A stretch of DNA of 38,361 bases, from contig PAAY01000015.1 in assembly GCA_002698985.1 (NCBI GenBank), positions 1-38,361 on the forward strand, given 5' to 3'. Under the pieces are notes generated by a model. That model saw only the letters and a program-made list of their open reading frames with translations. It did no database searches and was not told the origin of the DNA. Shown here one piece after another: positions 1-38,361 of the stretch (position 1 is the first letter of the stretch; every line of letters begins with the position of its first letter). The translations under genes were made by a program, and so were the position numbers. The stretch is from Saprospirales bacterium. GTDB taxonomy: Bacteria; Bacteroidota; Bacteroidia; Chitinophagales; Saprospiraceae.

Positions 1-906
1 GGCCTACCCATGCAAGGAAACTGGACCAATACCACCCAATACCAGGACCGCTACACCTACAACCACAAAGAGCAGGTGACGGGGATCGAGTGGTTTGCGT
101 ATGGGGCGAGATACTACGATGCGAAGATCGGGAGGTTTGCGGGGGTGGATCCGATTGCAGACCATCATTATGTTGTAAGCTGGACAACTTTTCATTATTC
201 GTATAATAACCCTATAATCTATACTGATCCCGACGGACGTTTGCCAATACCAATAATAACAGGACTTATTGGAGGTGCAGGTGGTTTGATATACGGACTG
301 GCTTCTGGCAAAAGTTGGAAACAAACAGTTGCCTTGGCAGCAGGTGGATTTGTAACAGGAGCAACGTTGGGACTTGGAGGTGCAGGTGTTGCTGCACTTG
401 GAGGAGTAGAGGCACTTGGTGGGGCAGGTACAAGTTATATTATGATAGGTTCAGGTGTTGCTGGAGGTTTGGCAGGAAACGCAGTTGAACAGGGTGTTAG
501 AATTGCACTTGGAGAAAGTCCGTCTTTCAATGGTGAAGAGCTTGCCATAAGTGGAGCTTTTGGAATATCAGAAGTGGTTTTAGGTCCCGCTGGAAGTGCA
601 GCAAAAAACTCTATTAAAGAAGGTTTAAAAGGAGCATTCAAAAATCCAAACAGAGCGGCACTTAGGCGTATTCAAAAAGAAATTGCTCATCAATTGAGGG
701 AACAAGCAATTCCTGGTGAAATTTCTAGAAGTCAGGCAAGACAAGCTGCTAAGCAATTAGTACAGGCCGCACAAGAACAAAGATCAGCTACACTGCGAGG
801 TATAATTCGTTTTACTGAAACTGGTGTTGATGTCACAGTAAGTGCAATGCAAACTGCGGTGTCAGAAGGACTTAAAACCGAAATTTTGGAGGATGGAAAA
901 AACTAA
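1..906 (+). CDS. Rhs-family polymorphic toxin, C-terminal part (5' end outside window)
   Basis: The frame is open from base 1, so only the 3' end of a longer gene is present. The first ~80 residues carry the end of the Rhs core: the YGARYYD...GRFAGVDP motif and the following NPIIYTDPDGR boundary. In this family the core forms a hollow shell and everything after the DPDG-type boundary is the variable effector tip. Here the tip is ~220 residues. It starts with a Gly/Ala-rich hydrophobic stretch (about residues 80-195) like a membrane-active or pretoxin region, and ends in a charged helical segment rich in Arg, Gln and Ala. I recognise no nuclease, deaminase or peptidase motif in the tip, so its activity is unknown. 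It overlaps the next gene by 14 bp, a usual arrangement for toxin and immunity genes. Confidence 0.85.
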   Translation, partial: GLPMQGNWTNTTQYQDRYTYNHKEQVTGIEWFAYGARYYDAKIGRFAGVDPIADHHYVVSWTTFHYSYNNPIIYTDPDGRLPIPIITGLIGGAGGLIYGLASGKSWKQTVALAAGGFVTGATLGLGGAGVAALGGVEALGGAGTSYIMIGSGVAGGLAGNAVEQGVRIALGESPSFNGEELAISGAFGISEVVLGPAGSAAKNSIKEGLKGAFKNPNRAALRRIQKEIAHQLREQAIPGEISRSQARQAAKQLVQAAQEQRSATLRGIIRFTETGVDVTVSAMQTAVSEGLKTEILEDGKN

Positions 907-1432
907 AATCACAAAATTTTTTACAATCATTTTTACATCAGTATTTACTGGATCATTCTTTGTCCTAAGGGCAATTCTGGATGTTGTTGATTGGAGTAAT
1001 TTACAAAGTCTGATTTTGGCCTCGGTTGTTAGTGGAATAGTAGCAGTTGTCATTACTCCGTTGTTGACTGATACCAACAACCGCAAATGGGGAATATTAT
1101 TAACGAGTTTGTATTTTATTTTTTTGGTGGTTGTTTTACTTTTTTCTAAAATTGATAATTTATCCAATACGGGTTTGAGTCTTGAAGGTGTTTGGGAAAC
1201 AAAGGAAAGTGATGGCGAAAATTTCAAGTTGGATTTTTTCAAGCAAGATAGTTTGCGCTTAATTATGCCGCCTGACCAGGAAAGGATAGTAAGTTACAAG
1301 TGGAAAGGAGAAGACTTACAAATTTATGACGAGGAAGGAGTTCTGCTCTTTAATTGGAATATTAAGATAGATACAAATAAATTTATGATCCTGCAAGGAG
1401 ATGACAGACTGATTTTTTATAAGAAGTATTAG
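893..1432 (+). CDS. Membrane protein, putative immunity protein for the Rhs toxin
   Basis: This 179-residue protein starts at the ATG at 893, inside the last codons of the Rhs gene. An in-frame ATG at 842 would lie deeper in the toxin and gives a poorer N-terminus. A GGAGG sits just upstream of 893, unusual for this phylum. Three hydrophobic segments (about residues 8-30, 38-60 and 67-87) are followed by a soluble C-terminal domain starting near LEGVWET. That domain has alternating strands with Trp and Asp residues, like the small beta-sheet folds seen in lipocalin-like domains. The overlap with the toxin gene, small size and AT-rich composition point to an immunity protein. The hydrophobic toxin tip and the membrane location of this protein fit together. 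Its function is inferred from position only. Confidence 0.6.
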   Translation: MEKTKITKFFTIIFTSVFTGSFFVLRAILDVVDWSNLQSLILASVVSGIVAVVITPLLTDTNNRKWGILLTSLYFIFLVVVLLFSKIDNLSNTGLSLEGVWETKESDGENFKLDFFKQDSLRLIMPPDQERIVSYKWKGEDLQIYDEEGVLLFNWNIKIDTNKFMILQGDDRLIFYKKY

Positions 1433-1717
1433 GAATCCCAGTGTTTCAACCCCCAACCAAACTAGACAAAGATTACAGATAAAAACTGTAACTTTTCGAC
1501 ATGGCGAAGCGCACATGGCCTCAGGAAGAGAAGCTGAAGGTCTCTGCTGGAGTCAAAAAACAATGGCCTGCCCGCCAAAGTCGGGCAGATTACTGAGCTG
1601 TGTTAACAAGCATAGCTCCTGACGGTCAGCGGCTTTAGTTTGACTTTTATAGTTGCGATCATGATTTGTAAATTAGGCAGTGGTAAGTTCCAATCTTGAC
1701 GGGTTGAGATAAATTGT
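1433..1717. other. Intergenic spacer in the Rhs accessory region
   Basis: This spacer holds the transposase scrap (1501-1596) and the CTGCCCG/CGGGCAG hairpin, and no other coding frame I can support. I see no TAnnTTTG promoter before the gene at 1718. The patchwork is typical of decayed toxin cassettes behind an Rhs gene. Confidence 0.4.
1501..1596 (+). pseudogene. Remnant of an IS3-type transposase OrfA N-terminus
   Basis: A short frame starting MAKRTWPQEEKLKV is followed by about 17 unrelated residues and a stop. The opening resembles the start of Bacteroidota IS3-family OrfA proteins (helix-turn-helix subunit), which commonly begin M-[AS]-K-R-x-[WF]-[ST]-x-E-E-K. The match is lost after about 14 codons, and a 7-bp hairpin (CTGCCCG/CGGGCAG, 1568-1588) lies in the lost part. 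It is best read as a scrap left by insertion and decay between two immunity-like genes. The homology rests on one short motif, so it is tentative. Confidence 0.4.
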
Positions 1718-2095
1718 ATGAATTTTGATAGGATTATGAATCGAAGTGAAAAAATACATGAAATTGTTGCAGAGTTGTCAGATGTTAATTTGCAAAGGAA
1801 ACTCTGGTTGAATGAAAATAATGATACTGGATTAATTTCGTCTTATACCGAATTGATGTGTACATTGTTTGATGATCTTGGTTTTGATGAATTTTTGGTA
1901 AATTCAGCCAAGCTGGAAGATCTATCAGACAGTACTATTCGTGAGCTTGTGATTATGCGAGATATGTTAAATGATTATAAGGCCGAAGAAACAGATCGTG
2001 AAATAATTGAAGACCCAAAATGGAGGAAAATTGTTTTTCAAGCAAAACAAGTACTAAAAGTGTGGAAAAGAAATGACAACGACTGCGCCAGTTGA
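1718..2095 (+). CDS. SCO4402-like small acidic protein, possible orphan immunity protein
   Basis: A 125-residue soluble, acidic, helical protein. The layout resembles the SCO4402 family: an N-terminal R-x-x-x-I-H-E-I-V-x-x-L-x-D stretch, an LW motif after it, the central ELMCTLFDDLGF segment, and a C-terminal DP-x-W-x-x-IV-x-x-A-K segment. Members are uncharacterised but often lie in toxin-immunity neighbourhoods; that is recalled family knowledge, not computed. Position behind an Rhs gene and its immunity candidate, with an IS scrap between, suggests an orphan immunity gene left from an earlier toxin cassette. A second in-frame ATG at 1736 (MNRSEK) could be the real start. No signal peptide or membrane segment is present. 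Confidence 0.55.
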   Translation: MNFDRIMNRSEKIHEIVAELSDVNLQRKLWLNENNDTGLISSYTELMCTLFDDLGFDEFLVNSAKLEDLSDSTIRELVIMRDMLNDYKAEETDREIIEDPKWRKIVFQAKQVLKVWKRNDNDCAS

Positions 2096-2253
2096 CGACA
2101 GGGAGTTAATTAAATGTGTAGTAGTCCTTTCAAATTTAGCCCATCTCAATTTAAACTTTGAACATTAGTAGATCAGTAATCTCAAGCCTGTCCCGAACCG
2201 GGCGGTGGTGAGCCCAAGCCCCTAACCGATAACCTTAACAACTTTATCTGCCC

Positions 2254-2302
2254 AAAGCCGATACCTCGATCCCGAATGATTTCGGGATTTGCTATCGGCT
2301 TT
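2254..2302. repeat. Nested inverted repeat upstream of ychF
   Basis: An outer 10-bp stem, AAAGCCGATA (2254-2263) with TATCGGCTTT (2293-2302), encloses an inner 8-bp stem, ATCCCGAA (2269-2276) with TTCGGGAT (2281-2288). There is no T tract on the plus side, so it looks like a REP-type palindrome or a cruciform-capable barrier rather than a classical terminator. Confidence 0.6.
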
Positions 2303-2335
2303 CGGGATCACCTATCTCCACATCCTCCAGAATCC

Positions 2336-2343
2336 TATCTTTG
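2336..2343 (+). promoter_or_regulatory. Bacteroidota -7 promoter element for ychF
   Basis: TATCTTTG matches the TAnnTTTG -7 element recognised by the Bacteroidota primary sigma factor. It lies 41 bp before the ychF ATG. No convincing -33 TTTG is seen. Confidence 0.55.
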
Positions 2344-2383
2344 CGGCCGTTTTTAAAAATCACATTCAATAATATCTTCAGAA

Positions 2384-3481
2384 ATGGCCCTGAAAGCTGG
2401 AATCGTTGGCTTGCCCAACGTTGGAAAATCAACCTTGTTCAATGCGCTGACATCTGCCAAGGCGCTGGCAGCCAACTATCCTTTTGCCACCAAAGACCCC
2501 AATGTAGGGGTAATCACCGTGCCCGATCCGCGGCTTGATAAGCTGGCAGAACTGGTAAAACCCCAGGCTGTACTGCCCACCACCATCGAGATCCTGGACA
2601 TTGCCGGACTCATCAAAGGTGCCAGCAAAGGGGAGGGCCTCGGCAATCAGTTCCTGGCCAATATCCGTGAGGTGGATGCCATCGTGCACGTGGTCCGTTG
2701 TTTTGACGACGGCAATGTGGTGCACGTAGAGGGTGGCGTGGATCCCGTCAGGGACAAAGAAACCATCGACACCGAGCTGATCCTGAAGGACATCGAGACG
2801 GTGGAAAAGCGCATAGAGCGACTGAAGAAGCAGGCCAAGACCGCCAAAAAAGAAGACATTGCCAACCTCGAGAATGCGCAGAAAATCCTTGCCCACCTCA
2901 ACGAGAGCAAACCTGCAAGGAGCATTGAACTGGAAGACGATGGCATGGCATTGCTGAAGGAAATGATGCTGCTTACCTCCAAGCCCATTCTGTATGTGTG
3001 CAATGTGGATGAGGCTTCCGTTGTCGAAGGCAATGAATACACTGCCCGTTTCAAAGAGGCGGTGAAAGATGAACCGGCCGAGGTCATTTACATCAGCGCT
3101 GCCATCGAGGCCGACATTGCGGAACTGGATTCCAAAGAGGAGCGCATGGCTTTTCTCGAAGACATGGGACTGGATGAGCCGGGTGTTAACAAGCTGATTC
3201 GTGCCACCTACCAATTGCTCGACCTGATCACTTATTTCACCGCAGGTGAGAAGGAGGTCCGTGCATGGACCATCCGCAGGGGCTGGAAAGCACCCAAAGC
3301 TGCCGGCGTCATCCACTCTGATTTCGAAAAGGGCTTTATCCGTGCGGAGGTGATCAAATACGACGACTTCGTGAAATACGGCTCAGAGGCGGCTGTGAAA
3401 GAAGCCGGTAAATTGTCCGTGGAAGGCAAGGAGTACGTCGTTCAGGATGGCGATGTGATGCACTTCCGCTTTAATGTGTAG
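2384..3481 (+). CDS. ychF: YchF, Obg-family translation-associated ATPase
   Basis: A 365-residue P-loop protein of the usual YchF/EngD length. The G1 loop GLPNVGKST is at residues 8-16, the DIAGLIKGASKGEGLG switch region follows, and the base-recognition motif is NVDE (residues 207-210) instead of NKxD. That change is why YchF prefers ATP over GTP. A coiled-coil insertion rich in Lys and Glu lies at about residues 130-170, and a C-terminal TGS domain spans about 280-365. YchF binds ribosomes and is linked to stress and redox control in other bacteria. The ATG at 2384 gives the canonical MALKAGIVGLPNVGKS start. It appears monocistronic, with its own TAnnTTTG element. Confidence 0.97.
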   Translation: MALKAGIVGLPNVGKSTLFNALTSAKALAANYPFATKDPNVGVITVPDPRLDKLAELVKPQAVLPTTIEILDIAGLIKGASKGEGLGNQFLANIREVDAIVHVVRCFDDGNVVHVEGGVDPVRDKETIDTELILKDIETVEKRIERLKKQAKTAKKEDIANLENAQKILAHLNESKPARSIELEDDGMALLKEMMLLTSKPILYVCNVDEASVVEGNEYTARFKEAVKDEPAEVIYISAAIEADIAELDSKEERMAFLEDMGLDEPGVNKLIRATYQLLDLITYFTAGEKEVRAWTIRRGWKAPKAAGVIHSDFEKGFIRAEVIKYDDFVKYGSEAAVKEAGKLSVEGKEYVVQDGDVMHFRFNV

Positions 3482-3588
3482 GTTATTTTGGGAGGTTTTA
3501 AGGAAGTTTTTTTCGCTCATCGGCGAAATCCAATAATCCGTTGAATCAGTGATCGGTTTTTAGAAGGTTTTTTCCGCCCACTGGCCAT

Positions 3589-5133
3589 TCAACCTTTTTC
3601 TGCAATTCTGGCTCCCACCCGCAGGGCATTGGCGGCGATGGTCAGGCTGGGGTTGACGGCTGCGGATGTCGGCATGAAACTGCCGTCAACGACCCACAAT
3701 CCTTCCACTCCTCTGAAAGCGCAGTTTTCGTCCAAAGCAGAAGTTTCCGGGTTCTCACCCATTCTGACGGTACCGACCGCATGCGAAAAGGTGCGGATGT
3801 GGTGGGTGTAGGTGGCCCAGGCGCCGGCAGCTTTCATAATTTTCGCTGCCTCTTTCGTCAAAACCTTCATGGCTGCTTTGTCCCTCGGTGAATACTGGTG
3901 CACCACATTCAACCGGGGATAGCCCCATTGATCCCTTTTGCTGAAATCAATCCAGCATTTGTTTTCATACTGTGGTTGGTCTTCGGCTATCGCCAACAGG
4001 CCGGTGAGTCGCTTTACCTGACTGCCGAGCATTTTGCCCAGAAAACCCGGTACGGCATTTTCGACGAGCCCGGCCGGGGGGGTGGGCATTTGCTGCAGGC
4101 TGCCGAGTTTACCTTTCAGTTCCGGATGAGATTCTTTGCCGAGGTAGAAATCGAGGATGGCCAGTTGTTTGTGAAAACGCTCTTCTTTATCGGCCGCACC
4201 CGGGAAAATTCCGAAGACAATGGCATTGACATGCCGCATCAGGTAGTGGCCGATCACCTGCCCGCCCGGGTTCTTTTTTTCCAGTTCTGAAGCCAGCAGA
4301 AGGTGAGGCGAGCCAAGCGCCCCGGCAGCCAGAATGACCCGTGGCGCTTTGACGGTAAATTCTTCACCGGAAGTTTTGCTTTTGCAACGCGCACCTGTCA
4401 CCTGACCTTTTTCTTCCAAAATCTGCAGTGCGATGGTTTCATCCAGTAAGACCATGCCCTGTTCGAGCAAAACGGGGATCAGCACCGTGGCCAGGTCGTT
4501 TTTGGCATTTACGGCGCAGGCAAAAGTATCGCAGGTGGTGCAGGAAATACAGGCTTGCTGCCCGGGTTTGTTCTTCCGGTAATTGATGGCCAGGGGCAGG
4601 GGAAAAGGATGCAAGCCGAGCGATTCAGCGGCTATATTCACCTGTTGTGAGATGGCTGCCAATGGAGCCGCCGGTTGTGGGAAGGGTTTTGAGCGGGGTG
4701 GGGCAGTGGGGTCGGCTGCATCGTCACCGGCAATGTCGAGCAGGCTTTCTGCCTCGGTGTACCAGGGTTCCAGCTCGTCGTAATCGATGGGCCAGCAGGC
4801 ATCGCTTCCTTTCAGCAAGTTTGCCGGCGGGTTGAAATCCTCTTTGCGGAACCTGAAAGAAACTCCGCCATAGAAAACAGAGGGGCCACCCACACAGGCA
4901 TAGACCCCCATTTCCGGTTTGTTGCCACCTTTCAGCACTTTGTAGGGGGTGCTGTCGTCGTAATGGGGGGTGAGGTCCAGAGAGGCCCTGGGGCCCCAGT
5001 TGTGCGGTCCTCGCTGCACCCATTGGCCCCTTTCGATCATCAGCACTTTCATGCCGGCGTTCACCAGTTGCCGGGCGGTCATGGTTCCGCCAAATCCACT
5101 GCCAATCACGATGGCATCGTAGTTCTTATTCAT
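3589..5133 (-). CDS. GMC-family FAD-dependent oxidoreductase
   Basis: A 514-residue flavoprotein. The FAD-binding Rossmann motif IGSGFGG is at residues 10-16, and an ERG segment closes the second strand. The C-terminal GMC_oxred_C region has FSHAVGTVRMG, the VDGSFMPTSAAVNPSLTIAANA signature and the active-site His of the glucose-methanol-choline family. The CISCTTCDTFAC cluster in the middle and the short N-terminus resemble cholesterol oxidase-like and other bacterial GMC dehydrogenases that act on alcohols or sterols. The substrate cannot be told from sequence. There is no signal peptide, so it is probably cytoplasmic. A TAnnTTTG element lies 38 bp upstream. It converges with ychF across a 107-bp spacer. 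Confidence 0.9.
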   Translation of the reverse strand: MNKNYDAIVIGSGFGGTMTARQLVNAGMKVLMIERGQWVQRGPHNWGPRASLDLTPHYDDSTPYKVLKGGNKPEMGVYACVGGPSVFYGGVSFRFRKEDFNPPANLLKGSDACWPIDYDELEPWYTEAESLLDIAGDDAADPTAPPRSKPFPQPAAPLAAISQQVNIAAESLGLHPFPLPLAINYRKNKPGQQACISCTTCDTFACAVNAKNDLATVLIPVLLEQGMVLLDETIALQILEEKGQVTGARCKSKTSGEEFTVKAPRVILAAGALGSPHLLLASELEKKNPGGQVIGHYLMRHVNAIVFGIFPGAADKEERFHKQLAILDFYLGKESHPELKGKLGSLQQMPTPPAGLVENAVPGFLGKMLGSQVKRLTGLLAIAEDQPQYENKCWIDFSKRDQWGYPRLNVVHQYSPRDKAAMKVLTKEAAKIMKAAGAWATYTHHIRTFSHAVGTVRMGENPETSALDENCAFRGVEGLWVVDGSFMPTSAAVNPSLTIAANALRVGARIAEKG

Positions 5134-5171
5134 AGTGAGATTGCTGCTGACTCAGATTTTTTTTGCGTCGG

Positions 5172-5179
5172 CAAATGTA
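5172..5179 (-). promoter_or_regulatory. -7 promoter element for the GMC oxidoreductase
   Basis: The minus strand reads TACATTTG, matching TAnnTTTG, 38 bp upstream of the ATG at 5133. Confidence 0.5.
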
Positions 5180-5199
5180 GGACAAAGCAGGGCTGAATG

Positions 5200-5709
5200 T
5201 CAGTATTGGGTGGAGGTGGGGCGGTGGGTTGCCTGTTTTTCAGGTTTGAGCACGGGGAAAGAGAGCGAAGTGTACAACTGGAAAGTGCTGGTGCTCTGTA
5301 CCGGTATGCGGTAAATTTTTGCGAAGCGAGTGAAAAATTCTGTGAGTACCTCCTGAGAGATGTTTTTGGAGGCGGGTTTCAGGTAAAAGGCAATGTGCCT
5401 GATCCTGCCGTCGGGGTTCCAGAAAAAATGGATCCAGCATTTGACCCCGTACAGGTCCAGCCCTTCGGCAAAAGCCATCTTCTGGAGCTCGACGGCCAGG
5501 TTGCGGAAGTGCCCATAGGCCGTTCTTACATCTTCGTCGCAAACACTGACGAGGGAAGCGCTGGAGGCGGACAAGTCATCGTAGGCCGTTTGGTATTGGC
5601 CGATCAAAAATGCTTTCGGAGCGCCGGATGCAGGCACGGACTCACTGGATTGCGCCAGCAAGGTGGTAGCTGAAACGAGGGCAATCAGTATGGCCGTTAT
5701 TCCTTTCAT
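5200..5709 (-). CDS. Secreted protein of unknown function
   Basis: A 169-residue protein with a clear N-terminal signal peptide (MKGITAILIALVSATTLLAQ, cleavage near residue 20), so it is periplasmic or surface-exposed. The mature part contains two Cys residues and a conserved-looking core (WIHFFWNPDGRIRHIAFYLKP) with alternating hydrophobic strands. I do not recognise the family. The gene lies just upstream of the GMC oxidoreductase in the same direction with a 66-bp gap. Each gene has its own TAnnTTTG element, so the two may be transcribed separately. Confidence 0.7.
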   Translation of the reverse strand: MKGITAILIALVSATTLLAQSSESVPASGAPKAFLIGQYQTAYDDLSASSASLVSVCDEDVRTAYGHFRNLAVELQKMAFAEGLDLYGVKCWIHFFWNPDGRIRHIAFYLKPASKNISQEVLTEFFTRFAKIYRIPVQSTSTFQLYTSLSFPVLKPEKQATHRPTSTQY

Positions 5710-5825
5710 TCAGGAAAGATTTGAGCTGGGTAAACATCGAATTGTTTCCAGATGTCCTGGGGATGAGTTGCCTAGGGGTGTAGTTTTGGTATGTGACAAA
5801 CAGGAGGGTCAACGATCAATCCTAA

Positions 5826-5833
5826 CAAAGGTA
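5826..5833 (-). promoter_or_regulatory. -7 promoter element for the secreted protein gene
   Basis: The minus strand reads TACCTTTG, matching TAnnTTTG, about 116 bp upstream of the ATG at 5709. The long leader makes the assignment less sure. Confidence 0.4.
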
Positions 5834-5940
5834 ATACAATCCAACATTTATGCAAGTATTTGTCGAAAACAGGATGGCCAAGCGTGAAGCCTGCCTTAAC
5901 TTGCGTCTTGTGAACAACACTATGGCAAAACACGAACCGG

Positions 5941-6549
5941 ATGATTATTGACATTCTCTTCCTGATTGTTGCGGGCTGGGGATTTTACCAGGGCTTCACC
6001 AAAGGTATCATCAAGACCTTTTTCACCATTTTCAGCATTCTGTTCGGACTGGTGGTAGCTTTCAAGCTGTCGCCTGCGGCAACCCGGTTCCTGGAAACGG
6101 CCTTCAACACGGAAAGTGCCTTCACCTTCGTAGCCGGCTTTCTCATGGTGTTTTTGCTGACCATGATTGTCATCCGGCTCCTCGCCAAATTCGTAGAAAG
6201 TGCGCTTCAGTCCGCCAACATCAATTTCATCAACCAGGTCATAGGAGGAATCGTTTTGGGAGCCCTGTACACCCTGATGCTGAGTTACCTGATCTGGTTT
6301 GCCGATGCTTCGCACATCATCAAGGAAAAGACCAAAACCGAATCGATGACTTACACGCAGTTGAAGGAATTCCCTTCAAAAATGAAGTCGGTTTACGAAT
6401 TTGTGAAGCCGGCCTTTCGTGATTTCTGGAACGAGTCCATCCGCTTCATGGACAAGTTGGAGGAGCAGAACCTCGAGCAAACGGATTCTCAACACACCAT
6501 TTTTGACGTTCCGGATGAGAATTCAACTCAGAACAGTTCAGGCCAATAA
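5941..6549 (+). CDS. CvpA family membrane protein
   Basis: A 202-residue protein with four predicted transmembrane helices in the first ~120 residues (about 2-20, 28-48, 62-82 and 98-118). The GFYQGFTKGIIKTFFTIFSILFG-type start is typical of CvpA/colicin V production proteins (Pfam CvpA), which begin with a D-hydrophobic-x-x-G-x-x-G-x-x-x-G pattern. The last ~80 residues are charged, cytoplasmic and poorly conserved in the family. CvpA proteins affect envelope and stress functions, but no biochemical activity is agreed on. The gene ends at the left target-site duplication of an inserted element. It is convergent with mnmG. Confidence 0.85.
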   Translation: MIIDILFLIVAGWGFYQGFTKGIIKTFFTIFSILFGLVVAFKLSPAATRFLETAFNTESAFTFVAGFLMVFLLTMIVIRLLAKFVESALQSANINFINQVIGGIVLGALYTLMLSYLIWFADASHIIKEKTKTESMTYTQLKEFPSKMKSVYEFVKPAFRDFWNESIRFMDKLEEQNLEQTDSQHTIFDVPDENSTQNSSGQ

Positions 6550-6551
6550 CG
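6541..6551. repeat. Left putative target-site duplication
   Basis: GGCCAATAACG here matches GACCAATAACG at 7031-7041 at 10 of 11 positions. The two flank exactly the outer ends of the inverted repeats of the element at 6552-7030. This copy contains the stop codon of the cvpA-type gene. Confidence 0.55.
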
Positions 6552-7030
6552 CTATCGATTACCCACAAATCCAATCTCATCGAAAAGTGTCTCTGCAACA
6601 CGGCTCCATTGAATGTGAAAAAATCATTTTTCAATCGCTTTTCCTGGCTGAGAAAAAAGGCCCCGATAAACATCAGCCATCTTGTAACCCGCTGTTTCCT
6701 GTCTCGTCGACAGCCCGTCTGGCCGCCGGACAGGACAGGCAACGGCGGGAATAATGCCAGTCCCCCTACCCACATCAAACTTTTATTCAGAACATCACAT
6801 CAGGATTGACCAATCACCATTGTAGCTGGAAAAGTTGATGCTGATGCTTTGTAAAGATGTTTGATGTAGAGAGGGGTTTGTCCGGCATCCCCTCGCTGAA
6901 GCAAGGGGTTCCAAGATGTTTGATGGAGTGGAAGGTTATTGGCCCACAGGAATTTAACCTGAATCTTCAGGATCAAATTGCTCAGGCAATACCCTCAAAG
7001 GCGGAATGACGGTTTGTGGGTAATCAATAG
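6552..7030. mobile_element. MITE-like non-autonomous element with TIRs, copy 1
   Basis: A 479-bp element. Its left end CTATCGATTACCCACAAA and the reverse complement of its right end (7013-7030) match at 17 of 18 positions, forming terminal inverted repeats. Near-identical 11-bp direct repeats abut both ends (6541-6551 and 7031-7041), as expected for target-site duplications. It fills the whole gap between the convergent stop codons of the cvpA-type gene and mnmG. No intact transposase is encoded. A short frame reading IECEKIIFQSLFLAE recurs in the second copy at 38161. Relative to that copy, this one has a ~42-bp extra palindromic segment near 6708-6749. The right half contains a direct repeat GATGTTTGATG (near 6857 and 6912) and a CCCCT/AGGGG hairpin. 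Confidence 0.7.
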
Positions 7031-7041
7031 GACCAATAACG
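7031..7041. repeat. Right putative target-site duplication
   Basis: GACCAATAACG, 10 of 11 identical to 6541-6551. It lies two bases before the stop codon of mnmG (7044-7046, minus strand). Confidence 0.55.
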
Positions 7042-7043
7042 GG

Positions 7044-8945
7044 TTAGCGACCCATGTGAACAAGCAGTACCGAGACATCCGCCGGCGTGACACCACTGAT
7101 GCGGCTGGCCTGTCCGATGGTGCGGGGCCTGATCCGTGACAGTTTTTCACGGGCTTCTTTCGAGATGGCTTTCAACTGGTGGAAATCAAATCCGTCGTGA
7201 ATGCGCACCTCTTCCAAGCGGTTCATTTTTTCCACCAGTTCCTGTTCCTTCTGAATGTAGCCTTCGTACTTCATTCTGATCTCAGCCTCATTCAGGTGCG
7301 ATTCTTTGAATTTTGACAGAAACTCATCGAGCTCCGGTAATACCGTTCTCAATTCCGCCAGCGAAACCTGGGGCCGGAGCAAAACTCCATGCAATTTCAC
7401 TTGCTGCCGCAAGGGAGAGGAACCTTTGGTTTCGAGGAAAGCGTTGAGTTGGTCAGGGGTGACACTGGTTTCACGGAAAAACCTTTCTATTTCACTTGCG
7501 GCGCTTTCTTTTTCTTCCACAATGCGCATCCGCTCCACCAGGTCCGATTCATCGAGCGGTTTGCCGCCCCAGGTGCCAAATTTTCTGGCCAGTTCGTAAA
7601 TGCGGGGCGTCAGGCGGCTGTCGGCGTTGTCTTGCCTGAGCAGGATGCGGTACTCCGCCCGGGAGGTGAACATCCGGTAGGGTTCTTCGGTGCCTTTGTT
7701 CACCAGGTCGTCAACCAGGACGCCCATGTAGGCCTCCGATCTTTTCAGAATGAAAGGCTCTTCTTCGTGCAATGCCAAATGCGCGTTGATGCCGGCTATC
7801 AGGCCCTGGCAGCCGGCCTCCTCATAACCCGTGGTACCGTTGATCTGACCGGCAAAAAAGAGGTTTTTCACCAGTTGCGTTTCCAGGGTCAGGCTCAGTT
7901 GCATGGGAGGAAAATAGTCGTACTCGATGGCGTAGCCCGGCCGGAACATCTTGGCATTTTCGAAGCCCGGAACCTTGCGCAAGGCATTGTACTGGACATC
8001 TTCGGGAAGTGAAGAAGAAAAACCGTTGACGTAGACCTCACAGGTGTTCCAGCCTTCCGGTTCCACAAACAGCTGATGCCGGTCACGGTCGGCAAAGCGG
8101 TCGATTTTATCCTCGATGGAAGGGCAGTAGCGTGGCCCCTGTCCCTGAATCCTGCCATTGAACATGGGAGATTGATCGAAGCCGCTTTTCAGTATTTCAT
8201 GCACCTCAGGACTGGTATAGGTGATGTGGCAGGGCAACTGTTTTTCCAGCCTGGGTGTGTCCGTAAAGGAAAATTTACCCGGCGGGTCGTCACCTTCCTG
8301 GATTTCCATTTTGTCGTAATCCAGCGTGCGGCCGTCCAGCCGGGGAGGAGTCCCGGTTTTCATCCGTCCGGACTCAAAGCCGAGTGAACGGAGTTGTTCC
8401 GTAATGCCTTTGGCTGCGCGTTCGCCGGCACGCCCGCCACCGAACTGCTTTTCACCGATGTGGATGATGCCATTGAGGAAGGTGCCGTTCGTCAGAATGA
8501 CTGCCTTGCCAGGTATTTCCAATCCTAGCCCGGTGTAGACACCACGTACCCTTCCGTCTTTGACAATGATGCCGGTAACCATCTCCTGCCAGAAGTCGAT
8601 ATTGGGATGGGCTTCCAGCATCTGGCGCCATTTGGCCGCAAACAGCATGCGGTCGCTTTGTGCACGGGGGCTCCACATGGCCGGTCCTTTGGAGCGGTTC
8701 AGCATACGGAACTGCACCATGGTGTGATCCGTGACGATGCCCGAATAACCTCCCAGGGCATCGATTTCCCGGACGATCTGCCCCTTCGCAACGCCGCCCA
8801 TGGCAGGGTTGCAGGACATCTGGGCAATGGTCTGCATGTTCATGGTTGCCAGCATGACTTTGGAGCCCAGGTTGGCAGCAGCAACGGCGGCCTCACAGCC
8901 AGCGTGCCCCGCTCCAACAACAATCACATCGTACTCAGGAAACAT
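7044..8945 (-). CDS. mnmG: MnmG, tRNA U34 carboxymethylaminomethyl modification enzyme, FAD subunit
   Basis: A 633-residue protein of normal family length. The FAD motif VVGAGHAGCEAA is at residues 9-20, and the GidA signatures include MSCNPAMGGVAKGQIVREIDALGG with its conserved Cys, GTPPRLDGRT, and GQINGTTGYEEAGCQGLIAG. With MnmE it builds the cmnm5 group on wobble uridine 34 of several tRNAs, using methylenetetrahydrofolate, FAD and NADH. The C-terminal helical domain, which contacts tRNA and MnmE, is present and ends RISGVTPADVSVLLVHMGR. The start at 8945 gives MFPEYDVIVVGAGHAG, as in relatives. A TAnnTTTG element lies 89 bp upstream. Confidence 0.97.
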   Translation of the reverse strand: MFPEYDVIVVGAGHAGCEAAVAAANLGSKVMLATMNMQTIAQMSCNPAMGGVAKGQIVREIDALGGYSGIVTDHTMVQFRMLNRSKGPAMWSPRAQSDRMLFAAKWRQMLEAHPNIDFWQEMVTGIIVKDGRVRGVYTGLGLEIPGKAVILTNGTFLNGIIHIGEKQFGGGRAGERAAKGITEQLRSLGFESGRMKTGTPPRLDGRTLDYDKMEIQEGDDPPGKFSFTDTPRLEKQLPCHITYTSPEVHEILKSGFDQSPMFNGRIQGQGPRYCPSIEDKIDRFADRDRHQLFVEPEGWNTCEVYVNGFSSSLPEDVQYNALRKVPGFENAKMFRPGYAIEYDYFPPMQLSLTLETQLVKNLFFAGQINGTTGYEEAGCQGLIAGINAHLALHEEEPFILKRSEAYMGVLVDDLVNKGTEEPYRMFTSRAEYRILLRQDNADSRLTPRIYELARKFGTWGGKPLDESDLVERMRIVEEKESAASEIERFFRETSVTPDQLNAFLETKGSSPLRQQVKLHGVLLRPQVSLAELRTVLPELDEFLSKFKESHLNEAEIRMKYEGYIQKEQELVEKMNRLEEVRIHDGFDFHQLKAISKEAREKLSRIRPRTIGQASRISGVTPADVSVLLVHMGR

Positions 8946-9034
8946 AAGGTGTATCTATTGCTCAGTATTGATCTTTTCCTTCGGGAAAACAACTGAAACC
9001 AAAAGAGTTTCAACCATTTATCCGAAAAAGCGTG

Positions 9035-9042
9035 CAAAAATA
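9035..9042 (-). promoter_or_regulatory. -7 promoter element for mnmG
   Basis: The minus strand reads TATTTTTG, matching TAnnTTTG, about 90 bp before the mnmG ATG. Confidence 0.4.
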
Positions 9043-9142
9043 GGAAATCGCTCAGCAACTACGACCGCTCGCTTCCTGGCCTGATTCATCTTCAAAAGTT
9101 TCACTGTGGAAAAGAAAATCATCGAGAATTGAAATCACGGAT

Positions 9143-9150
9143 TATCTTTG
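9143..9150 (+). promoter_or_regulatory. -7 promoter element for the winged-helix regulator
   Basis: TATCTTTG, a full TAnnTTTG match, 37 bp before the ATG at 9188. Confidence 0.5.
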
Positions 9151-9187
9151 AAGCTCCATTTATCAGGCCGGGTTATCCACACATTGC

Positions 9188-9487
9188 ATGAACACAGACA
9201 AAAAGCCGTTTTTAGACAGTAAACTAATCGAAAGCGCTTCACTGAAATTACGTGCCTGCAACCACAGGTTCCGCCTTGCGATACTTAACACCCTCAACAA
9301 CGAAGGCCCTGTGGACCTGCCTTTCCTTGTGGAAGAACTCAATCTGAACCAGACTTATGTTGCGGAACAGCTCCAGTTCCTCATCGATGCAGGGCTGGTC
9401 TTTGCCCTCGCCGATGGCAATTTTGAACTCAACAAAGAGAAAATTGACGCCATCAACGCTTCCCTCAGGGTATTTGCGACGGAATAA
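9188..9487 (+). CDS. ArsR-like winged-helix transcriptional regulator
   Basis: A 99-residue single-domain protein with an ArsR/SmtB-type winged helix. Helices run from about residue 12: SLKLRACNHRFRLAILNTL (helix 1-2), then VDLPFLVEELNLNQTYVAEQLQFLIDAGLV, the helix-turn-helix with its recognition helix, and a wing at FALADGNFELN. It lacks the classical metal-binding CxC motif of ArsR/SmtB, so a metal sensor role is unlikely from this sequence. The target is unknown. It is transcribed divergently from mnmG, and a TAnnTTTG element lies 37 bp upstream. Confidence 0.8.
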   Translation: MNTDKKPFLDSKLIESASLKLRACNHRFRLAILNTLNNEGPVDLPFLVEELNLNQTYVAEQLQFLIDAGLVFALADGNFELNKEKIDAINASLRVFATE

Positions 9488-9583
9488 TTGTGCCTGCATT
9501 CTCATGAGGCAAAAGTCAATGGCCTGACTCAATCCTTTCTTTCAAAGAGGGAAGTTCAAGACTTGATTGCAATGAAAGCCGCA

Positions 9584-10333
9584 TCAAGTATTCAAAGCTC
9601 CGCAAACACTGATCACCTGCCCTGAAATGTAGCCCGCCATTTCTGAACCCAGGAATACACAGACATCGGCCACCTCTTCCCCTTTGCCAAAGCGTTTCAT
9701 CGGAATGTTGGCGAAATAGGCCTCTTTGGTCTTTTCATCCAGGGCCTCCGTCATTTCCGTCTCGATGAATCCGGGGGCAATGGCATTGCAGCGGATGTTC
9801 CTGGAGCCCACTTCTTTGGCCACTGATTTTGTGAAACCAATCATGCCGGCTTTGCTGGCTGCGTAGTTGGCCTGCCCTGCATTTCCGGTTACACCAACGA
9901 TGGAGCTGATGTTGATGATGGAACCACCACGGGCCTTGAGCATGGGGCGGAGCACCTGTTTGGTGAGATTGAAAACAGATTTCAGGTTGGTGTGGATGAC
10001 TTCATCCCATTGTTCTTCGGTCATTCTCAACATGAGGTTGTCCCTGGTGATGCCGGCATTGTTGACGAGGATGTCAATTTGCCCAAAATCTGCGAGAACA
10101 GCCGCAACGAGGTCGGCTGACTGTTGAAAGTCACTGGCGTCTGAACGGTAGCACTGGACTTTGACGCCGGTTTCGTTGGCAACAGCGTCAGCCAGGGCCT
10201 TGGCTTTTTCTTCAGAAGATAAAAAGGTGAATGCCACGTTGGCGCCGTTTGCTGCCATGCGCTTGACGATGGCTGCTCCGATTCCACGGGAGCCTCCGGT
10301 GACCAGTGCAGTTTTTCCTTCCAGTAACTTCAT
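9584..10333 (-). CDS. fabG: FabG, 3-oxoacyl-[acyl-carrier-protein] reductase
   Basis: A 249-residue classical short-chain dehydrogenase. The NADP(H)-binding TGGSRGIG motif is at residues 12-19, NNAG follows strand 4, and the catalytic residues are Ser144, Tyr157 and Lys161 (NISSIVG ... YAASK). The GNAGQANYAASKAG segment and the C-terminal GYISGQVISVCGALNT ending are typical of FabG, which reduces 3-ketoacyl-ACP in fatty acid elongation. The usual C-terminal G-G-x-x motif here reads CGALNT, a small deviation. A TAnnTTTG element lies 55 bp upstream. No other fab genes are nearby, so a paralogous SDR of another pathway cannot be excluded. Confidence 0.93.
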   Translation of the reverse strand: MKLLEGKTALVTGGSRGIGAAIVKRMAANGANVAFTFLSSEEKAKALADAVANETGVKVQCYRSDASDFQQSADLVAAVLADFGQIDILVNNAGITRDNLMLRMTEEQWDEVIHTNLKSVFNLTKQVLRPMLKARGGSIINISSIVGVTGNAGQANYAASKAGMIGFTKSVAKEVGSRNIRCNAIAPGFIETEMTEALDEKTKEAYFANIPMKRFGKGEEVADVCVFLGSEMAGYISGQVISVCGALNT

Positions 10334-10388
10334 GGTGTGTTGTTTTTCAGTTGAATTCTGATTCGGGTTGAAGATTCAAATTGGTGCG

Positions 10389-10396
10389 CAAATGTA
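10389..10396 (-). promoter_or_regulatory. -7 promoter element for fabG
   Basis: The minus strand reads TACATTTG, matching TAnnTTTG, 55 bp before the fabG ATG. Confidence 0.5.
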
Positions 10397-10411
10397 AAAA
10401 AACGGACAGGA

Positions 10412-11245
10412 TCAAAGCGATAAAGATAGCCCGTCAAAAGCCAACGTCACGTGTGGCGGCAGGGTAGGGTTGACCTCCTCGAATTTACCCATGTGGTGAC
10501 TGATGTGGGTCAGGTAAGCTTTACCAGGATTCAGATCTTGTATCAGCTCCAGTGCTTCCGCAAGATTGAGGTGGGTTTTGTGGGGCTTGTGGTGGAGTGC
10601 GTTAATGACGAGGTGCTTCAACCCTTTCAAATCCGATTTGGATGATTCCGGAATGGTCTTTACGTCTGTGAGGTAGGCAAATTCGCCGGTTTTGAATCCC
10701 AGAATGGGCAGGTTGCCATGGAGCAGTTCCAGGCATTTGAACCGTAGATCACCTATGGTCAATTCCTGTTGATCTTCAATTTCGACTAGTTCGAGTTTTG
10801 GGGCACCGGGATAAGGATCCTTGTCAAAAATGTATTCAAACCGTTTTCTGATTTCACCAAGCACCCGGCCCATGGCGTAAATGGGCATTGGGCGTTTTTG
10901 CCGGAAGTTGAAAGGGCGCACATCGTCGAGGCCGATGATGTGGTCGTTGTGCTCATGGGTGATGAGGACTACATCCAGTTTTTGCACTCCGGCCCTAAGC
11001 ATCTGCTGCCGGAAGTCAGGTCCGGCATCGATCACCACTGTCGTTTCAGCCGATTCAATCAAAAGGCTGACCCTGAGTCGCTGGTCTTTGGGGTCGGGAG
11101 AGGTGCAGACATCACAATTGCAGCCTATCACCGGCACACCCTGCGAGGTGCCAGTACCCAAAAAAGTTATTTTCAGAGGTTTCCCGGACAATGGTTTTTC
11201 TTTTGTGGCGGCAAAGATAAAAGACTGGCAAGTCAGAATGGCCAA
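10412..11245 (-). CDS. PhnP-like MBL-fold metallo-hydrolase
   Basis: A metallo-beta-lactamase-fold protein of up to 277 residues. ITFLGTGTSQGVPVIGC opens the fold, the extra zinc site GCNCDVC (Cys42, Cys44, Cys47) is that of the PhnP/lipoate-associated subgroup, and the metal motif THEHNDH (His97, His99, Asp101, His102) is intact. Later metal ligands are LTDVKT and THISHHMG. PhnP enzymes are cyclic phosphodiesterases, but the substrate of this copy is unknown. The start is doubtful: the ATG at 11245 gives about 24 residues not typical of the family, and a full TAnnTTTG element (11212-11219) lies inside that stretch. A TTG at 11191, giving a 259-residue protein, may be the real start. It follows the TPR protein gene by 13 bp. 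Confidence 0.88.
   Translation of the reverse strand: MAILTCQSFIFAATKEKPLSGKPLKITFLGTGTSQGVPVIGCNCDVCTSPDPKDQRLRVSLLIESAETTVVIDAGPDFRQQMLRAGVQKLDVVLITHEHNDHIIGLDDVRPFNFRQKRPMPIYAMGRVLGEIRKRFEYIFDKDPYPGAPKLELVEIEDQQELTIGDLRFKCLELLHGNLPILGFKTGEFAYLTDVKTIPESSKSDLKGLKHLVINALHHKPHKTHLNLAEALELIQDLNPGKAYLTHISHHMGKFEEVNPTLPPHVTLAFDGLSLSL
11212..11219 (-). promoter_or_regulatory. -7 promoter element inside the 5' end of the MBL-fold ORF
   Basis: The minus strand reads TATCTTTG, a full TAnnTTTG match, about 20 bp before an in-frame TTG (11191). It suggests the annotated ATG start is too far upstream. Confidence 0.5.
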
Positions 11246-11258
11246 TGATTCTTGCCAT

Positions 11259-12782
11259 TCATCCTCTCAATGCCTCGTAGGTCAATTCCCATAGCTTCTC
11301 ATAGGGGATGGGCTCCATTTCCGAACTCTGAGGAGCTTTGGACAATGGCATTTCCGCTAATTTTTTGATGTACTTTTTTGCCCGTTCGTAAACGGTGCGT
11401 TTGTGGAAATGGCCGAGCGGAATCTGGGTGAGCATTTTGATGAAACAACTGCTTCGGTAAGTGTCGTTTTTCCGGAGGTGACGACCAGTATAGGCCTTCA
11501 GGGCTTCCACTCTGTCAATTACCTCGCTCTGCTTGTTTTGCCGAAGGAAAAACAAAATTTGCAGCGCCATTACAGCGATGTTTGCTCCCTGCTTGTCTTT
11601 TGAGAATTCCGCAACCTGGTTCAGGAAGCGGCCCAGTTTGAAGCCTTTGAGCTGGGCCTCTTGTTTCAAGGTGGGCTTGGCTTTTTCAACCATCACCAGG
11701 TAGTGTATGAAGGCCTCCATCAGCAGCCAACGCTCCTGATAGACACTTGGCAGCTTGGTCCTTTCTGGTTTGTTGAAGGCCTCCAGGAATACCTCCAATG
11801 CTTCCTGGTAGTTCCCCGTGTGCAGGTATAGAAGTAACTCGTATTCTTTGATGATGAACCAATTATGGTTTACAGCAGGATACTCCTCAAAATACCTGTT
11901 GATCTCCACTTTGGCTTCATTGTAATGCCCCAGGTGCAGCATACTGGAAATGGCGGATATCTGAAAGGTGAGGAAGGCTGTAGGTGCTAACAAATGCTTT
12001 TTGGGACTCAAGGCTCCCATTGCCTCATTGGCGCTCTGCAATACACGCTGGTGATCATATACTATATGGTAGCGGTACATTTTCACCCGGTAGTAATTCA
12101 AATAAAACGAGGCAGTACGGTGGTCATCGGGAATTTTCTCCAATTTTTTGACGTACTCGATAGCTTCAGGCTCAAGAAAGCTGTAAGAAGCTCTGGACTT
12201 AACAAAGTGGACGGCCAGGTTTTGGTAGTATTCTTCAGCGAGCAATTCAGCCTCAAATTTTTTGAGCTGCAGTTCAAGTTGTTTGTGTATCCTTTCAAGT
12301 AGATTAGGATTGCCTTCAGTCAGCAAGTAAGTTGAACGAAGCTGTCGCAATGACAAAATTGCTAAATCCGTGAATTCAAATTTAAGAGCGGTTCTATAAA
12401 GCTTTTCAGCAAGTTTGCGCCTAACAGATAAAGAAACAGATCGGCCGGTAAGTATTTTTAAAATGGCATAATCCTGATGCCCCAGATAAAAAGCTTTTTG
12501 AATGTCCCTGAATTTGGGTTGATTTAGATCAACGAACAGGATTGAAGTCAGCAACTTCTTTTCGAGTTTCTTGATGGTTTTGTTCAATGCCTGCTCGGGG
12601 TTTTGATTCTGTTTGAACAAGATCTCGATGGCCTCTTCTCTCGATCTCACTTTACCCGAATGGAGCAATTCGTACAGTTGCTCAGTTTTGTTTGAAGGCG
12701 TCTTTTTGCCCTGACCGATGATCTCGAGGTTTTTGGCCTTGTTTTTGGAAACTACTTGAACGAGTTCAATCAAATCCTTCAT
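11259..12782 (-). CDS. Large helical TPR-like protein of unknown function
   Basis: A 507-residue protein, almost entirely helical and without signal peptide or membrane segment. The N-terminal ~100 residues are Lys-rich and contain a conserved-looking stretch (KTEQLYELLHSGKVRSREEAI). The remainder has irregular TPR-like helix pairs, for example GHYNEAKVEINRYFEEYPAV near residue 280 and LHTGNYQEALEVFLEAF near 320. I do not recognise a named family; such proteins are usually scaffolds. Just upstream, on the opposite strand, is a 29-codon ORF with a terminator. Downstream, 13 bp away, is the MBL-fold hydrolase. Confidence 0.75.
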   Translation of the reverse strand: MKDLIELVQVVSKNKAKNLEIIGQGKKTPSNKTEQLYELLHSGKVRSREEAIEILFKQNQNPEQALNKTIKKLEKKLLTSILFVDLNQPKFRDIQKAFYLGHQDYAILKILTGRSVSLSVRRKLAEKLYRTALKFEFTDLAILSLRQLRSTYLLTEGNPNLLERIHKQLELQLKKFEAELLAEEYYQNLAVHFVKSRASYSFLEPEAIEYVKKLEKIPDDHRTASFYLNYYRVKMYRYHIVYDHQRVLQSANEAMGALSPKKHLLAPTAFLTFQISAISSMLHLGHYNEAKVEINRYFEEYPAVNHNWFIIKEYELLLYLHTGNYQEALEVFLEAFNKPERTKLPSVYQERWLLMEAFIHYLVMVEKAKPTLKQEAQLKGFKLGRFLNQVAEFSKDKQGANIAVMALQILFFLRQNKQSEVIDRVEALKAYTGRHLRKNDTYRSSCFIKMLTQIPLGHFHKRTVYERAKKYIKKLAEMPLSKAPQSSEMEPIPYEKLWELTYEALRG

Positions 12783-12967
12783 AGGTTAAGCGATTTTTAT
12801 CTTTCTCCCCACGCTCCCGAACTCAACCTCTTTTCTCCCAACACTACTAAATCCAAAATTGAGCACAGCAGCTGACACCCCTTAGTCGGCAGATTACCCT
12901 CGCTTGCTCGATACTCCCCATTCGTACTTACAAGGCTGGAAACTTTAACCAAACTCACACAATAACT

Positions 12968-13057
12968 ATGGATCTACTCACTGTCATTGATTTAGTAGTT
13001 GACTTCATTTCAGGAGGTGCCGAATCTATCATCATTGAAGATGATGGAGCAATGTAG
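12968..13057 (+). CDS. Candidate small ORF, 29 residues
   Basis: An ATG opens a 29-codon frame, MDLLTVIDLVVDFISGGA followed by an acidic end (ESIIIEDDGAM). It lies in a 900-bp stretch without any large gene and upstream of a strong hairpin at 13183-13219. The peptide is hydrophobic in its first half and acidic in its second. Frames +1 and +2 after its stop are open for 40-50 codons, which may indicate a decayed longer gene rather than a real micropeptide. I see no TAnnTTTG element directly upstream. Confidence 0.25.
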   Translation: MDLLTVIDLVVDFISGGAESIIIEDDGAM

Positions 13058-13182
13058 AACAACTCTATTGTCTTCCTGATCGCCCAATAAAGCAAAGGGC
13101 AAACACTTACTCGTTTGGACTGCCGGGGGAGAATTGTACTCCTCCTGGCATGGCCAAACCTACGACAAGTCTGTGAAATTGA

Positions 13183-13219
13183 AAAATCCAATCACTTGTT
13201 TTTCAGGTGATTGGATTTT
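13183..13219. terminator. Intrinsic terminator, probably bidirectional
   Basis: A perfect 13-bp stem, AAAATCCAATCAC (13183-13195) with GTGATTGGATTTT (13207-13219), closes an 11-nt loop. The stem carries A and T tracts on its two sides, so it could stop transcription from either strand. Confidence 0.65.
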
Positions 13220-13296
13220 CTATTGTCCAAATTGAAGGTTAATCTGCTGTGGAAAAATCGCTGTAATTCGTTACGGAATTGGGTCAATACCCGCCA

Positions 13297-13304
13297 TATC
13301 TTTG
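13297..13304 (+). promoter_or_regulatory. -7 promoter element for a short transcript
   Basis: TATCTTTG, a full TAnnTTTG match, lies about 200 bp before an intrinsic terminator with no large ORF between. A TTG at 13279-13281 is a weak -33 candidate with short spacing. Confidence 0.45.
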
Positions 13305-13310
13305 TACCAT

Positions 13311-13533
13311 CAGAAACGAACAACCGGTTGATCAGTCCCGGTAACATTGAAAAGAGTTACAGGTTTCTAGAATCGCTCCGTACAACGCTCAAAAAAACGC
13401 TCCGAACAAATTTTTTTGTTCAACAACGCTCCGAAGAAGTATTGAAACGATTGATCATTTAAGCTGGGTTTTTTCAAGGTTAAAACACAAAAGCCAAGTT
13501 CGAGCCTCCGGTACATCACCGGAGGTTCTTTTT
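13311..13533 (+). ncRNA. Candidate small RNA or short mRNA between promoter and terminator
   Basis: The interval runs from just behind a consensus -7 element to an intrinsic terminator, about 220 nt. It contains the palindrome CAACCGGTTG (13321-13330), a GTAAC/GTTAC hairpin, and a GAACAAA/TTTGTTC hairpin with a T4 loop, plus three spaced AACGCTC words. No known RNA family motif (SRP, RNase P, tmRNA) is visible. An alternative reading is a short message: a TTG-started frame of 44 codons (13328-13462) is open and rich in Arg, Lys and Thr. The evidence is the flanking signals only. Confidence 0.35.
13505..13533 (+). terminator. Intrinsic terminator
   Basis: An 8-bp GC-rich stem, CCTCCGGT (13505-13512) with ACCGGAGG (13518-13525), and a 5-nt loop are followed by TTCTTTTT. 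This is a classic rho-independent terminator on the plus strand. Confidence 0.75.
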
Positions 13534-13716
13534 GTTTGGTAACCCAGCAAAGAAAATGGAAAGTGGAGAGAAAAACGAAAGCAGCTCCGATTTGCTAATT
13601 GAAAATTAGTGAGAGTAAACTCGTGAGCTGCTTCCAGGAATAACGCCTATTTCTTTAAACCTCACTTATTACGTTTCAGGGCGCCATTGCGCTGCCAACA
13701 GCTCAAAAAAGTTTTG
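13534..13716. other. Spacer between terminator and adenylate cyclase stop
   Basis: I see no coding frame, promoter or clear repeat here beyond short A/T-rich palindromic words such as CTAATTGAAAATTAG. Confidence 0.4.
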
Positions 13717-15906
13717 TCAACCGGACGTTACTGCTGAATCAGTTCTTTTGTGCCGCACAAAGTACATTTCCAGCTCGCCTTTGTTTTTCGCCTTTACCAA
13801 ACCCCTTGAGATGCAATCATACGCTCCGTTGAGCAGTTCGAAGGTAGCCTTTGAGATGTTTACTTCATTGGGCTCACCTTGTGACTCCATCCTTGCGGCG
13901 ATGTTCACCGTGTCGCCCCAGATGTCATAAGCGAACTTGCTCTTACCTACAACGCCGGCCACTACCGGTCCTGAGTGGATTCCTATCCGGCAGTAAAACA
14001 GGGGCTTGCCATTGTCCCGTTGGGCTTCTCTCCAGGAGTGCATGAATTCCTGCATTTCCAGGGCGGCATTGACGGCTTTGGTGGCGTGGTCAGGGCATTG
14101 TTCCGGAAGGCCGGCTACACCCAGCCAGGCATCTCCGATGGTTTTTATTTTTTCTATTCCGTGTTTCAGAGCAATTTCATCAAAGGCGGCAAAACACTCA
14201 TCCAACTGGGCCAGCAGTTCCTCCGGCGAACAGGATTCGGCGATTTGGGTAAAGCCTTTGAAATCCGTGAAAATCACCGTGGCTGCCTCATACCTGCGGG
14301 CGCTGGCCTTTCCGTATTTCTTGAGTTCTTCGGCTGTTTGTTTTGGCAGAATGTTGAGCAGGAGCCTTTCTGACCGTTGCTTTTCCTTTTTGATGAGGTT
14401 GTTCCTGTTGTACAGAATCAGGGCAATCAGGATAAAAAGCACCGCCCCGCCCAAAAGTGAGTATTGGATGGTACTTGCAGTTTTGAGCTGGGCATCTCTT
14501 ACCTTCAGCTCGGCTTGTTGTTTCTCTATTTCTATCTGCTTTTTCCGGTCGCTGTACGCAATCTCCCGCCGTTCCTCATTCTTGATTTTTTCTTCATTGA
14601 AGCGTTCGTAACGCAACTCGTCGTATGCTTTACGGTAATCGTAGGCCTTCTTGTATTGCCCGAGTTTGTAATAGATCCTTGCAAGGTCTTTCAGCCCGTT
14701 TTGCTGAAACTTGGCATCCTGAATTTCCCGGGCGATTTGCAGGTATTTATCGGTGTACTCGAGTGCTTCCTCGTATTTGTGCTCCCGCCTTCTGATATCC
14801 GCAAGGCCATTGTACACCTCCATGATGCCGGCCCTGTCTTCTTCCGCTTCTCTGATTGCGAGGGATTTTTTCAGGTATCCTTCTGCTTCCAGCCAGGTGG
14901 TGGCGGCCTCCTCCTTTTGGCCCCTGTCTTTGTAAAAGCTTCCGAGATTTTTGAGCACATAGCCCATGTTGTTGTAAATCTCAGCCTGGCCGCTGAGGTC
15001 TTCCAGTTCAACCCTGATTTGGAGGGCCTGCCGGTGGAGGTCAGTGGCCTCCCGGTACAAATTCAAAACCTCATCTGACAAATCTCCGTCGTCCATTCTT
15101 TCTTCGGCAATGGCGTCTTTCAGGTTGGCGATATTGTTGAGCACCGCAGTAAGTTCCCATTGGTTGCCGAGCTTTTCATGGAGTTCTTTGGCCTGCGTGT
15201 AGTATTTGAGCGCATCCTCCAGCCGGTCGGTTTCCACTTTGATGTTGCCGATGATGTTCCAGGCATTGGCGATGTTGTACTCATCGTTTGCGGATTCGGC
15301 AAATTCCAGAAACTTGAAGATGTAATCCAGCGCTTCCGGGTAATTACCCATGCTCTCCTGCACGATGGCCATGTTGTAATAGGCCCGCATGATCCGCACA
15401 GTGTCTTTGAGTTCTTCCCTGATGCGAAGGGAGCGCTGGTAGTAGTCCAGGGCGGAGAGGTAATCGCCCAGATTTTCAGCGACGTTGCCGAGGTTGTTGT
15501 AAAGGGATGCCACGCCTTTCTGGTCTCCCAGCTCCAATCTGAGGTCGAGGGCTTGTTTGAAGAATTCAAGTGCCTGGTCGCTGTTGCCGTGAATGTCCTC
15601 TACGACGCCTTTGAAATTGAGTGCGGTGGCTTCACCTTTCTTGAATTGAAGTCTTCTGGAAAGAGAAATGGAACTGTCGAGAACGGCCCTGGCTTTGTCG
15701 GGGTCGTCGAACTTGTATTCCCAGGCCAGGTCATTCAACAGGTTGACCCTGCTCGTGTCGGGTTTTTGGCTTTGAAGGAGCGTTTCCAGGCTGTCGGCGA
15801 GGCTGCCATTTTGAGAAAAAGCAACACCCGGCAATACCCAACAGGCAACTAAAAAAAGCAGGCCTGCCATTCGTGGTAATACCGGGTGTTGTGCTTTGGT
15901 ATGCAA
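13717..15906 (-). CDS. TPR-repeat class III adenylate cyclase, membrane-anchored
   Basis: A 729-residue sensor-type cyclase. An N-terminal signal or anchor segment (MAGLLFLVACWVLPGVAFSQ, after a short lead) is followed by about ten TPR units from residue ~50 to ~430, a coiled coil, one transmembrane helix (SLLGGAVLFILIALILY) near 480-500, and the catalytic domain from ~540. The metal-binding Asp residues are in IFTDFKGF (~548) and TIGDAW (~592). The purine-specificity pair is Lys in EKIKTIGD (~588) and Asp in YDIWGDTVN, which is the adenylate, not guanylate, pattern. The TPR domain should be periplasmic and the cyclase cytoplasmic, so it probably signals an envelope state through cAMP. The last residues are divergent. 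It may be co-transcribed with the upstream DUF4920 lipoprotein gene 30 bp away. Confidence 0.9.
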   Translation of the reverse strand: MHTKAQHPVLPRMAGLLFLVACWVLPGVAFSQNGSLADSLETLLQSQKPDTSRVNLLNDLAWEYKFDDPDKARAVLDSSISLSRRLQFKKGEATALNFKGVVEDIHGNSDQALEFFKQALDLRLELGDQKGVASLYNNLGNVAENLGDYLSALDYYQRSLRIREELKDTVRIMRAYYNMAIVQESMGNYPEALDYIFKFLEFAESANDEYNIANAWNIIGNIKVETDRLEDALKYYTQAKELHEKLGNQWELTAVLNNIANLKDAIAEERMDDGDLSDEVLNLYREATDLHRQALQIRVELEDLSGQAEIYNNMGYVLKNLGSFYKDRGQKEEAATTWLEAEGYLKKSLAIREAEEDRAGIMEVYNGLADIRRREHKYEEALEYTDKYLQIAREIQDAKFQQNGLKDLARIYYKLGQYKKAYDYRKAYDELRYERFNEEKIKNEERREIAYSDRKKQIEIEKQQAELKVRDAQLKTASTIQYSLLGGAVLFILIALILYNRNNLIKKEKQRSERLLLNILPKQTAEELKKYGKASARRYEAATVIFTDFKGFTQIAESCSPEELLAQLDECFAAFDEIALKHGIEKIKTIGDAWLGVAGLPEQCPDHATKAVNAALEMQEFMHSWREAQRDNGKPLFYCRIGIHSGPVVAGVVGKSKFAYDIWGDTVNIAARMESQGEPNEVNISKATFELLNGAYDCISRGLVKAKNKGELEMYFVRHKRTDSAVTSG

Positions 15907-15936
15907 GAGGATCTTTGACTTTTGACCAGTGGCTGA

Positions 15937-16431
15937 TTATTTGCCTTCGGGCAAAAGTAAGACACCGCTGGCAAGGAAGCGCAATTCCTCTTTGGGTTCA
16001 GTGATGGCTTTGATTTCTTTCTTTGATTTGCCGGCATCTTCAGCATAGTGGCGCAGTTCTTCAACGGAGGTTACCGTTTTGTAAACGATGCCTTCGGCAA
16101 CCACTGTTCTTCCGGCAATGGTTTTGGGCATGAAGAAGCCATAGTCTTCAAACCGGACCATTATTTCTTCCGGGAAATTGTCGTCGGTGAGGGTCATCCA
16201 GCAGCCTTTCATCTGGCAAACGGAGGTTACCTCGCCTTTTACTTTTACCCGGAGGCTGTCGGAGTCTCCCAGTTTGGCCTGCATTTCAGCCAGGCTGATG
16301 GCACCGTCCTGGGTAATTTCTTTTCCAAAAGATTGGGGTTTGCCGGTCTTGGCGGTCATGTCAACAACATCCTGGGCCTGACATGCAACGAGAAGCAGCA
16401 TTGAGAATGCAATTGTGAAGATTTTTTTCAT
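15937..16431 (-). CDS. DUF4920-type lipoprotein
   Basis: A 164-residue lipoprotein. I chose the ATG at 16431 because it gives a clean SpII signal, MKKIFTIAFSMLLLVACQ, with the lipidated Cys at 17; the longer frame to 16524 adds an unlikely leader. The core has VKGEVTSVCQMKGCWMTL, a Cys-x5-CW motif, then VRFEDYGFFMPK and GRTVVAEGIVYK. This matches the DUF4920 family of Bacteroidota, an OB-like fold of unknown function whose CxxxGCW motif suggests metal or redox binding. It precedes the adenylate cyclase gene by 30 bp, so the two are likely co-transcribed. A TAnnTTTG element lies 90 bp upstream. Confidence 0.85.
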   Translation of the reverse strand: MKKIFTIAFSMLLLVACQAQDVVDMTAKTGKPQSFGKEITQDGAISLAEMQAKLGDSDSLRVKVKGEVTSVCQMKGCWMTLTDDNFPEEIMVRFEDYGFFMPKTIAGRTVVAEGIVYKTVTSVEELRHYAEDAGKSKKEIKAITEPKEELRFLASGVLLLPEGK

Positions 16432-16807
16432 GTGGATTGAAAATTTGTGGTTAGTGTGAAATTCAGCTTTGCAAAGGTCGTCTATCACTTGACAAAACCG
16501 AATGACAATTGTCAGAGGCTGCAAATGTAAGAGTTGGGCAATCTTCAGTGGAGACTTTCACATTTGTTTAATGTTTCGTGGTCAAGGGCTGTGGCCAAAC
16601 AGATTTTCCACAAATTTTCAGGAACAAAAAATAAAGTCAGCCTGGCTTCACGTTAAAGAATTGCTTCCGACGAGTTCCAATTGTTACATACCGGAAAACC
16701 AGAAACCCATTTATCTCTGACCAGGTCAGCAACCACAACTTTTATCTGAATGAACCACTGCTACACTGTAATTGATTCCTGTTCTCACCTTAAAACTCGG
16801 GTTCATT
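16432..16807. other. Divergent promoter region between the DUF4920 gene and the MORN-caspase gene
   Basis: A 376-bp spacer. The minus-strand TACATTTG at 16522-16529 should serve the lipoprotein gene. On the plus side TATCTCTG (16712-16719) is an imperfect TAnnTTTG about 90 bp before the caspase gene. No other gene is seen. Confidence 0.45.
16522..16529 (-). promoter_or_regulatory. -7 promoter element for the DUF4920 lipoprotein
   Basis: The minus strand reads TACATTTG, matching TAnnTTTG, 90 bp before the ATG at 16431. Confidence 0.45.
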
Positions 16808-18262
16808 ATGTGTGTCATCAAAAAGCAGTGGGTTTTCACTTTACTTGTTTCAGTACTCATTCCGCTCTTCGCAATTGCGGAGACCAATCCTTTCACTTCA
16901 TTTCGGGGTAAATGCGTCCGGGGCGATTGCTTCAATGGCGAAGGTGTCATGGAGTTCCCCAATGGCGATGAATACCACGGTTCATTCAAAAATGGTGAAG
17001 CGAGTGGCGATGGCGTGATGAAATTCGCCAACGGCAATAACTACTACGGCCATTGGGAACACAACATGAGAGACGGAAAAGGACGCTTCACCTATGCCAT
17101 CGGACATGAATACTTGGGTTTTTTCCGTCAGAACCACATGCACGGCAAAGGCAGAATGAGTTTTGCCAACGGCGACTGGTATGAAGGTGAGTGGAAGCTG
17201 AGCAAACCGGACGGCTATGGAATTTATTCTTTTCACACCGGCGAGCGCTACGAGGGAGGCTTCAAGGCTGGTCTGTTTCACGGTTTCGGAACCTTTTATT
17301 ACAAGTCCGGTGCAAGGTATTCAGGAAATTGGATGAACCACAAAAAGCACGGTAAAGGCACCCTGGTTGATGCCGATGGCCACAAAACCGAAGGCGAATG
17401 GATCTTCGGAAAAGCCGTTGGCGGAGCAAGCCAGCTCGATGAACCCGTCGATGTGGTGGAGGTCCCGGGTGTTGACGAACAGGTGAAAAATGTACCGGCA
17501 GATGAAAACGGCGATGTGAAAATCTGGGCTGTTATCGTCGGCATTGCGGATTATACCCACATGCCTGCCCTGCATTATACCGATGACGATGCCTACAAGT
17601 ATTACTCCTTCCTGAAAAGCCCGGAAGGCGGGGCCGTACCCGACCGCCAAATCAAGCTTCTGATTGATGACATGGCCACCAGAGATGCCATCATTGATGC
17701 GCTTTACACCACTTACGTCAGGGCTGATGAGAACGATGTGGTGGTTTTCTATTACAGTGGCCACGGGCTCAATGGAGCCCTGGTGCCTTATGATTACGAC
17801 GGCATCAACAACCGCCTCTACCACGATGAATTGAAGCAGGCATTTGAGGCCTGCAAAGCCCGCCACAAACTGCTGATTGCCGACGCATGCTATGCAGGCT
17901 CCCTTTTGTCTTACAACAGCATGGGCGATGCACTGGCTGCCCGTGGCGATGCCATCCAGGACATGCTCCGGAAGTTTTACCGGGATTTCGAAAATGCAGC
18001 TCCCGGCATGGCCGTCATCCTGTCCTCTAACAGTGACGATCTTTCGTACGAAGACAATGGCATCCGCTCCGGTGTGTTCAGCCATTTTCTCATGCGTGGC
18101 CTGGCCGGTGAGGCCGATGCCAACTATGATGGCCTGGTCGTTCTTTCGGAACTGGCCTCCTTTGTCATCAACAGGGTGAGCCGGTACACCGTAGGCGCAC
18201 AAACCCCATTGCTGATGGGCGATGCCGATGACAACATGCCTGTGGCCGTCGTCAGAAGGTGA
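16808..18262 (+). CDS. Secreted MORN-repeat and caspase-fold (peptidase C14) fusion protein
   Basis: A 484-residue protein. The ATG at 16808 gives a good signal peptide (IKKQWVFTLLVSVLIPLFAIAE); an upstream in-frame ATG at 16772 would bury it. Residues ~35-215 hold seven MORN repeats of about 23 residues each (pattern GxGxxxFxxGxxYxGxW), a beta-hairpin module that usually binds lipids or proteins. From ~235 follows a caspase-like domain: IWAVIVGIADY opens the fold, the catalytic His319 is in YYSGHG, and the catalytic Cys361 is in IADACYAGS. Both are intact, so it should be an active metacaspase-like cysteine protease, of Arg/Lys or acidic specificity not readable here. The signal peptide implies periplasmic or exported action. 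The target is unknown. Confidence 0.9.
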   Translation: MCVIKKQWVFTLLVSVLIPLFAIAETNPFTSFRGKCVRGDCFNGEGVMEFPNGDEYHGSFKNGEASGDGVMKFANGNNYYGHWEHNMRDGKGRFTYAIGHEYLGFFRQNHMHGKGRMSFANGDWYEGEWKLSKPDGYGIYSFHTGERYEGGFKAGLFHGFGTFYYKSGARYSGNWMNHKKHGKGTLVDADGHKTEGEWIFGKAVGGASQLDEPVDVVEVPGVDEQVKNVPADENGDVKIWAVIVGIADYTHMPALHYTDDDAYKYYSFLKSPEGGAVPDRQIKLLIDDMATRDAIIDALYTTYVRADENDVVVFYYSGHGLNGALVPYDYDGINNRLYHDELKQAFEACKARHKLLIADACYAGSLLSYNSMGDALAARGDAIQDMLRKFYRDFENAAPGMAVILSSNSDDLSYEDNGIRSGVFSHFLMRGLAGEADANYDGLVVLSELASFVINRVSRYTVGAQTPLLMGDADDNMPVAVVRR

Positions 18263-18316
18263 TCTTGCCGCTTTTCCCGGGGAATTCCCATCTTCGCAAC
18301 TAAAATTGAATTCAAG

Positions 18317-19066
18317 ATGGGCCCCTGGGAACTCTACCTTTTATTTTTTCTGGTTGCGCTGGTTTACTCCTCAGTTGGGTTTGGGGGCGGGTCCAGTTAT
18401 TTGGCACTGTTGGCCCTGTTCGGAGTGGATGTTCTCGTGATGCGCTCCACCTCTCTGCTATGCAATATCACTGTGGTGACGGGCAGTGTTTTCATTTTCT
18501 ACAAAGCAGGATTTTTGAATCTTCGCAAGGCGCTTCCACTGGTGCTGGCCAGTATGCCCATGGCTTTCCTTGGCGGTTATGTGCCGGTGAACAAGGATAC
18601 TTTTAAGCTGATTTTGGGTGCCACCCTGGTGCTGGCGGGTGTGATGACCTGGTTTTCGCCCAAACTTCGACAATTGGATTTGGGAAGTGGCAGTTCTCCC
18701 CGCCAAAGCAATGCTATCAATGCTGCAATGGGGGGCGGCATCGGTTTCCTGTCGGGGATGGTGGGAATAGGGGGCGGTATTTTTCTTGCTCCTCTGTTGT
18801 ACCTGACAAAATGGGACCGCCCCAAAGTAATCGCCGCAACTTCCAGCTTTTTTATTTTGGTGAATTCTGTCTTCGGTCTGGGTGGACAAATGTCATCCCC
18901 CCAGTTCCGGATGGATTGGAGTTTTGCCTTGCCGCTGATGCTTTGCGTATTGGCCGGCGGACAAATTGGAGTTCGTCTGGCTACCAGGAAGTTCCCTTCT
19001 GTTTACATTCGCAAAGCAACGGCACTGCTGGTTTTGTACGTGGGATTACGCCTGCTTTTTTTGTGA
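18317..19066 (+). CDS. TauE/SafE family sulfite exporter-type permease
   Basis: A 249-residue integral membrane protein with about eight predicted helices arranged as two similar halves. Each half opens with a Gly-rich motif: SSVGFGGGSSYLALLALFGV near residue 20 and GMVGIGGGIFLAPLLYLTKW near 150, the hallmark of TauE/SafE (DUF81). Members export sulfite, sulfoacetate or related organosulfur anions; which substrate is moved here is not readable. It lies 55 bp after the MORN-caspase gene and before moaD. A link to sulfur or molybdenum-cofactor metabolism through moaDE is possible but is inference from neighbourhood. Confidence 0.9.
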   Translation: MGPWELYLLFFLVALVYSSVGFGGGSSYLALLALFGVDVLVMRSTSLLCNITVVTGSVFIFYKAGFLNLRKALPLVLASMPMAFLGGYVPVNKDTFKLILGATLVLAGVMTWFSPKLRQLDLGSGSSPRQSNAINAAMGGGIGFLSGMVGIGGGIFLAPLLYLTKWDRPKVIAATSSFFILVNSVFGLGGQMSSPQFRMDWSFALPLMLCVLAGGQIGVRLATRKFPSVYIRKATALLVLYVGLRLLFL

Positions 19067-19106
19067 GGAATCGAAGAATCGAGGAACTGAAGAATCGAGG
19101 AACTGA
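19065..19106 (+). repeat. 16-bp short tandem repeat
   Basis: Two perfect units of AGAATCGAGGAACTGA (19075-19090 and 19091-19106) are preceded by a partial unit (GAGGAATCGA). The stretch begins at the TauE/SafE stop codon. Similar words occur at 27791 and 29839. Confidence 0.7.
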
Positions 19107-19120
19107 AGATCTGACCGCTC

Positions 19121-19170
19121 AAAAACACTTAAAAACCTCCAAAACCCTAAAAACCCTTCAAAAACATTCA
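19121..19170 (+). repeat. Degenerate A/C-rich ~10-bp tandem repeat before moaD
   Basis: About five units of the form AAAAACCTTC run up to the moaD start. The same kind of array, read on the minus strand, precedes the DUF1801 gene (30293-30336). Confidence 0.55.
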
Positions 19171-19173
19171 CAC

Positions 19174-19416
19174 ATGAAACTGACCCTGTTGTCATTTGGG
19201 ATAGCGAAAGACATAACCGGCAAGCGGTTTTCTGAAATCGAGTTGCCGGAGAACTGCACGGTGGCGGAGCTGCGAAGTTTATTGGCCGAGCAGTATCCTG
19301 TACTCAACGAGCTGTCGGCCCTTCGCTTCGCAATTAACAGCGAATATGCGCAGGAGTCCGATCTGCTGCAAGAAGGTGATGAAGTAGCTCTGATCCCGCC
19401 GGTAAGTGGTGGATAA
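19174..19416 (+). CDS. moaD: MoaD, molybdopterin synthase sulfur carrier subunit
   Basis: An 80-residue ubiquitin-fold protein with the C-terminal double glycine (PPVSGG) that is adenylated and thiocarboxylated by MoeB or its counterpart. The ATG at 19174 gives MKLTLLSFGIAKDITGK, the usual start; the frame is open upstream but that part is not homologous. ELPENCTVAELRSLL and EGDEVALIPPVSGG match the family. The next gene, moaE, starts 11 bp downstream, so the pair forms the molybdopterin synthase operon, turning cPMP into molybdopterin. Confidence 0.95.
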   Translation: MKLTLLSFGIAKDITGKRFSEIELPENCTVAELRSLLAEQYPVLNELSALRFAINSEYAQESDLLQEGDEVALIPPVSGG

Positions 19417-19427
19417 CAGCAACAATT

Positions 19428-19844
19428 ATGATTGATATTCAACTACTCGAAGATAAACTGGATGTTTCCCGTTGTGTAGAAATGGTTTCAGCTCCAGAAA
19501 CAGGGGGCATCAATGTGTTCATCGGCACCGTAAGGAACCACACCAAAGGCAAGCGGGTGCTGCGGCTGGAGTTTGAAGCCTACGAACCCATGGCCATTTC
19601 CGAGATGCAAAAAATTGCCCGAAGGGCGATGGAAAACTACGATGTGCAGCGCATGGTGATCCACCACCGGGTGGGCTCCCTGGCTATTGGTGAAATACCC
19701 GTCATAATTGCTGTGGGGGCAGCGCACCGTGAAGCTGCTTTCCAGGCCTGCAAATTTGCCATCGACACCCTCAAGGAAACCGTTCCGATCTGGAAAAAAG
19801 AGATTTTTGAAGACGGAGAAGTGTGGGTGGCTGCTCATCCGTAA
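19428..19844 (+). CDS. moaE: MoaE, molybdopterin synthase catalytic subunit
   Basis: A 138-residue protein of normal length. Signatures are GGINVFIGTVRNHTKGKRVLRLEFEAY, with the FxGxxR loop, HHRVGSLAIGE, and the C-terminal catalytic KETVPIWKKEIFEDGEVWV segment carrying the active-site lysines. It forms a heterotetramer with MoaD and inserts the dithiolene sulfurs into cyclic pyranopterin. It follows moaD by 11 bp and is convergent with the serpin gene. No other moa genes are in the window. Confidence 0.96.
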   Translation: MIDIQLLEDKLDVSRCVEMVSAPETGGINVFIGTVRNHTKGKRVLRLEFEAYEPMAISEMQKIARRAMENYDVQRMVIHHRVGSLAIGEIPVIIAVGAAHREAAFQACKFAIDTLKETVPIWKKEIFEDGEVWVAAHP

Positions 19845-19874
19845 GAATTGAAAGAGCAGCCCCCCTCACAGTTG

Positions 19875-21116
19875 TCAGGCTTTGGGGTTCATCACCTTGC
19901 CCATGAAAAGAATGCTGTTGGTCTTGTTGTCACGGATGACGAAGAAAAACGGGTGGTCGGCTTTGAACAGGGTAGGGAACTGGGCTGAAGTTTCAATGAT
20001 GACCACGACGGTAACAGCAGCGGCTTCTGTGCCTTCCTCGTTCACTTCTACAAAGGCTTTGTGAATCACATCGTCAATTTTGACGCCGCCCCCATCGATC
20101 ATCTTGCTGAAGTCGGCAGCATCAGAAAAAGCAAGCCCCATGCCCATGTCCGACAGGGTTCGCTTCAGCTTGGCGCCGTACTCCATCTTGAATTTGGGGA
20201 GGTAAAGATCGAGGTTCTGGTTGCTGAATTTCGACAGCCACAACTCGTAATTCTCCGGGCTGAGTTCTGAGATGACTGCTTCCACGTCTTTTCCTTCCTT
20301 CGGCAAAAAAACGGTCATCGAAAAGATGGAATCACTGTATGGCAGGTCCACAGCCTGAAAGAGGTCGTTTTCGAAATAGGGGAAGCTGCCTTCGGGAAGG
20401 TGCATCATGTCCACCTCCGTTGCTCCGCCAGGAGCGAAAAAAGGCATGGGACTGGTCAGCTCCGGATCGAATTTCGCTTTCCAGGTTCCTTTGAAATAAA
20501 TGGCATTGATGAGCAGCATAACCACATTGCCGGGCAGTTCGGAAAGTGCATCTTCGATCAAACCATCCGTATTGTCTGACACCCAGAGGTTGACCTTCTC
20601 GATGGCACCATGCAGGTCGGCTCTGAAATCGATGGGGTGCACCTCGCTGGCGTAATAACTTTCATTCAGCTTCAGAAACTCATTCAAAACGGGGTAATCC
20701 GTCTGAGGCCAGATGCTCTGGGCCAGTTTGAGTTTGGTTTGGGGGTCGAGCTTGGGCAGGACTTCCAACAATGTTTTGTAGTCAGTGTTAACCTGCGCCA
20801 TGGGCAATTCTCCAATTTTAAGGGCGTTCCGCATGTCGTCGAGGGTCTGGCCGGCAGCGCCGTTGGTGGTCATGCTCAGGGCTGTGGAAATGCTGAAAGG
20901 AGAGACGAAAATGTTCTTGTCGCTTTCTTCTTCTGAATTGAGCTGTTTGAAAAAGGCGATGGCAAAATCTCCGTTGGCGGCGGTCAGGTCACAGACGGTC
21001 GGTGCATCCGCACAGGTGAAATCAACCCCTTCGGGCAGGTTGATGTTTTCCTTTTCACATTGAATGAAAATCAAGGGTAAAAGCAGAAACGCAACGTAAA
21101 CTCGCAAACTTTTCAT
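19875..21116 (-). CDS. Inhibitory-type serpin lipoprotein
   Basis: A 413-residue serine protease inhibitor. The ATG at 21116 gives a lipoprotein signal (MKSLRVYVAFLLLPLIFIQC, Cys20); a longer frame to 21158 adds an unlikely leader. The serpin fold is complete: FVSPFSISTALSMTTNGAAGQT, LINAIYFKGTWKAKF, and the C-terminal DHPFFFVIRDNKTNSILFMGKVMNP. The hinge EEGTEAAAVT has the small-residue pattern of inhibitors, so it should trap a protease. Aligned to antitrypsin the scissile pair is about Thr-Ser (VIIETSAQ), which would suit a protease accepting small residues. As an outer-membrane or periplasmic lipoprotein it could guard the cell against its own or foreign proteases. Confidence 0.93.
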   Translation of the reverse strand: MKSLRVYVAFLLLPLIFIQCEKENINLPEGVDFTCADAPTVCDLTAANGDFAIAFFKQLNSEEESDKNIFVSPFSISTALSMTTNGAAGQTLDDMRNALKIGELPMAQVNTDYKTLLEVLPKLDPQTKLKLAQSIWPQTDYPVLNEFLKLNESYYASEVHPIDFRADLHGAIEKVNLWVSDNTDGLIEDALSELPGNVVMLLINAIYFKGTWKAKFDPELTSPMPFFAPGGATEVDMMHLPEGSFPYFENDLFQAVDLPYSDSIFSMTVFLPKEGKDVEAVISELSPENYELWLSKFSNQNLDLYLPKFKMEYGAKLKRTLSDMGMGLAFSDAADFSKMIDGGGVKIDDVIHKAFVEVNEEGTEAAAVTVVVIIETSAQFPTLFKADHPFFFVIRDNKTNSILFMGKVMNPKA

Positions 21117-21204
21117 GTCGATTGTTTTTGGTTCATACAGGCAGACATTCGTTGCCAAAAGAACGTTGGGTGGGTCAATGATTTTTATCCGAAGGCTATT
21201 TTAC

Positions 21205-21234
21205 TTTGATAACCGCATTTTTCACGGAAATTTG
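21205..21234 (+). promoter_or_regulatory. Candidate promoter for glnS
   Basis: TTTG (21205-21208) is followed 18 bp later by GAAATTTG (21227-21234), a one-mismatch form of TAnnTTTG. The spacing fits the -33/-7 arrangement. It ends 37 bp before the ATG. Confidence 0.4.
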
Positions 21235-21271
21235 CGCTCCTTGAAACAACCAGGGTTTTAAACACCAGATC

Positions 21272-22951
21272 ATGAGCAACAATACTGAAACATCAGAAAA
21301 GGAATCCCTCAATTTTTTAGAGGAAATCATTGAAAGAGATCTTGCCGAAGGTAAGAACGACGGTGCCGTGCGCACCCGTTTCCCGCCGGAGCCCAATGGC
21401 TACCTGCACATCGGGCATGCCAGCGCCATCTGCATCAATTTTGGCCTGGCCCAGAAATACAACGGCACCTGCAACCTTCGCTTTGACGATACCAACCCCG
21501 TTACCGAAGAAACGGAATACGTTGAAAGCATCCTGAAAGATGTGCGTTGGCTGGGCTTTGAACCGGACAACATCTTCTATGCTTCCGACTATTTCGAAAA
21601 GCTCTATGAGTTTGCGGTCAAGCTCATCAAAATGGGCCTCGCCTATGTGGACGATTCCACCCCCGAGGAAATAGCCAAAATGAAAGGCACACCCACCCAG
21701 CCCGGTGTTGACAGTCCGTATCGCAACCGCAGCGTTGAAGAAAATCTCGACCTCTTCGAGCGCATGCGCAAGGGGGAGTTCGAAGAGGGCAGCAAGGTAC
21801 TCAGGGCCAAAATTGACATGGCCTCGCCCAATATGATCATGCGTGACCCCGTGCTGTACCGCATCAAATTTGCCCACCACCACCGCACCGGTGACCAGTG
21901 GTGCATCTACCCGTTGTACGACATGGCCCACGGTCAGTGCGATTCCATTGAAAAAATCACCCACTCCATCTGCACCCTGGAGTTTGCACCTCACCGGGAG
22001 TTGTACGATTGGCTCATCGAAAAACTGGAAATCTTCCCGAGCAAGCAGTACGAATTTGCCCGCCGAAACCTCACCTACACGGTGATGTCAAAACGGAAAC
22101 TGCTGCAACTGGTAAACGAAAAATACGTGGCCGGCTGGGACGATCCCCGCATGCCCACCATCTCCGCCATGCGCCGCAGGGGTTATCCGCCAGCAGCCAT
22201 CAGGGAGTTCGTGAAACGCATCGGCGTCAGCAAGCGGGAGAACATCGTGGACATCAGCCTGCTGGAGTTTTGCGTCCGTGAAGAGCTCAACAAAGTTTCC
22301 AAACGGGTAATGGCAGTACTGGACCCCATCAAGGTGGTGCTCACCAATTACCCAGAAGGGCAAACCGAAATGCTGGAAACCGAAAACAACCCGGAAGACC
22401 CCAACAGCGGCAACAGGGAGCTGCCCTTTTCCAGAGAGCTTTGGATCGAGCGGGGTGATTTCATGGAAAACCCACCGAAGAAATTTTTCAGACTCTCACC
22501 AGGGGGCCTTGCCAGGCTGAAAAGTGCTTACATCATCCAGTGCGATGAAGTGGTGAAAAACGATGCTGGAGAAATCGTGGAGCTTCGTTGCACCTACTTC
22601 CCGGACTCCAAAAGTGGGCAGGACACTTCGGGCCTCCGGCCCAAAGCCACCATTCACTGGCTGTCAGTGCCACATGCCATCAGCGCTGAGGTGCGCCTCT
22701 ACGATCGCCTCTTCCAGGTGGAAGATCCCTCCGCCGATGAGCGGGATTTCAAAGAGTTGCTAAACCCGGATTCGCTCATCGTCAAAAACGCCTGGCTGGA
22801 GCCCAGCCTTGCCGATGTGACCGCGGGGGAGTACTACCAGTTCATCCGCCTGGGCTATTTCACGCCCGACCCCGATACCCGGCCAGGCAAGCTCGTCTTC
22901 AACCGGACCGCCACGCTGAGGGATGACTGGGCGAAGATGAAGGGAAAGTGA
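21272..22951 (+). CDS. glnS: GlnS, glutamine-tRNA ligase
   Basis: A 559-residue class I aminoacyl-tRNA synthetase of full length. HIGH is at residues 46-49 in PPEPNGYLHIGHAS, and the second ATP motif is VMSKRKL (MSKRK at 272-276). RFDDTNP, DQWCIYPLYDMAHG and the C-terminal beta-barrel anticodon domain (from about residue 340) are all present. It charges tRNA-Gln directly, so this lineage does not rely only on the GatCAB transamidation route. The ATG at 21272 is the only start that gives a normal N-terminus. The serpin gene is divergent. Confidence 0.97.
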   Translation: MSNNTETSEKESLNFLEEIIERDLAEGKNDGAVRTRFPPEPNGYLHIGHASAICINFGLAQKYNGTCNLRFDDTNPVTEETEYVESILKDVRWLGFEPDNIFYASDYFEKLYEFAVKLIKMGLAYVDDSTPEEIAKMKGTPTQPGVDSPYRNRSVEENLDLFERMRKGEFEEGSKVLRAKIDMASPNMIMRDPVLYRIKFAHHHRTGDQWCIYPLYDMAHGQCDSIEKITHSICTLEFAPHRELYDWLIEKLEIFPSKQYEFARRNLTYTVMSKRKLLQLVNEKYVAGWDDPRMPTISAMRRRGYPPAAIREFVKRIGVSKRENIVDISLLEFCVREELNKVSKRVMAVLDPIKVVLTNYPEGQTEMLETENNPEDPNSGNRELPFSRELWIERGDFMENPPKKFFRLSPGGLARLKSAYIIQCDEVVKNDAGEIVELRCTYFPDSKSGQDTSGLRPKATIHWLSVPHAISAEVRLYDRLFQVEDPSADERDFKELLNPDSLIVKNAWLEPSLADVTAGEYYQFIRLGYFTPDPDTRPGKLVFNRTATLRDDWAKMKGK

Positions 22952-22954
22952 CCG

Positions 22955-22992
22955 TCAGGCGCTGACTTAGGGTCAGCTCCTGAATTATGAGA
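22955..22992. repeat. 38-bp dispersed repeat, copy A
   Basis: It matches 23641-23678 at 32 of 38 positions. The left end contains a GTCAG/CTGAC mini-palindrome (22954-22966). It lies between glnS and the antitoxin gene. Confidence 0.6.
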
Positions 22993-22998
22993 AATCCT

Positions 22999-23006
22999 TA
23001 GCTTTG
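22999..23006 (+). promoter_or_regulatory. -7 promoter element for the antitoxin gene
   Basis: TAGCTTTG, a full TAnnTTTG match, 18 bp before the ATG at 23025. Confidence 0.5.
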
Positions 23007-23024
23007 GTAGCAAAACAACTACCG

Positions 23025-23288
23025 ATGGATATCCGAGCAGAAAAATTGTGGTTGATTGAACAGATTGCCAAACTGAAGGATGAGCGGCTCATCAAGGCGA
23101 TTAAGAGCTTATTGGAAACAGTAACGCAATCATCTACAACTGAGTTGGACCTGGATTTTTGGGATGCACTTTCAGAGGATCAAAAAAAGAAAATTGAGAA
23201 TGCGATATTAGAGATGGACGAAGGAAAAGGAATACCACATGATTTGGTTATGGAAGAGTTCAGGACCAGATACCAGAATGGAAAATGA
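23025..23288 (+). CDS. Putative antitoxin of a ParE/RelE-type module
   Basis: An 87-residue acidic helical protein. The ATG at 23025 is preferred to a TTG at 23004, because that TTG lies in the promoter element. The pattern is that of Bacteroidota addiction-module antitoxins: an N-terminal IRAEKLWLIEQIAKLKDERLI helix, a Leu-rich middle, then DFWDALSEDQKKKIENAILEMDEGKGIPHDLVMEEFRTRY. The GKGIPHD-VMEEF ending is common in partners of ParE/RelE toxins. Its stop codon overlaps the toxin start as ATGA, the usual translationally coupled arrangement, but the toxin is broken (see next entry), so this is now an orphan. Confidence 0.75.
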   Translation: MDIRAEKLWLIEQIAKLKDERLIKAIKSLLETVTQSSTTELDLDFWDALSEDQKKKIENAILEMDEGKGIPHDLVMEEFRTRYQNGK

Positions 23289-23374
23289 AGTAAAGTGTTA
23301 AATTGTCGCCTGAGGCCAAGGAAGAATTCAGTCTGATTTTGGATTACCTTGAATCCAGATTTGGCAACCGGGAA
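23285..23374 (+). pseudogene. Broken ParE/RelE-like toxin gene
   Basis: The ATG at 23285 overlaps the antitoxin stop (ATGA). The reading frame is ATG AAG TAA, then SVKLSPEAKEEFSLILDYLE and SRFGNRE. K-L-S-P-E-A-x-x-E-F-x-x-I-L-x-Y-L is the typical first helix of ParE/RelE toxins, which are usually about 95 residues. Codon 3 is a stop where Tyr (TAT/TAC) would be usual, and similarity ends near 23374, where a dispersed repeat begins. About two thirds of the gene is missing, including the catalytic sheet. An alternative start at the TTG at 23303 would avoid the stop but not the truncation. Confidence 0.7.
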
Positions 23375-23413
23375 GTTAGCTCCTGTGATAGCGGTACCGA
23401 AAGGAACCAACAA
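23373..23413. repeat. 41-bp dispersed repeat, copy A
   Basis: It matches 23713-23753 at 36 of 41 positions. Its left edge is where the toxin sequence is lost, and its right edge abuts the palindromic element at 23414. Confidence 0.65.
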
Positions 23414-23630
23414 CATGAGTCATCCCGAATTGGCATTTACTCGTCCCGTAGGGACGAAATATTTGTAGCAAAGCGCCAAATTTCGCTCTTTGCGTGCCGT
23501 AGGTACGCTACCAAGGGATTCACATAGCGTACCTACGGCACGCAAATCCAGAATATTCGATAAAGTTCTACAAATATGTTGCCCCTAACGGGGCAATGTA
23601 CAGGGCAGGTTAAATTCGGGATGGCTCATG
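23414..23630. mobile_element. 217-bp nested palindromic element with terminal inverted repeats
   Basis: The ends CATGAGTCATCCCGAATT (23414-23431) and AATTCGGGATGGCTCATG (23613-23630) are inverted repeats with one mismatch in 18. Inside, in order, are CGTCCC/GGGACG (23442-23456); ATATTTGTAG (23459-23468) pairing with CTACAAATAT (23568-23577); a perfect 22-bp stem (23489-23510 with 23525-23546) around a 14-nt loop; and TTGCCCC/GGGGCAA (23579-23596). No ORF of note is inside. It looks like a composite of REP-type palindromes or a MITE. Confidence 0.65.
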
Positions 23631-23640
23631 GATGTTCGTA

Positions 23641-23678
23641 TCAGACGCTGAGATCGGGTCAGCTCCTGAATTCCGAGA
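23641..23678. repeat. 38-bp dispersed repeat, copy B
   Basis: Same orientation as 22955-22992, 32 of 38 identical. The two copies bracket the antitoxin, the broken toxin and the palindromic element. Confidence 0.6.
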
Positions 23679-23697
23679 CTTATTGCAACAAAAGAAA

Positions 23698-23726
23698 ACA
23701 GGAGCTATCTGAAAGTTAGCTCCTGT
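23698..23726. repeat. Hairpin in the repeat island
   Basis: ACAGGAGCTA (23698-23707) pairs with TAGCTCCTGT (23717-23726) over a 9-nt loop. The right arm is part of dispersed repeat copy B at 23713-23753. Confidence 0.55.
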
Positions 23727-23753
23727 GAAGGTGGCACCGATAGGAACCAACAA
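23713..23753. repeat. 41-bp dispersed repeat, copy B
   Basis: 36 of 41 identical to 23373-23413, in the same orientation. It abuts the hairpin at 23754-23785. Confidence 0.65.
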
Positions 23754-23785
23754 AGAAGGCACCCGTGTTTCCACTGGTGCCTTCT
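23754..23785 (-). terminator. Hairpin downstream of the lipoprotein gene
   Basis: AGAAGGCACC (23754-23763) pairs with GGTGCCTTCT (23776-23785), a 10-bp stem with a 12-nt loop. It lies 31 bp past the stop of the minus-strand lipoprotein gene and is followed on that strand by a short T-rich run. Confidence 0.5.
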
Positions 23786-23816
23786 GACGTTTTACTCAGC
23801 TCAAATTTTCAGGTGC

Positions 23817-24635
23817 TTACTTCCACCATTTCTTGATCAGGATTACGTGTTGTGTTCCATCGGGAGCGGTCAGGATCGCTTTGCGGTCGCAGCTGCCATC
23901 GCCGTAATCGATGGTGACGGTTTTGTCTTCAACGGTGAGGCTGAGGACGCCAGCTACCCGCCATGGGCAGGTCTTTTTGCGGATCACCGGTTCCAGAATT
24001 TCAGTGGAGTAGGCCTTGCCGTGGCGGTTCACGCCGCTGCTGCCACCGGTGATGGCAAATACATTGTCGAAGCAGGTGGGCGTGTCAGCACCCTCGATTT
24101 GGGTGATGAAATGATCGGCCTGCCAGGTGGCAACATCGCCGTTGGGGAAGGTGATCTGACCGTCAACGGTGCGTTGGAAAGTCACATTGCCATCGGCGTC
24201 AGGACCGAGGTTGGTAAGGGTTTTAGTGCCTTCGATCTGAGCATCGTCAATGAAGAAATCAACGAAAGTGGTCGTGCGGGTAGCGCCTTCGTTGCTCATG
24301 GTGTCACTCACGGTCACCACGATCTGGCCTTTGCGGATGCGGCCGTTGGGTCCTTCGCAGCCGTCGCCAAAATCAATGGTGATGGTGCGGGGGTAGGAGC
24401 CATCGGCAGGTTCTACGGTTACTTCGGGGCAGTCTTGTCCGGCGCCACGGGTTTCGATGGCCAGGTCCACCTGGTCTTCAACGTCGGCGTACAAATCTTC
24501 GGAAGTGGTCTGGTCGGTGGAAGCCACCATCTGTTCGGAATCTTCAAAGCCAAGGGTGAGATCTTCTTTGTTGCAAGCGGTAAGGAAAACGCCCAATGCA
24601 AGGGCAAACACAGCGAACCATTTGATCTGTTTCAT
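23817..24635 (-). CDS. Lipoprotein of unknown function
   Basis: A 272-residue SpII lipoprotein (MKQIKWFAVFALALGVFLTAC, Cys21). An acidic linker follows the lipid anchor. The mature part is beta-rich with two similar motifs: PRTITIDFGDGCEGPNGRIRKGQIVV near 83-110 and KTVTIDYGDGSCDRKAILT near the C-terminus. The TIDxGDGxC-[DG]-x-[IK] motif occurs in many Bacteroidota surface lipoproteins, but I know no assigned function. Several Cys residues could form disulfides. It follows the glutamate dehydrogenase gene by 301 bp and a strong terminator, so it is transcribed separately. Confidence 0.8.
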   Translation of the reverse strand: MKQIKWFAVFALALGVFLTACNKEDLTLGFEDSEQMVASTDQTTSEDLYADVEDQVDLAIETRGAGQDCPEVTVEPADGSYPRTITIDFGDGCEGPNGRIRKGQIVVTVSDTMSNEGATRTTTFVDFFIDDAQIEGTKTLTNLGPDADGNVTFQRTVDGQITFPNGDVATWQADHFITQIEGADTPTCFDNVFAITGGSSGVNRHGKAYSTEILEPVIRKKTCPWRVAGVLSLTVEDKTVTIDYGDGSCDRKAILTAPDGTQHVILIKKWWK

Positions 24636-24936
24636 AACGGGTTACTTTTTTTGGTTGATGAAAAATCAGGGAAAATTGGGCAGTTGCCGATGTGCACCTC
24701 AACAACTGCCCGGGGAGTTTGTCAAAATCCGGCCCCCTGACCCTTCAAACGATGTGGGGTTTAATGACCCTAAAATTTTTTTTATTGCTGAAAACAAGTG
24801 GTCGAACCAGGTGGTCAAACCTGAGGTTTCCGAAACCTCACAAAGTTTTACAAAGGTTGCGAAGCGAACAAAAAAAATGGCGGGATGATTCCCGCCACTT
24901 GTATTCAAAGAAATATGTCTTGTAAACTGCCACCCA
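24636..24936. other. Spacer between the dehydrogenase gene and the lipoprotein gene
   Basis: It holds the dehydrogenase terminator (24869-24899), a GAGGTTT/AAACCTC hairpin (24823-24839) and a GGGCAGTTG/CAACTGCCC hairpin (24678-24711). No clear TAnnTTTG element for the lipoprotein gene is visible. Confidence 0.5.
24869..24899 (-). terminator. Intrinsic terminator of the dehydrogenase gene
   Basis: On the minus strand an 8-bp GC-rich stem (TGGCGGGA/TCCCGCCA, loop of 4) is followed by a run of eight T. It lies 38 bp after the stop of the Glu dehydrogenase gene, a textbook rho-independent terminator. Confidence 0.85.
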
Positions 24937-26379
24937 TTATGGGAAGATACCCATTGACTGGTAGTCAGCTCCGATGAGGCGGATGGCATTGACGAAGGCT
25001 GCTGTACGCATGTCAATGTTTTCCGTCTTCGCAATGTCACGGGTGGTATTGTAGGCATTGATCATGGATTCTTCCAGTCCGGAGCGCACGAGGTCGATCT
25101 CATCGGCGCCTTTGGCAATTTTCCTGATCAGGTCTTCCGGAACATTTTTGCCGGCCATTTCCTCGAAGAGGCGGATGAGGTTTTCAGTTGCTTTCTGCTC
25201 GTAGCGCTTGTCCATCCGGCCAAAGCGCATGTGGGAGAGGTTTTTCAGCCACTCAAAGTAGGATACCGTCACACCACCTGCGTTGAGGTAAACGTCCGGA
25301 ATGATGAGGATGCCTTTCTTCAACAGCACCTCTTCGGCAACAGAAGAAATCGGGCCGTTGGCGGCTTCACCGATGATCTTTGCTTTGATCTTGTCGGCGT
25401 TTTTGTAGTTGATCTGGTCTTCCAGCGCTGCAGGGATGAGGATGTCGCACTCCAGTTCCAATACCTTGTCACGGTCTTCCTTGCCGTATTTTTTGGCGTC
25501 GGAATAATTCATGATGGAACCGGTTTCCATCTTGACCTGGATCAGTTTGTTGACATCGATGCCTTTTTCATTGTAGATGAATCCATCTGCTTCGCCAACG
25601 GCAATGATGACGGCATCTCCTTCTTCCTGAGAGATAGAGGCGGAGAATGAACCCACATTTCCAAGACCCTGAACGACGACCTTCTTGCCGGCGATACCGG
25701 GCGTGAGGCCGAGCTTCTTCATGTCTTCGGTGTTGTTGCAGGCCTCTCGCAGGCCGTAAAACACACCGCGTCCTGTGGCTTCCGTACGTCCACGAATACC
25801 GAACTGGTTGACAGGTTTGCCGGTGACACAACCTGCGGCATCCAACTCGTTTTCACGCAGGGTGCGGTAGGTGTCGTAAATCCAGGCCATTTCACGCTGG
25901 CCGGTTCCATAGTCTGGTGCCGGTACGTCGATGGCCGGGCCGATGAAATTGCGGCGTACCAGCTCGTAGGTGTAGCGGCGGGTGATCTTTTCGAGGTCTT
26001 CGTCGGAATACTCCCAGGGGTTCACCTTCACGCCACCTTTTGCACCACCGAAGGGCACGTGCACGATGGCACATTTGTAAGACATCAGCGTGGCAAGGGC
26101 CATCACTTCCTCCTGGTTCACGTGGTTGCTGAACCGGATACCACCTTTGGTTGGCAGGCGGTGGTGGCTGTGCTGCACACGATAGGCTTCAATAACGCGC
26201 ACCTCCTTTTTCCCTGTTTGCTGGTTGGTCACCTTGATAGGGAAACGGATGGCATAAATGGCATTGCAAACCTTGATCTGGTCCAACAGACCGCGCTCCA
26301 GATGGGTGTATGGAGCCGCCTTCTCGAAGAAGTTGTCAACGGTCTGGTAAAAACTAATGGGTTGTTTCTGCTTCGTCAT
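24937..26379 (-). CDS. Glu/Leu/Phe/Val-type dehydrogenase, probably glutamate dehydrogenase
   Basis: A 480-residue enzyme. The start is placed at the ATG at 26379 (MTKQKQPISFYQ); the longer frame runs into the ccmD-like gene and is not typical. Substrate residues are Lys78 in LPTKGGIRF, Lys102 in SYKCAI, and the catalytic Lys114 in PFGGAKGGVK. The nucleotide-binding motif is GLGNVGS near 235, and the domain with NAGGVTVSYFEW follows. It converts glutamate to 2-oxoglutarate and ammonium, or the reverse; coenzyme preference is not clear. It overlaps the upstream ccmD-like gene by 26 bp, so it may be translationally coupled. A strong terminator follows. Confidence 0.93.
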   Translation of the reverse strand: MTKQKQPISFYQTVDNFFEKAAPYTHLERGLLDQIKVCNAIYAIRFPIKVTNQQTGKKEVRVIEAYRVQHSHHRLPTKGGIRFSNHVNQEEVMALATLMSYKCAIVHVPFGGAKGGVKVNPWEYSDEDLEKITRRYTYELVRRNFIGPAIDVPAPDYGTGQREMAWIYDTYRTLRENELDAAGCVTGKPVNQFGIRGRTEATGRGVFYGLREACNNTEDMKKLGLTPGIAGKKVVVQGLGNVGSFSASISQEEGDAVIIAVGEADGFIYNEKGIDVNKLIQVKMETGSIMNYSDAKKYGKEDRDKVLELECDILIPAALEDQINYKNADKIKAKIIGEAANGPISSVAEEVLLKKGILIIPDVYLNAGGVTVSYFEWLKNLSHMRFGRMDKRYEQKATENLIRLFEEMAGKNVPEDLIRKIAKGADEIDLVRSGLEESMINAYNTTRDIAKTENIDMRTAAFVNAIRLIGADYQSMGIFP

Positions 26380-26593
26380 GATGAGAAATTTGGTTTTCCA
26401 ATTTGGTGAGCTTTCGATCCAGTGAATACAGGTACAATACCATGCCGATAAACAGGATTGCAATCACCGCCACCACTACATACATCTTGCCCATGCTGCG
26501 CATGAAGTCAGCTTCCTGTTGGGCCATCAGTGTGGTCGTGGAAAGTGCGAGAAGTGCAAAACAGGCAAAAGTTCTTGCGACTGTTCTAATCAT
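26354..26593 (-). CDS. CcmD-like small membrane protein
   Basis: A 79-residue protein. The ATG at 26593 (MIRTVARTFACFALLALSTT) gives a signal sequence; one at 26611 is also possible. The later part has one membrane helix, YVVVAVIAILFIGMVLYLYS, followed by LDRKLTKLENQI, the usual layout of Bacteroidota CcmD, which holds haem-charged CcmE near the CcmABC transporter. It lies 129 bp downstream of the ccmC-like gene, and its end overlaps the start of the dehydrogenase gene by 26 bp. Such small genes are often missed in annotation. Confidence 0.75.
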   Translation of the reverse strand: MIRTVARTFACFALLALSTTTLMAQQEADFMRSMGKMYVVVAVIAILFIGMVLYLYSLDRKLTKLENQISHHDEAETTH

Positions 26594-26722
26594 CGGTATT
26601 GAGTTGTTCATTCCTGTCCGAAAACGGCGGCAAAACTCGCCTAATTTTTCAGACAACCAAAGTGTGGGATGGTGATATTCGTTATCAATTTTCAGACAAA
26701 GTTGTCAGCAATTCGATTCGTA

Positions 26723-27778
26723 TCAATGCCCCCAAAGCAGTTTTTCCCGAAGGGTATTCATTCTGTATAGCAACTGCGATGCCCAAAGTCCGATCAGCGT
26801 CCAGCCGATGATGGCGGGGTAAAAGACCAGTCGCATCGTATTGTCGAGATCCTCGCTGCCGAAAGCGATATTGCCGCCGGCACCGGGATGGAGGCTGTCG
26901 GTCAGCTTCGGAATGACATAGAGCAGGGGAATTAGGGTAGAGAAAGCGAAAATGTTGTAAACGGCGCTGATGCGGGCTTTGCGTTCCGGATCCTCTATTG
27001 CGAAGCGAAGGACAAAGTAAGCCCCGTAGATGAGCAGGCCGATGGCCGTCATGTTCTGTTTTACATCGCCGCTCCAGGGCTCGCCCCAGGTGTAGGTGGC
27101 CCACATGGCTCCGGTGGCCAGCCCCATGGCACCAAAAACCAAACCTGTAGTGGTCAAGGCTGCGGCCCAGCGGTCGTTTTTCAGGTCTTTTCTTCGCAAA
27201 AAATTGATGCTGTGCACCAGTGCCCCGATGAACAGTAAAAACATGGCGAACCACATGGGCACGTGGTAATAGGTATTGCGGATGGTCTCGCCCAAAATGT
27301 TGCGGAACGGAAATGTGATGGCGTCTTTTTCGTGCAGCTTCTCGATGGGAGCGTTCCAGGCTGCGCCTGAGCCAGGTGCTACATTCGTCTTTTTCTGACT
27401 GATCCGGATGCCGCCGGGATATACATGCGCCCCATCCACGGGACTGTCGATCAGGAGTGAAGCATCCGCCTGGTCAGCATCTTGCGGCAAGTGCGGTGGC
27501 AAAACAAAGTGCAGCACCAGGTGGCGGTCATCCTTTACCTCGATGGCCTGGGCGGCCAGGGCATGTTCCTGATCCAACTTGAGCCAAGCCCTCAACTGAC
27601 CCTCGGCAGCTTTGTAAAAGGAGTTGTAGCCAGTGACCTCCATCTTCACGGTATCACCAGCACTGATGAACTGTGGCCTGATGTCGCTGATGCCGGTTTT
27701 CAATGGCGTCAGCAAACCCATGCCGAAACTGTACAGCACCAATAACGGACCCAATATTTTCCACCAATTTTTTTTCAT
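26723..27778 (-). CDS. CcmC/CcsA-type cytochrome c biogenesis haem protein
   Basis: A 351-residue membrane protein. The first helix (WWKILGPLLVLYSFGMG) is followed by a periplasmic domain of ~150 residues (about 30-170) not present in enterobacterial CcmC, then six helices. The haem-handling Trp-rich motif reads WATYTWGEPWSGD near residue 235, and His residues flank it (YYHVPMW near 170 and others). These belong to the CcmC/CcsA haem-handling superfamily, which passes haem to CcmE. The Bacteroidota form with an N-terminal insertion is known. Its neighbours ccmB and ccmD support the role. CcmA, CcmE and CcmF are not in the window. Confidence 0.9.
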   Translation of the reverse strand: MKKNWWKILGPLLVLYSFGMGLLTPLKTGISDIRPQFISAGDTVKMEVTGYNSFYKAAEGQLRAWLKLDQEHALAAQAIEVKDDRHLVLHFVLPPHLPQDADQADASLLIDSPVDGAHVYPGGIRISQKKTNVAPGSGAAWNAPIEKLHEKDAITFPFRNILGETIRNTYYHVPMWFAMFLLFIGALVHSINFLRRKDLKNDRWAAALTTTGLVFGAMGLATGAMWATYTWGEPWSGDVKQNMTAIGLLIYGAYFVLRFAIEDPERKARISAVYNIFAFSTLIPLLYVIPKLTDSLHPGAGGNIAFGSEDLDNTMRLVFYPAIIGWTLIGLWASQLLYRMNTLREKLLWGH

Positions 27779-27816
27779 TGACTTTTTATTGAGGAATCGA
27801 GGAATGAAGAATCGAG

Positions 27817-27865
27817 CCCTAAACCCTAAACCCTAAACCCTACACTCTACACCCTAAACCCTACA
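27817..27865. repeat. Seven-unit CCCTAAA-type tandem repeat
   Basis: Seven consecutive 7-bp units read CCCTAAA x3, CCCTACA, CTCTACA, CCCTAAA, CCCTACA, in the 114-bp gap between ccmB and the ccmC-like gene. The unit equals the plant-type telomere repeat, but here it is an ordinary bacterial spacer microsatellite. Confidence 0.9.
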
Positions 27866-27871
27866 CCAAAT

Positions 27872-27892
27872 AGACGTTGCAGTGCAACGTCT
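27872..27892. repeat. Perfect palindrome after ccmB
   Basis: AGACGTTGCA (27872-27881) and TGCAACGTCT (27883-27892) are perfect inverted repeats around one base. This ACGTTGCA...TGCAACGT form is a common intergenic palindrome in the phylum. It ends exactly at the ccmB stop codon (27893). Confidence 0.7.
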
Positions 27893-28552
27893 CTACTCGC
27901 GCCACAGCATCGGGAAGAGCACCAGACCGAGGCCGAGCAGCAGCAGGTCGATACCTGCCAGCATGATGATGTCGTCCCTGATCATGGAGCCTTGCAGCAG
28001 GCCGATGGAGTGGGCGCTCAAATTTACGAGTACCAGCAACACCGGGATGATGACCGGAAACCCGAGGATGGTCATCATGGTACTGCTGTTGCTCGTTTTT
28101 GCGGCGATAGCCGCTATGAAAGTAAAAGTGACCGAAAAGCCGATGCTTCCCAAAACCACGGCCAGGACGAACAGCCCGGGGTCTTCCAGGGGATTGCCGG
28201 CCACCAGCAGCAAAGCTGCGGCATTCAGCCCGCCCAGCAGTAGCAGGAGCAGGATGTTGTACAGGGTTTTTGACAATAAAATGGCAAGCGGGTTGGCCAG
28301 TTGGTAATAGTACAGCTGCCGGTTTCCGCTTTCCTGCACAAAACTCTTTACCACCGCATTGATGGATGCAAAGAGCATGATGATCCAGAATAAGACATTC
28401 CAGAGTTGCGGACTGATCTGCTGGAAGGAGATAAAAACGATGAACACCGTGCTCAGCACATACAGCAAAATGCCGCTGAGGGCATGACGCTGGCGCCATT
28501 CCAGCTTTACCTCCTTGCCCAGCAAAAACCATATTTCCGACCACAAACTCAT
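27893..28552 (-). CDS. ccmB: CcmB-type haem exporter membrane subunit
   Basis: A 219-residue protein with six predicted helices. The ATG at 28552 (MSLWSEIWFLLGKEVKLEWRQR) is chosen because the N-terminal amphipathic stretch with KEVKLEWR is the CcmB signature; the longer frame to 28603 overlaps kynU. LLLLGGLNAAALLLV and SSTMMTILGFPVIIPVLLV are also typical. CcmB pairs with the ATPase CcmA to drive haem release onto CcmE. It follows kynU by 10 bp and is followed by the repeat-filled gap and the ccmC-like gene. Confidence 0.9.
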   Translation of the reverse strand: MSLWSEIWFLLGKEVKLEWRQRHALSGILLYVLSTVFIVFISFQQISPQLWNVLFWIIMLFASINAVVKSFVQESGNRQLYYYQLANPLAILLSKTLYNILLLLLLGGLNAAALLLVAGNPLEDPGLFVLAVVLGSIGFSVTFTFIAAIAAKTSNSSTMMTILGFPVIIPVLLVLVNLSAHSIGLLQGSMIRDDIIMLAGIDLLLLGLGLVLFPMLWRE

Positions 28553-28562
28553 CTGCGGGTTG

Positions 28563-29822
28563 TTATTGACGAAGCAGGTTGGCAAACTGCCAAACGTCTT
28601 CAAAACTGTTGTACAAAGGTACGGGAGCCACCCGGATCACCTCGGGTTCCCGCCAGTCGGCGATGACGCCGTTGGCAGTCAGGTGTTCGAACAGGCGTTT
28701 GCCGTCTTCGCCTGCGGCAATGGAGAGCTGGCAGCCCCGTTGTGCCGGATCCGTTGGCGTCAGAATGCGGAAGCGCTGTTCTTTTTCATTCATTTTCCGA
28801 AGCAAAAACTCCATGTATCCGGTGAGCTTGAGGCTTTTTTCCCGCAGGGCATCCATGCCCACCTCGTCGAACATATTCAGGCTGACCAGGTGCGGGGCCA
28901 TGGCCAAGATCTGTGCGTTGCTGAGCTGCCAGCCGGCGGCACCTTTCATGGGGTGAAAACCCTTTTCCATCAGGAAGCGTCTCTCTTCGTCGTGGCCCCA
29001 CCAGCCTCCGAAACGGGGCAGGTCGGGATTGTTGCCGTGGCGTTCGTGAACAAAGATGCCACTGGGTCCACCGGGACCGGAATTCAGGTATTTGTAGCTG
29101 CACCAGCAGGCGAAATCCACCTCCCAGTCGTGAAGCTTGAGGGGCAGGTTGCCGGCGGCATGGGCCAGGTCGAAACCGGCATAGGCGCCAACGTCGTGGG
29201 CTGCTTTTGAAATGGCCGCCAGGTCGAAAAACTGGCCGGTGTAATAATTCACCCCACCGAACATGACCACAGCGGTTTGTTCACCATGTTTTTTGATGGT
29301 CTCGATGATGTCTTCGCTGCGCAATGTTTCCTCGCCGGCCCTGGGCGCCACTTCGACGATGGCCTCCGCCGGGTCGAAGCCATGCCATTTTACCTGGGTC
29401 TCCATGGCGTACTGGTCGGAAGGGAAAGCCCCGGCTTCCATGATGATCTTGTACCGCTGCGGGGTGGGGCGGTAGAAGCTGACCATGAGCAGGTGCAGGT
29501 TGGTGGTCAGGGTGTTCATCACCACCACCTCGTCCTCTTTGGCCCCCACCAGCCTGGCGGATTGCGGACGTAAAAATTTGTGGTAATACATCCACGGCCG
29601 ATCCCCCCGGAAGTGGCCTTCTACCGCATGCTGCCGCCAATGCTCCAGCTCTTCTATGAGGATTTCCTGCACCCCTTTTGGCTGCAAACCGAGGCTGTTG
29701 CCGCAGAAATAGAGCACGTCCTTTCCGTTGTGTTGCGGAAAATAGAAGCGATCCCGGTAAGCCCTCAAAGGGTCTTCCGCATCCATTCGCTTCGCAAAAT
29801 CAAGACTGTCGTTGTATTCCAT
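28563..29822 (-). CDS. kynU: KynU, kynureninase
   Basis: A 419-residue PLP-dependent enzyme of normal length. The ATG at 29822 (MEYNDSLDFAKRMDAEDPL) fits the family; the frame runs further up to 29876 but into a palindrome. Family motifs are LYFCGNSLGLQPKG, MNTLTTNLHLLM, FDLAHAAGNLPL, the PLP lysine in CSYKYLNSGPGG (Lys244), and GWWGHD. It cleaves L-kynurenine to anthranilate and alanine, or 3-hydroxykynurenine to 3-hydroxyanthranilate, in tryptophan breakdown or de novo NAD synthesis. No other kyn gene is near, so the pathway context is not shown here. Confidence 0.96.
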   Translation of the reverse strand: MEYNDSLDFAKRMDAEDPLRAYRDRFYFPQHNGKDVLYFCGNSLGLQPKGVQEILIEELEHWRQHAVEGHFRGDRPWMYYHKFLRPQSARLVGAKEDEVVVMNTLTTNLHLLMVSFYRPTPQRYKIIMEAGAFPSDQYAMETQVKWHGFDPAEAIVEVAPRAGEETLRSEDIIETIKKHGEQTAVVMFGGVNYYTGQFFDLAAISKAAHDVGAYAGFDLAHAAGNLPLKLHDWEVDFACWCSYKYLNSGPGGPSGIFVHERHGNNPDLPRFGGWWGHDEERRFLMEKGFHPMKGAAGWQLSNAQILAMAPHLVSLNMFDEVGMDALREKSLKLTGYMEFLLRKMNEKEQRFRILTPTDPAQRGCQLSIAAGEDGKRLFEHLTANGVIADWREPEVIRVAPVPLYNSFEDVWQFANLLRQ

Positions 29823-29832
29823 TTTTTTCGTT

Positions 29833-29876
29833 TTGATGAATCGAGCCCCGAAAGCTTTCGGGGCTCGATTCATCAA
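29833..29876. repeat. 44-bp perfect palindrome
   Basis: A 44-bp sequence that is its own reverse complement, centred on AAAGCTTT at about 29854. It starts 11 bp upstream of the kynU ATG and covers the stop codon of the DUF1801 gene (29873-29875). Folded in RNA it would form a ~20-bp stem. It could be a terminator-like barrier, an mRNA processing site or a REP element. Confidence 0.9.
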
Positions 29877-30292
29877 TTCCTCGGATACTTCTCATCCATA
29901 TAAGCCACCGATTCTGCAATCAACTCACGGAGTACGCCCTGGTCCACATCGCTGAGGCGTTTGATGTAGAGGCAGCTCTTTCCGGTCTTGTACTTTCCCA
30001 GTTTGGCCATCAATTCTTCATAGCGCCCGAATCCCGGCATGATGTAAACCGTGAGGGCAGTTTTCCGGGGGGAGAATCCTGTGCGCATGAAGTCGCCTTC
30101 CCTCCCGCTTTCGTATTTGTAATGGTAAGTACCAAAACCCACGATACTGGGTCCCCACAGCACCGGCTCGTAGCCTGTAATTTCTTTCATCATGTTCAGC
30201 ACCTGCCAGGCATCCTTGCGCTTTTGCTCATCCTCAACGCTGTTTAGAAAAGCTTCCACACTGCCGTCGTTGGGTTGGGTTTTGTTGGCCAT
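29873..30292 (-). CDS. DUF1801 domain protein
   Basis: A 139-residue protein of the DUF1801/YdhG-like fold. The ATG at 30292 (MANKTQPNDGSVEAFLNSVED) is the natural start; upstream codons lie in a simple repeat. Signatures are KRKDAWQVLNMMKEITGYEPVLWG, the YHYKYESGREGDFMRTGFSPRKTALTVYIM strands, and GKSCLYIKRLSDVDQ. The family is thought to bind small ligands or iron, but no agreed function exists. The stop codon is inside the 44-bp palindrome, and the start follows the AAAACCTTC-type repeat array. Confidence 0.85.
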   Translation of the reverse strand: MANKTQPNDGSVEAFLNSVEDEQKRKDAWQVLNMMKEITGYEPVLWGPSIVGFGTYHYKYESGREGDFMRTGFSPRKTALTVYIMPGFGRYEELMAKLGKYKTGKSCLYIKRLSDVDQGVLRELIAESVAYMDEKYPRN

Positions 30293-30336
30293 GAGGAGGT
30301 TTTTAGAAGGTTTTTGGAAGGTTTTTATTAGGTTTT
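30293..30336. repeat. Degenerate AGGTTTTT tandem repeat
   Basis: Four or five units of about 10-12 bp of the form GGTTTTTRGAA directly precede the DUF1801 start (minus strand reads AAAAACCTTCC repeats). Similar arrays lie before moaD (19121-19170) and after the last gene (38111-38160). Confidence 0.6.
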
Positions 30337-30373
30337 TTACAACTGACAGCACTCGAAGTGCTGTCAGTTGTAA
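30337..30373. repeat. Perfect 17-bp stem palindrome
   Basis: TTACAACTGACAGCACT (30337-30353) and AGTGCTGTCAGTTGTAA (30357-30373) are perfect inverted repeats around CGA. It covers the stop codon of the small ORF at 30364-30489. Confidence 0.9.
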
Positions 30374-30489
30374 CCAGGTTTTTCACCAGTCGGTGCAAAG
30401 AAAAGGAAGATGAGCCAGACGAAGGCAACGACGGCAAAAGTTGTGAATGGGACGGTAGGTTGATAAGACCATGGGTAGTTTTGCTTCAA
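30364..30489 (-). CDS. Candidate small single-pass membrane protein
   Basis: A 41-codon frame from a TTG at 30489 reads LKQNYPWSYQPTVPFTTF, then AVVAFVWLIFLFFAP as one membrane helix, then TGEKPGYN. Composition (Trp, aromatic, a clean hydrophobic stretch and a polar tail) is protein-like. It fills the otherwise empty gap between the outer-membrane protein gene and DUF1801, in the same direction. A CATCCGCC/GGCGGATG-type hairpin lies just upstream near 30499-30518. No ATG is available, and I know no homologue, so this is a guess from composition. Confidence 0.3.
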   Translation of the reverse strand: MKQNYPWSYQPTVPFTTFAVVAFVWLIFLFFAPTGEKPGYN

Positions 30490-30539
30490 TCGTTTTGAAG
30501 ATCCGCCTTCGGCGGATGACAAAAAGGGGGGCATCCCTG

Positions 30540-33500
30540 CTAAAAAACTGCTCCCACCTGTGCCCGGCCAACGTGCACCACCCGGGCGTTGCCGGTTTTG
30601 CGGCCTTCGTAGCTGATGCCCATGCGGATGTTTTTACCGATCTGGCGGTCCAGGCTGAGGTTCCAGAGGTAGTTGCGGCCGTTTTGCAGGCCATTGAGGA
30701 AGGCAAAGCCGACGGGTGAGTTGGCCTCTCCGTCGAAGCTGATTTTGACGAGGCTGATCTCTGAGCGGATGGAGGTGGTGGCGCTCTGGTTGTAGGTCAG
30801 TTCCAGCTTCAGCTCGTTGTTTTTGGCGGATTCTCTATTGCTGCCCAGTTTGTTCTCTGCGTTTTTGAAGCGCCAGGATGCCGAGGCCCTGAAACTGCCC
30901 GAGGGTTGGAAGCTCAGTTTGGGCTCCATTTCGAGGGCTTCGATCCGGTAGCGCTTGCTTTCGAAAAATTCCGAGCCCTGCTCATTGGTGGACAGCTTCA
31001 GCGATTGCAGCAGCGACAGCGAGCGGGTCATGTTCCAGCGAATTTTCAGGAACTGCTCCTGCAAGCGCCGGCTCTCATAGCCGGTGGTCAGCACCTGTTT
31101 GAACTCGTTGTCGGAATGGCCGAGCTGGATGTCGTATTTAGGGTTGGCACGGTTGAAAAAGAGGGTGTTGTAAACGCCCGAGCGGGTGCTGACCAGCGCC
31201 GTATCAGCCACATCGAGCTGGAAAGGATTCCAGGGGCTTACGCCGTCGAGGTCCCGTACTTTGCGGCTGATCTGCAGGCTGCTCTGGGTGGAGAATTTGG
31301 CCAGTATTTTCCGAAGGCCAGTACTGTTGAACCACAGGGCTTTGGGCTCCAGCCGAAGGCTTTGGTTGAACTGCACATTGTTGGTGCGGATGAGCTCGTC
31401 GGTGAAGGTGGTCACCCGGACGGCATTGGCCACGTCCTGAAACGGGGCAATTTCCACCTCATCCACCTGCACGGCATTGTCGCCGTTGCGGTCGATCCAC
31501 TGGTGGGTGCCTTCGCCGAGCGGCACCTGCAGGTAGGTGAACTCGATCTTGCGTTCCTGCCCGCTGCCAATCTCATAGCTGGTGGCACTTTGCACCACCC
31601 CCCGCAGGATGTTGAGCGAGTAGTTCAGCCGGCCGAGGTAGGTTTCGGCGGCCTGTTGGTTGGTCAGGCTGCTGTCCAGCACGGCCAGTTTCCGCCAGGT
31701 GAAGTTCCAGCCGAGGCGGCTGTTGCGGCTTTGCCGCCAGTTGCCTTCCAGGTTCAGCTCGTCGGCGCGGGTGCTGCGGCTGAAATCCGTCCCTGCGGGC
31801 TGGTGGTCCAGGCGTTGCCGGTAGCCGGTTTTCAGGGTGAAATTTTCCGAAGCGGGAGTTTCCAGGAAGACCCTGAAAAGGTCGTAGCGGAAGCTGTTTT
31901 TGCGCAGCGAGTCAGATTTGGTTCCCGGTCCGGAAAGGTCGTAACGGCTGTTGATTTCCTGCTCGGCGTAGATGCCGGCTTTCCAGAATCTGCTGCCCGT
32001 GCTGTCCCGGAAGAAGGGAACCACGATTTGCCCTTTCGGCCGGCTGAAACGGCTGGCTTCGGCGGTGCTTTCGGTGTTCAGCCAGTCACCCTGAAGCCAG
32101 AAGTCGAAGCCGTTTTTCTGGAAGGCGTACTTCGCAAAATTCCGGGTACCCGTGTAGAGGCTGTCCCGGAAATACCCGCCGAATCGGTACTCGATGTTGC
32201 CGGCCGATGGAGTGCGCACGACGAAGCCGCTGTTGAGCAGGTGTTCGTTCGTTGGCCGCAGGCCGATGCTGACATCGTTGGCACCCTGGCTGGTGTTCCA
32301 GTCGCGGGTAAACTCTGCCGGCCGGTAGGGGCTAAGCTCCCGGAACCGCTGTTGGGTGAACTCGTAATCGGCGCCGGCTTCCACCTGCCAGGGCTTTTTG
32401 CCGAAGGGGGTTTTCAGCTCAAAACCGTGGCGCAGACCCAGCATGGCCGCCAGACCGGCATTGTCATCGTCGTCAATGGTGGAGAAGCGGTTGCGGTCGG
32501 TGTTGCTGAGGGCCAGCTCGCCTTTCAGGCTGGTTTTCTTCGAAAAATCGTACTGCCCGCCGGCGGTGAACAGCTGTTGCCTTTTGGGCGCCACCAGCCG
32601 CCGCACCGGCTCGTAATTGCCCAAAGGGCGACCAGTCAAAGGATCCGGTGCCACCCAGCGATACACCCGGCCGTTGGCGGCGGTTTCGGTGTCCTGGATG
32701 TAGTTGCCGTTGCCGCTGCCCACTTCTGAAAAGGTGGCGGTGTACAAGGCTTTGTCGGGGTCGGTGCTGTAAACCAGGATGCCGGAGTAGGGGATGCCGT
32801 TCACCAAGGTATCCCGCAGCTCGTACGACACCCGGAAGGCGTTGAACTGCGAGAGGGTGTCGAGGCTGGGGACCACGGCTGCCAGCTCGTCGTCGCCGGC
32901 ATTGCGCAGCGAGAGTTTTTCTTCTTCGTCAAATTCTTCGTCAACGGGTTGCAGGCCATCCTGCTCGGAATAAGCGTGCAGGTAGAGGTGCAGCTTGCCG
33001 CTCCGGTAGTCGTTGTTCACGGCATAAAGGGAGCGCAGGTAGTTCTGGTCGGCGTAGTCGAATTCCACCACGATGCGGCTGTCTTTGGTGATCAGGCGTC
33101 GGGGCATGAAGGTGATGTGCCCGGCATTGTAGTCGATGACGTAATCGAGGTCGGTGCCCCGCTGGAGCAGCTCTCCGTCGAGGTAAACCTTTTCGGTGCC
33201 GGCCAGCACGATGATGAAGCGCTCGCCTTCGGCACCCTGCAGCCGGTAGGGGCCCTGGTTGCCCTCGATGGCAGCGATCTCGTTGCGAGCAAACTTGCCC
33301 CGGGCCACGGCCAGGCTGGCCTGGGAGCTGAAAATGCCCTGCCGGTTTTTGCCCGTTGTCCATGCGTTGCTGAAGGTGGCCCCCTGGAGTTTCTTGGTGT
33401 AGTTCATGAAATAGCCCGGCGGGCGGGTCAGCTCGTAATCGCCGGCGATGAGGCGGCTGCTGCCTTTGCTGAGCTGCACGAAAATCTTGTCGAATTCCCG

Positions 33501-34082
33501 CAGTTGCTGGGTGTTGCCTTCGGGCTGGATGGGGATGTTGTTGTCGGTGATGGCGGCCAACACTTCCAGGTCGCCGAGCCGGCCGGCCATCTGGAGGTTG
33601 AACTGGCTGTTGAGCACCAGGCTCTGGTTGTTGCCGAAGGAAATGCCCCGGGTAAAATTGCCATTGTAGTCGAGACCGCTCTGCGGCAGAATGGGCTGGG
33701 GCGCTTCGGCAAAGGGGTCGTAAGGCACCCCGATCAGCTGGTTGGCGGGGTCCCGGAAAATGACGGAACTGTCGATGCGGGCGATGCGGCGGCCCAGGTC
33801 GAAGGGCAGCACCCGGTAAGTGACTGTTACGAGTTTGCTTCGCTGCGCAATGAGGGCTGAGTCAAAAACGATGCTGTTGCCCTGGAGGCGAAATTGGGCA
33901 GGGGAAATGGTGGTACCGTCTGCTGCATCCTGCACCTGCACCGAGCCGGGAACCACGGTCAGGCTGTCGATCACCTGTGGCACGGACAACACCGGCAGCA
34001 CCTTGCTCCGCAAAGAGGAGAGCTGCCCAAATGCCATCAGCGGCAATGCCCAAAGTAAAATGGTGGATAAAATTCTGCCCAT
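30540..34082 (-). CDS. Large outer-membrane protein, SprA-like repeats suspected
   Basis: A 1180-residue exported protein with a Sec signal peptide (MGRILSTILLWALPLMAFGQ). After ~170 residues comes GLDYNGNFTRGISFGNNQSL, the start of long stretches of alternating strands with many Tyr, Trp and Arg. The segment KVYLDGELLQRGTDLDYVIDYNAGHITFMPRR-LITKDSRIVVEFDYADQNY (in two parts, near 300-350) resembles repeats found in SprA, the type IX secretion translocon, but SprA is over 2000 residues. The last ~600 residues look like a many-stranded barrel. The protein is therefore probably an outer-membrane barrel of unknown role, possibly linked to surface secretion. No lipobox is present. The gene is convergent with none and divergent from the T9SS cargo gene. 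Confidence 0.75.
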   Translation of the reverse strand: MGRILSTILLWALPLMAFGQLSSLRSKVLPVLSVPQVIDSLTVVPGSVQVQDAADGTTISPAQFRLQGNSIVFDSALIAQRSKLVTVTYRVLPFDLGRRIARIDSSVIFRDPANQLIGVPYDPFAEAPQPILPQSGLDYNGNFTRGISFGNNQSLVLNSQFNLQMAGRLGDLEVLAAITDNNIPIQPEGNTQQLREFDKIFVQLSKGSSRLIAGDYELTRPPGYFMNYTKKLQGATFSNAWTTGKNRQGIFSSQASLAVARGKFARNEIAAIEGNQGPYRLQGAEGERFIIVLAGTEKVYLDGELLQRGTDLDYVIDYNAGHITFMPRRLITKDSRIVVEFDYADQNYLRSLYAVNNDYRSGKLHLYLHAYSEQDGLQPVDEEFDEEEKLSLRNAGDDELAAVVPSLDTLSQFNAFRVSYELRDTLVNGIPYSGILVYSTDPDKALYTATFSEVGSGNGNYIQDTETAANGRVYRWVAPDPLTGRPLGNYEPVRRLVAPKRQQLFTAGGQYDFSKKTSLKGELALSNTDRNRFSTIDDDDNAGLAAMLGLRHGFELKTPFGKKPWQVEAGADYEFTQQRFRELSPYRPAEFTRDWNTSQGANDVSIGLRPTNEHLLNSGFVVRTPSAGNIEYRFGGYFRDSLYTGTRNFAKYAFQKNGFDFWLQGDWLNTESTAEASRFSRPKGQIVVPFFRDSTGSRFWKAGIYAEQEINSRYDLSGPGTKSDSLRKNSFRYDLFRVFLETPASENFTLKTGYRQRLDHQPAGTDFSRSTRADELNLEGNWRQSRNSRLGWNFTWRKLAVLDSSLTNQQAAETYLGRLNYSLNILRGVVQSATSYEIGSGQERKIEFTYLQVPLGEGTHQWIDRNGDNAVQVDEVEIAPFQDVANAVRVTTFTDELIRTNNVQFNQSLRLEPKALWFNSTGLRKILAKFSTQSSLQISRKVRDLDGVSPWNPFQLDVADTALVSTRSGVYNTLFFNRANPKYDIQLGHSDNEFKQVLTTGYESRRLQEQFLKIRWNMTRSLSLLQSLKLSTNEQGSEFFESKRYRIEALEMEPKLSFQPSGSFRASASWRFKNAENKLGSNRESAKNNELKLELTYNQSATTSIRSEISLVKISFDGEANSPVGFAFLNGLQNGRNYLWNLSLDRQIGKNIRMGISYEGRKTGNARVVHVGRAQVGAVF

Positions 34083-34391
34083 ACGCCTGTGCCCGCTCTA
34101 ACAGTTTTTTCCTTCGCCTTGCGGCAATGGCTGTGGACTTTAACGGGGAGATGGCGGGTTTGTGACAGGGGATGCTGTAAGTTGTAGGTTGTAAGTTGAG
34201 GACAAATTCAAAAGATTCATTTCGCAATTCAAACATCTGTTTTTACCTTCGGGTCACCGGATTTGAGAAGAAAAAAGAATAGAGGAGAGAAGAGATAAAA
34301 CGCCTGTTGAAGATTTAAACCCATCCGGATTCCGACGCCTACCTGTGTGAATAGCCGCAAATATTGTTTTCACCAATAAACTTCAACGCTC
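34083..34391. other. Divergent spacer between the outer-membrane protein and T9SS cargo genes
   Basis: A 309-bp spacer holding a small tandem motif (TGTAAGTTG, GTAGGTTG, TGTAAGTTG at 34176-34198) and purine-rich AT-rich sequence. I see no perfect TAnnTTTG on either strand, and no small ORF worth listing. Confidence 0.4.
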
Positions 34392-37300
34392 ATGAAGACA
34401 ATCTTTACCTATGTATGCGCATGGCTGATGATGGCCGGTCTGTTTTTGACGAATGCCAATGCACAATGCCCACCGCCGGGGTTTCCAGCACCTGGAAATA
34501 CTTGTGCCGAGGCAGTACCGATTTGCACCAATATTGGTGGTTATTGCGACACCCTGGGATTGAACAACATCACACAAATTTTCCCGGGATGCCCCTCCTC
34601 GGTACTGAACAATGATGAATGGATACAATTCATTGCGGCCTCAGATTCCATTGCCATTCGGATAAGCCCCTCTGACTGTCAGGGCTTGAACGGGCAGTTC
34701 GGGATGCAGGGAGCCATTTATGATGGTTGCGGAGGCGTGGCGCTCGCCACCCATTGCAATTGCAACACTTCGGATTTCATTCTTGCTTCCGGAAACTTTA
34801 CAGTTGGTGCGACCTATGTAATGGTGCTGGATGGTTGTGCCGGGGATGTATGTGCCTATGAAATGGAGGTGATTTATGGAAGTACTTCTGTGGATGTCAA
34901 TTCTCTTCCACCGGTAGGGCAGATTATTGGTGAAGAATATACTTGCATCGATGCACAGCCGGTGTATTCTGTAGAAAACTATGTTGCAGGTGTTGATTAT
35001 TTCTGGTCCATAAGTCCTCCACCTGTTGGTGTCATCGACTCCACTTTTCAGGGCTCAGCGGTGGTCAATTGGACGACAGCAGGCCAATTCCAGCTTTGTG
35101 TACAGGCTTTCAACGCTTGTATTTTAAATACGGAAACCGTATGTAAGGATATTTTGGTCACAAATGGGCCTGTAATTGACAGTACATATATCAGTTTGTG
35201 CCAGGGGCAATGTTTCGACCTTCCCAATGGGCAAACTGTTTGTGAAGAGGGCGTCTATGAGGTGTCGCTGGAGCACATTGAGAGCTGCGACACCTTTAAG
35301 ACTTACATTGTCACGGTCAGCGACGCACCTGTTACCTACCTTCCCGAACAGGTTTCTTGTGGAGACCACCTCACATTTTGCAACGAGCTCATCGATTCCA
35401 GTGGGTCTTATCAGGTCAACTGCCAGACATCGCTTGGTTGTGACAGCCTCGTTTCGTTCGAGCTGACCCTGTTGAATCCCATCGCCACCATCCAGGAACC
35501 CGGCAACCTCTGCCTGCCCGGCGTGCTGCTGGATGGCTCTGCTTCGCAATTTTCCGAGGGGAATGGCATCAGCCGGCAGGTAAGTTGGGAGGGGCCACCG
35601 GGTGGACTCGTCCCCGGAACGGACAGCCTGATGGCTACAGCCATTTTGCCGGGTACTTACTGCCTCACCGTTTACGAAGAAAAAAACGGCCAGAGCTGCC
35701 AGCACACGGACTGTGTGGAGGTGAAAACGATACCCATCGGCATTCCGGATTCGGTTCAGTTGTGCCAGGGAGAATACCTCCCTATCAATCTGAGTTCTGA
35801 CGCCTATGTTTCATACTTATGGAGCACTGGCGATACCACCAGCGCCATTGATGTAACCTCCTCTGGTGTTTATTCGGTGCAGACCGTGGATACGGCAGGC
35901 TGCATCCATTCCGCCACCATCGAGGTCATCATTTCCAATGATCTTTACACCGGCTTGCCTGATACGGCGAGCTTTTGTGAAGACGGGTATATCTATGTTC
36001 AGGCTGCCAAAGGATTTTCTCATTACCTCTGGGATGGCCAATTTGAATTTTATTCCATTTACTTCTACACACCGGGCTGGCATTACCTGGTTGCGAGTAC
36101 AATCGGAGACTGCCTTATTTACGACAGCCTTTACCTGGTTGAGTTGCCGGTAGAAGACCCGGGCTTGCCCGATCATCCCATTTGCACCACGGATTATCCA
36201 TTTTCGGTAACTGCCTCCCCGGGCTTTGCCGGCTATGCCTGGAGCAATGGCGACAGCACCCAGACCGCTCAGTTTGACAGTGCAGGCACTTACCAGCTCA
36301 CGGCGCTACAAGGCAACGGCTGCACCGCAACGGATGAGGTCACCCTCGTCGATGAGACCTTCGATGTACCGGATTATCCCGATACCTTTTCAGTGTGTGA
36401 CCAGGTCTCTCCCGTCACTTTGGAGATGCCGGCGGAGTACTCGTACCAATGGAGCAACGGCAGCACTTCCAACATCGTGACCCTGGATGAGCTAATGCAT
36501 TACGGAGTGACCATTACCAATGACCAGGGCTGTGTGCAAACGGATTCTTTTTTCCTTACGGCCAAGCCGAGTAATTTTCTTCAGAACAAATTTGACGCGT
36601 GTCCTGAAGATTTCCCGATTACACTAATGGCCAATGGCAACTACGCCCAATACCAATGGATCACAGGGTCGACCTCACCTGAAACTCTGGTTTATGCGCC
36701 AGGAAATTATATGTTAACAGTTACGGATGAATATGGCTGCACGGCAAATGCCTTAACACAGGTGTTTGAATTGCCCGGAGCGGAAGTTTCTTTGGAAACC
36801 TCGATCCTGGCACTATGTCCTGAGGAGTTTCCCTACGCATTGACAGCAATGGGTACTTATGATCAAATAATGTGGTCAACCGGAGATTCTACCGCAACGA
36901 TTGAAGTGGTGGACCCCGGGGAATACTCAGTTACAGTTTCCAATGATTTGGGGTGTAGGGACAGCGCGAAAATTAAAGTGATACCTGAGACACCGGCCAT
37001 GTTGCAAGGCCAGCTTACAGATACCACCATTTGTATCGAAAACCTGCCTGTCACATTCGATGCGGGGCCGGGTCAGGCGCTTTACCTGTGGAGCACAGGG
37101 GATCAGACACAATCTATCACACTTGACGAAGAGGACATCCAGGCGCCGGGGTTTTACCTCATCAGCCTGCTGTTTGAAAATGTCTTTGGTTGCCAGGACA
37201 TTGCAAGCTTTGTCCTGGAAGTGGAGGTCTGCAATGCCACTACACAGGCTTACCTGCCGGGAACTTTCTCCATCAGGCCCAACCCTGCCAGTGGGGAGGC

Positions 37301-37514
37301 CCGCCTCGTTTACGATGGTTTGCCTTCGGGCAATTACGAGCTGGGCATTTACCAGACGGAAGGAAAACTCGTCTGGCAAAGGGAAGTTTCAGTGATAGAA
37401 GAAGTTGGTGAGATCAGCCTGCCGGTTGAAAACCTTGCCTCCGGTGTTTATTTCATTCGCCTCGCTTCGCAACAGGGTGTGGCAGTGCTCAAATTGATCA
37501 TTGCAGGCGGCTGA
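34392..37514 (+). CDS. T9SS cargo protein with type A sorting domain and PKD/Ig-like repeats
   Basis: A 1040-residue secreted protein. Signal peptide MKTIFTYVCAWLMMAGLFLT is cut near ANAQ (about residue 25). The N-terminal ~150 residues (CPPPGFPAPGNTCAEAVPIC) match the Cys-rich start common in Saprospiria surface proteins. The middle holds about ten Ig/PKD-like repeats with the motif YLWSTGDTTSAIDVTSSGVY or similar, each ~75 residues. The C-terminal 75 residues (SIRPNPASGEARLVYDGLPS, ending VAVLKLIIAGG) are a type A T9SS sorting domain. It is therefore carried across the outer membrane by type IX secretion and anchored or released at the surface. The substrate or partner is not readable. Confidence 0.93.
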   Translation: MKTIFTYVCAWLMMAGLFLTNANAQCPPPGFPAPGNTCAEAVPICTNIGGYCDTLGLNNITQIFPGCPSSVLNNDEWIQFIAASDSIAIRISPSDCQGLNGQFGMQGAIYDGCGGVALATHCNCNTSDFILASGNFTVGATYVMVLDGCAGDVCAYEMEVIYGSTSVDVNSLPPVGQIIGEEYTCIDAQPVYSVENYVAGVDYFWSISPPPVGVIDSTFQGSAVVNWTTAGQFQLCVQAFNACILNTETVCKDILVTNGPVIDSTYISLCQGQCFDLPNGQTVCEEGVYEVSLEHIESCDTFKTYIVTVSDAPVTYLPEQVSCGDHLTFCNELIDSSGSYQVNCQTSLGCDSLVSFELTLLNPIATIQEPGNLCLPGVLLDGSASQFSEGNGISRQVSWEGPPGGLVPGTDSLMATAILPGTYCLTVYEEKNGQSCQHTDCVEVKTIPIGIPDSVQLCQGEYLPINLSSDAYVSYLWSTGDTTSAIDVTSSGVYSVQTVDTAGCIHSATIEVIISNDLYTGLPDTASFCEDGYIYVQAAKGFSHYLWDGQFEFYSIYFYTPGWHYLVASTIGDCLIYDSLYLVELPVEDPGLPDHPICTTDYPFSVTASPGFAGYAWSNGDSTQTAQFDSAGTYQLTALQGNGCTATDEVTLVDETFDVPDYPDTFSVCDQVSPVTLEMPAEYSYQWSNGSTSNIVTLDELMHYGVTITNDQGCVQTDSFFLTAKPSNFLQNKFDACPEDFPITLMANGNYAQYQWITGSTSPETLVYAPGNYMLTVTDEYGCTANALTQVFELPGAEVSLETSILALCPEEFPYALTAMGTYDQIMWSTGDSTATIEVVDPGEYSVTVSNDLGCRDSAKIKVIPETPAMLQGQLTDTTICIENLPVTFDAGPGQALYLWSTGDQTQSITLDEEDIQAPGFYLISLLFENVFGCQDIASFVLEVEVCNATTQAYLPGTFSIRPNPASGEARLVYDGLPSGNYELGIYQTEGKLVWQREVSVIEEVGEISLPVENLASGVYFIRLASQQGVAVLKLIIAGG

Positions 37515-37564
37515 TTCCAAAACTCCGGCGATCTTTGGGCTCCAAAAATTACAAGCCCACGATC

Positions 37565-38092
37565 ATGAATCTTGCAGAAGTACTGGCTAAGCGCTGCGAC
37601 AAACCCACCTGCCTGGCCATCAGGGATTGGATAGGAAATGATGCCGACCGGTTTTCAGAACTGGTCGGCATCATGCTGAGTGGGGATAAAGTATTATCGA
37701 GCTACGCCGCCTGGGCCTTCAGCCATGTGGTGGAGGAGCGTCCCTGGCTCATCAACCCGCACCTCGAAACCCTCATCGCCAACCTGGATGAGCCCGGCAA
37801 CACGGATTCAGTTATTCGAAGCACCGTGAAAGCACTTGCCAATGTTGATCTTCCGGAGCAGGTGCAGGGATTGGCCCTCCAAAAGTGCTTTGATCTGCTG
37901 ATGGACCCGGCCGTGCCGGTAGCCATCCGGGTGCATGCCATGCAGACGGTTTTCAACATTTCGAAAAATGAACCGGACCTGCTCAGGGAATTGAAAGCGG
38001 TTCTCGAAGAAGGAATGGAGACAGGGTCGGCAGGGTACCGTGCCAGAGGTAAACGGTTGCTGAAGGAGATAACTGCAATCCTTAAAGGTTGA
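37565..38092 (+). CDS. Small HEAT-like helical-repeat protein
   Basis: A 175-residue all-helical protein. The ATG at 37565 (MNLAEVLAKRCDKPTCLAIRDW) is preferred over a TTG at 37535 that overlaps a GATCTTTG promoter-like element. Helix pairs repeat every ~35-40 residues: LSSYAAWAFSHVVEERPWLI, VIRSTVKALANVDLPEQV, and VPVAIRVHAMQTVFNISKNE, with conserved A-x-x-x-h positions like HEAT or ARM repeats. There is no signal peptide. The function is unknown; such short HEAT proteins often bind a partner. The gene follows the T9SS cargo by 50 bp and is followed by a tandem repeat and a second copy of the TIR element. Confidence 0.75.
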   Translation: MNLAEVLAKRCDKPTCLAIRDWIGNDADRFSELVGIMLSGDKVLSSYAAWAFSHVVEERPWLINPHLETLIANLDEPGNTDSVIRSTVKALANVDLPEQVQGLALQKCFDLLMDPAVPVAIRVHAMQTVFNISKNEPDLLRELKAVLEEGMETGSAGYRARGKRLLKEITAILKG

Positions 38093-38110
38093 AAAAGGAC
38101 ATCAGTAGGA

Positions 38111-38160
38111 GGTTTAGAGGAGTTGAGAGAGGTTTAGAGAAGTTGAGAGAGGTTTAGAGG
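38111..38160. repeat. 20-bp tandem repeat, 2.5 units
   Basis: GGTTTAGAGGAGTTGAGAGA, GGTTTAGAGAAGTTGAGAGA and a half unit GGTTTAGAGG run directly into the left end of the element copy at 38161. Confidence 0.85.
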
Positions 38161-38361
38161 CTATCGATTACCCACAAATCCCAATCTCATCGAATAGTGT
38201 CTATGCAACTCGGCTTCATTGAATGTGAAAAAATCATTTTTCAATCGCTGTTCCTGGCTGAGGAAGAAGGCCCCGATTACATCAGCCATCTTGTAACCCG
38301 CTGTTTCAACGGCGGGAATAATGCCAGTCCCCCTACCCACATCAAACTTCTATTCAGAACA
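38161..38361. mobile_element. MITE-like element, copy 2, cut by the window end
   Basis: It starts with CTATCGATTACCCACAAA, identical to the left terminal repeat of 6552. Apart from a ~42-bp segment missing here, it aligns with 6552-6794 at about 90% or better, so both are copies of one element. In this copy a frame from ATG 38203 (MQLGFIECEKIIFQSLFLAE and on) stays open to the window end, while copy 1 is frameshifted within it. The right end lies beyond the window, so its target duplication and full length cannot be judged. Confidence 0.75.

Follow-up and report, generated by a model that had tools for sequence, protein, structure and literature searches.

The non-coding stretch between a CvpA-type gene and mnmG in the contig of a Saprospirales bacterium analysed here (38,361 nucleotides, hereafter the window) raises the question of what kind of repeat lies there, which transposition system put it in place and what it carries. 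From sequence inspection it had been predicted to be a MITE-like element with an IS4-like parent, recently inserted with an 11-bp target duplication. The reading favoured here, at a probability of about 87%, is a MITE moved in trans by a Tn5/IS50-type transposase, with a captured orphan REP/BIME cluster as its cargo. The REP/BIME core and the 10-bp target arrays go beyond the original prediction. The features concerned are collected in Table 1.

Table 1. Coordinates and strand of the element, its hairpins and its surroundings in the window
Feature	Position	Strand	Remark
Left target-site duplication, 11 bp, GGCCAATAACG	6541..6551	.	holds cvpA-type stop codon
Left TIR CTATCGATTACCCACAAAT	6552..6570	+	IS50-subgroup end consensus 7/7
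First REP-like hairpin of BIME core (ACATCAGCCATCTTGTAACCCGCTGTTTC...AACGGCGGG)	6670..6749	+	
42-bp palindromic insert, loop of first REP hairpin	6699..6740	.	other copies: none or ~21 bp
Inner REP-like arm (ACATC.AACTTTTATTCAGAACATCACATC)	6772..6801	+	
Inner REP-like arm, inverted partner (GATGCTGATGCTTTGTAAAGATGTTTGATGT)	6837..6867	-	
Second outer REP-like hairpin (CCCCTCGCTGAAGCAAGGGGTTCCAAGATGTTTGATG)	6889..6925	-	
Right TIR, element end	7012..7030	-	IS50-subgroup end consensus 6/7
Right target-site duplication, 11 bp, GACCAATAACG	7031..7041	.	
Array of five 10-bp GTTKAGAGNN units, directly 5' of second copy	38109..38160	+	
Second element copy	38161..38361	+	interrupted by contig end

A multi-copy element with an empty site in a congener

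The element spans 6552-7030 (479 bp), is apparently non-coding and has the ends CTATCSATTACCCACARAT. The 18-bp TIRs proposed for it are real, with 6552-6569 and 7013-7030 complementary at 17 of 18 positions, and the window holds three matches to the TIR pattern at up to 3 mismatches, where shuffled sequence averages 0.01. The 11-bp flanks, likewise as proposed, agree at 10 of 11 positions and directly adjoin the TIRs. As a bare 11-mer with at most 1 mismatch the flank is common (4 matches in the window, shuffle mean 1.09), so the weight rests on its position at both TIR edges and on the 11 bp found at other copies. The neighbours are indeed convergent, with PF02674 (CvpA type) on the left and MnmG/GidA on the right. 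The element had been placed exactly at the CvpA-type stop, which needs correction: the TAA (6547-6549) is itself part of the 11-bp duplication, with the element beginning 2 bp later. Only two ORFs of at least 100 aa (111 and 110 aa) overlap the element, and each begins or stops outside it. The description as MITE-like is apt for a 479-bp, multi-copy sequence with paired TIRs and no transposase gene. A protein-coding origin was considered for a minus-strand frame near one end, protein-like by eye, and was rejected; 1-bp indels occur between copies.

Further copies in the same genome had been anticipated, and BLAST of the element returned 47 places, which include several pieces of single copies and lie in many cases at contig ends. 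The second copy foreseen in the window begins with an exact TIR (38161-38178), just 201 bp before the contig end. The TIR at up to 3 mismatches has 39 matches in the own genome versus 8 for the reversed control; at up to 2 mismatches the own genome has 34 and the congener G003 has 54, with 0 for the reversed control in each. Twenty-four distinct two-ended copies on single contigs (6 in the own genome, 18 in G003) were available for comparison, and 11 bp is the best-fitting duplication length in 19 of them, with a perfect 11/11 match in 10 of 24. The best length in the other five is 10 bp (L082, L083), 12 bp (L003), 9 bp with a poor match (L080) and 9 bp in L002 because its contig ends. In addition, contigs C8 and C58, which were paired by eye, each hold part of one copy that has GGCGCCTTTGG on both outer sides. 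Across the 24 copies no ORF of at least 90 aa spans a copy, and two ORFs enter an edge by 14-25 bp; a rough ORF rule places 11 copies between convergent, 9 between tandem and 2 between divergent genes, with 2 unscored. Copy L002 had no match in plasmid or phage collections.

The duplication is a true target duplication, as had been suspected, since G003 lacks the segment and retains one copy of the duplicated stretch. At this empty site the CvpA-type gene and mnmG are adjacent and a single GGTCAGTAAGC stands where the window has GGCCAATAACG twice; the MnmG of G003 is 94% identical to that of the own genome. In four more congeners (L217-L220) BLAST aligned mnmG alone and not the left neighbour, and these are uninformative on the empty site. 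The original prediction spoke of a recent transposition, of which the transposition geometry holds and the word recent is overstated, the longer copies being only 80-84% identical to the window copy. Over ungapped columns, the 6 two-ended copies of the own genome have a mean pairwise identity of 0.904 and those of G003 one of 0.906, and the mean across the two genomes is 0.739. This higher identity within than between genomes seems to mean that much of the copying postdates the split of the two species, or that copies were homogenised within species.

Ends of the Tn5 type and transposases in related genomes

The IS4-like parent expected from the long duplication is supported both by the ends and by the transposases of IS with similar ends, and the best subgroup is IS50/Tn5 instead of classical IS4 or IS231. 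The IS50 end consensus CW------Y---CA-A--W- is matched at 7/7 positions by the left end and at 6/7 by the right, and shuffled left ends attain 7/7 in 411 of 100000 trials. Among the other IS4 subgroups with at least 4 defined positions the best fits are 4/7 and 4/8, and the IS10 consensus, which has two defined positions only, is also matched (2/2). Related short TIR elements occur in several genera of the family; the family-wide TIR search gave matches in 27 of 398 genomes, and the reversed control gave single matches in three genomes. A clean duplication is lacking in several other TIR elements, including L118, L128, L231 and L252. The last of these (L252, JAKLJF010000208.1, 4015-4256) measures 242 bp, has the same ends with GGGTTTAGAGGG-like repeats at its flanks and lies in a MAG titled Thermoanaerobaculia, which reflects either cross-phylum transfer or a misplaced contig.

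The likeness of the TIR-element ends to the Tn5 end prompted a search with PF14706 (Tn5 N-terminal domain), which matched in 20 of 398 family genomes and in 0 of 14 of the genus. An IS that shares the TIR had been named as a thing to look for, and this was borne out in part: IS with similar, not identical, ends are present in G160 and G383, of other genera, and none was found in the own genome. In G160 there are six IS copies of 1546-1549 bp with TIRs CTGTCAATTACCCACAAAA, four of them with exact duplications (9 bp in L204, L205 and L206, 10 bp in L201); L184 has no exact duplication, and the left end of L207 as set belongs to a neighbouring element. G383 carries a 1487-bp IS with the TIR CTTTTGATTACCCACAGAA and the 11-bp duplication ACTTTGAAAGT. 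The TIRs of the G160 and G383 IS agree with the left TIR of the window at 16/19 and 15/19 positions, respectively. Among the 11 Tn5-like IS copies whose ends were set, exact duplications flank 6 (9, 9, 9, 10, 10 and 11 bp) and not the other 5. Four transposases match PF14706 (4/4), PF01609 (3/4) and the NCBIfam IS4 model NF033590 (4/4), and the one compared with the PDB (P0002) hits Tn5 transposase chains at E 2e-27. Moreover, D90, D188, Y321, R324, E328 and K335 are invariant in five aligned transposases, with the spacing of the YREK motif as it is defined in the accessible part of PMC2266710. Two other Tn5-like IS of the family, L187 and L191, lie inside a CCTGCC..GGCAGG palindrome, and L187 has the exact duplication CTGCCGGCAG.

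Neither PF14706 nor a 5-member profile detected a Tn5-like transposase in the own genome, an assembly of 102 contigs that is 95.5% complete and breaks at these repeats, and present mobility is therefore putative. In G009 and G003 the same 5-member profile gave weak matches of IS4-like type. Near 20 single TIR-like matches in relatives and the own genome, several of which resemble chance matches within coding genes, no transposase of a parent IS was recognised in the frames by eye. Tn5-like remnants in G011 and G004 were rejected as parents: L208, L210 and L214 have no TIR at up to 5 mismatches, and L212 and L213 have only 5-mismatch matches.

The duplication length raises the question of whether the element could derive, as a remnant or as a MITE, from a different IS4 subgroup, namely IS4 or IS231. 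Published duplications, according to the accessible part of PMC2266710, are 8-9 bp for IS50, 10-12 bp for IS231 and 10-13 bp for IS4, so that 11 bp suits the latter two better. The ends point the other way, since the IS231 consensus is matched at 3/8 positions (without its CAT ends) and that of IS4 at 4/7, and the Tn5 N-terminal domain is present in the transposases of the IS with similar ends; one of these IS, L183, whose ends are like the element's, itself has an 11-bp duplication. An IS4 or IS231 origin is thus very unlikely, and the parent was most likely a member of the IS4 family, IS50 (Tn5) group, with duplications longer than the published ones. Direct repeats of 8-9 bp define the IS50 subgroup and 11 bp is found here; given this length and the 9-11 bp of the related IS, the element is classed as a derivative of a Tn5-like clade and not as a standard IS50 member.

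A REP/BIME core between the ends

Palindromic units alternate in the core of the element, as in REP/BIME. Parts of the interior recur in other congeners (L077-L079) on contigs without a listed TIR match. A REP/BIME unit of the congener G006, which folds into a long nested hairpin, is matched in 10 of the genus's 14 genomes, the own genome and G003 included. In addition, hairpins of the core type lie on both sides of one Y1-transposase (RAYT) gene each in G006 and G009. Each of the two REP hairpins has optional palindromic inserts (~21/42 bp in the first, ~22/43 bp in the second), which in the 24-copy alignment are never placed outside the loop. Those of the first loop are found in either orientation, a pattern that would suit small palindromes with hairpin loops as their targets.

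The hairpins are carried by the TIR elements of G000/G003, G006 and G287, which beyond their TIRs have nothing else in common at E 1e-3. These three element lineages are read as three captures of hairpins; the alternative is that they descend from one ancestor and that the remaining interior turned over fast. The three TIR elements of G006 form one family (82-98% identical), and two of them, L236 and L237, have perfect 11-bp duplications and, at one end, a REP arm that directly adjoins the TIR; such an element is little beyond TIR-BIME-TIR. TIR elements without core motifs occur in G013, G160, G413 and G082. Inverted repeats are also seen inside the core-free elements L130, L098 and L123 (and, by eye, L115), and hairpin cargo may thus be common in this MITE group.

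It could be argued that the whole unit is a plain REP/BIME moved by a Y1 transposase, with the TIRs and 11-bp repeats secondary, and the core shared with the BIMEs that flank one RAYT gene each in G006 and G009 speaks for this. The 11-bp duplications, on the other hand, adjoin the TIRs and not the core, and core-free elements show these ends and duplications as well. The genus has 47 Y1 matches, of which 22 loci were examined; apart from those in G006 and G009 with the flanking hairpins, the core motif at up to 4 mismatches is absent from all 20, including the single own-genome locus and the two in G003. Mobilisation of the whole unit by RAYT is accordingly extremely unlikely.

Deep hairpins, invariant stem positions and a convergent-pair bias (11 of 22 scored copies) would suit selection on a structured RNA or on a regulatory repeat between genes, with the repeat geometry a by-product, but this too is highly improbable, since the empty orthologous site of G003 and the target duplications mean insertion, Rfam gave 14 weak matches at 6 loci with none at the gathering score, and covariation is weak (3 of 90 pairs). 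Covariation was likewise set aside as proof of RNA function, compensatory changes being too few. The inserted element may later have taken on a terminator role.

Target arrays, proposed mechanism and known systems

The Tn5 target consensus is GNTYWRANC. Compared with it, 19 distinct insertion-site 11-mers score 4.58/7 versus 2.51 when shuffled, with 4.58 attained in 0 of 5000 shuffles, although many of them are variants of one array unit and thus not independent. The score is maximal at the exact centre of the duplication. Poor fits include the target of the window copy (4/7) and GGCGCCTTTGG (2/7). In the relatives, several insertions (e.g., L098, L183, L232 and L236) split a palindrome by eye.

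Most copies lie in tandem arrays. When the 50 bp on either side are pooled, a 10-bp repeat GTTNAGAGNN (also GTTNAGAG, and written as well GTTTAGAGGG) is present in two or more units at 19 of the 24 copies, compared with 52 of 20000 random 100-mers of the window; at 20 further single ends, one unit is found within 50 bp in 15 and two units in 12. The period is 10 bp in 42 of 44 spacings at 30 loci of the own genome. Within the genus, three-unit arrays have 275 and 186 matches in the two element-rich genomes and 5 in the other 12, and the reversed control has 1 match, in G007. Two further arrays of the window were observed: an 11-bp tandem array of AGGTTTTTAGA (x3.7) at 30297-30337, without an adjoining element copy, whose unit is similar to GGTTTTTAGGG, the target of the G003 copy L137; and a 7-bp array of CCCTAAA (x7.3) at 27817-27867, a telomere-like sequence.

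The arrays could themselves be footprints, that is, target duplications stacked at ~10 bp by repeated insertion and excision, such that the elements help to build their own targets. Within the genus, arrays are abundant solely where the element forms large families, in two genomes that are closely related and may reflect one shared event; elements in G160, G413 and G287 also lie, by eye, within arrays of other ~9-10-bp units. Against this, the unit of the own genome is 10 bp and the duplication 11 bp, and array matches outnumber elements. A footprint origin is therefore unlikely, and plain target preference accounts for the data more simply. If footprints they were, array unit and duplication length would covary from genome to genome.

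Taken as a Tn5-type MITE, the element would be recognised at its ~19-bp ends by a Tn5/IS50-type transposase of the IS4 family acting in trans, and would be inserted by cut-and-paste with an 11-bp staggered cut. The preferred targets would be GGTTTNGAACC-like intergenic sites; most of the assembled copies of the own species and G003 stand in the 10-bp tandem arrays, and the preference for such arrays may be a property of the transposase. The cargo would be an orphan hairpin cluster of a RAYT (TnpA_REP) system, captured between Tn5-type ends.

Compared with known systems, the element resembles the IS50 subgroup (Tn5) in its left end, in the Tn5-like transposases of IS with similar ends and in targets that fit the Tn5 consensus in register. 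IS50 is reported, in the accessible part of PMC1525189, to favour clusters of target-like sequences in work with designed targets. Unlike IS50, the element has no transposase, and its 11-bp duplication exceeds the 8-9 bp given in the part of PMC2266710 at hand. It is like QMITE2 of Coxiella burnetii and BrickBuilt of Porphyromonas gingivalis, which the available portions of PMC10969869 and PMC4596501 describe as short, non-coding, multi-copy, mainly intergenic and bounded by TIRs. These portions name no Tn5-type parent for either, and, unlike both, the present element has a REP/BIME cluster and lies mostly in 10-bp arrays. Among the matches listed in a search from which most subscription literature falls outside, no title concerned a Tn5/IS50-derived MITE with REP cargo or MITEs of Saprospiraceae.

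The core of alternating hairpins, also found beside RAYT genes of two congeners, is like that of REP/BIME/REPIN systems with RAYT (PMC2817692 and PMC3116915, in the parts accessible), whereas Tn5-type ends enclose it here and the Y1 gene of the own genome has no such hairpins. ISRm22 of Sinorhizobium meliloti, as described in the accessible part of PMC1525189, is also of the IS4 family and targets palindromic, often clustered intergenic repeats, but it is a full IS with 6-bp duplications, for which REP is target and not cargo. On the reading favoured here, two mobile systems usually treated apart would be joined in three lineages as a Tn5-type MITE with RAYT-type REP/BIME cargo. In nature and on a genome-wide scale, the element would also exemplify Tn5-type insertion into phased target-like arrays, and duplication length (9, 10 or 11 bp) becomes a comparable variable within one transposase clade.
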